Positions 1 through 64,000 of a stretch of DNA of 64,000 nt are shown here, piece by piece; within the stretch, counting starts at the first letter, position 1; every line of letters begins with the position of its first letter. The stretch covers positions 227,860,024 to 227,924,023 of the forward strand of contig NC_134571.1 of assembly GCF_050947875.1 (NCBI RefSeq), in the 5' to 3' direction. Origin of the DNA: Dermacentor variabilis. Its lineage: Eukaryota > Arthropoda > Arachnida > Ixodida > Ixodidae. The notes beneath the pieces are model-generated. The model saw only the letters and a program-made list of their open reading frames with translations. It did not search any database and was not told the DNA's origin. Made by a program: the position numbers and the translations under genes.

Positions 1-175
1 TACTGTAGGACCTCATTGATATGTTCCTGTTACGTATGTTTTCACGGCACCACTGTTCGTGATCAAGAACACAGAAAATGACCCAATAGAGTTATGCTAA
101 TTTTTAACCGGTTCATATGTTGCCAGAAACCAAGATTTTTTGGCACCAACGTCCAGTACGTCACCAAACTGTGAT

Positions 176-830
176 CGTATGACACATTTTCTGGCCACAA
201 GATCTCGTGTAAACAAAAAAAGTGCGAGGTGTGCACAGTCGAGAACAGTATATAACTGCCTGCTGCGGCAGCCGCACCGCAATACTCGTCCGCTCGTCTC
301 ACATGAAAACACCGGCGCACACTCAGTTTTTCATCTAGGTACTGTACCAGGAAATCTTCTCCGGGGTTGTCGCACATGGCATTCACAGCTATCACCGCCA
401 ATCCTATTGTGATAAGCATCTTCGCTCATCTGTTTCACAGCACACGGTGCCGTCGGAAGCGTAGCACAAACAGATGATAACCCAAACACGCCACCATTCC
501 TGCTGTAGACTGTGTTGTATACATTTTCCGGCCGCTAGATCCCATGTGAACGAGAAAAGGTGCGAGGTGTGCGTTATCGATAACAGTATACAGCCACCCA
601 TCTCACATGAAAACGATGGCGTGCACAGTTTCTATTCCAGTACCAGCAAATCTCTGCCCGGTTGTCACACGCTGCATTCACAGCTATCACTGCCAAACCT
701 ATTGTGATAAGCATCTTCACCTATCTATGTTACGGCACGTGGTGCATAGTGCCATTGGTAGCGTACTGCACACTTTTAGTCAGCGATAATCTAAATGCGC
801 CTTCGTTCCTTGCTGCAGGCAGGGTGATGT
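176..830. repeat. Diverged tandem repeat, about 2.3 units of 300-340 bp
   Basis: Segments near 184-410 and 521-705 align along their length. Both contain an ACATTTTC(T/C)GG start, a CTCACATGAAAAC block and an ATTCACAGCTATCAC block followed by CTATTGTGATAAGCATCTTC. A third partial unit starts near 784, where GATAATCTAAATGCGCC resembles GATAACCCAAACACGCC near 475. Indels move the offset from 337 to 294 bp. Both copies have a short plus-strand open frame with a similar ending, but without codon-like conservation I read this as a non-coding repeat rather than a gene. Confidence 0.6.
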
Positions 831-1173
831 GGGCATGACGTTTCGCTTTGGCGGTGTCCGACAACGCCCACCAGCTTGATTTTGTTTTGGTTTCCTGTCA
901 CCCTATTAAAACACCACACAACAGGAAAACAACAAAACATGTCTAGGGCCGCTGGAGTGCACCACCAGCTCGACATGCGTCGACGCCTCATGCCGTAGCA
1001 ATCCCCGTGACGCTTCCCATTACGTAGATGTCAACAAAGGTGAGTCTGCCAAATTTTTTTAATTACTTTGTATTGTGCGTTTGCCTGGTTAATATGTTTT
1101 TTTCCCACAGTTTTTCCAAAATGTTTGAAACAGGTTTACTGTAGTTATAATCGATGCGAAAATAAATATGAAA
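831..1173. other. Unassigned interval
   Basis: No recognisable domain, element terminus or long open frame. The only signal is a consensus-like plus-strand splice donor (AAAG then GTGAGT) at about 1036-1045. No convincing exon precedes it, so it is not called. Confidence 0.4.
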
Positions 1174-1175
1174 TA

Positions 1176-2338
1176 CAGTCGAACCCACTTATAACGATCC
1201 CAGATATAGCGATCTATCAGTTATAATGACCACACAGTGCATTTACGATTTTCTGACCCTCCCTATTGAAAGTGCTTCCAGGTATAACAAAAGTTTTCTA
1301 AATCACTGTACTGCTACAATGAACGCTTTAAACCCAGTCACGGTAATAAGAGGGCACACGCAAAGTGCCAAAGCAAAACTGTGACCAAACTGGGCGCACT
1401 GCAGCGCACGCCCCGCTCCTGTCTAACTACAACGATAATATGGCCTTCGACATGAGCGAGCAACTACCTTGCATGGATATCAGAAGCTGCGGAGGTCCTG
1501 CGTTTTCAAGGCATGCCTCCTAGGCAGAAGCATGCCACATACAGCACAATCTAGCATGGTGCGGGGTCTGCGCCGGTACGATACCGGAGGCCATGATGGC
1601 GTTGCACTCGTTTTTGTGAAACTTTCCGTGTGGCACCATGTGCATTAAGCCTGTTTGAATGATTTCGAAGGGCCCATCTATGTCTTTCCACCACAGGAAC
1701 AACGGCCACTCAAGCATTCCTGTTGACACCACCCTACGAGGCCCACGTCGGTCAGAACGCAGCACCATGCGCTGCCGCCACACAGTGCTGCAAAAACCAC
1801 ACCATTATCAGGAGACCACAATTTTGCGGTGCCTTGTTTACATGTTTGCCAATTGCTGATATCGGTTCGTGTTGCCAGTTTACCTTTCGAACATCAAACT
1901 TTTTTTTTTGCCCAAAGCGATCCCCACAATGTAACTTTATGGCTCTTGTGTGGCCAATGCGCAGTCACAATGCTAAGCCCACGATGTCCCAGACCTTTGC
2001 AGAACGGGGGCATGCCGCAGTCTGCACTTCCAGCCAACTAGAATGTTTCGCCCTCTTGTGCAGAATACAGTCATGTCCCACTAGACGCTGTACTTCGTTC
2101 GTTAACTGGGTGTTTCTAATGGCAGTTTGCAGCTAGGCATGGGAACGCACCGGGAAAAAAAAAACACTGAAAATCTGGTTTTCAGACCATGGTGCGGCCG
2201 AATTTTAACTGCTGACGCCAGCTTCAGTGCACTTAATTTTTGAGCATTTTTAAGGGCGAGTCCATATATAACAAACAATTGACATAATGACTACTTCTCA
2301 TGAAACTGTCAAATTTGTTATATAAACAGGTTCAACTG
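1176..2338. mobile_element. Non-autonomous Tigger/pogo-type DNA transposon (MITE)
   Basis: The left end reads CAGTCGAACCCACTTATAAC and the right end, reversed, reads CAGTTGAACCTGTTTATATA. These are imperfect terminal inverted repeats, and TA dinucleotides flank both sides (1174-1175 and 2339-2340). This is the terminus style and TA duplication of the mariner/pogo group. The 1.16 kb interior has no transposase-like open frame, so it could only have been moved by a transposase supplied from elsewhere. The terminal sequence resembles the better-preserved copies at 10122-11507 and 33-34 kb. Confidence 0.75.
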
Positions 2339-2340
2339 TA

Positions 2341-2944
2341 TTTCTATTTTTCTTTTCTGCGTGCCCCGATTAGTTTTCATCTTTCTTGGGGTGTTTCTGC
2401 ACAGTGACAGTGAGGAGGTTGGAGGGAGAAACGAGCAGGAAAGGAAAAGTGGTGCTACCTTGAAAACTTGTTTTCTCTAGGGCCTTTACTGGCAACAAGC
2501 GACAGCAATGACAATGATGATCGTGGTTTATTCTTTGGAACGGGTGAGTACTGCGTAGTGTCCTGACTAGAAAAGTAATATAAATTTTAAAAAGAAATAG
2601 AAAGAAAATAAAGTGGAGGTGACCTTGAAGTGGGCACATTTATATGCTGTGTGCAACCACAGCGTGGACTAACGCAGAGCGGAATCGCCTCGGTGGCTTG
2701 CTCATCTATAATCACTGATTAGTCAAATCCACATCGACACACAAAGACACCGATGATGCTTTGTCGGGTTATGTGCACTGCGCACATGATTATGTATGCA
2801 CAGTGTGGTCGGTGTGTGCAGTTGTAGCCAGAGTGAGCTGTGTGTGGAGATTGGACCATCTGCTTTGCCAGCCTGCCAAGGTGCCACCTCCTGCCAAAAA
2901 GCAGAAATATTTTTATGCTACAAGGTAAGTAACTCAGAAGGCTG
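2341..2944. other. Unassigned interval
   Basis: No domain or element boundary recognised. Short open frames on both strands look random. The sequence is moderately AT-rich until the Penelope-related inverted repeat begins at 2968. Confidence 0.4.
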
Positions 2945-2967
2945 ATGGTTTGGGCTGTCCATTTCAG

Positions 2968-4179
2968 GTTGTGTGGTAGAGCGCGAAGCAGAGACAAAGG
3001 ACACAAGAAAGGGACCAAGGTTCTGAAAGCCTCCAGATACGGGGACGACTTTTTAATAGCTTTACAGTGTGGTGTCTCGGAGTTGTTTTCAGCTTCATCA
3101 CAACTAGTCAATATATTTGAAGAATGTCTATCCCCCCTGGTCTTAACACATGAAATGCCATAAGATGGTAGGGTGCCCTTCCTTGACCTCAAGCTCGTGT
3201 TCTCTAATGATAATGTTTGCTGGAAAGATGAACCCCGTGCGCACAAACTATTCCAGCCCTTCTCATCAGCACACAGTAAATTAGTAAAGAGGGCTATTGT
3301 TCAGGCCTGCTTCTATAACGCTTTAAACTGGTTCTGCCACCGCAGACTAAATGGCAGTTTTCAAGCACACCTGAAAGCGCCGGGCTCTCCTGACGGATTA
3401 CTCGTCTCAGTAGCTGAGACAATCCGCAGAAAAAGAAAACTTAACAGCGAAGCGATGGTCGCCGAAGAGCAGTCCACAGAAAGGTACCATAAGGTTGCGG
3501 TGATTCCTTACAAGCATCAAATCGCTTATAGTCTTAAAAAAAATTGGTGAGCGGGTTGGTGTTAGTGTTATGTTTTCTGCCCCACAGAAGCTTTGTTCAT
3601 TATCAAGGAAAAGCACCCCTATCAAGAAACAAAAAGCCCAATGTGAAGTTAGGTACCACAATCGTTACGTGGATTGTGTGCAGAGGGCTGTGTACAGAAT
3701 CCCCTTGAAATGCGGCGCATGCTACGTAGGTCAGACAGGCAGGTCTGAACGATCGTCTGCGTGAACATGCGAATAATGTTAAGAATGAAAAGAAGGTTTC
3801 TTAGTTCTGCATTGTAGCGCATGCGGTTGCACCCCTCTGTTGGAAGAAACAGAAGGTAATCTTCACACAAACGGATGATCGAAAGCGCATCATCATTGAA
3901 TCGGCTAGCATGGCACATGAAGAATGCCTGTGCATAAGCAAGCCATCCTTGGCCTTATCACGAAGGGAGTTAGCATTGTTAGACAAGGGCAGCACGAACA
4001 GTAAGCGATGATGGCATCGTCATGTTTTCTTCTTGGTTGTTTCATTTGTATTGTTTTTTTTTACATATATATGTTTTATGTCATTTTCCCTCTGTTTTTT
4101 ATATATAACACCTTGCACCAAGCGGTTCTCCTCATTTTTCTTGCATCTTTTGTCCCTGCTTCGTGCTGTACCACACAAT
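2968..4179 (+). pseudogene. Penelope-like retroelement fragment (RT palm end plus GIY-YIG endonuclease)
   Basis: Plus-strand fragments read in order: an RT palm piece with RYGDDFLI (about 3036-3060), an RT/linker piece starting VPFLDLKL (about 3173-3540), and a C-terminal piece with CGACYVGQTGR followed by LREHANNVK (about 3711-3790). The YVGQTGR...LREH pattern is the GIY-YIG nuclease signature of Penelope-like elements, and RT followed by C-terminal GIY-YIG is their architecture. The frame shifts several times, and the last reading ends with a stop near 4001. The copy lacks its 5' half. A 40-50 bp inverted repeat flanks it: 2968-3016 is the reverse complement of 4136-4179 with mismatches. 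Such rearranged ends are common in this class. The Tigger pseudogene starts directly downstream. Confidence 0.8.
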
Positions 4180-4182
4180 CTA

Positions 4183-5680
4183 CAAGATAAGGCTGCAATT
4201 ATTGCCCAGGTTGAACAGGAAGAAGATGAAATCACCAACGAATTTGGAATTGCATGCAGCTTGCTGTGTACAATTTTGAAAAACACGGCATTCAATTTTG
4301 GCGCTCTCGGAAATGGTGCAAGGGCAAAGAACAAAATGGTGATGGTTGTAGTGTTCCCAGACAAGGCGCTGTTAGCTTGGTTTTGCGAAGAGCGCGCCAA
4401 CAAAGTGCCACTGTCCAACAGAGTACTTCAACAGAAGGTGCTGGACTTAGTGAGCATGCTCAGGCACGATAACATTAATGCAAGCCCTGGCTGGTTGAGC
4501 TGTTTAAGAGCCTGCCACAACATAGAGGCCAAAGTCATTTCCAGGGAGGCAGGCAGCCATCGATCAGGTGACAATGTCCTTGTGGCGGCTGACCGAAAAA
4601 GAAGTACTGGATCAGTACAAGCCCTCCAACATCTACAACGCAAATGAGACAGGGTTATTCATCTCACAGGCTTATTCTGCGAGATGTTCCATCGAGGACC
4701 CTGGACTTAATAGACCAGAAATGCCATGGGGGAAAACACAGCAAGCAGCGTATAACAATTTTGTTATGTGCTAACATGGACAACACAAAGAAACAGCCAC
4801 TCCTCGTCATCAACAGAAGCAAGAAGCCCTGCTGCTTCAATGGCAATTGTAGGCTACCCATTCACTAAATTGCCAACCTGAAGTGACGTATGACCTGGGC
4901 CATATCTGGCAGATGGCTTTAGGCTTTCGATGCCAACATGCGGAAGGCAGGTAGGTCGGTGTGCTTTTTTAAAAAATAATTGCAGTGCCCATCATGTTGA
5001 TGAGGTGGAGCTCGAAAATGTGCGCTTGGATTTTTTTCCCACCAAACTGCATTTCCATGCTGCAGCCACTCGACCAAGGGGTCATTCACAATGTCAAGTG
5101 TAGAGAGGCTGATTCAGTGTCCGCTGCTGAGCCTCGAGCTCAAGTGTCCCACTGACGTGGACATGTTCATGGTGCTTGAGATGGTGGGCGCCGCATGGGT
5201 TGCAACATGTCCGGCCGTGATTGCAAATTGTTTTAAGCATGCCGGTTTCGCTGCCACTGAGCAGGCATCAGGCAGCAGGCATTGCCACTCAGCAGGCATC
5301 ACTGATCCAGTGGCACTGGAGGAAGATTTGCCCAAAGGTGCACTCAGTCACAGTGCTGCCAGCACAGGGCTGCCAATGCTGACCAACACATGGGGCCAAC
5401 TTTGTGTCATGAAAAATGAGCCTCCAGATGGCGAGTTCATTTGCACAGATGAAGACGAAGACGATGAGGACCTGGAGGGGACGCCGAGGAGCACCAAGGA
5501 CCAAAACACCAAGAGAATTTTAAACTCAAGAGAAACATCAAGAGAAATTTTAAACATCCGGAATAAATCACAAGCTATTTGAAAGCCATTTCACTGTGTT
5601 TACTTTCATCCTTGCGCCAACGAAATTCCCACGAAAGCGAAATTTTTCGGGTACCCCGGCGATTTCATTGTTGCGGGTTT
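4183..5680 (+). pseudogene. Tigger/pogo transposase pseudogene
   Basis: The order of motifs is that of a Tigger transposase. A helix-turn-helix region (EFGIACSLLCTILKN, about 4238-4282) is followed by a CENP-B-type second HTH (LLAWFCEERANKVPL ... GWLSCLRACHNIEAKVIS). Next comes the DDE core (YNANETGLF near 4634-4660, then KKQPLLVINRSKKPCC) and the C-terminal FKHAGF segment with an acidic tail (about 5225-5500). The family's first catalytic motif, DETG, is NETG here (codon 4643-4645), which would remove a catalytic Asp even without the many frameshifts and stops. GCGGGTTTC near 5668 may be the decayed 3' terminus. It is dead, and old judging by its divergence. Confidence 0.85.
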
Positions 5681-5689
5681 CATATATTT

Positions 5690-6379
5690 ATATAACATTT
5701 CCTCTATTTTAGAGAAAATAAAAAAGGAATCGGGGAGAAAGAAAAATTAACTAAAATCAGAAGTCAAACCCAAACTCTGAGAGTTGGAGATAGTGATGGT
5801 ACTACTGCGTTGAAATCCAACTCAAAATGGCAGCTTTCTGGCAGCCGTATTGACATGTAAGCACATTCAATTGCCCTTTGCAACTATTTTTCTTTTTTTC
5901 GGACCTTGGCTTGTTAAAATATTTTTCTGCTACCATTCTAAGAAAATTATACACAAGACCTGGCTCTCTGACAAATGTAGATTCTGCAGTTGTCGCTAAA
6001 GTGCCTTTATTTTCAAAACTGCGGCTGATCGCTGTGTTGACCAAGAAAGAGGTGTTGACATAGTGCTCGCGTCGTCTACAGAGTGCCATCACTGTAGTTT
6101 GCTCCCTATATACAGCTGCAGTGCAAGATGAACATAATACAGCACTGATACCATTAATGTTCTTGCCATCCATTTTCACAGAGAATACCTGCGCACCCCA
6201 TCGGCTGCTGCACCTCAGCTGCAGCAGATGATCCTACATTCTCAGGCGGAAGTGGGCTATTACATGCATATATATTCATTGCATGTGTCTATATTTTTTT
6301 AGGGCATGAAAATTTCTATGCATACACATGCAATAAAAAGTAAGCTTCATGAAGAGATATGTTTCTACCATTTCCGATG
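5690..6379. other. Unassigned AT-rich interval
   Basis: No protein domain, repeat family or splice structure recognised. A short palindrome, GCTGC..CAGCTGCAGCAG, lies near 6204-6230. Open frames on both strands are short and lack any family motif. Confidence 0.4.
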
Positions 6380-6606
6380 ATGTTGCATGGGTAGCCAACT
6401 GGGTAGCTTGCCTGACTGACGTCATGCGCACCCGCTACGTAGCAGGGGACGGCGCAGCTAAAAACTCAGGAGAGCGGCGCTGCTGCAATTGGTAGCAATG
6501 AACATATTTAAAACATTTTCATAAATTACAAGGTTTATGGAGAGCTCTTAAATCTGTATCTTCCGATTCAGAGAGATTCTATTGTGAAAATCGTTTGAGG
6601 GTCCCT
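6380..6606. mobile_element. 3' end of a Kolobok-like (TTAA) DNA transposon
   Basis: The segment ends CGTTTGAGGGTCCCT followed by TTAA (6607-6610), matching the right end of the complete copy at 42411-43895. The internal block also aligns: GACGTCATGCG, then a GGCGGC-like stretch, CATATTTAAAAC, and ATAAATTAC. The left half is missing or unrecognisable. See the entry at 42411-43895 for the family assignment. Confidence 0.6.
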
Positions 6607-6902
6607 TTAACATATCACGTAATAATTGTTATTCTGAATAGTTGGGTACTATTACACTGAAACAGTCGGTTTGGACTTATTTGCATTGTGGCATTCTTTA
6701 TAATGAGGTTTCAATGTTCATAGACCTTTCCAAAGAGGGCTCCCTGGGCATTGCCATAATGCCCCACAAACAGAAGCTGCAGTACGTGCCTTTGTACCCA
6801 GTCAAGAGAAAAGGATTTTCCCTCCCTCCAATGGAGACTTGTTTTGAAATCTGACTGTCCACGAGAAATGAAAGCCTGTGCTGCCTCACAAGGCAAACTC
6901 AC

Positions 6903-6989
6903 CAGGTTGTAATGGGCGTGAAGAATGTGATGCGATGCTTCTTTTCTGCAGGTGAACACCTTGCCACACGCAGAGCAAGTAAAGGAGTC
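6903..6989 (-). CDS. Internal exon encoding a C2H2 zinc finger (host gene)
   Basis: On the minus strand a pyrimidine-bearing acceptor (GTCTGGTTTCAG) precedes GACTCC. A consensus donor (CTG then GTGAGT) follows, giving an 87-bp exon of 29 codons with both junctions at a codon boundary. It encodes one finger with spacing C-x2-C-x12-H-x4-H (CSACGKVFTCRKEASHHILH and the next AH). Such fingers usually bind DNA, acting in the nucleus. The exon is undamaged, unlike everything around it, so it probably belongs to a host zinc-finger gene whose other exons lie beyond the neighbouring repeats. The rest of the gene was not found. An exon in a decayed paralogue is the main alternative. Confidence 0.55.
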
Positions 6990-7233
6990 CTGAAACCAGA
7001 CACATAGTTTCACTGTCATCATGCCTGTCCAGGTGCTACACAAGGAAGCCTTGCTTGATGAGAGTTACAGACAAGCCACCAACACACTCATTCACGAAAA
7101 TAAAAAGCCACTCTGCTTGTCAGGCAAAGTGTTACATAGAGTCAAACCCACTCACAAAAATGCCGTTTTTGACAATATATCGGACACAACAATGAGCATC
7201 CAGGGCACTATATATTACCCTTTAGTGCCTTTA

Positions 7234-7310
7234 CAGTGCACTATGCTTACAATGATACCACATATAACACTATATCGGTTATAACGATGCATTAGGACTA
7301 TGAGAAAAAT
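7234..7310. mobile_element. Tigger-type transposon terminus (fragment)
   Basis: TA followed by CAGTGCACTATGCTTACAAT and an ACATATAACACTATATCGGTT stretch is closely paralleled at 49360-49430. Both copies carry CATTAGG(A/G)CTATGAGAAAAA about 50-80 bp in from the terminus. Only one end is recognisable. The partner end and any coding part are absent. Confidence 0.5.
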
Positions 7311-7615
7311 ATTACAGCAGAACTCATCTCAACATGACTCTTTACAGTAATGCAAATAGCAATGGAGCAATGTAGCTTCAGACCACATTCCTGAAGTCAC
7401 ATTTATTTAAGACATGTAGTGGTAATTCTGAGACTTCCATCGCTTCAGCTATATGCCGTATGCTACGATATTGTCCCACTTTGCTATGGCACTCGCTTGC
7501 GAAGGTCACCCACGAGCATGGTGGCATTAAATGAATGTGTGACACCGACACAGTGAGAATGGAATGATGAAGTGATATCCATGAAATGACAAACACAGTA
7601 TAACAACGCTGGCAT
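7311..7615. other. Host background, no gene recognised
   Basis: No domain recognised. Toward its right end the sequence becomes rich in ATGATG/GATGA/TGACGA words. Similar words recur between later insertions, at about 12.8-12.9, 14.1-14.2 and 32.8-32.95 kb. This looks like the original sequence into which the RTE element inserted. Confidence 0.35.
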
Positions 7616-7629
7616 GACGACAATGAGAT
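7616..7629. repeat. Target-site duplication of the RTE insertion (left copy)
   Basis: GACGACAATGAGAT is repeated exactly at 11522-11535, on the other side of the RTE element. A 14-bp perfect duplication fits target-primed reverse transcription. The background is GAT/GAC-rich, which slightly raises the chance of a random match. Confidence 0.7.
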
Positions 7630-7879
7630 CATCATCATCATTATCCTATTTTATGTCCACTGCAGGATGAAGGCCTCTCCCTGCATTCTCGAATTACCCC
7701 TGCCCTGCACCAACAGATTCCAACTAGCACCGGCGAATTTGCTAATTTCGTCGCACCACCTAGTCTTCTGCCGTCCTCTACTGCGCTTCCCTTCTCACGG
7801 TACATATTCTGTCACTTTAATGGTCCAATGGTCATCTAATCTGCGCATTACATGACCTGCCCAGCGCCATTTTTTCATC

Positions 7880-10119
7880 TTAATGCCAATCAGAATATTG
7901 TCTATACCAGTCTGCTCTCTGATCCAAACTGCTCTCTTTCTGTGTCTCAAAGCTATGCCTAGCATTCTTCTGTTCCACCGCTTTTTGCGCAGTCCTTAAT
8001 TTGTTCTCAAGCTTCTTTGTCAGTCTCCAAGACTCTTCCCCATATGTCAGCACCGGTAAAATGCGCTGATTGTATATCTTCCTTTTCAATGATAATGATA
8101 AGCTTCCAGTCAGAAGCTCACGATGTCTGCCATATGCAATCCAACCCATTTTTATTCTTCTGAGAATTTCTTTCTCATGATCAGGGTTCCCTGTGATTAA
8201 TTGACCTAGGTAAACGTACTCCTTCACAGACTCTAGAGGCCAACTGGTGATCCTGAACTTTTGTTCCTTTGCCTGGCTATTTATCATCATCTTTCTTCTG
8301 CATATTAATCAAACCCACTCTTACACTCTCTCTGTTAACATCCTCAATCATTTGTTGTAACTTGTCTGCATTGTTGCTGAACAGAACAATGTCATCGGCA
8401 AACTGAAGGTTACCGTGATATTCGACGTCGATTTTATTTCTAAGCCTTCCCAGTTTAATAAGTTAAATTCTTCTTCCAAGCATGCAGTGAATAGCATTGA
8501 AGAGATTGTGCCTCCCTGTCTGACCCCTTTCTTTATAGGTATCTTCCTGCTTTTCTTGTGCAGAATTAAGGTAGCTGTAGAACCTCTGTCGATATTTTCC
8601 AAGGTATTTACGTAAGCATTCTGTACTCCTTGATTACGTAATGCCGCTATGACTGCTGGTATCTCTATTGAGTCAAGTGCCTTTTCGTAATCTATGAAAG
8701 CCATATAGAAAGGCTTATTATACTCTGCGGATTTCTCGACAACTCAATTAAAGACATGTATGGATGCATTGTAGAGTATCCCTTCCTGAAGCCAGCCTGT
8801 GCCCTTGGTTGAGGAAAGTCCAGAGTTGGCCTTATTGGAGATTATTTTGTTGAATATTTTATATAATACTGGGAGTAAGCTAATAGGCCTGTAATTTTTC
8901 AGTTCTTTAACGTCTTCCTTTTTGTGGATTAGTATAATGTTTGCATTCTTCCAGTTTTCTGGGGTCCATGAAGTCGACAGACACTTCGTATAGAGAGCCA
9001 CCAGTTTTTCCAGCATTATGCCTCCTCCATCTTTGATTAAATCGACTGTTATTCCATCTTCTCCTGCCGCTTTTCCTCGTTTCATGTCTTGCACGGCCCT
9101 TCTGACCTCATCTCTAGTTACAGGAGGAGTTTCTGTCGCCTGTTCATTACTGTTTCTAACTGAGGCATCCTGATTCCTCTAGGTACTGTACAGGTCAGTA
9201 TAGAATTCTTCCACTGCTTTTACTATATTTTCGAGATTGGTGATGATATTACCTGGCTTATCTTTCAGTGCATACACCCGGCTTATCTCTCAGTGCATAC
9301 ATCTTGGTTTGTCCTATGTCAAGTTTCCTTCGCACCGATTTCTGGCTGCATCCATTTTTTATGGCTTGTTCAGTCTTTCTCACGTTATAGTTCCGAATAT
9401 CACTTATTATCGCCTTGTTGATCACTTTTGACAGTTCCGCGAATTCTATCTTATCTCTTGAATTGGACACTCATTCTTAGTCATTTCTTCATTAGGTCCT
9501 TTGTTACTTGGGAGAGCTTGCCTGCTGGATGCCTTGGTGCCTTGCCTCCCACTTCAATTGCTGCCTCTGAAGCCAGCCTTGTTACGGCTTCATTCATTAC
9601 CTCTATGCCATCACCATCATCTCTCTGTTCTAAGGCTGCATATTTGTTTGCAAGTACCAGCCTAAATTTGTCTGCTTTTACCCCTACTGCCTCTAAGTTG
9701 GCCTGTTTCTTCTTGACAAATTTTTCTCTTTCTCTGTTCAAATTGAAGTGCATCCTAGCCCTCACTAACCTATGATCACTGCACTTCACCCTACCTAACA
9801 CTTCTACAACCTGCACCTCTGCTGGGATCAGCAGAAAGTACGAAATCAGTTTCATCTTTTGTTTCACCATAGGGCTTTTCCAGGTCCACTTTCTGTTGCC
9901 ACGTTTCCTGAAGAAGGTGTTCATTATTCTCAGCTTGTTCCTTTCTGCGAATTCTACCAGCATCTTTCCTGTGGCGTTTCTAGAATTGATGCCGTAGTTG
10001 CCAATTGTCTGTTGACCTGCCTGCCTTTTCCCAACTTTTGCATTAAAGTCACCCATTACTACTGAATACCGAGTTTGCACTTTTCTCATCACTAATTCAA
10101 CATCTTCATAAAACTGATA
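7880..10119 (-). pseudogene. RTE LINE ORF2 remnant (endonuclease and reverse transcriptase)
   Basis: Reading on the minus strand, the apurinic-type endonuclease part has VVMGDFNAKVG (about 10030-10060) and CSDHRLVRARMHF. The RT follows with the palm entry (MQDMKRGKAAGEDGIT), NYRPISLLPVLYKIFN, AFIDYEKALDS, KGVRQGGTISSMLF, and finally the YLGQLITG and LPVLTYGEESW blocks near 7.9-8.3 kb. These are RT blocks in the correct order and the GDFNAKVG form is typical of RTE endonucleases. The catalytic FADD region is frameshifted around 8390-8420. Several further frameshifts and stops separate the readable parts, so no functional product is expected. Confidence 0.85.
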
Positions 10120-10121
10120 TA

Positions 10122-11507
10122 CAGTCGAACCCGACTATATCGAACCCGTTTACATCGAATTATTCTGTATATCGAACAATTTCTGGTCACGGTATAGTTA
10201 CAATGAGTATATATAGCAAAAATTACGCTTACATCGAACAAATATTGCAGTGACTCCTGATATATCGAACCATCAAGCGGCGGAAAAGTGCCCCCAAAAG
10301 TTGGCTTTCCCTCGTGGTAGCGGGGAAACCCGGTGGCGCGGCTCCATCCAACCGCTCTCCCTACCGTGACCGCGCTGCCTCGGGTTGTTCGGGCGAGCCG
10401 TCGACACTCCCCCTGTCGCGCATAGTGGAGTCTATTAAGCAACATCCTCCCTCTTTCTCTCTCTCATCTTTCACTTCCCACTCTCTCCCCTGACGACGCT
10501 TCGCCGTGTTCCCTCACGGGTTGCAGAATCAAGCGTCCTTCCTTTTTTTAGATCACTATCTATCGACACTCCCCAGCAAAAAAATGATCCTGGCCCGCCC
10601 ACAGCGCTTGCTCAGACAGCCAATCAGAGGCTCTTGTGCTCTCTTCGTGCAAGATGGCGAAAGTGCGAGTTGTCAGGCTGGTTTTCTGGTTTATCGTGTT
10701 AGCGCCTTGTGGGACTTCTCCCGCAGTGTTGCCGTGATGAAGCAGCAGAATTCGCTTTTCGTCGTGAAGCTCGAAATCATAAATCGCGTCGAACGCGATG
10801 AGAAGTTGGATGGCCCCGCAGCGTGCAAGATTCCGAGGAGCACTCTCGGCACGGTTAGGGCTAAAGTGACCCGACTCGCAACCCGGTGCCCGTGGCGCCC
10901 GACGCGTACGCACGGCCGTGTACGAGGGGTTCTTCATACGTGCCGGTTTCCGCGTGCTCGGTGATGACTGTAAATCCTGATGAATGCGACAAAGCCGTTG
11001 CCGGTGTCGCCGAAGTTTGGAGCGAGAAGTCAAAATTTCCGGGACATTCGAATCAACGGCGGACGAGTTTGTCAGTGCAGATGATGGTGTCGCGACCACG
11101 GGAGAGCCCGGAAACAAAGACTACATCGCCGACATCGTACCGAGCACAAATGAAAGTAGGCACGTTGAGGAAAGCAACTACGGTCCTTTGCCCACATCCT
11201 CCGAAGTGATTGGTGCACTCGCATTAGTCCGGTGCTTCTGCGCGAATGCGGAAGGTTGCGGCCTCAGCTGCTCCGACTCCTTAGAGAACGTGGGGAAGTG
11301 CATGCGTCGCAGGCAGCGAAATTGCCCGAGCAGAAGAAAATGCAGGACTAATTTATGCGAAACTAAACTAGTTTCTTCAATAAAGTGATTTTATAAATGG
11401 TATGTGCTTTTATGACATCCAATTATTTAGGAGGCTTATATAGAATTATGCTCTATATCGAACTGATGGGCGTTTTTTTGCGAGTTCGATATAGCCGGGT
11501 TTGACTG
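10122..11507 (+). mobile_element. Internally deleted Tigger element inserted in the RTE LINE
   Basis: Termini are CAGTCGAACCCGACTATATC at the left and, reversed, CAGTCAAACCCGGCTATATC at the right. TA lies outside both (10120-10121 and 11508-11509). The plus strand still encodes the start of a Tigger transposase (FVVKLEIINRVERDEK ... KIPRSTLGTV, about 10740-10860). It then jumps to the transposase C-terminus (PLPTSSEVIGALALVRCFCA ... CMRRRQRN, about 11190-11340), so the whole DDE catalytic core is missing. The same deletion structure is seen in the reverse-oriented copy at 33-34 kb, so this is a propagated non-autonomous subfamily. Confidence 0.85.
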
Positions 11508-11521
11508 TACTTCATCGTCGC

Positions 11522-11535
11522 GACGACAATGAGAT
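11522..11535. repeat. Target-site duplication of the RTE insertion (right copy)
   Basis: This is an exact copy of the 14-mer at 7616-7629. It marks the 5' side of the minus-strand RTE element and shows that the Tigger element lies inside the LINE rather than next to it. Confidence 0.7.
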
Positions 11536-11551
11536 GTCAGAATGAGATGTC

Positions 11552-12769
11552 ACACCTGCCAACCTGGCGAGATAAAAAATCGGGAGACAACTCCCCCCCC
11601 TCTCCCCCAACGGGGGAGGAGGGGGGGAGTTCGTTCACTGTTTCAACTTCCGGTGGAACTTAGGGGGAAGGGTTTCGTTCAAACTTTCGGGCACTGTTTG
11701 ATAAGTCCTGTTGCAGGACCTTGCAGCCGCAGCAGGCTTTGCTCACTTAAAAAATTTGTTGGAGTAGCTTTGCTCAAAACATGGTCCAGACTGACGGCCC
11801 TTCACTAGCAGCAGGTGATGAGCAGAACTCGGTCCTAGTTTTTCGCGCCGTGCAAAAAATCCTCTCACACTCTGCATTGCTATGCGGTATCACAAGTAAA
11901 TCCAGCATCACCTTAGCAACTCGGTGAAACATGTTTTCCATCAGTGTTTTTCATTTTTCCTACCAGAGACCACTGCCCTTCCCACCTTTCTTAATTCAGA
12001 ATTTCCTCTGGAAGACTGTGCGCCTGCAGTGTGGCAAACTGAGGTTTGAGAGCATCTAAAGCGTCTTCAGCAGATTCAGTGGAATCTCGGGGCAGCAGCT
12101 GAGGAAAACGCTGAATAAAGAAACGAAGACTCGAGAGCGATGCCTGCGAAATAAATAAATTTCAGGTTGCCCACCTCCACACTCTTTAGAGTTGCGTTTC
12201 AGAATTGCGTCCACATTCATATGGCGCTTCGTTTCGTCGCATTTGGAAATATTTTCCGTAGAAGAGGCCCAACGTAGTCGCTGACACTAAGGAGTAGGTT
12301 GTGTGCAGACGAGGAATCCCGTAAACAGGCACTCCACACGTATAACACTGTCATCGCACTTGTTCCGGAGAAAGTTCACCTTGTTGCCTTGCTGCTCAGC
12401 AGTGCAAACACGCACCGCACACAGACAGCCTAGCCAACACTAATCATACACACAAGCAGCAGCAACAAGATGCACCATGGAGGAAGTCATGCAAGAAATG
12501 CAAGAGCTACATTGGCTCTGGCTTTAGTCGGCTTACTAGGCATCGTAGTCATCTGCTTAGTCGATGATACCAATGGTGCTAGTGCAGCCGTTGTTGGTGA
12601 TGCTGACGATTAAGATGTGGCTGTACATTCCGCTGTGCCGGTTTCACAAAAACCATTATTACGTGAACGGAGACCACTTTTCGGGAGATATAAGACAGTG
12701 ATCGTACAATCTGAAAGTTCAGTTAAAAATCGGGAGTCTCCCGGGCGAATCGGGAGGGTTGGGAGGTAC
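11552..12769 (-). mobile_element. hAT-like DNA transposon remnant
   Basis: An exact 8-bp duplication, GAGATGTC, flanks the element (11544-11551 and 12770-12777). The ends are inverted: ACACCTGCCAACC at the left and, reversed, GTACCTCCCAACC at the right, both followed by CGGGAGAC-type subterminal sequence. An 8-bp duplication is the hAT hallmark. On the minus strand near 11985-12110 a decayed reading with LLPRDSTESAEDALDALKPQ and HSLPEEILN resembles the C-terminal region of hAT transposases, but it contains stops. At 11589-11631 a C-run/G-run hairpin lies just inside the left end. Superfamily assignment is an inference. Confidence 0.6.
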
Positions 12770-12777
12770 GAGATGTC

Positions 12778-14239
12778 CATCTTTAAATTACGACGATGGT
12801 ATAATGATGACAGATTGACACCGACAACATGAGGACCATGAGATGACGAAGGCAGTAGGACAATGATGGCTTGACGATGAATGACGAGAGTCAGATGGCA
12901 AAGCTGGAATAACGACGATGCAACGAAGACATACCTATAGTCAGGTACAACTTGAGAAATAAAGGGGCGTTTCCTCCTCCAAGGCAGACGCACACAAGCT
13001 TCCACCAATAAGTGCGCACTCCAGACTGACGTCAGGAGCTGAACGGCCAGCGACTACGCCGATGGAGAAGATGGCCGCTTGTGCTTCGAACTGGGTCAAG
13101 TCGCATCAGTCGTGTGCGTCTGCTCCTCATCGGAGTGAATTCCCAAACTCTTTGTGATGGTCTACCACGCAGGAAATATTATTGCGAGCACCATTTGTGC
13201 CTTGTGCGTTTATTCTCAGTCGTGATCCAGCGATGAAAGATAGCAGCGAGCATCGCCAACGCGGCGCTACACTTTGTCTGAAAACAGAATGCCGCAGCGA
13301 CCCACCACTTTCATGGTGTTTTGTTTTGCACCAAAGTGACGTTACAAGGAAAGTTTGCCAAAGTCTGGTGCCTAATGTTAGCGGCGGGTGTCTTCGTGTA
13401 CTTTGCCACTGTACAAAAAAGGGGGGGGGGGGAGCGTGAAAAGGAACGAAAGAAAAAGACCTGTCACATTCTTGAAAATAAACTTATGAAAGCACAAAAC
13501 CAAAAAAAATACAAATTTTATGCTATTTAAAACCAAGAGTATTTATTTAATACAATGAATGAAGTCCTCTTTTAGTACCTTTCCTGCCCCGATCATCACC
13601 TTGCCCCAGGTTTGTAATAGTTTCGATAAGTGCATTCTTTTAAAATATGTACTTATTAAATAGCAACTGATTCATTTTAAGCTCGGAAAACGAGTAGTAA
13701 ATGTGCCGTGGACATGTAAACCAGCGTAAAAGCCATGCAGAGCCGCTCTTTCTAGTTTTGTCCCTTGCAATGGAGCTAAAAAGCAGATGACGCTAGGTGT
13801 TGTAGGAGGCACGGGATTCATTTTCTTGCGCGAGCCAGCATGTGCTATAGCATTCCAATAGCGAGAGCTCTACCAAACCAGTAATCAAAATACGAAATAC
13901 AAATACAAGTATTTATTTATACTGAGAATTACGCATTTTAGAAGCAAGGTTTTTTGAGCGAAACTATTTTAGTGGCGGAGGCAATCAGCTGTCGCGCTTC
14001 AGTCACATGGGCAGGGCCTCCCCTTTTTTCTAAAGTTGTACCCAACTATAGTGACAAAACTATCAGAATAACTTTGACCACTGGGTCGAAGTTGAAGGCG
14101 TGACAATGACAGCATGATGAGTCAGGTCACGAAACTAGGATCACGACGAATAAACGACGACGATAGCATGATGAAAAGTCGAATGATGACAATGCAAAGA
14201 CCACGATGGCATCACGACCACAAGCCCATGCCTAGTGAC
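12778..14239. other. Host background with degenerate GATGA/GACGA repeat, no gene
   Basis: The segments 12778-12960 and 14090-14235 are rich in ATGATG, GACGA and CACGATGGCATCA words and resemble 32.82-32.95 kb. Between them lie AT-rich sequence and a G-run near 13421-13433, in which no domain, splice pair or element terminus was recognised. Open frames are short. Confidence 0.4.
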
Positions 14240-14683
14240 CTAAGCTATCTTTTTGTGACTAAGTTACTGACCAAGCTTGATCCCCTTTTTTCCCTGTTTT
14301 TAGCATTCTGCAGCACCGTTAAGCAAAATCCAGGACCCACTGGGGAAATACTTAAAATGGTAAAAGAAACAAATGGCCATTGCATTCACATCGAGGCAAA
14401 CTAATGCAACATATCAAAAGTGATTGAACTTAAACTTGTGAACGCTTCAGTAGCCACCGCCATATCGAAGATTAATGACTGCCTACAGGAAGTGGAAAAA
14501 CAAACTGCGACTTTCGAAGAATTTTTGCACAGTGTTGACCGCACATGCGGAACTGTTACCACCATGCAAAAAGATATAACCTCTTTGCGCACAAGGCTTG
14601 ATGAGGCTGAGGATCATTCACGACACAACAACCTGCTGTTCTTTGGTACTGCAGACATTCCATCAGCAAACTGGGAAAAATCG
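14240..14683 (+). pseudogene. CR1 LINE segment 1: ORF1 N-terminal half with 2A-like motif
   Basis: The plus strand reads LFSLFLAFCSTVKQNPGPTG (NPGP at 14327-14338), then a coiled-coil region (VATAISKINDCLQEVEKQ ... TSLRTRLDEAEDHSRHNNLL, about 14450-14640). A hydrophobic leader with NPGP followed by a coiled coil is the layout of CR1/L2-type ORF1 proteins, where a 2A-like peptide can split the chain co-translationally. The usual Asp and Glu of the 2A motif are replaced here (TVKQNPGP), and a stop follows at about 14402. The ORF1 resumes at 20308 beyond the nested I-clade LINE. Confidence 0.75.
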
Positions 14684-14796
14684 TTAGTTAGTTAGTTAAA
14701 TGGGGTTTAATGGCGCAAAAGCGGCTAAGGCTATGCTGCGCCAAACACGAGGTGTTTTAAAATCCAGTGAATGAAGGAAAATGCTTTGTTAAAAAT

Positions 14797-17700
14797 CTAT
14801 ATTTTATGTAAAAGTCCAGTGTCGTCTAGAAATTTACGGATGTCACATAATGTCACTAGTGGCTCATCACCTAAAATTAGAGAAGGGTGTGGAGGTATGT
14901 GTAGTTGATATAGTTTGTGCAAAAGTGTTCGTCTGTGTGTTTCAGTCTGGGTACATGTGAGTAATATGTGTATAACTGTTAGTGGCTGTTGACATTTCTC
15001 GCATGTTGGTGTGTCTTCTTTCGTAAGTAAGTAATTGTGTGTGAGGTGTGTGTGCCCAATGCGTAGTCGGCATAAAACTACTTCGATGAACCGCTCCTGA
15101 TGATAGCATGACTTCCACTCACCAACTATGGGTTTCGTGAGATGTAGTTTGTTGTCAGCACAACGGTCCCATTCGCGTTGCCATTTCGCCGTTAAGGCTT
15201 TTCTAATCGCACGGATGCTATCTTTGTATGGAAGTGTTGTGTTTGTTATATCTTTGTTCGCTGCCATTGATGCACACCTATCGGCTGCTTCGTTCCCCGG
15301 TATCCCAACATGACTTGGTACCCAGCAGAAGCGGATTGATCTCCCATATTTATTAAGCGCGACCATGTTTAGTATATCCCCTAACAGGGGTTCACACTCA
15401 GATTTCAGATTTAGAGCTTTCAGTGTACTTAAGGAATCAGTGTATATGACTGTGTTTTTGTGCTTGCCAGTGATAATCTTTTTAACTACTACCCATACAG
15501 CATAAACTTCAGCAGTGAAAACCGAAGCATGTTTTGGTAGACGAATACTTGTTTCCCAATTGTCTGTTACGGCCCCTACACCCACGTGTTCTTTTGTTTT
15601 GAAGCCATCCGTGTAGAATTCCATGTGATTTTGACACTTCTCCTGAAGAGCACGGAATTCTTGTATGATGTGTTCATGTGGAGTGTCTCTTTTCTTTAAA
15701 TGTGTTAGTGTCCAGTTACACAACTGTGTGAAATGGTACCATGGGGCCAACCGTTGTGGTTTCTTGGCAACCTGGAGGACTTCGTGGGGAATGTCATAAT
15801 CCCGACAGTACTGCTCATACCGCAGGACAAGTGGCCTAATCATATTCGGTTTATTTGTGTAGTGTAAGCGTGAGTTGCACTGCGTAAGGATGTTGTAGCA
15901 TATGTGTTGAGGTGATGACTGAATTCTGAGTACGTAGGAAAAAGTGAGTAATGCTCTGCGCTGCTGTAAGGAGGGTTCATTACACTCAACATATAAACTT
16001 TGAATGGGTGACGTTCTGTAGGCACCACTTGCCAGTCGCAATCCAAGGTTATGTACTGGATCAAGTAGTTAGATGTAGGACTGCCTGGCTGAACCATAAA
16101 CCATGGAGCCGTAGTCTAAAAGGCTACACACAAGAGACCGATAAATACGTAAAAGACAGGTTCGGTCGGAACCCCAGTGCTTATGAGACAAAACTTTTAG
16201 GATATTCAATGCTTTATTTGCCTTAATTTTTAGTGTTTTAATGTGGGCTAGGAAGTTTAGTTTTTTATCAAACATTACTCCCAAGAATTTACATTCTTGT
16301 TTTGCCGGCAGTGCGACATCATTCAATTTTAGAAGCGGGTCAAAGTACAATCCTCGTTTTTGCGAGAATAGCACTGTAACGGTTTTTTGAGTAGAGAAAC
16401 GGAAGCCATTTTTTTCAGCCCACTCCATTAGTTTATTAATTGTTATCTGGAGCTGCCTTTCACATGTATGTAAGTTTGAGGCGCGGCACGCTATTTGCAG
16501 ATCATCGACGTATATGGAGTGCATGATAGAGGGGGGAATGACTTTGTTAACAGAGTTCATTTTTACTATAAAGAGTGTTGTGCTTAGTACGCATCCTTGT
16601 GGCACACCATTTTCCTGAATGAATACACGTGACAGCACCGTTCCTAAACGCACCTGGAGTGTTCGGTCCGACATGAAATCGGCTAGACATTTCAGCATTC
16701 TACCTCGGATTCCTAAATCTGCTAAGTCCCTTAATATACCAAACCTCCATGTTGTGTCATACGCCTTTTCTAAATCAAAGAAAACAGTGAGACAATATTG
16801 TTTGTGTAGGAAGGCCGCATATATCTCGTCTTCTAGCCGGACTAGGTGATCTGTTGTGGAGCAACCTTTCTTGTATGCACACTGATGGTTATCTAGCATG
16901 TTTTCTGTGTCAAGGACGTATGTCAATCTTATGTTGATGATGGCCTCATAGGACTTTGCAAGACTACTTGTGAGTGCTATGGGTCTATAACTGGTTGCTG
17001 TTGTGGGAGACTTTCCGGCTTTCAAGAACGGGATTATGATAGCTTTCTTCCACTCTTTGGGCATTTTCCCCGTTTCCCAGATTATGTTGAAGAAATGAAG
17101 CAGGGTCTCAACTGCTTTAGGGGATAGGTGAGCTAGCATTGCATAGTGTACCCTGTCCGGACCGGGTGCTGTTTTTTTGCCACTAGTAAGGACTCTTGAT
17201 TTCTGTAGAGGGCCATTATACAGTCTTTCTGAACTTCCTGTGGTCGGAAGATTTAGTTTTTCTGCTAATTGTTTATGTTTCAGGAATGCAGCAGAGTAGT
17301 TTTTCGAGCTTGATATATCATGGAAATGTTGCCCTAATATGTCTGCTTGTTCTTCTATATTTGTTTGTGTGCCTGGAGGTGATAGTATGGGGATAGTGTA
17401 AGAAGCGTAATCGCCTCCAAACTTGCGAAGCTGATCCCACATTTGCTTGGATGTTATTGAACTATTTACAGACGATACATAATTTTTCCATGACTGTCTT
17501 TCTGCTTGTCTGCGTGTGTACCTGGCTTTCGCTTTTGCTTTTTTGAAAGAGAGTAGATTATCTTGTGATGGGTATCGCTGAAAGATACCCCACGCTTTGT
17601 TTTGTAGTTTTTTTTGTTTGCGTACATTCTTTCGTCCACCAGGGTTTTAGGTTTTTTCTTAGGAAGCCTGACGATTGTGGGATTGTTTCTGCTGCTGCAG

Positions 17701-18493
17701 CAAGTATACAGGCGGTGATCTGATCGTTCATTTCATCTATATCATCTGATATGTTATCCAGAGTGGCCTTTTCGGTAAAGAGGGGCCAGTCTGCTAGATG
17801 GAGTTTCCAACGGGGTGGCCTCAGTGGGATGGTAGGAAAAGTAGATGTTCTTTTAATGATAGCGGGCATATGGTCACTACCATAGGGGTTCTGAATAACA
17901 TTCCACTGAAAATCGCAAAAAAGAGATGGAGAGCACAGTGCTAGATCTAAGCAACTCATAGCTCCTGTGCTTGGGGAGTAATAAGTAGCCGCACCTGTGT
18001 TTAAAAGGCATATGTCATTTGTTAGGATAAAATCTTCAAGCGTTTGACCCCTGTTGTCAGTAGTTTTACTACCCCATAACGTGTTATGCGAATTAAAATC
18101 ACCGCCTATTAAAAATAGTTCAGGTAGCTGGTTTAAAATTAACTCTAGGTCTCTTACGGTAAAATGTGAATGCGGCGGAATGTATACTGAACAAATGGTG
18201 ATGGTTTTGTGAGCTAAAACGGTGACAGCAACGGCTTCTATGTGAGTGTTAATGGGAACTTCTCTGGCTGCTATACCACCTGGAAGAATAATGGCTACAC
18301 CACCTGACAGCCGGTTCGCCTGAGTACGGTCGCGCCGTACAACGGTGAAGCCTTTTAAAATGTTTTTGTGTTTATCGCCTAGGTTGGTTTCCTGTAAGCA
18401 CAGGGCCACAGGAGAGAAGTTTATTAACAGGTCTTTTATGTCACCTAAGTTACGTAAGAGACCTCTACAATTCCATTGGATCATAAAAGCCAT
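14797..18493 (-). pseudogene. I-clade LINE ORF2: endonuclease, reverse transcriptase, RNase H
   Basis: The start is MAFMIQWNCRGLLRN at 18493. The endonuclease shows LQETNL, SVYIPPHS, IGGDFNSHNTLWG and YGSDHMPAI. The RT shows SYRPIALTSSLAKSYEAI, VFFDLEKAYDTTWR, ENGVPQGCVLSTTLF and the catalytic SIYVDDLQI. RNase H shows MEFYTDGF, AEVYAVW, YTDSLSTLKAL and VPSHVGIPGNEAAD. The C-terminus has a Cys/His cluster (CEKCQQPLTVIHILLTC). A frameshift lies in an A-run between endonuclease and RT (about 17604-17618). One in-frame TAA lies at 16069-16071, with the same frame continuing beyond it. It acts on its own RNA by target-primed reverse transcription. With only two lesions this copy is young, but it is inactive as read. 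Confidence 0.9.
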
Positions 18494-18598
18494 TGTAAAA
18501 TTGAAAGGTAAAAAATGATATTAACGAGTGAATGGGAGGTAAGAAAGATGTTAGGTGACATGGATCTGAATAAGGCGGATACAACAGAGCGATAACCC

Positions 18599-19786
18599 TT
18601 AGGTTATCGCCTTCTTATTTAGAGTTGTTTTTGGGATTTTGTCCCTCTTACCGCGCTCGAGAGAGCGCATGTCCTTTGGTGTCGAGGACACCGGGGTTTT
18701 TGTTTCGACCTCCATTGCTATCTCTGAGGCGCTGGAGGACCGAGAGTTTGGCGCCGAGACACGTGTCTCGGGCCTTGGAGTGCGCTTGATCTTAGGGCCC
18801 TGCGGGACTGCTGTCTGCAGGGCCGTTGAAGAGGGCGGAGCAGTACTGACTGCTTCCACCACGGGGGCGGGAGGAGTCACTGCGGCACCACTGCGCGTGG
18901 GCTCGGAGGACTCTGGAGGCCTCTGTGACGCTGCCCCCGCCTGCGTCACATCGGCATAACTGCGTCGCGAAAGGTACGACAGTCGTTTTCTGGCTTCGAA
19001 GAACGAGATTTTTTCTTTTACAGTTAGTACAATGATCTCCTTTTCCTTTTTCCAGCATCGGCACGAACGCGAATAGGCTGGATGGTCTCCTTTACAGTTA
19101 ACACAAAATGGTGGAGAGGTGCAATGCTCAGATTGGTGATCGTTGGAGCTGCATTTAGCACAAGTTGTTTGTCCTCGGCATGCATGTGAAGCATGTCCGA
19201 ATCTTTGGCATTTGAAGCATCGTCTGGGGTTTGGGATATATGGTCTCACATTGACTTTGACATAACCGGCATCGAGAGAGGTAGGCATTACGCTTGTTCC
19301 GAAGGTGAGTATAACGTGTTTAGTGGGGATTTCTTGATGGTTTCTACGGATTACTATTCTTTGTACTTTTGTTACATTTTGTTCTTGGAAACTCTCAAGG
19401 AGTTCCTCATCACTCAGTCCAATAAAGTCTTCTTCAGATATCACTCCCCGGCTTGTGTTCAGTGTTCTATGTGGTGAAATTGTCACTGTGGCGTCGCCAA
19501 TACTGGTAAGGCCAGTGAGCTTCTCTACTTGGTCTTTATCATTCAGTTCTAGGAGGAGGTCCCCGCTAGACATTTTGGAGGCTTTGTACGTCGGTCCGAT
19601 TTTTTCTTTCAAGCATTTGGCTACAAGGAATGGTGAGAGTTTTCTTACTGGCATGTTGCTTTCGCTATGTACTACATAGTACTTGGGGAAGGATGGAGCG
19701 TTGCTCCGAAAGGAGAAATGGAATGGTACTTCGGTGCGGCATCTTTTCAGACGCCGATCACAGACGAGAGAGGTTTGCGCTGCCAT
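18599..19786 (-). CDS. I-clade LINE ORF1 (gag-like nucleic-acid-binding protein)
   Basis: This is an intact frame. I choose the Met at 19786 (MAAQTSLVCDRRLK) over the upstream Met at 19954, because the latter adds residues that look like translated leader. The predicted 395-residue protein has three zinc knuckles at about residues 190-242: CFKCQRFGHASHAC, CAKCSSNDHQSEHC, and CVNCKGDHPAYSRSC. An Ala/Pro/Ser-rich tail follows. ORF1 proteins of this kind coat the element RNA to form the ribonucleoprotein. The ORF ends 105 bp before ORF2 starts. No lesion is visible. Confidence 0.85.
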   Translation of the reverse strand: MAAQTSLVCDRRLKRCRTEVPFHFSFRSNAPSFPKYYVVHSESNMPVRKLSPFLVAKCLKEKIGPTYKASKMSSGDLLLELNDKDQVEKLTGLTSIGDATVTISPHRTLNTSRGVISEEDFIGLSDEELLESFQEQNVTKVQRIVIRRNHQEIPTKHVILTFGTSVMPTSLDAGYVKVNVRPYIPNPRRCFKCQRFGHASHACRGQTTCAKCSSNDHQSEHCTSPPFCVNCKGDHPAYSRSCRCWKKEKEIIVLTVKEKISFFEARKRLSYLSRRSYADVTQAGAASQRPPESSEPTRSGAAVTPPAPVVEAVSTAPPSSTALQTAVPQGPKIKRTPRPETRVSAPNSRSSSASEIAMEVETKTPVSSTPKDMRSLERGKRDKIPKTTLNKKAIT

Positions 19787-20307
19787 AGAAAATGAGTATG
19801 TTCGGCAACAGCGCCGACCGCCCACCACGGAGCCCAACGAGGGGACGCGGCAGAGCTTGTGTACAAGCCTGCACGACGCCAGCCGTACGCCGTCGCTATA
19901 ACCAAATATGGTGTACCCAAGGTAGGATATCCACACAAGGTTAACCCTTGCCACCGTGGAGAAAGGAAGTAAATGGAAGAGAGAAGAAGACAGGAAAGAT
20001 CGAAAAGTGAGGGATAAAGGCGAAGGTTTGGGGAGAGAGAGACAGGAAGAGGCGACTGCCGATTTCCCCCGGGTGAGTCAGTCCGGGGGTGCCGTCTACG
20101 TGAAGCAGAGGCCAAAGAGGTGTGTTGCCTCCGCCGAGGGGCCTTAAAGGTCCGAACGCCCGGCATCGGCTCAACCTCCAGGATCCCCCTTTCCCCGGAC
20201 ATGGCTAAGCCGCGCACGGCTACACGCGGGAGGGTCCAACCCTCGTGTGCTCGGGTACGTGGTGTCGCAACACACCAAACGCCTGCTGACGCAGATGCCC
20301 CTGCGGG

Positions 20308-20714
20308 GGGAACAATTGGAAGCAAAAGTTGTTTGCCTTGTCTCTGAAAGACTGCACTTGCAACTATCAGCAGAACGCATCGAACGTGCGCCTAGGTTGG
20401 GCAAATACGCCAGAGGCAAAAATAGGCCCATTATTGTCAAATTCGGCACACACAAAACTAAAGAGTTGGTCTTCTCAAAGCGCTCCCTAATTGCAGAAAG
20501 TGAGCTCACAATAAAGGAAGATTTTTCATTTGTCATGCGCATAGCATGCGAAAAGTTGAGCCAGTTCAGTAAATCACTGAACACGGCCACTAGATTAAAC
20601 CATAACAAACTTTTTGCAGGTGGGAAATGCTACGTTTATGATGCAAGTAATGATAGTGTGCATGAATGTCAGTGGCAATCCCTCTAAACTTACAGACAGT
20701 GCATGTGAGGTAGG
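20308..20714 (+). pseudogene. CR1 LINE segment 2: ORF1 C-terminal half
   Basis: The frame continues the ORF1 interrupted at 14683. LHLQLSAERIERAPRLGKYA is followed by RPIIVKFGTHKTKELVFS and ELTIKEDFSFVMRIACEKL, ending LFAGGKCYVYDASNDSVHEC near 20672. This RRM-like and C-terminal domain pattern (ERAHRLG, RPVIVKF, DFS, GGKTYVYD) is widespread in CR1/L2 and L1-like ORF1 proteins. It binds RNA as a multimer. The frame is readable throughout this piece. The BEL/Pao element begins right after it. Confidence 0.8.
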
Positions 20715-20863
20715 TGTTGAAACTCATGGGAGCGGACAAGACGAGAAAGAAGAAGACGGCAGGCTCCGAAGGCGCGCGCTAAAGAAAAATCAATAAAAAA
20801 GGAAAATAAGGAGCTTGATTTCGTTCGCATCGAACGCAGCTGTCTCGTCTCGTTTTTGCGACA
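20715..20863 (+). repeat. 5' LTR of the BEL/Pao element
   Basis: It starts TGTTGAAACTCATGGGAGCG and ends TTTTTGCGACA, giving TG...CA ends. It contains CAATAAAAAAGG near 20790-20802 as a possible polyadenylation signal. It is alignable end to end with 25172-25320 with a modest number of differences, so the insertion is not fresh. Confidence 0.85.
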
Positions 20864-20881
20864 TGGTGCCGTGACCAGGAT
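20864..20881 (+). promoter_or_regulatory. Primer-binding site region of the BEL/Pao element
   Basis: TGGTGCCGTGACCAGGAT directly abuts the 5' LTR, the required position for tRNA-primed minus-strand synthesis. TGG(T/C)GCCGTGACC is a common BEL/Pao form. The tRNA was not identified. Confidence 0.65.
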
Positions 20882-21093
20882 AGCGGCTACTCCTCTTCCG
20901 ACTGGCCACGGACTACCAGAACGATGGACTGGCCACAGAAGATGGACGAAGAGGAGGCCCGCAGGCGAAACAACGGCAGCGAGGCGACACATCGACAGCA
21001 AGGAGCAGCACAGACACAGAGGGCGACCAAGACTCCGATGACGTTTCGCCGCTAGAATCTGTAAGTGGCCAGCAGTTTCCTCAGTTAGTCAAG

Positions 21094-22456
21094 ATGAACA
21101 GAGAAGTGATTTTGAAAAAGCGAAAAACGCTGGGGACTCAAATAACCAACTTAGTGAGCGATGCTGAAAAGAAACTGGAGGAAAATCGGGATCCTGCAGC
21201 GATGTCGCTGATAGCCAGCCAGATCAAAGGTATTGCAGACTTGCTAAAGAAAGCAGACGAGCAGATGGAGCAGTTCATAACACCCGAAACAGCTGACTCG
21301 GAGTTTGCGAAAACCACTGAGTACGAGTTAAAGATAATAAGTGCTCTGCACAGCATCAACGCATACCTTTCTCCACAAGAAATATGGGAAACAGCGAGGG
21401 AGCAACCCAACTTTAATGGCGAAGCTAGACAATCGCAGCAAGCAACACTAGTGAAGCTACCAAAGCTAGAAATAATGAAGTTTGATGGCGATAAAATGAA
21501 ATGGCAGAGATTTTGGCGGCAATTTGAAACAGCTGTACACGAAAGAACCGACTTGAACGTAAATCAGAAATTTACGTATCTTCTGTCATCACTAACCGGA
21601 AAAGCGGCAGGTGTAGTGGAGGGACTAGTTTTCCGACAGTAATTATGGGAATGCCATTGACCTACTGAAGCAGAAGTACAGAAAAGATGACGTACTGGTC
21701 GAAATGCATATGAAAGAATTAACTAACTTGAATACAGTAGCAAGCTGCAATGAACATGACGGTTTAAGAAAGCTGTCACAAAAGGTGCAAGTGCACATAC
21801 GTGGATTGGAATCCTTAGGATTGAAAAGAGAGTCCTATGCATTGATGTTGCTTCTGATCTTGAAAAGAGCCTTGCCAGTGGATCTGTACATTGGATTCCA
21901 GTTAAAACAAAGAGAAGTGATCAATAGATCTTCAGCACAAGATCAGAATGTGGCTTTACGTCAAGAAGATATTCTCAGGCGCTTGATGAAATAAATAGAG
22001 GATCAGGCAGAGTGCAGAGAGGAATTGTCGACAGAAAGGACAGAAAGCTATGGCAACAGCACTGAGAGTAAGCAGCAGACAAGAACTGTTAATTTTCAAA
22101 GTATAGCTGCAAAGTTTTGCATATTTTGTGAGAATATGACTCATTTTACTGATGACTGTAGGAAAACGATGCCTTATGAAGACAAGAAAATGAAGCTCAA
22201 AGAGGCAAACAGATGTTTCCACTGTATCAGGTCCATCCATATTGCTAAAATATGTAAGGCAAACATTAGGTGCAAGATGTGTGAAAAATGCCACGCGACG
22301 TCTATGTGCCGAAGCAAAGAACTGACAGCACAGTGTACAGCATCTACTCCTGGTGAAACTGAAAATCAGGAAAACATCTACTTACCAGTTTATGAACCTC
22401 TCAAGTGTCTTTCTGCAAACTGTAGTTGCATTAGCAGAAAGCAGTCATGTTACTGA
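21094..22456 (+). pseudogene. BEL/Pao gag (two frames) with zinc knuckles
   Basis: The first frame (21094-21642) begins MNREVILKKRKTLGTQI and includes VKLPKLEIMKFDGDKMKWQR, a typical BEL capsid start (PKLELPKFDGD..W..F). After a stop or frameshift at about 21640 it continues with NAIDLLKQKY and the helical capsid part (about 21655-21990). It ends with Cys/His clusters (CIFCENMTHFTDDC, CFHCIRSIHIAKIC, CKMCEKCHATSMC; about 22115-22310). Gag proteins form the particle and bind the RNA. The frame breaks at least twice, so no full gag is made. Just downstream the protease begins (an LQT...VLLD motif near 22410-22470) and is then lost. Confidence 0.8.
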
Positions 22457-22465
22457 TGTGTTCTG

Positions 22466-23360
22466 CTGGACGTCAAGGCAAGCCTCGAGGAGCAGTATTC
22501 TCAGGAGAAAACAGCACTCCTCTCTGAGCAGGTGGCACGTACCAAGGAGCTGCTGAGCAAGCATCGGGAAGAAGTGGAGCAACTGGAGAAAACTGTGGAG
22601 GCAAGGCTAGCAGACGAGTGGCGACGCCTGACGGAAGAGCTGGACGTCCTCCTTTGCAGCCTCAGGGAAAAGGAACAGGCTTTTAGCCGGTCTGCCAACA
22701 AACAGCAAGTGAAGGCTTCTGCTGAAATGGCAGAGCTTATCAACAAACACGGTGAAGAGGTCCAAAAACTGTCCTTTGCCCTCGAGGAAGAGCAGAAAAA
22801 GACAAGAGTCACTCTGCAATGCACTTGATTCAGTCAAGAAAGAAAGGGACAAAATCGTAGAGCTTGCAGAGAGCATCACAAGGGCCAGCTCGGACTCGGC
22901 AGTTGACCCAAGCACTGCAATCAGACGACTTGCAGAAGAGAATGCAACGTTGCGACGAGAGGCGGAAGCAGCACGCGCCGAATATGAGTCTATGCTCTCT
23001 GAGGAGAAGTCTAGGCTGAAAGATGAAGTGGAGACTGTTCGTGCAGAGTACGAGTCTACACTGCAGAATCTTGAGGAGAAGCTCCAAGGGACTGAGGTCG
23101 ACCCCATGAGACATCTGGAGGAACTGCTTGCAAACCAGGAGCAGTACCAGGAAGAAGTGAAGTTGAAAGACGAAAAGCTACTTCTACTGAAGCACGAAGT
23201 GGAGCAGTACGCTGACACGCTTAATTCGCAAAGGCTGGAGTATGGCCAGGAGCTGGAAAATATTGAGCGAAGTCTGGAGGCCAAGCACACTGCCGAGATC
23301 AAGTCACTAAAGTCAGAGCACAGGGAAAACGTTGAGGTGCTGAGAGAGAGTCTGCAATGA
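22466..23360 (+). pseudogene. Captured coiled-coil coding segment replacing PR-RT-RNase H
   Basis: Directly after the VLLD of the BEL protease, the frame continues as a heptad-rich, Glu/Lys/Arg/Leu-rich coiled coil (LEEQYSQEKTALLSEQV ... HREEVEQLEKTVEARLADEW). One frameshift near 22815 follows, and the segment ends with KSEHRENVEVLRESLQ. It has almost no Cys, no retroviral motif and no intron. The composition matches long cytoskeletal, golgin or endosomal coiled-coil proteins, but I cannot name the source gene. The first clear integrase sequence (HHIHQLTLHGG) starts about 20 bp later. I infer that cellular mRNA was joined into the element during reverse transcription. A processed pseudogene insertion followed by deletion of pol is the alternative. 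Confidence 0.65.
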
Positions 23361-23804
23361 GAGCTGCTGGTACACCATATTCATCAACTCACGCTGCATG
23401 GAGGAATAAGCGTCACATTATCTAAGTACTGGATAATACAAGAAAGACAGCTGGTGAAGAAGATAATTCATGGATGGCTGAAGTGCCAACGATTTGACGC
23501 CAGACCGCTGCACCAAGAAACAGCCCCACTTCCTGCTGACAGAGTCAACGAGCGACAACCATTTGAAGCGATTAGTGTGGATTTCGCGGGTCCGTTACTT
23601 ATAAAAGACACGATAGAAAGCACTACAACACAGTATGTCAGAATATTTGTATGTGTTACTACACGAGCTGAGCATCTCTAAATTGTGGACAACACGACAA
23701 GAGAAGCATTCTTACATGCATTCCGAAGATTTACAGCGAGACGAGGGCTATGTTACACATTTACAGTGACAACGCAAGGACATTCAAGAAGGCCAACAGA
23801 GATT
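23361..23804 (+). pseudogene. BEL/Pao integrase, zinc-binding and core part
   Basis: The reading shows HHIHQLTLHGG...KYWI (the HHCC-type N-terminal region), LVKKIIHGWLKCQRFDARP, then the RNase H-fold core beginning FEAISVDFAGPLLIK (first catalytic Asp) and IFVCVTTRAEHL. It continues through a frame change to the SDNARTFKKANRD-like site at about 23765-23800 (second catalytic Asp), where the SINE cluster interrupts it. The first Cys of the expected C-x2-C pair appears replaced. Integrase would insert the cDNA into chromosomes. This copy is inactive. Confidence 0.8.
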
Positions 23805-23953
23805 GACGTAGTAGTTCTGCGGAAACCCGCAAGGTGGAGAGAAGCAATGTATAAAGGGAAAATGAGACATCCACCCGTTTTGTAGCAATTGCTACAAAGG
23901 AATCCCATACGGGTTCCTCGAAAGAAAAGCCTCATAGTTGAAGAAAAATTCCT

Positions 23954-24024
23954 CCTGGTCCGGGACTCGAACCCGGGACCACCGCCTTTCCGGGGCAGCC
24001 GCTCTACCATCTGAGCTAACCAGG
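23954..24024 (-). promoter_or_regulatory. tRNA-like head with RNA polymerase III boxes, SINE unit 1
   Basis: On the minus strand it contains TAGCTCAGATGGTAGAGC (A box and D-arm) and GGTTCGAGTCC, a perfect B box. The ends CCTGGTT and ACCAGG can pair as an acceptor stem, and a five-pair stem (CTGCC/GGCGG) flanks the CCGGAAA loop. It folds like a tRNA but sits inside a 282-bp repeat and has no independent context, so I treat it as a SINE promoter, not a tRNA gene. Confidence 0.75.
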
Positions 24025-24235
24025 CGGCTAGCAGATGGTAGGGCGAAGTCGAATTCGTCGACAACACGAAGCAAAGGCAAGAGTTTGACGTAGTAGTTCT
24101 GCGGAAACCCGCAAGGTGGAGAGAAGCAATGTATAAAGGGAAAATGAGACATCCACCCGTTTTGTAGCAATTGCTACAAAGGAATCCCATACGGGTTCCT
24201 CGAAAGAAAAGCCTCATAGTTGAAGAAAAATTCGT

Positions 24236-24306
24236 CCTGGTCTGGGACTCGAACCCGGGACCACCGCCTTTCCGGGGCAGCCGCTCTACCATCTGAGCTA
24301 ACCAGG
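24236..24306 (-). promoter_or_regulatory. tRNA-like head with RNA polymerase III boxes, SINE unit 2
   Basis: This is the same structure as 23954-24024, exactly 282 bp downstream, with a T for C change in the acceptor region. A third head at about 24518-24530 is cut off before its B box by the inverted junction. Confidence 0.75.
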
Positions 24307-24609
24307 CGGCTAGCAGATGGTAGGGCGAAGTCGAATTTGTCGACAACACGAAGCAAATGCAAGAGTTTGACGTAGTAGTTCTGCGGAAACCCGCAAGGTG
24401 GAGAGAAGCAATGTATAAAGGGAAAATGAGACATCCACCCGTTTTGTAGCAATTGCTACAAAGGAATCCCATACGGGTTCCTCGAAAGAAAAGCCTCATA
24501 GTTGAAGAAAAATTCGTCCTGGTCCGGGACTTTTCTTTCGAGGAACCCGTATGGGATTCCTTTGTAGCAATTGCTACAAACGGGTGGATGTCTCATTTTC
24601 CCTTTATAC

Positions 24610-25145
24610 AAGGCCAACAGAGACATCAATCGTATGATTAAAGAACTACAGGAAGAAGTCTCCAAAAGAGCAAGCCAAGGAGATCAAATCAAATGGAAGT
24701 ACAGTGTTGAACAAGCGCCTTTGTGGGGAGGCTTTTATGAAAGGATGGTACGAAGCACGAAATCAGCAATGAGGAAAGTTATTGGAAAAAGACTTATCAA
24801 GAGAAGAGATGCAAACAATAACAATTGAAGTTGAAGCATAGAACAAATGTGGAAAAATAAGCAAAGTGAAAGATCACGAAAGATTGGTGGAAAAGATGAA
24901 ACAAGGAATATTTAAAAGAACTGAGAGAGCAGAGTAACGAAAGAAAGCAAGAAATGACAGTGAACCAAGGAGATATCATTTTGATCGGCGCACGCACTCC
25001 TAGATCTTTCTGGAACCTGGCTAAGGTCACTGAAGTATATTCTGAAGTCGACGCGAAGCCGCGCTACTTTCTGTTAAAAACGAAAGAACTCGCTCGGAGA
25101 CCTGTGCAACATCTCTACACAATTGAAGGCTGCTTCAAATCATGA
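24610..25145 (+). pseudogene. BEL/Pao integrase C-terminal part
   Basis: The core resumes with KANRDINRMIKELQEEV and then YSVEQAPLWGGFYERMVRST (about 24695-24760), the conserved BEL integrase WxG..ER.(V/I)RS block with the third acidic site nearby. After a frame change comes the BEL-specific C-terminal domain (GDIILIGARTPRSFWNLAKV ... RPVQHLYTIEG), ending at the stop 25143-25145. The 3' LTR follows 26 bp later. That C-terminal domain is what separates BEL/Pao from Gypsy. Confidence 0.8.
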
Positions 25146-25171
25146 GAAGAAAACTTTTCACGGCTGGGTGC

Positions 25172-25320
25172 TGTTGAAACTCATAGGAGCGGACAAGACG
25201 AGAAAGAAGAAGACGGCGGGCTCCGAAGGCGCGCGCTAAGAAAAAACCAATAAAAAAGGAATAAAAGAAGATTGATTTCGTTCGCATTGAACGCAGCTGC
25301 TTCGTCTCGTTTCTGCAACA
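25172..25320 (+). repeat. 3' LTR of the BEL/Pao element
   Basis: TGTTGAAACTCATAGGAGCG ... TTCTGCAACA is 149 bp like the 5' LTR. The GGCTGGGTGC stretch before it would hold the polypurine tract but is a poor one. Confidence 0.85.
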
Positions 25321-26094
25321 GTAGCATCATCTTCTCGAGCTTCAGATAATGTCCCTCTTTCACCTAGGTCGACGCATTCTGGTCGCTTACACACCTCTAA
25401 AAATAATTTGGACAATGCGAGGGGTGGCGGCCACTTGCTTACTGCAACTGCACTCTACACTAACATCCATAGCCTTTACATGAAAAAAGACAGCCTCAAC
25501 GTTCTAATAAATGATTGATGAGTGGATACTGTAATACTAATAATACTGTCGAGTAAAATAAAAAATAGTGAATTGTTTCAGTGTAACAAACAGGTTGTTG
25601 TGTACCGATGTGACCGTGGCGATAAAATGGGCGATGGCGTTCCGATTGCAGTGAACGAGAATTTCACATGCCTTTCGATTCCAACAATTAGCAGTTTGGA
25701 AATAATTTGGTGTTGCTTAACCATTAATATTAAAAAATTATTCTTGGCATTTGCTATTGTTCACCAAGCTATGCTAGCAGTTCTTTCTGAGCTGCTACAT
25801 GATTTTCTGAATGCAGTAATTGTACAGTTTCCAGAAGTGCCTATTTTGCTTGTTGCCGATTTTAATTTTGCACACATGCAATGGTCAGAACCTTGCCCCT
25901 TTCCCGACCCATCGTCTGTAGAAGCTATCAGTTTCTTTAACATTTGTTTAGATTTCCATCTGTCTTAACCCATTTCTCAGCCGACACGTGTGACACTCAC
26001 CACAGCATCACTACTCAATTTGGTACCAACATCAGCTCAAGATACCACCTCATCTGTAACACACACACCTGGATTGAGCGATCATGATGTACAA
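25321..26094 (+). pseudogene. CR1 LINE segment 3: endonuclease domain
   Basis: Plus-strand reading after the BEL element: NNLDNARGGGHLLTATALYT, then VVVYRCDRGDKMGDGVPIAV (about 25590-25660), ISSLEIIWCCLTINIKKLFL, PILLVADFNFAHMQWSEP (about 25840-25900), and finally a GLSDHDVQYLL block near 26075-26100. These are the GDFN and SDH landmarks of the LINE apurinic-type endonuclease, here with ADFN. Stops and frame changes make it inactive. Confidence 0.75.
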
Positions 26095-26475
26095 TATTTA
26101 CTCGCGTAATGATCGCACTTTTTTGTAAAAAATTTATGCAAATTTAGGGGTGTGATCATTACGCGGGTTAAATTTCCAGCGAAAAGAAACATTTTCTTTT
26201 TTTCATCCCGTGTTTGCTGCGGGATGACAACAGGTCAGCAAGCAGGCGGCTGCCGCTGTCAGTGCGAGTCACCAAAACAAAAATGGCGGCCGGTGAAGCA
26301 AGCCGAACGCGATTATTTTTCTTCTCGTGAGTGCATTACACGCACTGAAACAGTTTCTTCCGTATCAGTAATGAATAATATCGTTGATATCAGCAAGTTT
26401 GCAACATTTGCATTTGCAGTTTGCAACGACAAAGAAATTGCGAAGCGCTGCTCTGCCTATAAAATAGCTACTACA
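26095..26475. mobile_element. Small MITE-like insertion with subterminal inverted repeat
   Basis: CGCGTAATGATCGCAC (26103-26118) is inverted at 26150-26165 with one mismatch. The LINE reading breaks at about 26095 and resumes by about 26476. Such sequence is not LINE-like, so I infer a small DNA element inserted after the endonuclease domain. Its right boundary is uncertain, and the superfamily could not be set. Confidence 0.4.
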
Positions 26476-26857
26476 TTATGTGCTGATGCTCTCAACGCTG
26501 CTAAATTCAATTTTTTTCACACTACACTTCCATCTTTGTTAACAACTAATCCAAAGCAGTCTTGAAGCGCAGTAAAGCCAAAAAGTGAAACAGCCATATG
26601 CCTCGTTGATGAATGTGGTGATCAGTTCCAAAACAACTCTCTGGGCTTCTTTACTTAACGGAACTTTCGCTCACTCTTTCTCGGACTCTAACATTATTCA
26701 TTATCCGTGCACACAGAATTTTAACTATTTTCCTATGGATCCCATTACGTTTGAAATTGCCGGTATAGTGGCTATCATTAATAAATTAAAACGGTCATCC
26801 TTGTGTGGTACTGACAAAACTAACTCTAAATTCCTTCAGTATACTTTCACATGGTAG
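26476..26857 (+). pseudogene. CR1 LINE segment 4: endonuclease-RT linker
   Basis: Readings NAAKFNFFHTTLPSLLTTN, then CLVDECGDQFQ, and DPITFEIAGIVAIINKLKRS followed by SLCGTDKTNSKFLQ correspond to the region just before the RT palm. There CR1/L2 elements carry ....I..I.NL...SS.GPD.I....L. Frameshifts are present. The piece ends where the Gypsy LTR begins. Confidence 0.7.
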
Positions 26858-27268
26858 TGACGTATGAAGAACACAGTAGCAATACTGTGAAAGACAAAAC
26901 TAACTTTTATTGGGTGAACCTGTGCCCACAAACACAGGCTACACTTAAAGAACGGCGACAACGGCGCACACAGTCGGCGATCGTCAAAATCTGATCAGCG
27001 GGTCAAGCGCATCGGCATTTATACATCAGTCGTCGAATGTTCCAGACTAATCGGTGGGACCCGCGTGTCTTTCACAAAGTTCTACGCCATTCGTGTCACG
27101 CTATGAAATCAGATAACACAAGGTTCAGTAAAAACAGACAGTGGATAGAACCATCGATAACTTTTGCGAAACTTTCTATACATGCAGGCGAGTCCTGCGC
27201 TGTGCTGTAACATTTGTTAGGTGGTGAAACGTGGTCGCCCGATAGACACATACAAGTACACGTGTCGA
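26858..27268 (-). repeat. 3' LTR of Gypsy family A
   Basis: It is bounded by the LINE at the left. At the right it is bounded by a polypurine tract (AAGAGGGGGG on the minus strand, 27271-27280). It contains CCCAATAAAAG (minus strand, near 26910) as a polyadenylation signal and TGTATAAATGCC (near 27020) as a TATA-like box. The exact right edge is inferred from the stub at 29374-29389. Confidence 0.65.
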
Positions 27269-27289
27269 TACCCCCCTCTTAAAAAAAAG

Positions 27290-29370
27290 CATCGACCCGA
27301 TGCTGCAAACAAACAAAAGTAATAAACGAAAACACCCCTAGCAGAGAAACAACAAAAAAAGGAAGTTCGTCAGCGTGCATAAAAAGGCTTGAGACGCACC
27401 ACGTGGACCACTTTAGATCATGTGCGGCGTCGCTGTGAATGCGAAATGCCGTTTGGCATGACCTCATAGTCCAGTGCCCCAATACGTCGGATGGCCTTGT
27501 AGGGTCCGAAATAGTATCACAATAGTTTCTCACTCAGTCCTCGTCGGCGTATCGGGGTCCAAACCCAAACACGATCACCGGGCTGGTACTCGACGAAGCA
27601 TTGTCAGAGGATGTAGTGTCGGTTGTCAATACGCTGCTGGTTTTTGATCCGTAGGGTGGGCAAGCTGTCGGGCTTCTTCGGCGCGCTGGAGATAGGTAGC
27701 GACGTCAAGATTCTCTTCGTCAGTGAAGTGTGGCAGCATGGCGTCGAGCGTCGTCGTCGACTTCCTGCCGTAAACTAACTTGAACTGTGTTGTTTTTTGC
27801 ACCGCCGTGTTGTGAGCGAACATGACGTACGACAATACGGCATCCCAGGTCTTGTGTTCGATGTCGACGTACACGGCTAGCATGTCAGCGAGGGTCTTAT
27901 TCAGGCGCTCCGTAAGACCATTCATCTGTGGGTGGTAGGCAATTGTCCTCCTGTGCCTTGTCTGACTGTACTGCAGAATGGCTTGGGTGAGCTCGGCTGT
28001 AAAGGCTGTTCCTCTGTCGGTGATGTGGTGATCCTGGGTGCCATGTTGCAGCAGGATGTTCTCGATGAAGAATTTTGCCACTGTGGCTGCGCTACTTTTG
28101 GGCAGAGCTTTCGTTTCAGCGAAGCGGGTGACGTAGTCCATCGCCACGACGATCCACTTATTTCCGGTTGTTGACGTCGAAAAGGATCCCAACAAGTTCA
28201 TCCCGATCTGCTGAAATGGTCGGCAAGGAGGCTCGACCGGCTGTAGTAATCCCGCAGGCTTTGTAGGTGGTGTCTTGCATCGCTGAGAGTCAAGGCATGT
28301 CTTGACGTAACAGGTGACGTTGGTGGTCAGACGGGGCCAGTAATAGCTTTCCTGTATCCTCGATAGCGTCCAGGAGAATCCGAGGTGCCCAGCGGTCGGA
28401 TCGTCATGCAGGGCGTGCAGTACTTCTGGACGCAGCGCTGAGGGAACAACAAGAAGGTAGTTAGAGCGGACTGGTGAGTTCTTTACTAGTAGGTTGTTTT
28501 GAAGTGAGAACAAAGACAATCCTCACTTAAATGCCCTTGGGACGACGTTGGTGTACCCTTCCAAATACTCGATGAGGCTTTTTAGCTCCGGGCCTGCTCG
28601 TTGCTGTTCAGCAAAGTCTACTGCACTTGTTATTCCGAAGAAGGCGTCGTCATCCTCATCATCTTGCGGCGGCAGGTCAATGGGGGCGCGTGACAGGTAA
28701 TTGGCACCAGAGTGTTTTTGTCCGGACTTGCAGGTTACAGTGATGTCACATTCTTGTAGTCTGAGGCTCCACCGCGCCAACTGTCCTGAAGGATCTTTTA
28801 AATTCGCTACCCAACACAATGCATGATGGTCGCCGACGACTTTGAATGGCCTGCCATACAGGTAAGGGTGAAATTTTGCTGTAGCCCAAACGATGGCGAG
28901 GCATTCATTTTCGGTCGTAGAATAATTGCCTTCCGCTTTCTGACAGCTACCGGCTAGCATAAGCCATCACCCGTTCAAGTTCGTCTTTCCACTGGAATAG
29001 GACAGCACCGAGGCCTAGGCTACTGGCGTCAGTATGAATTTCGGTATCGGCGTGCTCGTCAAAGTGCGCAAGTACTGGCGGCGACTGCATGCGTCGTTTG
29101 AGTTCTTGAAATGCGTTGGCCTGTGGCGTTTCCCATTTGAACTCGACGTCACATTTTGTTAGATGTGTCAGTGGCTCAGCGATGCACGAAAAGTCCTGGA
29201 CAAAGTGACTGTAGTAGGCGCACATGCCAAGGAATTTACGCACTGCGTTCTTGTTGATGGGCTGCGGGAACTTTATGATGGCAGCTGTCTTCTGCGGGTC
29301 GGGGCAGACTTCAAATTTGCTGATGACATGGCCCGGGAACAGAAGCTCATCGTAGGCAAACTTCATGAGA
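27290..29370 (-). pseudogene. Gypsy family A pol remnant (RT end, RNase H, integrase)
   Basis: Reading on the minus strand from 29370: the RT C-terminal HVISKFEVCPDPQKTAAI and FLGMCAYYSHFVQDFSCI, the RNase H start TEIHTDASSLGLGAVLF, then [16 protein letters not shown]. The integrase follows (28519-27626) with WPRL..NVTCYVKTC, IVVAMDYVTRFAETKAL, HHITDRGTAFTAEL and AYHPQMNGLTERLNKTLADM. Near 27360-27560 the tail includes QPGDRVWVWTPIRRRGLSEK, a GPY-type module, and VVHVVRLKPF. The catalytic D-D-E positions are recognisable, but stops and frameshifts occur near 28520, 28950 and 27626. Confidence 0.85.
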
Positions 29371-29389
29371 TATGCAAGTACACGTGTCA

Positions 29390-29678
29390 ATAGCAAAGAA
29401 TATAGCTCTGTCATATTAGGTGGCATTTTTACTAAATCAATTCAGGATAGCTATCTGTCAGAAGACTGGTAAACAGCAAAGGTAATTCCTCTTCATAAGT
29501 CAGGCGACAGGCATAACCCCATAACTATCACCCTATTTCTCTTCAGTCAGTACTTTTTAAACTAACAAAGCATATTATTTACACGCATCTTGTTACTTTC
29601 TTGGACTCAAATAACTTTTTCCACAGCTCCTAACATGGCTTTCGTCAGTTCTCTTCAAGCACAACGCAACTACAACAT
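29390..29678 (+). pseudogene. CR1 LINE segment 5: RT N-terminal part
   Basis: The reading SKEYSSVILGGIFTKSIQDS, then TAKVIPLHKSGDRHNP and a HGFRQF-like block (about 29635-29650) matches the fingers of CR1-type RT (W..A.V.PL.KSGD). The piece ends where the foldback element starts. The downstream RT continues at 31295. Confidence 0.75.
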
Positions 29679-29778
29679 ATTGGTGCCAAAAAACGTGCAC
29701 TCGCCAAGAATAAAATAAAAATAAAATTTCAAAGAAATTTATTTTATTTTTGGTGAGTGCACGCTTTTTGGCACCAAT
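29679..29778. mobile_element. 100-bp foldback (palindromic) MITE
   Basis: ATTGGTGCCAAAAAACGTGC at the left is mirrored by GCACGCTTTTTGGCACCAAT at the right. The arms, each about 47 bp with few mismatches, continue through an ATAAAATAAAAATAAAAT-type stretch. Only a few bases separate the arms, so transcripts or single strands would form a long hairpin. No target duplication is clear. Confidence 0.7.
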
Positions 29779-30055
29779 GGAATTCGATATGCATTTTTAC
29801 ATAAGCTACACTGTCTTGCAGCTTTCTTTGATTTAGAAAAAGCTTACGACACCATGTGGAGGTACTCGAGTTTTAAGAAACCTGGCTGACCCCGGGATCC
29901 ATGGTAAAATGCTCAACTGCCTAGCTGATTTTGTCTAATAGAACATTTCAGGTATGTCTCGGCTCAGTACATTCTCACACAGTTACACAGGAAAATGGCG
30001 TTTCACAAGGCTCTGCTCTCAGCACGACCCGGTTCATAATAAAAATGAACTCAGT
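29779..30055 (+). pseudogene. I-clade LINE RT fragment (plus strand)
   Basis: The reading AAFFDLEKAYDTMWR (about 29817-29863) followed by NLADPGIHGKMLNCLADF and TRFIIKMNSVT (about 30030-30055) is the same RT segment as in the full-length copy at 14.7-20.3 kb (VFFDLEKAYDTTWR ... IVKMNSVN), in the opposite orientation. It is truncated on both sides: by the foldback element at the left and by the pogo-type element at the right. Confidence 0.8.
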
Positions 30056-30057
30056 TA

Positions 30058-31294
30058 CCGTATCTACACGATTGTAAGTCAACCTCTTTTTTTAAATTTG
30101 AAAATCTGAAGTGGGGGGGGGGGGGGGGGGGGACGGTCGACTTACAATCGAAACCAAAACGCGGCACTGCCAAAATAGCAAGGCCAACGGGAGCTACAAT
30201 GTAGTTACAATTTTGTTTGCTCTATGGCCCGACCCGTAGCTTTTCGCTATCCTCTGGGTTTGTTCGCTTTTCGGAAGGATTTTTCAACATTTTTGAGTTT
30301 TACAGTGCACACAACACTCACGGGGGGGGAGTCGATAGTTGGTGGAAGCGCCGCTGTTCCATTCGCGGCGGCACCCTCAGAACCATAGCGTTGGTTATAT
30401 TAACTCAATGCTCAGAACGGCGTCGCTTGCAGGCAGTATCGGTAGTTCATGGAAGAGCAGACACTGCTCACATGTTTCTCTTTCCCTGTAGCTCTTAGCT
30501 TTCTCTATGCTCTTAGTTTGACCAAAGGCATTGGTTTGACGCGTTCGACTTGACTGCCGGCTACGTGCTACTTCCATGCTTCCTCAGTCGTCATGAGTGC
30601 TCGAGGCCCACTAATCATTCGGCCCTCGTTCACAGCAGCATTCAAGAGGGCTATCACCCTTTACGCCGAAGAAACAAATCACTGCGCAGCCGGCCGCAAG
30701 TTCTATGTTTCTGAACGGGTGGTGCGAGAGTGGCGACTGCAGCGAAGTGATATTTTCACCTGTGACGGCAAGCGAAGAATTTCCCACGAGCCGAAGTCGG
30801 GACGCTTTCCAGAGCTGTAGGCCAAGCTTGCGGGGTACGACATCGCTGAAATGTGTGATCGGTCCCTGCCAGTGGAGTGCGACGTGGTCATGAAACAAGC
30901 CCGGATCTCCGCCTTTTAAGGACCTGCTCTGCCATCAGTACAACGAGTGGCTGGTGGCAGAAGACTGTGAACTTACGCCAACCGAACCTGTCAAAAGAGC
31001 CTCCCTGACGGCTGCGTGGGGTTGGGTGTGGGCTGCTGTTCCACAATATGTCATAGTGCGGTCGTTTGCCCAATGTGGAATTTCGCTGGACGACGACGCG
31101 CTGTGGGACCGTAGCAGCGATGACGATGGCAGCAGTAGTGAAGATGAGTAGTCCAGTAACCATGTCAGCTAGTAATAAATTTTCGTTATCGAATGCGCCC
31201 TCGAGTATGCTCTTCTTCTTCTTCTTTTTTTTTTTCTGTCGCACACAATACAGGTGGGGTGGGGGGAGGTCGACTTATAATCGTGTAAATACGG
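30058..31294 (+). mobile_element. Internally deleted pogo-type DNA transposon
   Basis: Inverted ends are CCGTATCTACACGATTGTAA at the left and, reversed, CCGTATTTACACGATTATAA at the right, about 27 bp in all. The plus strand encodes the transposase N-terminus from 30593 (SFTAAFKRAITLYAEETNH ... VVREWRLQRSD, a helix-turn-helix, then KSGRFPEL). After a stop it encodes the C-terminus (YNEWLVAEDCELTP ... QCGISLDDDALWD with an acidic end, about 30940-31150). The DDE domain is absent. TA lies before the left end; the right flank is CA. A run of about 20 G occurs at 30112-30132. Confidence 0.75.
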
Positions 31295-32805
31295 CACTCA
31301 TGATTTCCACATTGCCCTTGACACAGGTGTGGCAACTGACTGCATCTTCCTAGACTTTGCGATAGCATTCGATAAGGTAATCATCAGCTGTTTCTAACAA
31401 AACTACACCGCTTACGTATTCACCCACTATTGCTCCAGTGGAGAGAATTTCTTTCTAGCCACACACAGTTTGTTTCCATATTGATTCTCCTGAGGTACCC
31501 GTGCATTCAGGCATTTCCCAGGGTTCCATCGTAGGCCCACTACTATTTAAATTTATATGCACAATTTACCTAATATAAGTTTGTCCTTTTGTGTCGTTGC
31601 TGATGATTGTGTTATATACCGGAAAGTTATTAATGTTGCTGACACTGAATTCCTTAAAACAGACCTTAATAATGTTACGCACTGGTGTGAGCTCTGGAAA
31701 ATGGCTCGCAGCTTCAGTAAGTTTGAGGCTGCTGTTGTCACTGCCAGGCTGTTGCGGCATCAAACAAAAATAACACTTTTGCCACGCGAAGTGACTAAAT
31801 ACTGCATGTTTTTTTCCCCTTTCATCACACCCTCTCTGAGTTCTGTTTTCGACAGGTAAGTGGGTGATTTTGTGCTATTTCGGTTAAGTAGTACTACCGT
31901 TTAGTACATACTTTTTCCAAACTCCAGCCAACTACTGTTCAACGAGGTTGCACTGTATCTTGGTCTACACATCACCAACTCTTTGTCATGGGCTGATCAC
32001 ATTGATTATGTAACATCCGAATCTAATCATATGGTTCGGTTAAATAAAACGCAATTTTTCCCTTGCACCATCATGACTAAAGAAACAGCCATATATCACT
32101 TATGTTCGTCCTGTGCCGGAATACACTTCATTCGTATGGGACCACAGCAAGGTAAGACTTACCAACAAGCTTAAAGCAGTTCAAAATCACTCAGCACGTT
32201 TCATTCTTTCGAACCATCATTGAACATCCGGTGTGACTAGCATAAAAAACAGCCTTAATCTCCCTAACCTTGTAATGCGCAGAAAATTATCTTGCCTCTG
32301 CCTTTTTCAAAAGCTGTGTTATCACAATCACATACTTAAATTGTTCTGGATACAGCATGATCCTTTCATACCTTGAAGCCTTGATCACAATTGTAAAATG
32401 CACATTCGTCGAGGAAACACAATAACATATTCCCGTTCATTTCTACCCAAAACTAGCTGAAACTGGAACCACCTGCCAGGCTCAGCCGTCAGTTTTAGTA
32501 ACCCAGAAAGATTCCGCGAGGAACTTAACAAGTACTTTGGATGTATTTTTCTTTTTGTTTTTACAAGTTTTTTTTTTCTCTCTTTGGCGCGTGGATGTAG
32601 ACATAGCGCCATGACCTATGTGTCACCATGCAACTTCATGTACCTTATGTCAACATTCCATTATCTTTCATTGATTTCTTTATTGCTGTTTTTCCCGATT
32701 TTATGTAATGTGCTCCTTACGAAATTTGTAAGTCTTCTTTCTGTGCCCCTCTCCTTTACAATGCCTTGAGGGTACAATAAATAAATAAATAAATAAACAG
32801 ATAAC
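31295..32805 (+). pseudogene. CR1 LINE segment 6: RT palm to 3' end
   Basis: The reading HDFHIALDTGVATDCIFLDF then AIAFDK (first catalytic Asp block) is followed by GPLLFKF, and CVVADDCVIYRKV (31590-31630) with the catalytic A-D-D pair. The thumb follows (LGLHITNSLSWADHIDYV near 31960-32010), then NHSARFILS and WNWNHLPGSAVSFSNPERF. The 3' end is the (AATA)n tail at about 32774-32800, directly after CAATGCCTTGAGGGTACAAT. Several stops and frameshifts make it dead. This is the 3' terminus of the LINE that begins near 14240. Confidence 0.8.
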
Positions 32806-33075
32806 TTGGATGAGTGGTTGTGGTAGAAAGTGTGCCGACGATGGCAGGAAGGGTGTGAGATCCTGAAGCTGGAATGATGATGATGGAACGACCCCGACAA
32901 CATCATGATCACAAGTACATCCCTATTGGCCCTAGCAGGCAGAGAACTTGGGTCGGCGTATGTGGATTGATTGGCGGACGGACGGATCGATAGATGGGTA
33001 GATATAGATAGATAGATAGGCTCCAAATGGCTAAAGTAGGCAAAGAATGTTATTTGCATTAAAAACGATATAACA
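32806..33075. other. Host background repeat and GATA-type microsatellite
   Basis: From 32820 to 32945 the sequence (GACGATGG, AATGATGATGATGG, ACAACATCATGATCACAAG) resembles 14.1-14.24 kb on the other side of the CR1 LINE. At about 32984-33018 lies an imperfect (GATA)n run. No coding signal. Confidence 0.5.
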
Positions 33076-33079
33076 ATAT

Positions 33080-34057
33080 GTTATGGCCACATGGCAATAT
33101 AAAGATTGAAGTTTTGCCTTCTGTATGGCCATCGTTGCTTTCCTCATTGTGCACACTTTCACTTGAGCTCGCTACCATGTTGACAATGTAGTCTTCGTTT
33201 ACAGGCTACCCTGTGGTCGGGACACCATCATCTACACTCACAAACTCATCGACTGTTGACTCATTAACGGCCTCCGGAAGTTCTGACAGTTAGCTCCAAA
33301 CTTTGGCAACACCGGCAACGGCTTCGTCGCACTCATCAGAATTTACAGTCATCACCAGGCATGCGGAAGCCGGCACATCTGAAGCAATTTCGGATGAATC
33401 GCTAGTACACAGCCGCGCATACGTGTCGGGCGCCACTGGCACCGGGTCGCGAGTTTGTCCACTTCAGCCCTAATCTCCCCCTTAAAGATTGTACTGAGAG
33501 TGCTCCTCGGAGTCTTACACAGTGCGGGGTCATCCGATTTCTCACCTCGTTCGACCCGATTTATGATTTCAAGCTTCCCTGCAAAAAGCTAATTCTGACA
33601 CTTTGTCATGGCAACACTGTAAGAAGAGGCCCACAAGGCGCAAACACAATGAACCCGAAAAGCAGCGAGAAAACTTGCACTTGCGCCAACTTGCACTTGC
33701 ACCATCTCGCACGACGAGGGCACAAGAGCCTCCAATTGGCTGCCTGAGCAAGCGCTGCTGCGAGTAATTTTTTGCAGGGGAGTGTTGACGGCTCGCCCGA
33801 CGCAGCGCAGTCTCAGTAGGGAGAATGGTTGGATAGGGTTGCGCTGGCGGGTTCCCCCATCGCTGCGAGGGAAAGCCAACTTCTGGGGGCACTTTTGCAC
33901 CGCTTGTCGTTCGATATATTGGGAGTCACTGCTATTTTTGTTCGATGTAAGCATAATTTTTGCTATATATACTCATTGTAACTATACCGTGTTTAAAAAT
34001 TGTTCTATATACTGAATAATTCGATGTAAACTGGTTCTTTATAGTTGGGTTCAACTG
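33080..34057 (-). mobile_element. Internally deleted Tigger element, reverse orientation
   Basis: The right end reversed reads CAGTTGAACCCAACTATAAA, followed outside by TA (34058-34059). Read on the minus strand, it repeats the structure of 10122-11507 block by block. A 5' leader (near 33780-33900) is followed by the transposase start (CKTPRSTLSTIF near 33500-33530) and then, across the same internal deletion, the C-terminal EFVSVDDGVPTTG (near 33250). The left terminus is not recognisable and the copy is more diverged. Confidence 0.75.
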
Positions 34058-34272
34058 TAATTTCATTTTGGCTTGAATTGGTCTGGACTATGCACTTAAG
34101 TGTAACTGATTTTCTTTTACCCTGAATTGCACAACTGTACCTCATGTTGGCTATTTCTTCATTGGCTGTTAACGGGCAGCTGGCAGTATTGTACAAATAA
34201 ATATTATTTTGGACCCATATACAAAAAATGACGTTGCCCAAATAGAGCAAGAAAAAAGCAGTTATCTTTATG

Positions 34273-34673
34273 TTTTGGCAAGTTCAAGCCAAACAGACAC
34301 TGCCTCAAGAAAGCCCAATGATACAACGTGAACCCAGTGGAACAACACAATGCAGCCATGATCTGAAGCCACGGCCTAACCGCAACACAAGGCAAAGAAC
34401 CACTGACCTCGAGATGCTTCCCTACAGTGATGACGTCACTGCTCTAGTGGACACAGGAGCCGACTACTACATCATAAGTGGATCATTCGTTGCCAAGTTG
34501 AAGAAAGTCAAGACTGCACAGAACAGCTCTCAAATCCAGACAGCTGGAGGACACCTGATAACACCGACTGGAATCTGCATGGCAAGAATTGCCCTTCATG
34601 ACTGGACCCACCCTGCCACCTTCATTATCCTCCAACAGTGTTCTGCCGAACACAGGAGTGACATCCTCTTGTG
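34273..34673 (+). pseudogene. Gypsy protease fragment
   Basis: The reading VTALVDTGADYYIISGSFVA (DTG catalytic motif at about 34450) continues through AGGHLITPTGICMARI to SAEHRSDILL. This is an aspartic protease domain of the Gypsy type. It resembles family A-type elements rather than the Gypsy B gag sequence that follows it, and it lies upstream of a gag zinc knuckle, the reverse of the normal gag-then-protease order. It is therefore a separate fragment, or the product of rearrangement. Confidence 0.7.
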
Positions 34674-34682
34674 ACAACAGGC

Positions 34683-37600
34683 TAGGAGTGCAGCAACCAC
34701 CATCATCAGATGACCTGACGCGGATGCGGAAGTGTGGCAAGAACTTGAAGCAATGGCTCCTGCAGCCTTTTTTTCATGCCCCAGTAAGCCAGACAACTTG
34801 CCTACAGCCCCATCTATGCAGGCAGAAGAACTTGCTAATCTTGGAGTTAATTCTGTATGTGCCATTGCCACTTCACAGCTGTCTCATGCCCCAATTCCAT
34901 CGACTGGTCCGCGGTATCCTGCACGCTATCGAAATCTAGCCAAGCAGCGAACCACAGACGATGGGTCAATCTGTTTTGCTTGTCAGCCCATCGGTCACTT
35001 CACTCGCGATTGTAACAACCATACTGTCTCCTCCCCTCTGCGACCACCATTCACCAGTTATTATCGCCCCGAAGAAAGAGAGCGTCATTACCATCCTCCA
35101 TTGGCACTGCAACAGCCAAACAATGATGCTCGTGCTCCTTGGAACAGTCCCTCATTGTCATTCTGACGTCACCAGTGTCATACTACTACTTCACTCTACT
35201 GTCACAATGCACGTCACTCCGTACATCAGTATGCCACTAAGGCACTATGTACATCACACTACTGTTGTTTCCATCTGTTCCTGACGGCGTCTCTGCACTA
35301 TGCCCCATCACTGACATACTGCTTGAAAGAAATTTGGCCGTTCTCCATGCCGTGCTCACTGTTACAGGCAATCAAGCTTTGCTCCCTCTCCTTGATTTGA
35401 ACTCCTCAACTCAAATTCTTCCCAGAGGCACGTCTTTGGGTGACATTTCGCTTGTGAACGATTGCGGGATATGAGCTTTTGATGCCGGAATTCCATCGCC
35501 CTCTACAGGAACCTCTGATTTACCAACTCGCACAGACGAACTTGGCAAGATTATTGCACCTGCTCTTCTCCCAGCATGAGCTGCCGACCTGTCTCTTGCA
35601 AACTTCTTGAAAAATTCTGTTACCATGACAGCCACCCTTCAGCCCGACACTCAGTGGTCACCCATCATATTTACATCGGAGACGGCAATCCCATAAGCCA
35701 CTGGGAATACTGTGTTTTACATGCTGAACAACAAGTGACACAACGAGAAGTTGATAAGATGTTGACTAATGTTGACTAAAAGTGTTATTGAGCCATCTTC
35801 CAGTCCGTGGGCATCCCCTATTGTCTTTGTCAAGAAGGATAGCAGATGGCACTTTTGTGTGGAATACAGACATCTCAACAAAATCACACGCAAGGATGTC
35901 TAACCCTTGCCACATATTCATGACGCCTTGAACTGCTTGCACGGAGCCAAGTACTTTTCACCGATAGACCTCCGATCAGGCTATTGGCAAATCTCGGTAG
36001 ATGAGATGGATCGCAACAAACCAGTCTTTGTAACATTTGATGGCCTCAGCCAATTCAAGGTTATGCCGTTCAGCCTTTGTAAGGCCCTGGCAACTTCCAA
36101 AAGAATGATGGACTCCTTACTTCACACCTATAAATGGTCCACCTGTCTGTGTTATCTAGATGACGTCATAGTCTTTTCACCAACTTTCAAGAGTCATTTA
36201 ACACATCTATCAGCCATTCTCGCCGTTTTCGGATGCACCAATTTGCAATTGAACTCATTCAAGTGCCACTTTGGATGCAGTCAAATTACTGTTCTTGGCC
36301 ATCTCGTCAATGCCGCTGGCATTCAACCCGACCCTGATAAGATTCGCACTATTAATAACTTTCCTGTTGTCTTCTACCGCAGACGTAAGAAGCTTTGTTG
36401 GACTATGCTCGTATTTCCATCATTTCATCAAGAATTTCACTGATATTGATCGCCCACTCACTGGCTTAAAAAGGAAGTTGCTTTCACATGGGGCCTTGCT
36501 CAAACCAAAGCCTTCTCCGCCCTCATATGCTTGCTCATGGCTCCCCCATTGCTGGCTCATTATGATTCATCTGCCGCCACTGAACTTCACAAAGGTGCCA
36601 ATGGCCATGGAATTGGGGCTGCACTTGTTCAATGGCAGCGCAACACAGAGCGCGTACAGTCGACGACTGATTTCTCAGACTCCAAAAATTCGGACATGCT
36701 CGATTATTCGTTCTGCTTTGCGGCATTGCCATCGACCATAATGTGTAACAACTGCCGAAAGTTCGGACCCCTTGTACTTCTCATCTGATTTTTCAGACAC
36801 TCCTTGAGCCCACTCGATCAAGAGCACCATGCACCAACTCTGACCGGTGCATAGTTCGGCTTGCTGAACGTCATTTTTGTTTTGAACGGAGCCTCCTTGA
36901 TACCCCACGAAGTGGCGCTACTGCAAATCCCCGCTCATCATCATCGTTTCTACCTGGTTCGAAAGAGTGGCTACAGCAGTTACAGTCTCAGATTAGTAAG
37001 CCAGGTCAAGACAATCCAGCAGCTGATTTGTTTCTTTCTTCGTGCACGATGCTGCGAGTAAGCCACGTTTTTCGTTTGAGCGACTGGTGTCAGCGTGACG
37101 GCGTGGTGGTGTTTGCTTTGTGGGCTGAGTCGAGGTTGTGGTGATACAACGCGGCATACGGAAACATCCCGTCAAGTGTCTAATGGCGCTGACAGTGCCC
37201 GTGAAGACTGCGCTGGGGAATGCCGGCAAGCGGGTGCTGGGAGGCCTAGGATTTGTCGCCTTCCGATGTGCTCTCTACTGACGCCAAAAATGTACTGCTG
37301 AGACCTGCACAATGGTTGCATTGCGATTCTGGACACCGTCTCATTTGACAGTTTCACAGGCGCTGACACTGCTATACTGACATGCGCAGAACTCGACGAC
37401 GGTGAGATGACGCACCATGTGCTCCGCTGCCGTCGCATGAGGAGCGTGTACAAGCAGTGACTGTGCTTTCAGCCGCCTATAGTGACCGTACGAGCCTCTC
37501 CGAGATTCAGGCTTATCTGACTGTGCATAAACTGAACGGTGTGCAAAGGTGCATTCATGGTTTCTTCAAGTCTACTGCCGAGCCCGAATAGGTGAGTGGA

Positions 37601-39273
37601 AATAAAGAATTTCTTTTTTTTTTATCTGCTTTTTCGGACACTTACCTGTTTATACGGACATTTGCGGAGTCCCCGTGAGGTCCAAATAAATGGTCGGCGA
37701 CTGTAATTGCAAACGCCAGCCACCTCCTGTCATCCGCCGAGAGGAATTTTCGTATTACCAAATGGGAGTGCCTGGCGCTAGTTTGGGCAGTTGCCAAATT
37801 CCGCCCCTACTTGTACGGCCACACATTTTCTGTGGTTACTGATCACTACACCTTGTGCTGGCTCTCCTCACTTACACTGGACGATTGGGTAGATGGGCGC
37901 TACGGTCGGTTCCAAAAGTATTCATTTGCTGTTTTAAAGAAGTCAGGCCATTTGCACAAGGACGGTGACTGCCTCTCCTGTAATCCTGTCGACTGCCCTA
38001 AATATGATGCGCATGACACAGATTCTTGGATCCTGGCCATTTCTGATCTGCATGATATCTGCATTGAACAACGGCATGATGACTGTTTACATGTTCTCAT
38101 CGATCGCCTCAATTCTGGGCTTCGGAGCCCATGCTGCGCATGTTCATGCTCCGTGACGACATTCTCTACTGTCGCAACACTCGTCCTGAAGGACCAGAAT
38201 TTCTGCTCATTGTACCATGCCATCTCTGGACACCAGTTCTTGAGCAGTCGCATGACACCCCTACTGCAGGCCACCTCAGCGTTCTGTGTACTTACGACTG
38301 CACATGGCGCCAGTTCTACTGGCCAGTCGTGTACTGCGCTGTTCACTGCTACGTTGCAGCCTGTGCACTCTGTCAGCGGCGAAAAAAACCTGCTGTGCTG
38401 CCCATTCGACGCCTTCACCCCATCGGCGTGCCCTTAGAACCATTCTTTCACGTCGGTCTTGATCTTCTAGGCCCTTTTCCAATGTATGAACCTGGCAAGA
38501 ATTACGCGACCAAGTACGCGATCACGCGAGCTTTGCGCACAAGCTGTGCAACTGAGGTGGCAGATTTCTTTTTACATGACATCATCCTCCATCACGACAC
38601 TGTCCGGCAGCTCTTCACTGATTGCGGCCGCACCTTCTTGTGACGAGTAGTTGAAGACCTACTTCACTCCTGTTCTGCCGAGCACAAGCTTTCCACTGCC
38701 TACCACACGCAGACAAATGGACTGACAGAGCGGCTCAATCGCATGTTGACAGAAATGCTGTCTATGTACATTTCTGATGACCACAGTGATTGGGACAGCA
38801 TGTTACCCTCTGTGACCTTCGCCTATAATTAGTCCCGTCATGAGAATGCTTTCTTTTAGTTCTTTTACCTTCCGTTCAGCCGCCACCCTTCTTTGCCCTT
38901 TGACACACTCGTTCCTTTTTCGACAAAGACTCCTGCTGAATATGCTCAAGACATCATGGCCCAAGCTCATATGGCACGCCAGATTGCCAGCTCCCAGCTC
39001 ACTGTTTCAGGCCGCGCAGATAGTCCAGTCACACGGCCGACATCGGGATGGTCAATTTCCTCCTGGCTCCATTGTCCTTTTATGGACACCATGCCGCTGC
39101 GTTGGCTTGTCTGAAAAGCTGCTGCCGTACTACACAGGGCCCTACATGATATTGCGCCAGCTTGGCGATGTGAACTACGAGATCGCTCGGCTGGACTTGT
39201 GTGTCCCCACAGACATTATGCATGTGTCACGGCTGAAGCCTTACTTTGTCGCAAGTTCACCTCCCTTATAGCT
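34683..39273 (+). pseudogene. Gypsy LTR element (family B), gag end and pol
   Basis: The gag tail has a knuckle, CFACQPIGHFTRDC (about 34973-35014). After a region lacking a protease, pol shows NRPL-less linker sequence, then RT with [44 protein letters not shown] and CYLDDVIVFSPTF (35.8-36.2 kb). RNase H is split by a Tigger element at 36657-37703 and resumes with YLYGHTFSVVTDHYTLCWLS. The integrase has CQRRKK, PFFHVGLDLLGPF, then HTQTNGLTERLNRML-type sequence. The C-terminal module is near 39080-39270, ending IMHVSRLKPY. Multiple stops and frameshifts occur. A polypurine tract (CAGGTGGGGGTTA) precedes an LTR start at 39307. Confidence 0.85.
36657..37703 (+). mobile_element. Tigger-type element inserted in Gypsy B RNase H
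   Basis: The ends are CAGTCGACGACTGATTTCTC at the left and, reversed, CAGTCGCCGACCATTTATTT at the right. TA flanks both (36655-36656 and 37704-37705). The RNase H reading frame on the two sides joins in phase if the element and one TA are taken away, which fixes both boundaries. The interior has a possible transposase C-terminus (CAELDDGEMTHHVLRCRR near 37388-37440) but no catalytic core. The right terminus resembles 48.6-48.75 kb. Confidence 0.8.
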
Positions 39274-39306
39274 AGCACCGAGGCGACATCCTTACAGGTG
39301 GGGGTT

Positions 39307-40831
39307 ATGTTACGGTGCAACAAGGAGTGGCAGCAGTCAGAAGAAGACGATTTGATGTGCAGAGCTGGAATCAGTCTTGACAGCCATATTGTTTATGCAT
39401 CGGGACCCTACTATCATGCTCGCCAATGTAGTCTTTTACCTCGGTGGCACACCTCGAGTTTGGTTTCGGACGCACGAAGATGAGCTCACCAGTTGGGATT
39501 CGCTCAAACAAAAGCTCCGAGACTTGTTCGGCAACCCCTACGGTCACAAACTTGCCACGCAGAAGGGGCTTTCCGGCCGTGTGCAGACGTCAACAGAGCC
39601 CTATGTCACATACATTCAGGACGTCTTGGCTCTGTGCCGCAAAGTTGATGCACACATGACTGAGTCAGACAAGGTATCCCACATCCTCAAAGGCATTGCC
39701 GATGACGCCTTCAACTTGCTTGTATTCAACAACGTCGTGACGGTGGATGCTGTTATAAAAGAGTGCCGCCGCCTGGAACTCGCTAAAAGCTGACGTATCG
39801 ACCAGCAATTTGCCCGTTTGCCCAACACCCCAGCGACATCTTCCTGTGCCGACGCTCCTCGTCCCAACAACACTGGCGATATTACCAAGATCGTCCGGCA
39901 TGAGATTGAGGCCACCTATCCGGCTGCCTTCGAATCCAGCCCCACCAACGCACCTGCAGTCACCGTTTTCCTGATCCAGGCAGTTGTCCGCCAGGAGTTC
40001 GAAAACATGGGCCTTCACACCATCTGCTCGGCCCATCGCCCTGATACCCGTCTGGCTTCTTCGATTCCGCCCCGTCCGGCCTCTTCTTACCCACCACGTT
40101 TCCGCAACCTATCTGAATGGCACTGCTGACAACAAGGCCATTTGTTTTCACTCCCGTCGCATCGGGCACATTTCTTGGCACTGTCGAAGTCGCTGGACTT
40201 CCCCGACCCGGTCTGCTTATACTGCCTACTCTCGCCCCTCAGGTGGCCCTTCTCGTCCCTATGCCGCATGCTCCGATAATGCCGTCACTGACTCTCCTGC
40301 GTCGAACCGCCCCTATTCTCGTGCACCTTCGCCCCAACGACAACAATCTCGCTCTCCCCAGCCCCGTCGTTCCTTTTCGCCGACTCCCTTCAGACGCCGC
40401 TCCCAGCCGGAAAACTAGATGATGCAGCGCCTCGAGGTGACGCTGCATTGCTCCCTACGCCGCCAAATCCTCCACTGACGTTGTCCACTCATCTGAACCT
40501 TTATGACGTGCAAGTCGACGGTGTTCCTGTATCTGCTCTTATAGACACTGGGGCGGATTTGTCGGTAATGAGCGCTGACCTTCGTACCCGCCTGAAAAAA
40601 ATAATCACGCCCGCCACGACGCATGTTGTCCGTGTCGCCGATGGCGGAACAGCCCCCGTAATTGGTATGTGTGCCGCCTATGTCTCCTTCGCCGATCGCT
40701 CCACAATTGCGCTACTCACAGTGATCGCCCACTGTCCCCAAGACATCATCCTCGGCTTATACTTCCTCTCCGCACATTCTGCTCTCATCGATTGTTCCGC
40801 CAGTACTCTCCACCTTGACCTGCCTGATTGA
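39307..40831 (+). pseudogene. Gypsy family B, second copy: LTR start, gag and protease
   Basis: TGTTACGGTGCAACAAGGAG, the LTR start after a polypurine tract, lasts only about 45 bp and then passes into gag: GGTPRVWFRTHEDELTSWDS, FGNPYGHKLATQK, YVTYIQDVLALCRKVDAHMT and KVSHILKGIADDAFNLL (39.4-39.75 kb). After a stop come FLIQAVVRQEFENMGLHTIC, an Arg/Pro/Ser-rich stretch and a frame change. Then comes protease with ALIDTGADLSVM (about 40530-40570) and QDIILGLYFLSAHSA. The copy ends at protease. Position directly behind the pol of 34.7-39.3 kb suggests a head-to-tail pair sharing one damaged LTR. Confidence 0.75.
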
Positions 40832-41050
40832 CGCGGTTGTACTCAGCAACATGACGTAGTGTGTGCACGCACTCACGCTACGTCGGACTATATTTAGCCC
40901 TGTAGAATGAACCCCATTGAAGGGCTTAATTTCAAGCCTGCCGGATATAAATTAAACCTAGCAAGCTCAGTGCAATCCGATCTTCCGCCGAGACTATGTA
41001 CCTCCAAGCCTGGTGCTGTTCCGGCTATTTCACCTGCGTTGCATGCTGGG

Positions 41051-41224
41051 GTGAGGGGGGAAGGGTATTTTGTAAGAGTCCCCCCCACCTAGACATTTCC
41101 GCCGCTGCTGATTGGATGCAGCTGTATGAGCGAGGAGGAGACGAGCGGCCCTAGCCAATCAGCAGCAGCCGAAATGAACAGCCCGCTAGGTGGACTCTTA
41201 CAGAATAACCCCCCACCCCCCCTG
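41051..41224. mobile_element. Foldback element with about 70-bp inverted arms
   Basis: The left arm contains GTATTTTGTAAGAGTCCCCC, CACCTAGAC and CGCTGCTGATTGG. The right arm reversed reads GTTATTCTGTAAGAGTCCAC, CTAGCGGGC and GCTGCTGCTGATTGG. The arms begin and end in G/C runs. No coding sequence is present. The arrangement would form a large hairpin. Confidence 0.65.
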
Positions 41225-41259
41225 CTCCGGAATATGCTACATTGCCAAAGCAAGCTCGA

Positions 41260-41289
41260 GGATGATGATGATGATGATGATGATGAGGA
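41260..41289. repeat. (GAT)n microsatellite
   Basis: An uninterrupted run of GAT triplets, ending GAGGAC. It lies just right of the foldback element. Confidence 0.85.
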
Positions 41290-41339
41290 CATTGCAAAGC
41301 ATGTGCAGGCGTAGCAAACGAACTTAGCAACACGAAGCT

Positions 41340-41812
41340 CATGCACCAGTGAGTGCTCACATCACAGTTTTGTGTGATCATGTGTCCAGCTGTGTTTACA
41401 AACCTAGTGTATCCTCTCATTGCTCTCTGAACCGGTAACTTGGACTGGTCGCCGCAAACAAGACTCCAAATAATCACCTGTCGTGCTTCAAAGCAAATGA
41501 GATTTGTGCTGTGATTACCGAGTCATTAGCTACTTAATAGAGCAGAAAAAACAAGATAGTAAATTTTTGTCTCAGTACTCTTTAAGTGGTCGCTGTTGGC
41601 AGTAAGAGCTTAGAGGCAGCAATTTCAAATTGATATTTCGGGTTAAATTGTGAGTTTAGCGCACAGTTTTCTTTGTGTGATGATAACCATATTGGCCCCC
41701 TAGTCTCAATTACAAAGATAATCTGAATAATTGGGCGACCATGTCACTGCCTTGCTAAACAAAAAATCTCCCTACACGATAAAAAGAACAGAAAAAAAAA
41801 GAAGCTTTTTTT
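41340..41812. other. Unassigned interval
   Basis: No domain, element end or splice pair recognised. It is AT-rich. If the candidate exon at 41814-42034 is real, this is 3' untranslated or downstream sequence, but no clean AATAAA is present on the minus strand close to the stop. Confidence 0.35.
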
Positions 41813-41813
41813 G

Positions 41814-42034
41814 TTACACATGTTCCTTAGCATTGTTGCAAGGTTTACGCAATGTGCCCTCCATAAGATTTGCCCTTGGGTTCTGGTGAAGTGTCGCAAC
41901 AACAGTAGCTTTCACTTTGATGGGTCCTTGCGTACTGTCCACAAGGATGGTGACCAACCTTTGTAGCAGCCTCTGCAAGGCGGCCTGAGCTCCTCCTCCA
42001 GGCGTCAGGGCTGCCACCTCCTGCTGCTCCTTCC
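41814..42034 (-). CDS. Candidate terminal exon of an unknown host gene
   Basis: On the minus strand an acceptor-like TGCTGCTGCAG precedes an open frame reading QQEVAALTPGGGAQAALQRL and VTILVDSTQGPIKVKATVVA, ending at a stop at 41814. The low damage and the acceptor are suggestive, but the protein is not recognised. The phase does not match the next candidate exon upstream (44051-44249) without another exon between. A random open frame is quite possible. Confidence 0.25.
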
Positions 42035-42410
42035 TGCAGCAGCACAAGCTTGTCTTATACTCACAGAAAAGACGTGCAAACCATGGTAGGTCTGTTCTTC
42101 AAGCTGCTATAACAACTCAGCAGTCCAATGCAAGGCTCACATGCCAGCAGGTTTTGAGACACACTTTTCTTTTTTATTTATAGGAATAAAAACTGGAGCA
42201 AAAGGCTAAATGGCATGAAATATACCTTTCAAATATTGTCATGGCACCATAAGGGGCAGTTGAAAGATAAATGCAGAAAGGATGTGATGAAGGCCTGGTC
42301 CCATTTCTGCATGTGGCACTGCAATTACATTATCACGTATGTCATCATTAATTCTTGAGTACTAGCCGTGCAATTTTGTAGTGTAGTTATTTCTCGTAAC
42401 AATTAATTAA

Positions 42411-43895
42411 AGGGCCCCTGAAACGGTTCGGACAAATTTTGTAGACGCGTAGGGTACAGCTTAAGTAGAACATTCGCACCACAATTTAAGTGAAGCGTTA
42501 CGTATTAATGGAGCTACAAGCGATTAGAAGCTACCCTCCTCCCTAGCCATTCTTTTCCTCCTCAACTCGTTCGCCGAGCGAGTGGGGCTAAGCTCCGCCT
42601 TCACTGGTTCAGCGTCACGATGCAACGTCACATCGTCCACTTCCGGTTGTTTTGGAGCCCGCCCCCGCCCGCGCGAGACCGCTCCTCTAGCCGCTTGGCC
42701 GTCGGCCCCAAGCGAGAGCTATCGAAGCAGCGTGCGTTGCGAGCATTCTGTCGTAGCGCCGAACGTGTCTTGTATTCCGGTAATCACAGGAAAGCTGGTC
42801 ATTTCGGCAAATGACTGTAGGCATAAACTCAAGCTGATGAAGGAACTTTAGCGTAGACGTACGTGAGCGGCCTGATCGGTCTGCACGGTCCATACACTTG
42901 TTGGTGCAGCGCTTAACCAGCCAAACAAAGCGCTAATATTGCTCTAACCAAGTGTAAAACATTTTAAACATTTATAAAAACAACGTGTTCATGATTACAC
43001 TCCTGCGAAATATACACATCAGCAGAAAGAAGAATACACTTTGTTGCTGCTACTGTGTATGGTTGAGCTCTGTGCCACCAGGTGGCTGCACCGTGCAGAC
43101 CATTCGCATTTGCCCTTCTGCTCATCTCATGGCTCATCCCGTTACGGCAAAGTCAAGCGGCCAGACTCTGTCCCCTTGCGCTTGCATTTTCCCTAATACC
43201 GGACTCGGGAAACGCTATTGCGTTAGTAATCTTCCGGTGTAAAGTGACGGCCACAAACGCGCAAATCCTGGCGCCGATCGGATAGCGGCAGTCCGATGCG
43301 CAGCAGCCAGTTCGCTCGTACGCTGCCTTGCAGAGGGACACGATGTCGCAGCTTGACATATTGCCAGTCGCTACGTTTGCAGTCCACAAGGCAACAAAGT
43401 CGAATCATAGTGCTCGCGAAAAGACTGAGACCGACTCTGACCGCGGAGCTCTCTTCAAAATTGAGTACTTTGTAACACAAGCAGACGACACATGCTGTGT
43501 GCCGGAAGTGCTTAAGTGTGCTGAAAAATTATTCTTGTGCATTCTCTTTATGTTACTTTCTTTTCATAAAAACAAATTAACTAACATTCCAACTATTACG
43601 AAGATCATTTGTTTACCATAAAGTTGGAAAAATTATTGATCACGCGCCCTTGTCAGCCAATCGGATAGCTCGCCCCACTGACGTCGTATGGGTGATTTCG
43701 GTCATATGGGTAGGGGCGGCTTAAAATTCCGCCGAGCAGTGCGCTGCGATCGGCAGCGATGTGCATATTTAAAACCTTATAATAAATTACACGCTTTACG
43801 CGGAGCACTTTAGTGTGTCAATTAATGATCAGAAGGACCTACTCTAACGACTCAATACGTTTGTAGAAAATCGTCAAAAGCGTTTCAGGGTCCCT
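42411..43895. mobile_element. Kolobok-like DNA transposon with TTAA target site
   Basis: TTAA flanks both sides (42407-42410 and 43896-43899). The inverted ends are AGGGCCCCTGAAACGGTTCG at the left and, reversed, AGGGACCCTGAAACGCTTTT at the right, continuing imperfectly for about 38 bp. TTAA duplications occur in piggyBac and Kolobok. The minus strand inside carries an intact THAP zinc finger, which is known from Kolobok transposases, so Kolobok is favoured. No transposase catalytic domain is recognisable in this 1.5-kb copy. A second right end lies at 6380-6606. Confidence 0.7.
43223..43408 (-). pseudogene. THAP zinc-finger domain remnant
   Basis: On the minus strand the frame reads IRLCCLVDCKRSDWQY from 43408, then VRANWLLRIGLPLSDRR and LRVCGRHFTPEDY up to a stop at 43223. 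The C-x3-C ... W ... C-x2-H-F pattern is that of a complete THAP DNA-binding domain of about 55-60 residues. The frame stops right after the domain and the remainder of any transposase is missing. It lies inside the TTAA-flanked element. It may be the element's own DNA-binding domain or a captured host exon. Confidence 0.65.
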
Positions 43896-44050
43896 TTAAC
43901 ATTTAGCATTTATATAGTTCAGTACCTCTTTGTCTGTATAAACTGATTTCATATAGTTTGTGATCTCTGTGTATAACTTAACAATCGGGATCTGATTTAT
44001 GCAATGGGTGCAAAGTTTATCTTTTCTTTAAAAAGTGCTGGTATACTCAC

Positions 44051-44249
44051 ACACTGCCTTCTTTACTAGATGCCTGCGGAATGGCTCGAGCTCCTAGTGC
44101 AACAGGCTTGGCCTCAGTTGTGAAGAAGTGTAGAGATGTGGCGTAAGCAACTGAAACTATCGTCACAAGTGACATGGCCGGCACAATCTTTTGGGTGTCC
44201 TCTTTAAAGATTGGTTGCCTATCTCTAGAATAGCTCTTGCCTGTAATGC
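44051..44249 (-). CDS. Candidate internal exon of an unknown host gene
   Basis: On the minus strand TATTGGCAG precedes the exon and GTGAGT follows it. Between them one frame is fully open: GITGKSYSRDRQPIFKEDTQ and KIVPAMSLVTIVSVAYATSL, then FFTTEAKPVALGARAIPQAS. The middle stretch is hydrophobic enough to be a membrane segment. The sequence is not recognised as any family. Both splice sites fit consensus but support is limited to this. Confidence 0.3.
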
Positions 44250-44751
44250 CTGCCAATACAAGCTATGATTGCAGCTAATGGCCTTTGAGATCGGCGTTCA
44301 TACATGACGACGATTTCAGAAGCTACACAAGGTAGTGCTCCGTGGTTCCCCTAGCCACATGTGGCGTTCATGACTGACACTAGTGGGAAGGAGGAGAGGC
44401 AAAGGGTCTTGCAGCTTGTTTTTCACTCATGGGCAGGCATCTAGCAAAGGAAGCAATGAATCATGCTATGCTACTGTTTGTCATGCCTATTGTCAGGCCT
44501 TGAAACATGTTCAAGCCAAGTTCATAGCTTTTAGTTCCAGTCTGTTTCCGCGTATTGTCATGCAAATAAGTAAATATATTTTTAACCAGTTCTGTAAATG
44601 GTACAGCTCCATTTCTGAGAGTTGTTTCTCACTTTGCATGGCCCAAATGCCTAAACATAAAACATCTTTGGTACATTGAACACCAATCTGCACCATGTGA
44701 TTACCTAATTGCTGACTCTGCAGTAGTCAGCAGACACTCGGCAGACTTCCA
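44250..44751. other. Unassigned interval
   Basis: No element terminus, domain or repeat recognised before the tandem monomers begin. Confidence 0.35.
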
Positions 44752-45393
44752 AGTCCTGCCATAAAAGCTGCCATATTCTGCCATAAAAGCAGTCCCAGCA
44801 AGAGCATCACTGTTGTAGCAGCAGCAGTTGCATTTGCAAACACGCAACTAAGCGAACTTCTATGATTTCACAGGCTAGCTGCATCGGCTGCCCTTGAGGG
44901 CGCTGCAGTGACTATCCGGCTGATCACCCTTGCATCCTACACGTGCCTGCCTGGTACTGACTACCCTGCTTGTCTCAGCACGCACCCCGCTGAAGCCATC
45001 CCCAAGCCGCGTTCTATGCAGCCCGGATTCCTGCTATAAAAGCTGCCCCAGCGAAAGCAACACTGTTTTAGCAGCAGGAGTTGCATTCACCAGCATGCAA
45101 CTGAGCAAACTTCCTTGGTTTCACAGGCTAGCTGCATTGGCTACCCTCGAGGTCGCTGCGGTGACTATCTGGGTGATCACCCTTGCATTCCACACATGCC
45201 TGCGCAGCGCTGACTACCCTGCTGCTCTCGGCACACACTCCGCTGAAGCTACCCCCAAGCTGCATTTTACACAGCCCGTATTCTTGCCATAAAAGCCATC
45301 CCAGCAAGAGCATCACTGTTGTAGCAGCAGCAGTTGCATTTGCAAGCACGCAACTAAGCGAACTTCTTTGGTTTCACAGGTTGGTTGCTTTCA
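44752..45393 (+). promoter_or_regulatory. Tandem 253-bp 5' UTR monomers of a CR1/L2-type LINE
   Basis: The box C(C/T)ATAAAAGC occurs at 44781, 45034 and 45287, exactly 253 bp apart each time. The sequence between the boxes is closely alignable (AGCATCACTGTTGTAGCAGCAG, ACGCAACTAAGCGAACTTCT and TTTCACAGG shared). The array is about 2.5 units long and lies about 120 bp before the LINE ORF1 start at 45511. By position and by the TATA-like box I infer tandem promoter monomers, as known in rodent L1. The last unit is partial. Confidence 0.65.
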
Positions 45394-45510
45394 TTATTGA
45401 TATTTTTTAGAATGTGTCAATCCTGCAAGTGCTGCTCCTACTGTTGTTGCTGCTATAGTTTTTTTCTGCTTCCGTACTGACATTGCATTCACTATTTAGC
45501 CCTCTTCGCT

Positions 45511-46260
45511 ATGCCAACAAATGCTGAACTCTGTAAGCGAATGGACAAGCTAGAAGCTATATTGAAGCATCGCTTGAATGTATTAGTCGACCGGCTAGTT
45601 GTAAGTATACAAACTAAGCTTCAGGACAAAGCTTAGAGTGTGATGCGAACTGAAGATGGTCGCATGGACGACAGTCTAAAGCCTCTGAACGATGTAGTGG
45701 AGTCAACCCGATCTCAACAGCTTGAGTCGCCTACAGTAAACTGCACTTTGAAAGCAGAACACGAAGTCCTTCAAGGGGAAGTCATTGACCTTGAGCAATA
45801 GTCAAAATTAAATAACTTGGAAATAACGGGGGGTGCCTTGTGCCCATGGGGAGGATTGTACCGCAATCCAGGCTGCCATCGGCGACTAAATTCACTCTAA
45901 AGTCTCGGCCACTGATGTCGACACATTGCATCGCGTACCAGCAAAGTCTGGTTATAAGAATATAACCGTGCGGTTTTGCTCTCGACCAAAAAACTGAATT
46001 CATGAAGAAGGCGCAAAGGGCCTAACTGAATAGCCGAAGCATAGGGTTTTCAGGAGAGAACACGCAGGCAATATTTGTCAATGAGCATCTATTGCCAGAC
46101 AACAAGCGTTTGTTCTCCAGGACGCTTGCCTTAAAGAAGGGAAAAAGTTGGCAGTTCATCTGGACAGAAAACTGTCAAATCAAAGTGCGAAAATCTCCTT
46201 ACAGTCGGGTATTTCGCATCGCTTCTCATTCTGATCTATCTATTAATACCTAAGCTTGCA
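45511..46260 (+). pseudogene. CR1/L2-type LINE ORF1 remnant
   Basis: ATG at 45511 starts MPTNAELCKRMDKLEAILKH, a coiled-coil start, followed by STRSQQLESPTVNCTLKAEH. Later frames show NNLEITGG, a DTLHRVP-like stretch near 45930, FSGENTQAIFVN near 46050-46080, and finally SRVFRIASHSDLSI. The order (coiled coil, LNNLEI, HRVP, ..F...L.PEN.RL..., K....R....DL) is that of ORF1 RNA-binding proteins of this LINE group. At least five stops or frameshifts are present. Confidence 0.65.
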
Positions 46261-46299
46261 TAAGCCTTCCAATTTTCAATCTTTAAGCTCTGTCCAATG

Positions 46300-46887
46300 G
46301 CTTTGTACGTTTTGCCTGAAGAATGCGAGGCTTACTTTTCATCACCCTGCCATTCATTTATCCATTTCAATGCACAAAATCTGCAAAAAAAGAAAACAAA
46401 CATGAATGATATCACAAATTTTCGATTATCTACCCATGATAGTTTCTCTCTTTCTTGCGTTAGTGAAACCTGGCCCTACGCATCTCACAATAACTTGTAT
46501 AGCTTTCTTTTTTTTGTACTCATCTGAGTACTGCCATCTCGTTAGCAGTAATCATGGTGGTGCTGCTTTTTTTTTTTTTTTTAATTCCTCCGAGTTGCGT
46601 TTCCACAGGCAATCTGACTTGACACTCAACTTGGGTAATTGCAAATTTGTTTTGGGTCAAATTTAATGATAAATTTTTTTCACAAGATAAGAAAAACCTA
46701 ATAGGTGGTCGCATCTATCGTTTACCTTCATCATCTGGAAGTGCGTTATACTTAGGCCTAGGTGATTTGCTGCAGAAACTAATGTTATAGCAGAAAAATG
46801 TCATTATCATGGGCGATATTAATATTGACCTTTTAGATACATCCAACTCACTATTTATTCACTATGTTAGATGCCTAAGTGGGTTTA
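46300..46887 (+). pseudogene. CR1/L2-type LINE endonuclease, first part
   Basis: The reading FIHFNAQNLQKKKTNMNDI (about 46357-46420) followed by LSCVSETWPYASHNN matches the endonuclease start (NARSL ... SETWL). NVIIMGDINIDLLDTSN (about 46798-46850) is the catalytic GDFNI-type block. It breaks at GFN, where a (TAA)n-tailed insertion begins. The remainder of the domain reappears at 49258. Confidence 0.7.
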
Positions 46888-47060
46888 ATAATAATAATAA
46901 TAATAATTTATTTCTGCCTCAAAAAATACAGACAAGGGAGCTGCAGAAAAGGCTGTCCTAAACAGCTTGACTCAGCCGCAGCCCCGAAATACAAAGCAGC
47001 AGCGACGGACAATCTCATCGCAGACATGGTGGCTTCACATAACAATATAGCAACAACATA
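46888..47060 (-). mobile_element. 3' end of an unidentified retroposon, minus strand
   Basis: A (TAA)n run at 46888-46909, followed by TTTATTTCTGCCTCAAAAAA, looks like the tailed 3' end of a retroposon in reverse orientation, inserted in the LINE endonuclease. No coding part remains and the family was not identified. Confidence 0.4.
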
Positions 47061-47249
47061 AGAAGAGCAAACAACTTATCTGCCCTTACATGTGCACAAA
47101 CCAAATTCAGGATGTCTACCAAGTTGGCATTTCCAAATTCCCTGAGTTTTCCAGGTTTTCCCTCAGTGCCTTTGCAAAATTCCCTGAGTGATGTAGAACT
47201 ATGTTTTATGTCAAGACAGGCTGAAACCACATCGCCCGATGCTGTCACT

Positions 47250-47440
47250 CTCTAGTCGTCATCATCTTCATCAGACTGGCTACGCCCACTGCAGGGCAAA
47301 GGCCTCTCCCATACTTCTCCAACTACCGCGGTCATGTACTAATTATGGCCATGTTGTCTCTGCAAACTTCTTAATCTCATCCGCCCACCTAACTTTCTGC
47401 CCTCCCGTGCTATGCTTTCCTTCTCTTGGAACCCTTGAAA
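47250..47440 (-). mobile_element. 5'-truncated RTE LINE 3' fragment
   Basis: The sequence CATCATCTTCATCAGACTGG, CCACTGCAGGGCAAAGGCCT and CTCATCCGCCCACCTAACTT matches 49641-49810 nearly base for base. It is the 3' coding end and tail of an RTE element in reverse orientation. About 190 bp remains. Confidence 0.8.
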
Positions 47441-48599
47441 AAAAAAATTAAAGAAAGACAACTTAATCCAATTTGAATACTAAGGAGTAGTGTTTGTGTT
47501 ATTCAAAAAGAGAATAGAAGGGAGGGGCTAGTAAAATGCAGAGCAAATAAAATTTATTCGAAAAAAATTGCAAATGGTGTCGGACATTCTCAAATACAAA
47601 TAAAAAGGAAACGCACGCAGAAGCACATATTTTCGAATATGAACTATTTTTATCAACTGATAGCTCAGTGGTATGAGGCCCGAGATTTGTCACAATTGAT
47701 ATTCTCTCTCAACAGCTCGTGAGTCAACCTCAACTGTCCTGACATACTCTCAGCCCGCGCACGCCGCCTCAGTGTTGTGTTTCAATGCTTTAAAGAGTTT
47801 ATTTTGGTTTGGATGAGGGACAACTGCATCTCAGCATCAGCCGACACTGTTTTTTGAACCCAAGCTCCTTTGAAAATGCGGCAGCACGTTTCCTTTCCCG
47901 TTGATTCCTCAGTGCGTAGGTTCTTTGTTCTTGACTTCCGTCCGCCACTCGTTCGCGCCACGGACCATTTGAAGCAACTTCTTGGTCAGTCGCACAGTGC
48001 ACGTCTATCCCCCTTAGGGGCCGCGAAAACATCCGAAAAATCGGCCGGTTAGAAAAGAAATGCATGTCATTTGCAGCCCTTAGGGGCTCAAACCGGCACA
48101 GGCACATTCGCAAACGCTCTGAAGGCCTGTCGATACACGTATTAGACATAATGGTGCTCGTACTGCGACAGGAATTACCGGGTGCACGCTCGTATAATTA
48201 AGAAATACATACTGCGTCCCGTGATATTAACCGCTTCCCACGCTGGTTATGCTTCACTGTAATACTTTTGCGCATGCTTCACCAAATAACATTTCTGTAC
48301 AAAGGCAAAGCTGACTTTCGGGAACAGGCATTATGCAACGCACCATGCTCTCCAAGTTTCTAAGCCAATCGCGAGGACCACAAAGGCGGAGTCCATGCCA
48401 TTGCTGACAGAAGCGAATTCTTTCAATAAAAAGTGCGGCACTCAACGGCAAGAAGCTTCATAGTGAACGTCGAAGCAGCTAGGCGTAGCGTTGCCGCAGT
48501 GATGGCTAAGGCTGCCAGTGGATCTGCATGCGAGAGCGCCGGTTCGAGGCGGCGAGGTAATCAAAATGGCAGCGGTGGTGGCTTTTATTAATGCCATTT

Positions 48600-48746
48600 C
48601 GGACCTGCGGTCACGGCAAAACATCCGGAAAATCGGACGGCGAAGAGTTCTTGCGTCCGAAATTTCAGACGTTCTGATACATTGACTCTAGGGGTGCCGC
48701 GAAGCCGTCCAAATTATCGGGAATGCGGAAAGTCGGTCGTTGACTG
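48600..48746. mobile_element. Tigger-type transposon right terminus
   Basis: Read in reverse from 48746, outside TA (48747-48748), the sequence is CAGTCAACGACCGACTTTCC followed by a CCGATAATTTGGACGGCTTC block. It is the same terminus style as 36657-37703. The subterminal AGGGGCCGCGAAAACATCCG near 48011-48040 resembles sequence near 48685-48710 and may belong to the same element, but its left end was not found. Confidence 0.5.
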
Positions 48747-48997
48747 TACATTGGAAACTCTGCTAGCTGACGACAGGGCGTCAAAGACGATTCATTAAGA
48801 TTCCTGTCTGTTATTCCAGTCAGCATTACCGCGACTTTCAACCTTTTCAATAAAATTACAGCTAATTTTCCCTGATAGAGGCACAAATTCCCTGAGATTT
48901 CCCTGAGTTGTTCCAGACTACTCAAAATCCCTGAGAATTCCCGGTTTTCCCGGTTTTCCAGGTTGGTAGACACCCTGAAATTACTTCGTCAGGCAAT

Positions 48998-49088
48998 AAT
49001 TGAAGCCATAGCGCTGGATTGACAGGGACATGAAAGTCGACAGGACGTGCGCTACAGTCGCTGTCAATCCAGTGCTATGACTTCAATT
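48998..49088. repeat. 28-bp inverted repeat (hairpin)
   Basis: AATTGAAGCCATAGCGCTGG is mirrored by CCAGTGCTATGACTTCAATT, and the pairing continues through ATTGACAG/CTGTCAAT. The loop is about 35 bp. It lies just right of the 47108-48977 element. Function unknown. Confidence 0.65.
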
Positions 49089-49257
49089 GATGCAACGAAC
49101 CAACTAGCCCAAAAATCTGCGCTTCTGTACTTCGTCAGAAGTGTGATTACACTTATTTAAGAGAATCGTCAAATAACATGCATCAAATAATAGCACGAAT
49201 GACAAAGAATAATGGACACAATAAAGATAGAACAAAGAAAACATCCCATATTAAGCT

Positions 49258-49357
49258 TAACCACAACTAGGTATCAAAACCTAATTACTCTTTCAACTCA
49301 CTGTCCCACAAATAAATAGGGCACACTTATCGACCACATATTATCTAATTTTCTTAC
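49258..49357 (+). pseudogene. CR1/L2-type LINE endonuclease, second part
   Basis: The frame containing GTLIDHILSNFL (about 49320-49355) is the TLIDHI..N block that follows the GDFN block in this endonuclease family. It continues the domain broken at 46887. It is interrupted again at 49358 by a TA-flanked Tigger terminus. Confidence 0.55.
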
Positions 49358-49359
49358 TA

Positions 49360-49625
49360 CAGTGCAGTCCACTTGCAGCGATACCGCATATAACAACATA
49401 TCAGTTATAATAATGAGCCAACTTAAGAGTGTCGATTTATACATTAGGGCTATGAGAAAAAAAAATACATAACGATATGTTATTCACCGTATATTGGATA
49501 TAGTGATCAAAACCTTGTCTTCAGGATGGCATTATTTATGCAGCATAATCGTGAAATTTGCATTCCTAATTTCTGCTTAAACGAATGATGCCGAGGCAGG
49601 GTGACACGTGTGCCTACGCACATTT
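49360..49625. mobile_element. Tigger-type transposon fragment
   Basis: TA followed by CAGTGCAGTCCACTTGCAGC and TATAACAACATATCAGTTAT is the same family as 7234-7310, including CATTAGGGCTATGAGAAAAA. The right end is not recognisable and the interior is non-coding. An RTE fragment abuts it. Confidence 0.55.
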
Positions 49626-49640
49626 GTATCTGCCACCGTG

Positions 49641-50062
49641 CATCATCATCATCAGCCCGGTTACGCCCACTGCAGGGCAAAGGCCTCTCCCATACGTCTC
49701 CAACTACCCCGGTCATGTACTAATTGTGGCCATGTTGTCCCTGCAAACTTCTTAATCTCATCCACCCACCTAACTTTCTGCCGCCCTCTGCTACGCTTCC
49801 CTTCACTTGGAATCCAGTCCGTAACCCTTAATGACCATCGGTTATCTTCACTCCTCATTACATCTCCTGCCCAAGCCCCCCCGCCCCCCCCCCCCATTTC
49901 TTTTTCTTGATTTCAACTAAGATGTCATTAACTCGCGTTTGTTCCCTCACCCAGCCTGCTCTCTTCTTATTCCCCTTAACGTTACACCCATCATTCTTCT
50001 TTCCATAGCTCGTTGCGTCGTCCTCAACTTAAGTGGCACCCTTTTCGTAAGCCACCGGGCAG
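49641..50062 (-). mobile_element. 5'-truncated RTE LINE, 3' fragment
   Basis: On the minus strand it reads KLRTTQRAMERRMMGVTLRG near 49980-50030, then SEDNRWSLRVTDWIPSEGKR, then GRQKVRWVDEI and TWPQLVHDRGSWRRMGEAFA, ending in an ATG-rich tail at 49641. These are the C-terminal blocks of RTE ORF2. A C-run near 49877-49897 breaks the frame. Related to 7630-11521 and 47250-47440. Confidence 0.85.
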
Positions 50063-50480
50063 TGAATTCCGCCTGACCGCCCGAATATGATGCTAGCCGC
50101 CTCACATCCGTGTCACGCACGACCGAGCTGCGTGTGAAGAGAAAAAAAAAAAAAGGGAAGCGGAGCGGCTCCCACCCACTTCTCAGCGAGCGCGGAAATG
50201 CACTGCGGAAGCACCAGTGGACAGCCCAGTTGACAGAAGACGGTGCCGACAAAGCGCAATGTTGTATTGCTTGAGACGAAGCTGCAAATTTTGCAAGGCC
50301 CAATGTGTGAGCTCACACAGAAGCACTGCGATCATGCCGGCTGCAACCAGGGGCCATGCCAATCAATGGGAAAGGAGAGTTTGTGTGCCTGGACGAAATT
50401 AAATGTGCTGGCAATGCTGTAAAAAATAATGGAAAGCATTGAACTGTTTCTTAGGTCGATTCAATCGTAATGCCGTAATA
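50063..50480. other. Unassigned interval
   Basis: It contains an A13 run near 50139-50152 and a plus-strand stretch with several Cys and His codons (HCDHAGCNQGPCQ, about 50325-50365). No family could be assigned. It may be part of the Tigger fragment to its left, or unrelated host sequence. Confidence 0.3.
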
Positions 50481-52140
50481 GTTATGATACAATCGGGGGA
50501 CCTTCTCCTTGACAAGCCCTTGCACACTGCCACCTCCTTCATTAATTTCTTCTGTACAGATAATCAAGGTTGCTGATGACCAACTGACCCAGACTTACCC
50601 CATGTGCCTGATAACTTCTTCCTCTTGCGACACCTGATGACATAGTCATAGCAATTTCCAGTCTAGAAAATACAGGGCCAGGTCTTGATAACTTCAGCCC
50701 ATCTCTCATAAAGATAATAGCATACTTAATATCTGGAATATTCTGTCACACAGTGAACCTTATCTTTAAGACAGAAATTTATCCATCCAAGTTCTTTGGA
50801 AAAGGCCAAAATAAACCCTGCTTTCAAGAAGGGAGACAACCATCTAACATCTACCTACCACCCTATTGCTATACTTTCGTTTTTTAGTAAAATTGGCAAA
50901 AAAACTAATAGTTATACATTTATCAAGTTATTTGTCAAAATTTCATATCCTACCACCAAATAAATTTGGGTTTATGGAGGGATACTCAACTGATTTAGCA
51001 TAAATATTTCTAACAGATAATATTTGGCGGCCAATTGACACTGGAAATTTTGCTGGTATGTTACTTATTGATCTTTCTAAAACATCTGCTATATTAGACT
51101 ATTGGCATAACTAGCATGGCACTGCAATTATTATGTAACTATTTGAGAGATAGAGAATACACTGTATCAATATCTACCACTTACTCACATCCTAAAACAA
51201 CTAAAATTGGTGTACCGCAAGGATTTATATGAGGACCTCTCTTGTTTTTCATATACATTAATGACCTCTCACAGTACCTAAAGTCCTCCGATTGTATCCT
51301 TTTCTCTGATGACACTACCATCTTCTCCTCAGACAAAATCTACATTTATTAATGTGCAAGCTAACCACGATGCGGCAAACATTGTAACCTGGTGCCGGCT
51401 AGACAGACAATACATTAATACTACAAAATCCAACGTCGTCATTTTCTCAGCTAAACAAAAGCTTCTCTCAGGGTCTCTATTGCTAACCTTTGCGTCTAGC
51501 ACACTTCATCCTACTGACAGTGTACTGTTTCTTGGTGTCACTTCAGATAAATACCGAAAACTTGGCGAGCGTGTTTTATCCTTAACAAAGAAGGCAGCAT
51601 ATGAGATTGCAATATTAATTAAAGTTTGCAATTTTTTTAATCTGAAGACACTCATCTCGTTCTACTACACTTTTACTCACACGTACGTTAATTATCGCAT
51701 ATCATCATGGGGGAGCACATATCCCACACAATTATCCCCACTGCAGCATGCCCAAAGCAAGCAATTCGCATCATAACATGTAGCAGCTAACATCAGAGGC
51801 ATCCCCATTGCTCAGGTATAAAAGTATTTTATCATTACAGAAAGTGAATAAATACTCACTTGGAATACTTGGTCAAAAATCTGTTAACAGAAAGCTCCCA
51901 TTCCCTATAATTACTAACAGCCAGTATCCACACTCCACATCTACCCGATTCACTTCTACCAACAGCTATTTATTACCAAAACATAAAACTACCTAATTAT
52001 GGTAATCTTACTAAAAAATTTTTGAGCCACACTATTTTGGAACTCATTATCATGTCATATTAAGATACTTTCGCATTTTTACACATTTAAATCAAACCTC
52101 CGTAAATGTTTTCACTCAATATAACAATTTCATTGTTAAC
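50481..52140 (+). pseudogene. CR1/L2-type LINE reverse transcriptase
   Basis: Successive frames show LLLDKPLHTATSFINFF, SSLEKAKINPAFKKGDNHLT, NKFGFMEGYST-like sequence, a VPQGFI..GPLLFFIYINDL block (about 51210-51275) and LFSDDTTIFSS (51298-51330). In the last, the family's A-D-D is S-D-D. The thumb then reads NVVIFSAKQKLL, VLFLGVTSDK, TLISFYYTFTHTYVNYRISS and STRFTSTNSYLLPK. RT order is complete but stops are frequent, and the intron-free frame survives only in 51309-51776. The 3' end is near 52140. Confidence 0.8.
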
Positions 52141-52277
52141 ATTATATTGTTACAGTGCGTCAATGGCAGTGGAGCAGCAGCATCAGCAGCAACAACAACA
52201 TTAAGAGGGGAGCAAAGAAGAGAAGGACAATGTGCAGTACCAGCACCCAGTTGCCCTTCGGCTCCCTGAAATAACTA

Positions 52278-52422
52278 ATTACAATGAAGGCGCCAAATAA
52301 AACAATGGACGAAGGAAGGTGACACGGGACAGCCACGTAGGCGCCTACGTGGCTGTCCACACCTACGCTGTCCAGTGTCGCCTTCCTTCGTCCGTTGTTT
52401 TATTTGGCACTTTCGTTGTAAT
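52278..52422. repeat. 145-bp palindrome with perfect 30-bp core
   Basis: The arms ATTACAATGAAGGCGCCAAA and, reversed, ATTACAACGAAAGTGCCAAA extend about 50 bp each. Inside, 52328-52357 is a perfect palindrome centred on GGCGCC. It looks like a foldback element or a nested hairpin. CAG/CAA-rich sequence lies just to its left (about 52166-52200). Confidence 0.7.
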
Positions 52423-52470
52423 CATATATAACCAACTCGCCCACCAGCACGTGCTCAGTCCCTGAAATAA

Positions 52471-53637
52471 ATGTCTTCTACACACCCCGTAACGGAATGG
52501 TGGAGGTGCGGGGTATTTAAGCATCCAGCGATGGAATCGCTACCATCTGAATCTCATCGCAGTCATCGACTGGCGGGACTGCCACCATCCTTAACAGCAG
52601 GCATGTCCCGAGAAACTGAAGCTCCAAGGCCAACGGCCTCTTTGCAACTGTACAAGGGGCCACCAAGCTTTGATGGGACTGGCGGTGAGGACATGGACGA
52701 GCGGTTGAAGCAGTACCGACAGGTGAGCAAACATAATGGCTGGAACTCCGCTGCTCAGCTGTTGAATGTTGTGTTCTCGCTGACTAATATTGCTCTCATG
52801 TGGTATGACAACCATGAGAACATGCTTACGACCTGCGATACGTTTGTCCACGAACTGAAAAAGTGGTTTGGGGACTCCGCAAAGAGGAAGAAGCGAGCTG
52901 AACAGACCCTGTACCAAAAGGCCCAACTCTCTGGCGAGACTTGTACTATGCACATACTCAAGCTATGTAGACTCGTGGGTTCTAGTATGTCCGATGAAAA
53001 TAAGGTGGGTCATCTTAAGGGCATAGCTGAAGATGTATACCAGTTCTTGATAGCCAAAGAAAACGTGACATCTGTGGCAAACATAATCCAACATTGCCCT
53101 ACGTTTGAAGCACTGAAGATGTGTTGCATGGCACCAAAATTTGGCCGTTTGGCTAATGTGCTGACATTGGCCTGCACCAAGCCGAGCACACCATCCAATC
53201 CGTCGTCGGTGATATGACAGGTAGTCCGGGAATAGCTCCTCCAGTGCTACGAAATGGGCCGTTGTGGTAGCGGCGACTCTCGAGGCAACGAGCCCAGACT
53301 ACCATCCGCGTCGTGGCAACCCTCTATTAATGCAGCAAATGTGGACGATTATAGAGCTGTGCTTCCGTCTGAACCCATGAACCAGTCTCGCTTCAACAAC
53401 GAGCAGCAGCATAGCACTTCTTATCCAGCGCAGCGGTACCATACCACTTATTCAGGGTGCAGAGAATATGACGATCATGACAGATACCCCATGCTTGCTG
53501 GCAGAAATGAAGGCTTTGAGCAGCACCGTGAAATTCAGCCTCGTCGTGTGTGCTATAGTTGCGGTGTCCCTGGCCACATTACCAGGTTTTGCGACCGCCG
53601 CCGACCTTTCCAAGAACCTCCACGTGCAACGTACCAG
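52471..53637 (+). pseudogene. Gypsy LTR element (family C), gag
   Basis: The first frame (52471-53217) includes LYKGPPSFDGTGGEDMDERL, FVHELKKWFGDSAKRKKRAE and KLCRLVGSSMSDENKVGHLK, the helical capsid region of Gypsy gag. After a stop at 53215-53217 the second part carries a zinc knuckle, CYSCGVPGHITRFC (about 53551-53592). The outer element has no recognised 5' LTR; the sequence before 52471 is palindromic and non-LTR. Only two frames cover the gag, so decay is moderate. Confidence 0.8.
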
Positions 53638-54626
53638 TAAAATTATCAATCCTATTCCACGTCATGGCCTTCGCCCCCACCAACCAACCGTGGACTTCGT
53701 CAAAGTAGCTTCCAGAACCCATCACCAGCCTCCAATCACAGCTTAACGCCACCGCCTGCTCCACGTGCTCTGCGGTCTCCATCACCGCGGCATCGCCTGC
53801 TATACCCATCACCAGAAAACTAGGTAGTGTGGCGGATGGGGGTGAGGTCGCTGGATACCATTCGCTGCCAACCGACATTCCTCCGCCAGTTTTTATACTG
53901 AAAAACAGAGTTCACGTGCTTGCTGACGACATACCTACAATCGCTCTTGTGGATACTCGGGCAACAATTTCCGTGACGAGTAAATTTTAAAGCCCTACTG
54001 GGTCAAAAAGTGGTGTTTTCTCGGAACAATATTTCAATGTTTCGTAGTGATAGTGGTGACATGTTGTGCCCAGTCGGTGTTTGTAGTGTGCATGTGTGTT
54101 TGTGTGGCAAAGTATTTACCACTCAATTTGCCGTTATTCCTCAATCCATGCACAATGTTATTTTAAGCATTGATTTTTTGCAGGAGTGTGATGCAACCGT
54201 TGACTGTCGAAGTGGGGAGCTTTCGGTACAACACGAGGTTATGACAGGACTCGTGGAGAACTCGCCACGTCAAGACAGTGTCTTTTGTGTTTCCAAGGAC
54301 ATCGTCACTCCCCCACTATCCGCGGTATGCATTTTGGTCATTTGCTCTAATACCAACCCCGCCAGATTTGAAGCTGCAACTGTTGGCCTGCAACTCTTCA
54401 TTTGGCCTGTGTAAAGAGGAACGGTTTGGTTCCGCATTGTTTAGTGTCAGTAGTTGAAGGACACTCTGGATTATGGGCAATGAACTACGCGACCCAGCCC
54501 ATACTTCTCCCTTCTGGAATGTAGTGCGCTCTCTTCAAAGAAGAGACACCGGAGTTACTGGCTGTATATGAAGCTGCAGACTAGTCCCTCGATCCCTGCC
54601 CATTGGACTCAAAACTACTTCAGATG
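53638..54626 (+). pseudogene. Gypsy family C, protease region
   Basis: A decayed DTG motif (ALVDTRATISV at about 53940-53975) is followed by the readable protease C-terminal frame 54010-54414 (CGKVFTTQFAVIPQSMHNVI, LSIDFLQECDATVDC). The linker toward RT then continues in broken frames to 54626 (EETPELLAVYEAA). The element is cut there by the young LTR element and continues at 58285. Confidence 0.7.
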
Positions 54627-54631
54627 GTGAG

Positions 54632-54921
54632 TGTAGTATAGTGTCGCCCCCTGTCAGATCTCTGTGTCATCGTACATGTGTGTTTTGTAGTTGTTTAGCT
54701 AGATGGCGCACCCCCCTTCTGTCATGTGACGAGCTTGGGCCAATCTGGAGGTGTCATCTAGCGTGTGCAGCCTTTATAAGTAATAAACGGCCGTGGGTCG
54801 GCCGAGTCTTCGTCCAGTTTTCATCGGGAGCAGTTTGCTCCGTGTCTCCTTCCTGCGCCGGCGCTTGCCGCGCGTTCACCCGGTCGGGGCCCCCCGCTTG
54901 CCTGCCGCTGCCGACACAACA
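54632..54921 (+). repeat. 5' LTR of Gypsy family D
   Basis: It starts TGTAGTATAGTGTCGCCCCC and ends CCGACACAACA. It contains CTTTATAAG (54772-54780), a TATA-like box, followed at once by AATAAA (54782-54787). The only difference I noted from the 3' LTR is A for G in GCGTTC(A/G)CCC near 54878. Confidence 0.9.
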
Positions 54922-54942
54922 TCTTTTGGCGACGAGGATGGG
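54922..54942 (+). promoter_or_regulatory. Primer-binding site region of Gypsy family D
   Basis: TCTTTTGGCGACGAGGATGG directly follows the LTR. TGGCGACGAGGAT is a common start in Gypsy-type elements of animals. The priming tRNA was not identified. Confidence 0.6.
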
Positions 54943-55157
54943 ATTCCCGCAGCGGTTCCGACCGAAGCCCCGGGAAACCAGCGAGCTTCGTAAGTGAAGC
55001 GTCCTTTACGTGTCGGCACGGCCTGCAAACGCCGCCGACGCACTTGGCGTCGCGAGGCTTCCGAGCCTAGGCCTACTCGCCCCCTTGTTCTTCCGTGCTC
55101 CATTCCTGCTGCGAGCTCCGGCTTGTTTTCTGCACTGTCTCCTGCGCGCTACCGGGC

Positions 55158-57629
55158 ATGGCGTCTTTTACGGCGAACCTTCCCGTTTTTCTTGAAGTGC
55201 CCGGCCCACCGTTAATTCCGTGGTATCGCTGGAAAAAAATTTTTCAGGCCCACCTCGAAGCGGCCGGCGGTGGCGACTGGACGGACGCGCGACGAGCGTC
55301 CGCGCTCGTCAGCGCTCTCGGGCGTGAGGGACAACGGAAGTACTTTGCAGACGAGGAGCAGGAAGCAGCAAGGCAGTTAACCAGCGCAGCGTCAGCTTCA
55401 AGCGAAGCAGCAAGGCAGTCGACCGGCGCAGCGTCAACGTCAAGTGATGCGGTCCCGCCAGCGTCAGAGTTTCCGAGACTCTTGCAGCGGCTTGACCGGC
55501 TGTTCGCCGCGTCAACAAATGTCCTGGCGGAACGGCACGAATTCACCAGCCGAAAGCAGTTCGAGGGAGAAGGATTCCTGGAATTCGTGACCGCATTGAA
55601 GGAGAAGGCGGTACAGTGCAACTTCGGCACAAGCTATGACGAGCGCGTCCGAGACCAAATCATACTTGGGGTAGCGAACGTCAGCGTTCGCGAAAAGTTG
55701 CTGGCTCATGGCGAAACCCTGTCCCTGGACAAGGCAGAAGAAATTGGACGCTCGTTAGAAGCCCTGCATCGAGCGAACCGCGCGTTCGGCTCCGAAAATG
55801 TACGAAGAATCGAGGCATCTCAACTTGGCGTTCCGTCGGCTGGCCAAGATGGCCGACGTAGTCCGGGAGGCCGCCAAGATGGCCGACGTAGTCCGGGAGG
55901 CCGCCAAGATGGCCGACGTAGTCCGGGAGGCCGCCAAGATGGCCGACGTAGTCCGGGAGGCCGCCAAGATGGCCGACGTAGTCCGGGAGGCCGCCAAGAT
56001 GGCCGACGTAGTCCGGGAGGCCGCCAAGAGGGCCGACTTCTTCCGAGAAGCCGCCAAGAGGGCCGACATTTCGCACATGGCTCCTCCGGGAACCGTGGTG
56101 CATGCGACCGGTGTGGCAGCACGAAGCATATTGCAACGTACAAGAATTGTCCAGCAAGGAACCGGCGGTGCAACGCCTGCCACACGTTGGGCCATTTTGC
56201 ATCAGTATGCCGGAAAACCCGTACTGTTCAACACGTCTCTTCCGCAGAGACGCTGTCTTCAACTTCCGCAAGGCAGCCGTCCGCGTCTGTCTTGACGGTA
56301 AGCGCTTTTGAAACTAAAAAAGATTTGGAAGTTCCGGTCGTAGTGAACGGCGTCTCCATGCGACTGCCGGTGGATACGGGAGCGTCTGTGTCATGCATGA
56401 CGGCCGAAGATTTTAGAAATAGCTTTGGTCGACAGCACAGGCTGTCACATCCAACAGTGGACTTGAGAAATTTCTCCAAGCAACGCATCAACATTCAAGG
56501 CCTGTTTCAAGCCACTGTCCAGTTTTTCCAAAGGTCATGCTCCGTCACGTTCCACGTAACGACTACAGGAACATCACTGCTGGGTTTAGACGCTATCCAA
56601 CGCTTGGGCATACAGATCGACGGTACGTCGCTGACATGTCGTCTACCATCGCTTCCTTCAGTACAGAACCCCACAGGTGTGCCTCCGGGTTATGATCACC
56701 TTTCCAGTGACGAGTTGGGTCTCGTCAACAACTGTGTGCACCGAATTCATCGGCAGCAAGATGCGAAACCAGTATCTTCAAAGTTGCGCAGACTACCCCT
56801 GGCTCTCCGTGACCAGGTCACAAATGAATTGCGACGTCTCGAGGACTGCGACGTCATCGAGCGCGTCGAGGCTTCTGAGTGGGCGTCTCCACTCGTGGTG
56901 GTGCGCAAGAAGGATGGAACCATGCAGCTCTGTGTAGATCTACGGGAACAGGACAGTCTTGTGCCTCACGTTCAAGAAAGGGTCTTGCAGAAACAGTGGC
57001 AGACTAAACAGTACGTGGACAAACGTAGAGGTGCTCAGGCAACTCGTATCAAGGTGGGAGACACCGTCAGAATAAGATTTAAGAGGAAAGGATTTTTTAA
57101 GTACAGTAAACCTCGTAAAGTCAAGGCCCAGATAGGACCATCTACTTTTCTACTCAGTGATGGGAAGACGTGGCATGTGTCTAAGTTAACCCTAGTGATA
57201 AAGGATTCAGCAGGTAGTACATTGTGTACAAGTGACAAAGATTTTTTGTACTCTTATTCAAACCTGGATAGTCATTCCGATGACTCGTCTGGCGTGACAT
57301 CGTCCTTTCATAGGCATAACTTAAGTAGCCCGTCTGACTGTATCACTTCAGAGTTTACACAGTCAGCAGTCGTCTCTGATTCCGTAGGAGAATCGGTAGC
57401 CTCCCAGGACTTGTTGGGACGTCGAGAGGAGCTTCCTGGGCAACCCTCTCCAGCTTTGAGCGACAACCACATTCAATTGTCCAACCAGGGGGAGGGAAAT
57501 AGTGGGACGACTGGGTCTTTAAAGTCGACCGATACGCGTCGCAACCCCCAAAGTTCTGAGGTACGCACGCGTCCTCATCGTGACAGAAAACGGCCTCCGT
57601 GGCTCGATGATTTTGTTTTTGTAGTGTAG
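55158..57629 (+). CDS. Gag-protease-RT(N)-integrase(C) fusion polyprotein, in-frame pol deletion
   Basis: I choose the ATG at 55158 (MASFTANLPVFLEVPGPP), as this gag start (FL..PG.P..PW..W) fits the family better than the upstream in-frame ATG at 55095. The 823-residue frame contains a capsid-like region (about 1-215), RQDGRRSPGG repeats (about 230-305) and two zinc knuckles (about 316-351, ending CNACHTLGHFASVC). A DTG protease follows (VDTGASVSCM, Asp about 406), then only the start of RT (EWASPLVVVRKKDGTMQLCV, about 575-595). At about residue 598 it passes in frame to the integrase C-terminal module (YVDKRRGAQATRIKVGDTVR ... WHVSKLTLV). RT catalytic residues, RNase H and the integrase core are absent. 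It could still supply gag and protease. Confidence 0.85.
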   Translation: MASFTANLPVFLEVPGPPLIPWYRWKKIFQAHLEAAGGGDWTDARRASALVSALGREGQRKYFADEEQEAARQLTSAASASSEAARQSTGAASTSSDAVPPASEFPRLLQRLDRLFAASTNVLAERHEFTSRKQFEGEGFLEFVTALKEKAVQCNFGTSYDERVRDQIILGVANVSVREKLLAHGETLSLDKAEEIGRSLEALHRANRAFGSENVRRIEASQLGVPSAGQDGRRSPGGRQDGRRSPGGRQDGRRSPGGRQDGRRSPGGRQDGRRSPGGRQDGRRSPGGRQEGRLLPRSRQEGRHFAHGSSGNRGACDRCGSTKHIATYKNCPARNRRCNACHTLGHFASVCRKTRTVQHVSSAETLSSTSARQPSASVLTVSAFETKKDLEVPVVVNGVSMRLPVDTGASVSCMTAEDFRNSFGRQHRLSHPTVDLRNFSKQRINIQGLFQATVQFFQRSCSVTFHVTTTGTSLLGLDAIQRLGIQIDGTSLTCRLPSLPSVQNPTGVPPGYDHLSSDELGLVNNCVHRIHRQQDAKPVSSKLRRLPLALRDQVTNELRRLEDCDVIERVEASEWASPLVVVRKKDGTMQLCVDLREQDSLVPHVQERVLQKQWQTKQYVDKRRGAQATRIKVGDTVRIRFKRKGFFKYSKPRKVKAQIGPSTFLLSDGKTWHVSKLTLVIKDSAGSTLCTSDKDFLYSYSNLDSHSDDSSGVTSSFHRHNLSSPSDCITSEFTQSAVVSDSVGESVASQDLLGRREELPGQPSPALSDNHIQLSNQGEGNSGTTGSLKSTDTRRNPQSSEVRTRPHRDRKRPPWLDDFVFVV
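55843..56070 (+). repeat. 30-bp coding tandem repeat
   Basis: The unit encoding RQDGRRSPGG occurs six times without nucleotide change at 30-bp spacing (CAAGATGGCCGACGTA at 55845, 55875, 55905, 55935, 55965 and 55995). Two degenerate units follow. The reverse strand and other frames are open only because of the repeat. The Arg/Gly-rich peptide precedes the zinc knuckles and may help to bind RNA. Confidence 0.9.
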
Positions 57630-57994
57630 AGCGTATTGCAGTCTTCGAAATGCCACGGCTAGGGGCCTCGATGTGACATTTAGGAGACAGTCCACATGTT
57701 TCATTAACACAGGAAAAAAGTGCTCCTTGTTGCGGTGCAGTGAGTTTTGTGCCGTGTTCCTTGTCACTTTGTTTGAGTGACTGCCCGTGTTTTGGTGCCC
57801 AAGACTGGTGCGCGTGTATGTGAACTTGGGCGGGGACGGACTGAAATTATTGTGGACTTAAGTGCGTGCTTTGTGTGCTGCTGGCGCGCGTGTGTGAACG
57901 TGGGGGGGAACGAACTGAAATTGCCTTTGGACTTAAGTGCGCGTGTTGTGTGCGCGTTTCACTGTATGCTTACTTTGTTTCCAGGGGGGGATGA
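57630..57994 (+). promoter_or_regulatory. 3' untranslated region and polypurine tract of Gypsy family D
   Basis: After the stop, about 350 bp of G/T-rich sequence carries an internal near-duplication (ACTTAAGTGCGTGCTTTGTG and ACTTAAGTGCGCGTGTTGTG). It ends in AGGGGGGGATGA (57983-57994), the likely polypurine tract priming plus-strand synthesis next to the 3' LTR. Confidence 0.65.
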
Positions 57995-58284
57995 TGTAGT
58001 ATAGTGTCGCCCCCTGTCAGATCTCTGTGTCATCGTACATGTGTGTTTTGTAGTTGTTTAGCTAGATGGCGCACCCCCCTTCTGTCATGTGACGAGCTTG
58101 GGCCAATCTGGAGGTGTCATCTAGCGTGTGCAGCCTTTATAAGTAATAAACGGCCGTGGGTCGGCCGAGTCTTCGTCCAGTTTTCATCGGGAGCAGTTTG
58201 CTCCGTGTCTCCTTCCTGCGCCGGCGCTTGCCGCGCGTTCGCCCGGTCGGGGCCCCCCGCTTGCCTGCCGCTGCCGACACAACA
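57995..58284 (+). repeat. 3' LTR of Gypsy family D
   Basis: 290 bp, practically identical to 54632-54921. GTGAG follows at 58285-58289 as the target duplication. Confidence 0.9.
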
Positions 58285-60081
58285 GTGAGCAAGTCGCTCA
58301 GCACGGGTGAGCGCTACACATTATTGGATGTTCTACCCAAGCACTCGCAAGTGTTTGACTTTTCACATTTCACAGACTGACAAGACGTCCCAAATTCCGT
58401 CTCGAACACGCCATCGTATAAATACCGGATTAGCGCACTCTATACGACAGAAGCCATACAAAGTATCCCCGACTGAGCGCAAGATAATTGGCAAGCAAGC
58501 TCAGGAAATCCTGCACAAGAGGATAATTCAGGAGTCCGCGAGTCCCTGGGCTGCACCTGTCATTCTCATGAAAAAGAAAGATGGCAGTTGGCGATTCTGT
58601 GTTGATTATCGGTGGCTAAACAACGTTACCAAGAAAGATGTCTACCTGCTTCCGCGTATAGATCGTGCCTCAGACTGCCTTCATTTGGCTTCTTACTTCT
58701 CTTCTGTTGACTTGAGATCTGGCTACTGGCAAATCCCGATGCATGCAGAGGATAAGGAAAAAACAGTATTCGTAACACCAGATAAACTTTGTAAATTTAA
58801 TGTCATGCCATTCGACTTGTGCAATGCACCCGCCAGCTTTGAACGATTCATGGATATTATTCTGCAAGGTTTAAAGTGGGAGATATGCATGTGCTAGCTC
58901 GACGATGTTATTATCCTTGGGTGCACATTTCACGAGCACAACATGCGTCTCGGCATTGTCCTCAGCTGCATACAGAAGGCTTGTCTTGTGCTCAATTCTA
59001 AACAGTGCCATTTTGGTGAGCGCCAAGCCTTGGTGTTGGGAGATATTGTGGACAAAGACGGCGTCAGGCCTGACCCTATGAAGACAGAGGCTGTTAAAGC
59101 ATTTGAACCACCTCAGTCTGGAAAACAACTTCGCGGCTTTCTAGGGCTCTGCTCCTATTTTAGGTAGTTCATTCCTCAATTTGCTGACATCGCTTATCCC
59201 TTGACAAGCCTTCTGCAAAAGAACGACATTTTCGAGTGGACACCTGATTGTTCTGCATCCTTTCGACAGCTGATGTTTCTGCTGATGTCGCGACCGATCG
59301 TCCAACAATTCAATCCTCCCACACCAACAGAAGTCCACACAGATGCGAGTGGAGTAGGTCTTGGTGCTGTTCTGGTTCAATGCTTGGATGACAAAGAACA
59401 GGTCATTGCCTACGCAAGTAGATCATTAAGCAAACCTGAGTGCGACTACAAGGTTACTGAGCAGGAATGTCTTGCTGTTATTTTTGTGGTGCAGTAATTT
59501 CGGTCGTACCTGTATGGGCGTCACTTTACGATAGTCACCAATCATCATTCTTTGTGCTGGCTTGTGAATCTTTGCAATCCATCTGGACGCCTTGCTCGAT
59601 GGGCCCGGCGTCTGCAAGAGTACAGCTTCACTGTATTATATATAAGGGCGGCCAACGACATGCTGATGCCGATTGCCTTTCCCAGACGCCTCTTAGTACA
59701 ACGGAATGCGACGCTGACAGTTTTGACCACGTCACCGCATCCATACACCATGATTTCTCAGATGCCACAACCTTCGCAAGAGAGCAACGTGATGATCTGA
59801 GTTGAGAGCCACTTTCCTGTGCTGCGAAAAAGTTGCATCATGTAGTTTTTGTGTTCAGGATGGACTGCTGTATAAGAACTCCGCGACAGATGCATGGTTT
59901 CTTCTTGTGCTGCCAGAAGCCCTCCGCTCTTCTGTTTTGCGTGTTGTCCACGATGATCCAACTTTAGGTAATTTAGGGTCCATGCAGACACGCCATCATG
60001 CGAAAGAGATTTTACTGGTCTCAAATGCACAAGACCACAGAGACATACGTAGCCACTTGCACGGAGTCAAAGTCACAAGAG
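58285..60081 (+). pseudogene. Gypsy family C pol (RT, RNase H, integrase start)
   Basis: This continues the element split at 54626. RT has ESASPWAAPVILMKKKDGSW, FCVDYRWLNNVTKKDVYLLP, YFSSVDLRSGYWQIPMHAED and the catalytic C*LDDVIIL, in which the residue after Cys is a stop (TAG at about 58896). RNase H shows TEVHTDASGVGLGAVLVQCL, then a stop, and [18 protein letters not shown]. The integrase zinc region starts (LVLPEALRSSVLRVVHDDPT) and ends near 60081, where the I-clade LINE tail begins. Stops also occur near 59165 and 59497. Confidence 0.85.
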
Positions 60082-63000
60082 ACCTAATGAATGAATAAAT
60101 ATATGATGTTTAATGGCGCAAGGACCAGGTGTGGTCAAAGAGCGCCATGCTAGTGTTAATGAGTTTGCAGTGGACTGATGGTGTCTGTGAACTTAATGTG
60201 ACGTGGCTGTAAAAGGCCTAAGTCTATATATATTCTATAAAATCTACGTGTAGTAAAATTATGGGAATGACTATTGACATGTACTATGAACATTAGAATG
60301 CAGAAAGAAAGAATGATGCAATAGATAAAATCTGTGAGGCGCTAAAATTGTCTAGAGCACTACTGCCTCACCAGAGCCCTTGAAAGCCAAGGGCCTAGAG
60401 GCATGTGCTTTACAAAGAAAACTATCGTAGCAGCATCCTCTGGAAAGAGGATGCGCTACAAAATTAATGGGCTTGTGAGATGGAGCACAACACCTTTCAA
60501 AAAGGCGAGGACTGCTTTGGTCTTAAAAAGCGGTTAGTCACGAAGAAACATAGCCGGATGCAGGGGAATAATATGGTGGTATGCAAAAGAGAAATGTTTT
60601 CTCCTGTCTCTTTCGGCTTGCTGGCACTCCAGGAAGACATGGAGGACGGTCAGCCAATCGCCACATCTACTACAGGTTGGAGGCTCGTTACCGGTCAAGA
60701 GAAAGTTGTGAGTGCCAAATGTGTGTCCTATTCTCAGTTTAGTGAATAGGACATCTGTTCTTTGTAGTTTCGTAGCTGGGTGCCAGAAACCTAACTTCGG
60801 CTTATTAGGTGAAGCTTATTACTCGTTTCTGTGTCCCACAAGCGTTGCCAGTGGCTTCGGAGTTTGTTTCTTAGGAAAGGCTTCATGTCTGTGGCAGGGA
60901 CAGCAGCAGAATGAATACCTTGTGATGCTATTGATTTGGCGATCTCGTCGGCAAGCACATTTCCCTCGATTTCTCTATGGCCAGGAACCCAGCATATTAC
61001 TACATGCCTATGTGATAAGTAGATGTTACATAAGAATGAGTAGAGTTCATTGAAGACAGGATTGGTATGCTTTTGAGAAGAAATGAGTGCTTTTACAAGA
61101 CTTAACGAGTCTGTGAATATGATGGCTTTGTCAAGTTTCAGTTTCTTTATATGTTTTACTGCACACAGTGCTGCGTAGACTTCTGCAGTGAAGATACTTG
61201 TTATGGGGTTCAACACGTCAGATTCAGTAAAAGAGGGACCAACAGCAGCGTAGGATACGCCAGCATGCGATTTTGATGCGTCTGTGTAAAAGTCGGAGCA
61301 GGAGTACTTCAATTGAAGCTCACAGAAATGCACGGAAATTTCAAGCTCAGGAGCGTGCTTTGTGACCTTTAGAAAGGATACGTCACATTCTACCACCTGC
61401 CACTGCCAGGGCGGTAATAGCTTAACTGCAGGCATTAGGCGATGTTCGAGAAATGGGACATCCATTTCTTCGCTAAGTTCTTCTACATGCAGTGAGAAAG
61501 GTAATTTAATAGAGGGTCTATTGCGAAAAAGTGTTTCACACATCAAGTCGTTAACGGTTGTGAAACACGGATGTTCCTTATTAGAGCGCACTTTCAGAAA
61601 ATAGTTAAAGCTGATGTATGTTCTCCGAAAATGGAGTGACCACTCATCGGACTCGACATAAAACTTTCAACAGGGCTTGTTCTAAATGCACCAGTGGCCA
61701 GGTGGATTCCCAGATGGTGAACGGGGTCTAACATCTTTAGCGTGCTCGGGGCGGCAGAGTGATATACTATGGCACCATAGTCTATTCGTGATCGAACTAG
61801 GCTCCTGTAGATTCAACAGGCACTTCCTGTCGCTACCCCATGTTGTGTGGGATAGGATTTTAAGTAGGTTCATTGTTTTTAAACATTTTGTTTTTAGACA
61901 TTTTATGTGTGGAATGAAAGTAAGCTTGGAGTCAAGTATAACAGCTAGAAATTTGTGCTCTTTGTTAAAAGGAATTTGTTGTCCGCCCAGTTCTAGAAAA
62001 GGATCTGGGACCAGGCCTCTCTTTCTTGTGCAGAGAACACAGGAACATTTGTGGGGGTTGATTTTAAATCCATTTTGGTCTGCCCACATGGACACCTTAT
62101 TTAGGTCCTGCTGTACCTCCCTCTCGCAGACTGTGAGGATGCAGGATTTGAAACCTATTTGTATATCGTTTACGTAGACAGAATAAAAAATAGCTGGTGG
62201 TAATGATGCACGAAGCGGTGTCCAACTTTACGACAAAGAGCGTGCAGCTGAGTACTCCACCCTGGGGTACCCCAGTTTCCTGTATGAATGTACGCGACAG
62301 TGCAGGACCTATTTTCACCCGAAATGTATGGTTCTCTAGGTAGCTCTCTATAATAGTTAACATATTGCCGTGGATGCCCAGCGCCGAAAGGTCGCGCAGG
62401 ATTCCGTACCACCAGGTTGTGCTGTACACTTTTTCGATATCCAGAAATACAGATAAGAAAGATTGTTTGTGCACGAAGGCATTGCGAATGCTCGCTTCGA
62501 TGCGCACGAGATGGTCGGTTGTAGATCGTCCTTCCCTAAAACCACATTGAAATGGGTCAAGCATTTTACTGGACTCTAGGAGATTTACAAGACAGCAATT
62601 GATCATTTTTTCAAAAAGCTTACAAAGGCAGCTTGTAAGCGCTATGGGATGGTAGCTAGTAAGCAATGGAGAGTTTTTACCATGCTTCAAAACAGGGATC
62701 ACAATAGCCTCCTTCCACTTTGATGGGAGATAACCAGCAGCCCAGATAGTATTGAGAAGTGTAAGTAGCGTGATTTGTGTGTGGGAATGCAGGTGCTTAA
62801 GCATATCATACATGATTCTATCGGGGCCCGGTGCAGAGTTCCGACGTACTGATAAGGAAGCTTTAAGTTCAGCAATGGTAAAAGGATGATTATAAGGATC
62901 GTTTGGGATGCATTTCCGATTCAGTGGCTTAAGTTCTTCTATTGCTTTATGTTTAAGAAAGTTCTCCGAATAGTGAGTGGAGCTAGACACACGCTCGAAG

Positions 63001-64000
63001 TGTTCACCGAGAGCATCAGCCTGGTCTTCTAACTTTATCCACAAGGGGCAATGGCTGAAATTGTTGTCCCTTTAGTTTCCTCAGCCCGTTCCATACTTTT
63101 GCCTCCTGTGTGTAGGAGTTAATGCCGGACAAGAATCTCTCCCAGCTTGTCTTCTTTGCTTGCCTTCGCGTCTGCCTTCCCTGTGATTTAATGTTTTTAA
63201 ATTCTATCAGATTTTCTGCAGTGGGGTATTGGCGCAGTATGCCCCACGCTTTATTTTGTTTTTTCCGCGCCTCCTTGCATTCCTCATTCCACCACGGAAC
63301 TCGTCTTTTGGATGAGGTACCCCTTGATTGTGGGATGAAGTTACTCGCTGCCTCGATGATAAAAGTTGTAAAATACGCTACCGCGTCATCAATACTAAAA
63401 TCCATGATAAATCTCGTGATAGGCAAGTCGGTTCCTTAAAATGCTCCTAGTCGGCAGAAGCTAGCTTCCACCGAGGCGTATATGAAGGGCATTGATGTTC
63501 TTCAATTAAGCTTAAAAGTATTGGAAAATGGTCACTTCCGTATGGATTTTGACTAAGACTCCAATCTAGGTAAGGGAAAAGATCTGTGGAGCCAATAGAT
63601 AGGTCTATGGAAGAATGTGAATTGTGATACATATTATAATAAGTCGGTTCGTTTTTATTGAAGAGACATGTTCCAGTTACTTAAAAAGTTTTCTACTAAT
63701 CGACTTCTCGCGTCGCATCGCAAGTCTCCCCACATCGTGTGGTGAGCATTAAAATCTCCCACAAGTATGTAAGGTTCGGCAAGTTGGATAATAAGGTTGT
63801 AAAAGTCTGTTTTCTTGAGATGATGGTTCGGGGGCATATAAATAGAACAGACAGTGATTAATTTATTAAAAAGAATGGCCCGAACTGCCACTGCCTCAAG
63901 GGTCGTCTGAAGGGCGACGTGTCGTCAAGCTACAGACTTGTCCGCTATTATTTCTACTTCGTCAGAGGCGTTAGCCTCATCGCGGTCTTTTCGGAAGATG
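60082..64000 (-). mobile_element. I-clade LINE, second family (continues beyond the window)
   Basis: The 3' end is at the left, where an ATTC-type tail (GAATGAATAAAT on the plus strand) follows the shared terminal stretch TTTAATGGCGCAA, also present in the 14.7-20.3 kb element. Going right, it has 3' UTR (60.1-60.8 kb), RNase H, RT and part of the endonuclease. The element interrupts the Gypsy C integrase. It differs clearly from the other I-clade copy in protein sequence and carries more lesions. Confidence 0.85.
60791..63900 (-). pseudogene. I-clade LINE ORF2 (second family)
   Basis: On the minus strand the endonuclease has SIYMPPNHHLKKT and EPYILVGDFNAHHTMWGD (about 63740-63860), then LSQNPYGSDHFPILL near 63530. 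RT has RNSAPGPDRIMYDML, SYHPIALTSCLCKLFEKMI, VFLDIEKVYSTTWWYGIL and ETGVPQGGVLSCTLF. The YVDD region near 62170-62190 is frameshifted. RNase H has DFYTDASKSHAG, FTAEVYAALCAV, FTDSLSLVKALI and VPGHREIEGNVLADEIA, ending with a stop at 60791. In RT the usual AYD is VYS, so the first catalytic Asp is replaced. It is inactive. Confidence 0.85.

Follow-up and report, generated by a model that had tools for sequence, protein, structure and literature searches.

Spliced segment of a host coiled-coil gene in place of protease, reverse transcriptase and RNase H in a multi-copy BEL/Pao element of the tick Dermacentor variabilis

In acute transforming retroviruses, viral genes have given way to host coding sequence that lies in frame with gag, and replication depends on a helper. 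The maize element Bs1 is an LTR element that carries transduced pieces of host genes and has no reverse transcriptase (RT). Bs1 is mentioned in passages of PMC5408686 and PMC7264820, while passages of PMC5408686, PMC8232201 and PMC9674220 cite Tan et al. 2016 on LTR-mediated retroposition in metazoans. For Pxyfem of Plutella xylostella, the relevant passages of PMC9674220 propose that a template switch took place between an LTR element and a spliced host mRNA, the two sharing a short sequence where they join.

Here we analysed a stretch of 64,000 nucleotides of the tick Dermacentor variabilis (the window; NC_134571.1, positions 227,860,024 to 227,924,023), which contains at 20715-25320 a decayed BEL/Pao element in the order LTR, gag, coiled coil (CC, 0.9 kb), integrase, LTR. 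Like Bs1, the tick hybrid is an LTR element with host gene pieces and without RT; unlike Bs1, it is a BEL/Pao element present at no fewer than 19 loci, derived from one gene, with both the parent and pol-bearing relatives known. The first-pass annotation had likened it to acute transforming retroviruses, and the likeness stands for the structure, host sequence lying in frame with gag in place of element genes; it does not extend to function, as none is indicated for the captured piece and the hybrid bears no sign of infection or of an effect on the cell. As in LTR-mediated retroposition, in so far as it is treated in the passages citing Tan et al. 2016, a spliced host mRNA and LTR-element cDNA appear to have been joined at short matches, but the tick hybrid kept its LTRs and gag, lost protease, RT and RNase H, and multiplied, and the same short motif is used in the parent and at both sites in the element. 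With Pxyfem it shares the proposed switch to a spliced host mRNA and the short match at the joint; Pxyfem forms W-linked tandem clusters with small RNAs against its parent, according to the same passages of PMC9674220, whereas the tick copies have their own target duplications and lie on several contigs. The process itself is thus known from LTR-mediated retroposition, maize Bs1 and oncogene transduction, to which the tick hybrid adds a multi-copy BEL/Pao case of unusual completeness; among the open-licence titles listed, none reported that a tick BEL/Pao element had captured a host gene.

All features of the window element lie on the forward strand unless stated otherwise. The two 149-bp LTRs (20715-20863 and 25172-25320) and the BEL gag named by the first-pass annotation are confirmed: the LTRs are 91% identical (14 mismatches in 149 positions) and are bounded by a target-site duplication matching at 4 of 5 positions (GTAGG at 20710-20714, GTAGC at 25321-25325), while gag (21094-22456) survives as three broken pieces (21094-21642, 21704-21994 and 22025-22456), the first two of which match DUF1759 (1.4e-13 and 7.2e-4, the second under the cut-off). 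Directly after the 5' LTR, at 20864, stands TGGTGCCGTGACC, which we read by eye as a putative primer-binding site. An interrupted integrase remnant with the DUF5641 C-terminal region occupies 23371-25145, the DUF5641 match itself (24954-25145; 2.1e-4) lying 1.2 bits under the cut-off. The integrase is split by a later insertion on the reverse strand (about 23798-24609) composed of 282-bp tandem units with tRNA-Ser-like stretches and flanked by a 14-nt duplication; this insertion was not seen in other copies aligned across that point. The LTRs and the target duplications of about 5 bp are BEL/Pao features, as are DUF1759 and DUF5641, which we take to be domains linked to this family; the Pao peptidase PF05380, a further family-specific domain, is found on the relative L034 and not in the window. 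The coiled coil had been described as 0.9 kb of continuous coding sequence at 22466-23360. Its extent holds closely, the captured stretch with its ambiguous joint bases being 22463-23370, but its continuity does not: in addition to the broken gag frame, a TGA at 22454-22456 parts gag from CC, a 1-nt insertion splits the CC frame into 22466-22828 and 22824-23360, and a second TGA (23358-23360) ends CC ahead of the 3' joint.

CC derives from L018, a host gene of several exons that lies on a different contig; there CC occurs without gag or integrase and is divided by an intron with GT..AG ends, and the open frame of 470 aa extends beyond the captured end. The intron-containing parent that had been proposed as a target for search therefore exists, and so does a D. 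silvarum orthologue, which is 92% identical over 469 aa and spans the same splice point. Rhipicephalus relatives of the host gene are also present, several of them reaching past the captured boundary. The parent is a large coiled-coil gene, and we name it no further. Pfam searches of five parent stretches gave nothing above the cut-off (FAM184 at E 0.29 only), those of the D. silvarum protein gave nothing at E 0.01, and solved structures gave no match; naming the parent by domain was dropped. One R. microplus relative is labelled FAM184A-like, and a precomputed PF27598.1 entry accompanies the D. silvarum protein in a protein database.

Comparison with the parent resolves the captured stretch into three pieces. 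At its 5' end, 17 nt (22463-22479) are re-ordered, being found in the parent at the 3' joint and directly downstream of it. They are followed by a piece of exon A (22480-22531), the 3 nt before which, GGC, are common to both parent sites, and by a piece of exon B (22532-23370). The exon A/exon B splice point (22531/22532) is exact and the parent's intron is absent, as the earlier description of an intronless insert implied; since the intron was removed exactly, the captured molecule was a spliced mRNA. The captured segment begins inside exon A and stops inside exon B rather than at the 3' end of the mRNA, and no poly(A) was seen in the joint sequences displayed.

What CC replaced can be read from two relatives without it, L034 and L036. 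Both match the window up to 22471 and again from 23362, hold about 2.66 kb in between and end in LTRs 78-82% like the window 5' LTR. L034 carries a Pao peptidase domain (5.5e-44) and Integrase_H2C2 (1.1e-9), with rve, RVT_1 and aspartyl protease matches under the cut-off. Given these two pol-bearing relatives, CC replaced about 2.66 kb of protease, RT and RNase H, bearing out the earlier claim that it sits where these are missing. By alignment, RT and RNase H are absent from the window element and from the 13 further copies that have the two joints, with CC in their place, and the element is therefore filed as a non-autonomous derivative.

Both outer joints fall on 9-nt microhomologies: CTGCTGGAC at 22463-22471, common to the protease start of L034 and the parent, and AGCTGCTGG at 23362-23370, common to the parent and L034. 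The heptamer CTGCTGG is found at a single place in the 1,614 nt of parent examined and at two places in 3,601 nt of L034, namely the two breakpoints, 2.68 kb apart; this one motif accounts for both outer joints. A match of at least 9 across a random breakpoint had a frequency of 6.5e-5 (400,000 draws). L034 alone matches in all 9 nt at each of the two breakpoints; L036 has CTGCTGG at the 5' breakpoint only, with one mismatch at the 3' breakpoint. Among the six relatives displayed, CTGCTGGAC is intact at the 5' breakpoint in three (L031, L034 and L036), one base off in L033 and L035, and two bases off in L037. At a third, internal joint, where the parent's 17 nt are re-used, 17 of 21 bases are alike between the exon A and exon B stretches. 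By eye, the frame is kept at all three joints, the protein-level sequences at the outer ones being VLLD-VKASLEEQ and ELL-VHHIHQLTLHGG.

Other BEL copies with the same two joints, also suggested for search, do exist. CC DNA matched 20 loci, window and parent counted; at least 19 are non-parental, the window included, and 14 are flanked by gag and integrase. Among the 18 further non-parental loci retrieved, 13 show the window's arrangement of gag, CC and integrase, L020, L023 and L025 retain the 3' joint only, L026 the 5' joint only, and L027 is internally deleted. Because the same arrangement recurs at these 13 loci, chance is excluded. There is a single joint type (5' in 13 of 13 rows displayed, 3' in 17 of 17). 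Both LTRs were identified in 11 of the 19 elements, with target duplications matching at 5/5 positions in seven and 4/5 in three, and none in one with a truncated LTR; L022 and L024 have one duplication and the same flanks in common, which leaves six distinct 5/5 duplications. As the duplications differ among copies, the copies, which share ancestry, inserted independently. LTR distances of 0.021-0.154 indicate varied age. The same 5' joint is present in D. albipictus. At 17 residues that differ between the D. variabilis parent and D. silvarum, the elements (16 rows, 75% rule) agree with D. silvarum at 8, with D. variabilis at 7 and are mixed at 2, a pattern that would fit a capture around or before the time these species separated and leaves the order unfixed. 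The genome annotation lists hybrid copies of this kind as genes, e.g. LOC142578512.

Taken together, these data make it very probable that a spliced host mRNA was captured by template switching. A BEL/Pao element would have packaged, or met in its particle, the spliced mRNA of the host coiled-coil gene, the chimera presumably forming there during reverse transcription. In minus-strand synthesis, a first switch would lead from the element RNA at the integrase start to the mRNA across the 9-nt match AGCTGCTGG, a second from exon A back to the similar exon B stretch and, 17 nt later, a third from the mRNA back to the element RNA, at the start of its protease, across the 9-nt match CTGCTGGAC. Such a product would encode gag, CC and integrase in frame, without protease, RT and RNase H, and could then have spread to many sites, relying on pol-bearing relatives for enzymes in trans. 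Given the re-use of the parent's 17 nt at the third joint, three switches would account for the structure, and we regard this exact path as likely, although three switches in one event make a complex path, which counts against it. The capture during reverse transcription proposed in the first-pass annotation, for which the evidence is of sequence, is thus backed by exact splicing and joint microhomology; the intron-containing parent beside intronless copies and the short joint matches without poly(A) are features of LTR-mediated transduction.

A variant of capture, rather than an exclusive alternative to it, is that a circular or tandemly joined parent segment, such as a circular RNA, was opened at CTGCTGG, so that two switches sufficed. 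In the element, the 17 nt that the parent has downstream of the 3' joint do come before the exon A piece, as expected of a circle, and a passage of the review PMC5408686 mentions circular-RNA retrocopies beside LTRs in mouse. The internal joint, however, lies off the known exon borders and by eye lacks a GT..AG pair, and the similarity of the two stretches there offers a simpler switch; we consider a circle unlikely. The competing explanation raised in the first-pass annotation, a LINE-made processed pseudogene inserted into an intact BEL element from which protease, RT and RNase H were later deleted, would agree with the intronless insert, and CTGCTGG on both sides could be mistaken for its target duplication. 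The flanking heptamers are, however, the two L034 sites and that of the parent itself, neither poly(A) nor a target duplication of the insert's own was found in the joint sequences displayed, the segment has its ends within exons A and B, and the re-ordered 17 nt are left unexplained, which makes this history very improbable. Hardly credible is the reverse relationship, in which the host gene acquired CC from a BEL lineage that has it as an ancestral or normal domain. The number and varied age of the CC elements would suit it, but of eight non-CC gag loci sampled, six hold protease-type sequence after gag (two were uninformative), and CC belongs to a multi-exon host gene with a D. silvarum orthologue and with Rhipicephalus relatives extending beyond the captured boundary. 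We saw neither a CC that is confined to this locus and has poly(A) and a target duplication of its own, nor one that is normal in this BEL lineage.

Once captured, CC might have served the element, for instance as an additional Gag multimerisation domain. In keeping with such a role, the frame kept at the joints is open across the 5' joint in the six copies examined of the 15 that have it (26-512 codons upstream, 49-517 downstream), L009 has one frame from gag through CC into integrase, and the predicted gene P0003 joins gag knuckles and CC in a single frame. In a comparison of 13 copies, omitting L024 (a segmental duplicate of L022) and L026, L020, L023, L025 and L027 (much gag or CC missing), gag variants present in at least three copies were 29:30 synonymous to non-synonymous against 122:391 for singletons (p=7.4e-5), whereas the corresponding CC ratios were 10:41 and 89:195 (p=0.098), shared CC variants being if anything richer in replacements; kinship of the copies is uncorrected for in these values, as in the gag-CC difference at shared cut-offs of two, three and four copies (p=0.016, 0.0014 and 0.010). 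None of these 51 shared CC variants is a stop, but in a separate count 0 stops of 56 has a probability of 0.067 under neutrality. When polarised by the parent (17 copies), CC singletons comprised 99 synonymous, 218 non-synonymous and 22 stops, and shared variants 42, 95 and 3 (3/140); the class found in nearly all copies (21, 11 and 0) mixes parent and element changes. Pairwise median dN/dS was close for CC (0.66; 136 pairs, 17 copies) and gag (0.56; 105 pairs, 15 copies); copy-versus-parent dN/dS (0.22-0.46, 18 copies) was set aside as a measure of selection because the parent's own constraint is mixed in. The shared variants suggest constraint on gag, with none seen on CC, although the gag signal could partly stem from recombination with pol-bearing relatives and not from selection acting on the hybrid. 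On this pattern, the captured segment looks like a passenger mobilised by RT in trans, and it probably is one. With stops at both CC ends in the window copy as well, we regard a function in the element as quite doubtful. It is likewise doubtful, if slightly less so, that a BEL/Pao lineage carries the host CC across Dermacentor as a working part of a Gag-CC-integrase protein, using its relatives' enzymes; if true, a retrotransposon would have gained a host structural domain, much like a transducing retrovirus turned into a stable, inherited family.

When a reverse-transcribing element is said to have captured a cellular gene, the conclusion usually rests on a single product. In this case, one tick genome holds the parent, the pol-bearing relatives and many hybrids, with breakpoints readable to within a few bases. 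The case bears on annotation pipelines that call such copies genes, LOC142578512 among them, and on how retrovirus-like transduction may become a lasting non-autonomous family.

The element at 20715-25320 of the window (G000:C4:227860024-227924023) is enclosed by two 149-bp repeats (91% identical) and comprises a broken gag in three pieces (DUF1759), followed by the coiled-coil stretch (CC, 22463-23370) and an integrase remnant that ends in a DUF5641-like region. This copy is a decayed element: a TGA stands between gag and CC, CC itself is split by a 1-nt insertion and closed by a TGA, and the integrase is broken up by an insertion. This insertion (23798-24609) is SINE-like and present among element copies only in that of the window. 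It consists of 282-bp tandem units, carries on the minus strand two tRNA-Ser-like stretches with anticodon GGA as well as long inverted parts, and has a 14-nt duplication on either side. Outside the element, a 451-aa open frame on the minus strand (18599-19954), in which CCHC-type knuckles can be made out by eye, resembles LINE ORF1; it has no Pfam match at E 0.01.

CC occurs without element sequence at one locus, the host coiled-coil gene L018 on contig C2. Here an intron, its ends GT..AG as judged by eye, interrupts CC; it is absent from the elements whose alignments span that point (22531/22532). The L018 exon extends farther than the captured part, its open frame being 470 aa long, and a 1,088-aa protein of D. 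silvarum shows 92% identity over 469 aa, crossing the splice point as well; other exon pieces of this protein were found by eye in L029, L018 and L028. The captured part is about 0.9 kb of mRNA-internal sequence from two adjoining exons, A and B.

Related elements reveal what CC has displaced. Gag has at least 150 matches in the D. variabilis genome (150 of 762 candidates scored), many of them away from CC loci, and eight of these gag loci away from CC were sampled downstream of gag. In six of the eight, protease-type sequence takes the place of CC past 22470; the other two (L030 and L032) are uninformative here. In two of the six, the pol-bearing relatives L034 and L036, alignment to the window resumes at 23362 after ~2.66 kb, and in a third, L037, further on. 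Therefore, CC sits where protease-RT-RNase H would be, with RNase H placed in the replaced stretch by the usual BEL/Pao gene order, from which its inclusion would follow. L034 carries Pao peptidase (5.5e-44) and Integrase_H2C2 domains, with rve, RVT_1 and aspartyl protease matches below the cut-off, and both L034 and L036 have terminal LTRs that are relatives of the CC-family LTRs.

At the 5' joint (22463-22471), L034 reads TTCTGCTGGACACTGG and the parent gene AGCTGCTGGACGTCAAGGCTGG, while the elements have TTCTGCTGGACGTCAAGGC with small differences before continuing into exon A; at the 3' joint (23362-23370) the sequences are AAAGCTGCTGGTACG, GAGAGCTGCTGGACG and, again with small differences, GAGAGCTGCTGGTAC, respectively. 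L034 and the parent thus share nine matching bases at each outer joint, and matches this long arise at random breakpoints in the same two sequences with a frequency of 6.5e-5. CTGCTGG has a single occurrence in 1,614 nt of the parent, and its two occurrences in 3,601 nt of L034 fall on the two breakpoints; L036 has it at just one breakpoint, and at the 5' site three of the six relatives shown have one or two mismatches. Between the 5' joint and exon A lie 17 nt that derive from the parent's 3' joint site plus the sequence just beyond, and the two parent sites around this third joint are alike at 17 of 21 bases (by eye). Frame is kept at all three joints (VLLD-VK, VK-ASLEEQ and RELL-VHHIHQLTLHGG, by eye). 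All rows shown agree in joint type (5' joint, 13/13, L014 and L021 not being among the rows; 3' joint, 17/17), so the CC copies go back to one capture event. At each joint the match sits on the already copied side for minus-strand synthesis, which is the position that template switching predicts, but plus-strand events would leave a like pattern.

A D. albipictus protein begins MLLSCLLDVKASLEEQ, the same 5' joint; its residues ahead of the joint fit element DNA (by eye), and it shares with 13 of 14 element rows a glycine that is serine in both the D. variabilis and D. silvarum parents. This places the capture before the D. variabilis/D. albipictus split, unless the element passed between species. 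At the 17 residues that differ between the two parents, the elements have the D. silvarum state at eight and the D. variabilis state at seven, and capture probably dates from around the time when D. silvarum split off, or from earlier.

CC DNA matches at least 20 loci in the genome, window and parent included; because the search scores the best candidates only, these are minimum numbers of CC loci. When the second CC piece was searched as protein, with 119/119 candidates scored, no additional locus appeared at E < 1e-5. Among 19 elements or fragments (the window and 18 other non-parental loci), 14 have gag, CC and integrase in order, three the 3' joint only, one the 5' joint only and one neither. 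Both LTRs were detected in 11, at distances of 0.021 to 0.154 (window, 0.100). Seven of these 11 have perfect 5-bp target duplications, three, the window included, match at 4 of 5 positions, and one, with a truncated LTR, has no duplication. L022 and L024, both among the seven, are counted as one insertion because they share duplication and flanks: they are a segmental duplication with copies about 0.48 Mb apart (G000:C6:53.14 Mb and 53.62 Mb). Their adjoining flank bases are near-identical, and of all copies they are the least like the parent. CC-element subfamilies are marked by ~12 bp shortly past the 3' joint, present in nine copies (L010, L014-L017, L020-L022, L024) and both pol-bearing relatives and missing from L009, L011-L013, L019, L023, L025 and the window. 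The annotated D. variabilis gene LOC142578512 (protein P0003), in which gag zinc knuckles are fused to the captured coiled coil, is, by sequence compared by eye and by the length of its contig, element copy L011.

RT-less elements need help to multiply, and the pol-bearing relatives, with their related LTRs, gag and integrase, are the likely helper source. Comparing variants shared by three or more of 13 copies with singletons, we found synonymous to non-synonymous counts of 29:30 versus 122:391 in gag (p=7.4e-5) and 10:41 versus 89:195 in CC (p=0.098); the two regions differ from each other at p=0.0014. Pairwise dN/dS medians (gag, 0.56; CC, 0.66) separate the two more weakly. The simplest reading is that gag, but not CC, was constrained in the copy-yielding lineage, whether for its own protein or because constrained gag was brought in by recombination with pol-bearing relatives; either could be the case. 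Stops account for none of the 51 CC variants common to three or more of 13 copies and for 3 of 140 shared variants in a wider count; the former is compatible, albeit weakly, with selection on CC for an open frame only.

The process proposed here is the same as LTR-mediated retroposition as cited in PMC5408686, PMC8232201 and PMC9674220. In plant LTR elements, according to a review (PMC7264820), transduced genes are present in one or a few copies, in contrast to at least 19 loci for the tick element. Among the titles listed in searches of open-licence literature, none is on host gene capture by BEL/Pao elements in ticks. What is known is LTR-mediated retroposition; what is new is the BEL/Pao setting, the availability of parent, relatives and copies together, and the proposed three-switch path. 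R. microplus has several divergent proteins akin to the same coiled-coil gene (P0005, P0006, P0007, P0008, P0010 and P0011), some with unrelated N-terminal parts, those of P0006 and P0007 being alike (by eye). In ticks, copying or capture of the coiled-coil gene may have happened more than once.
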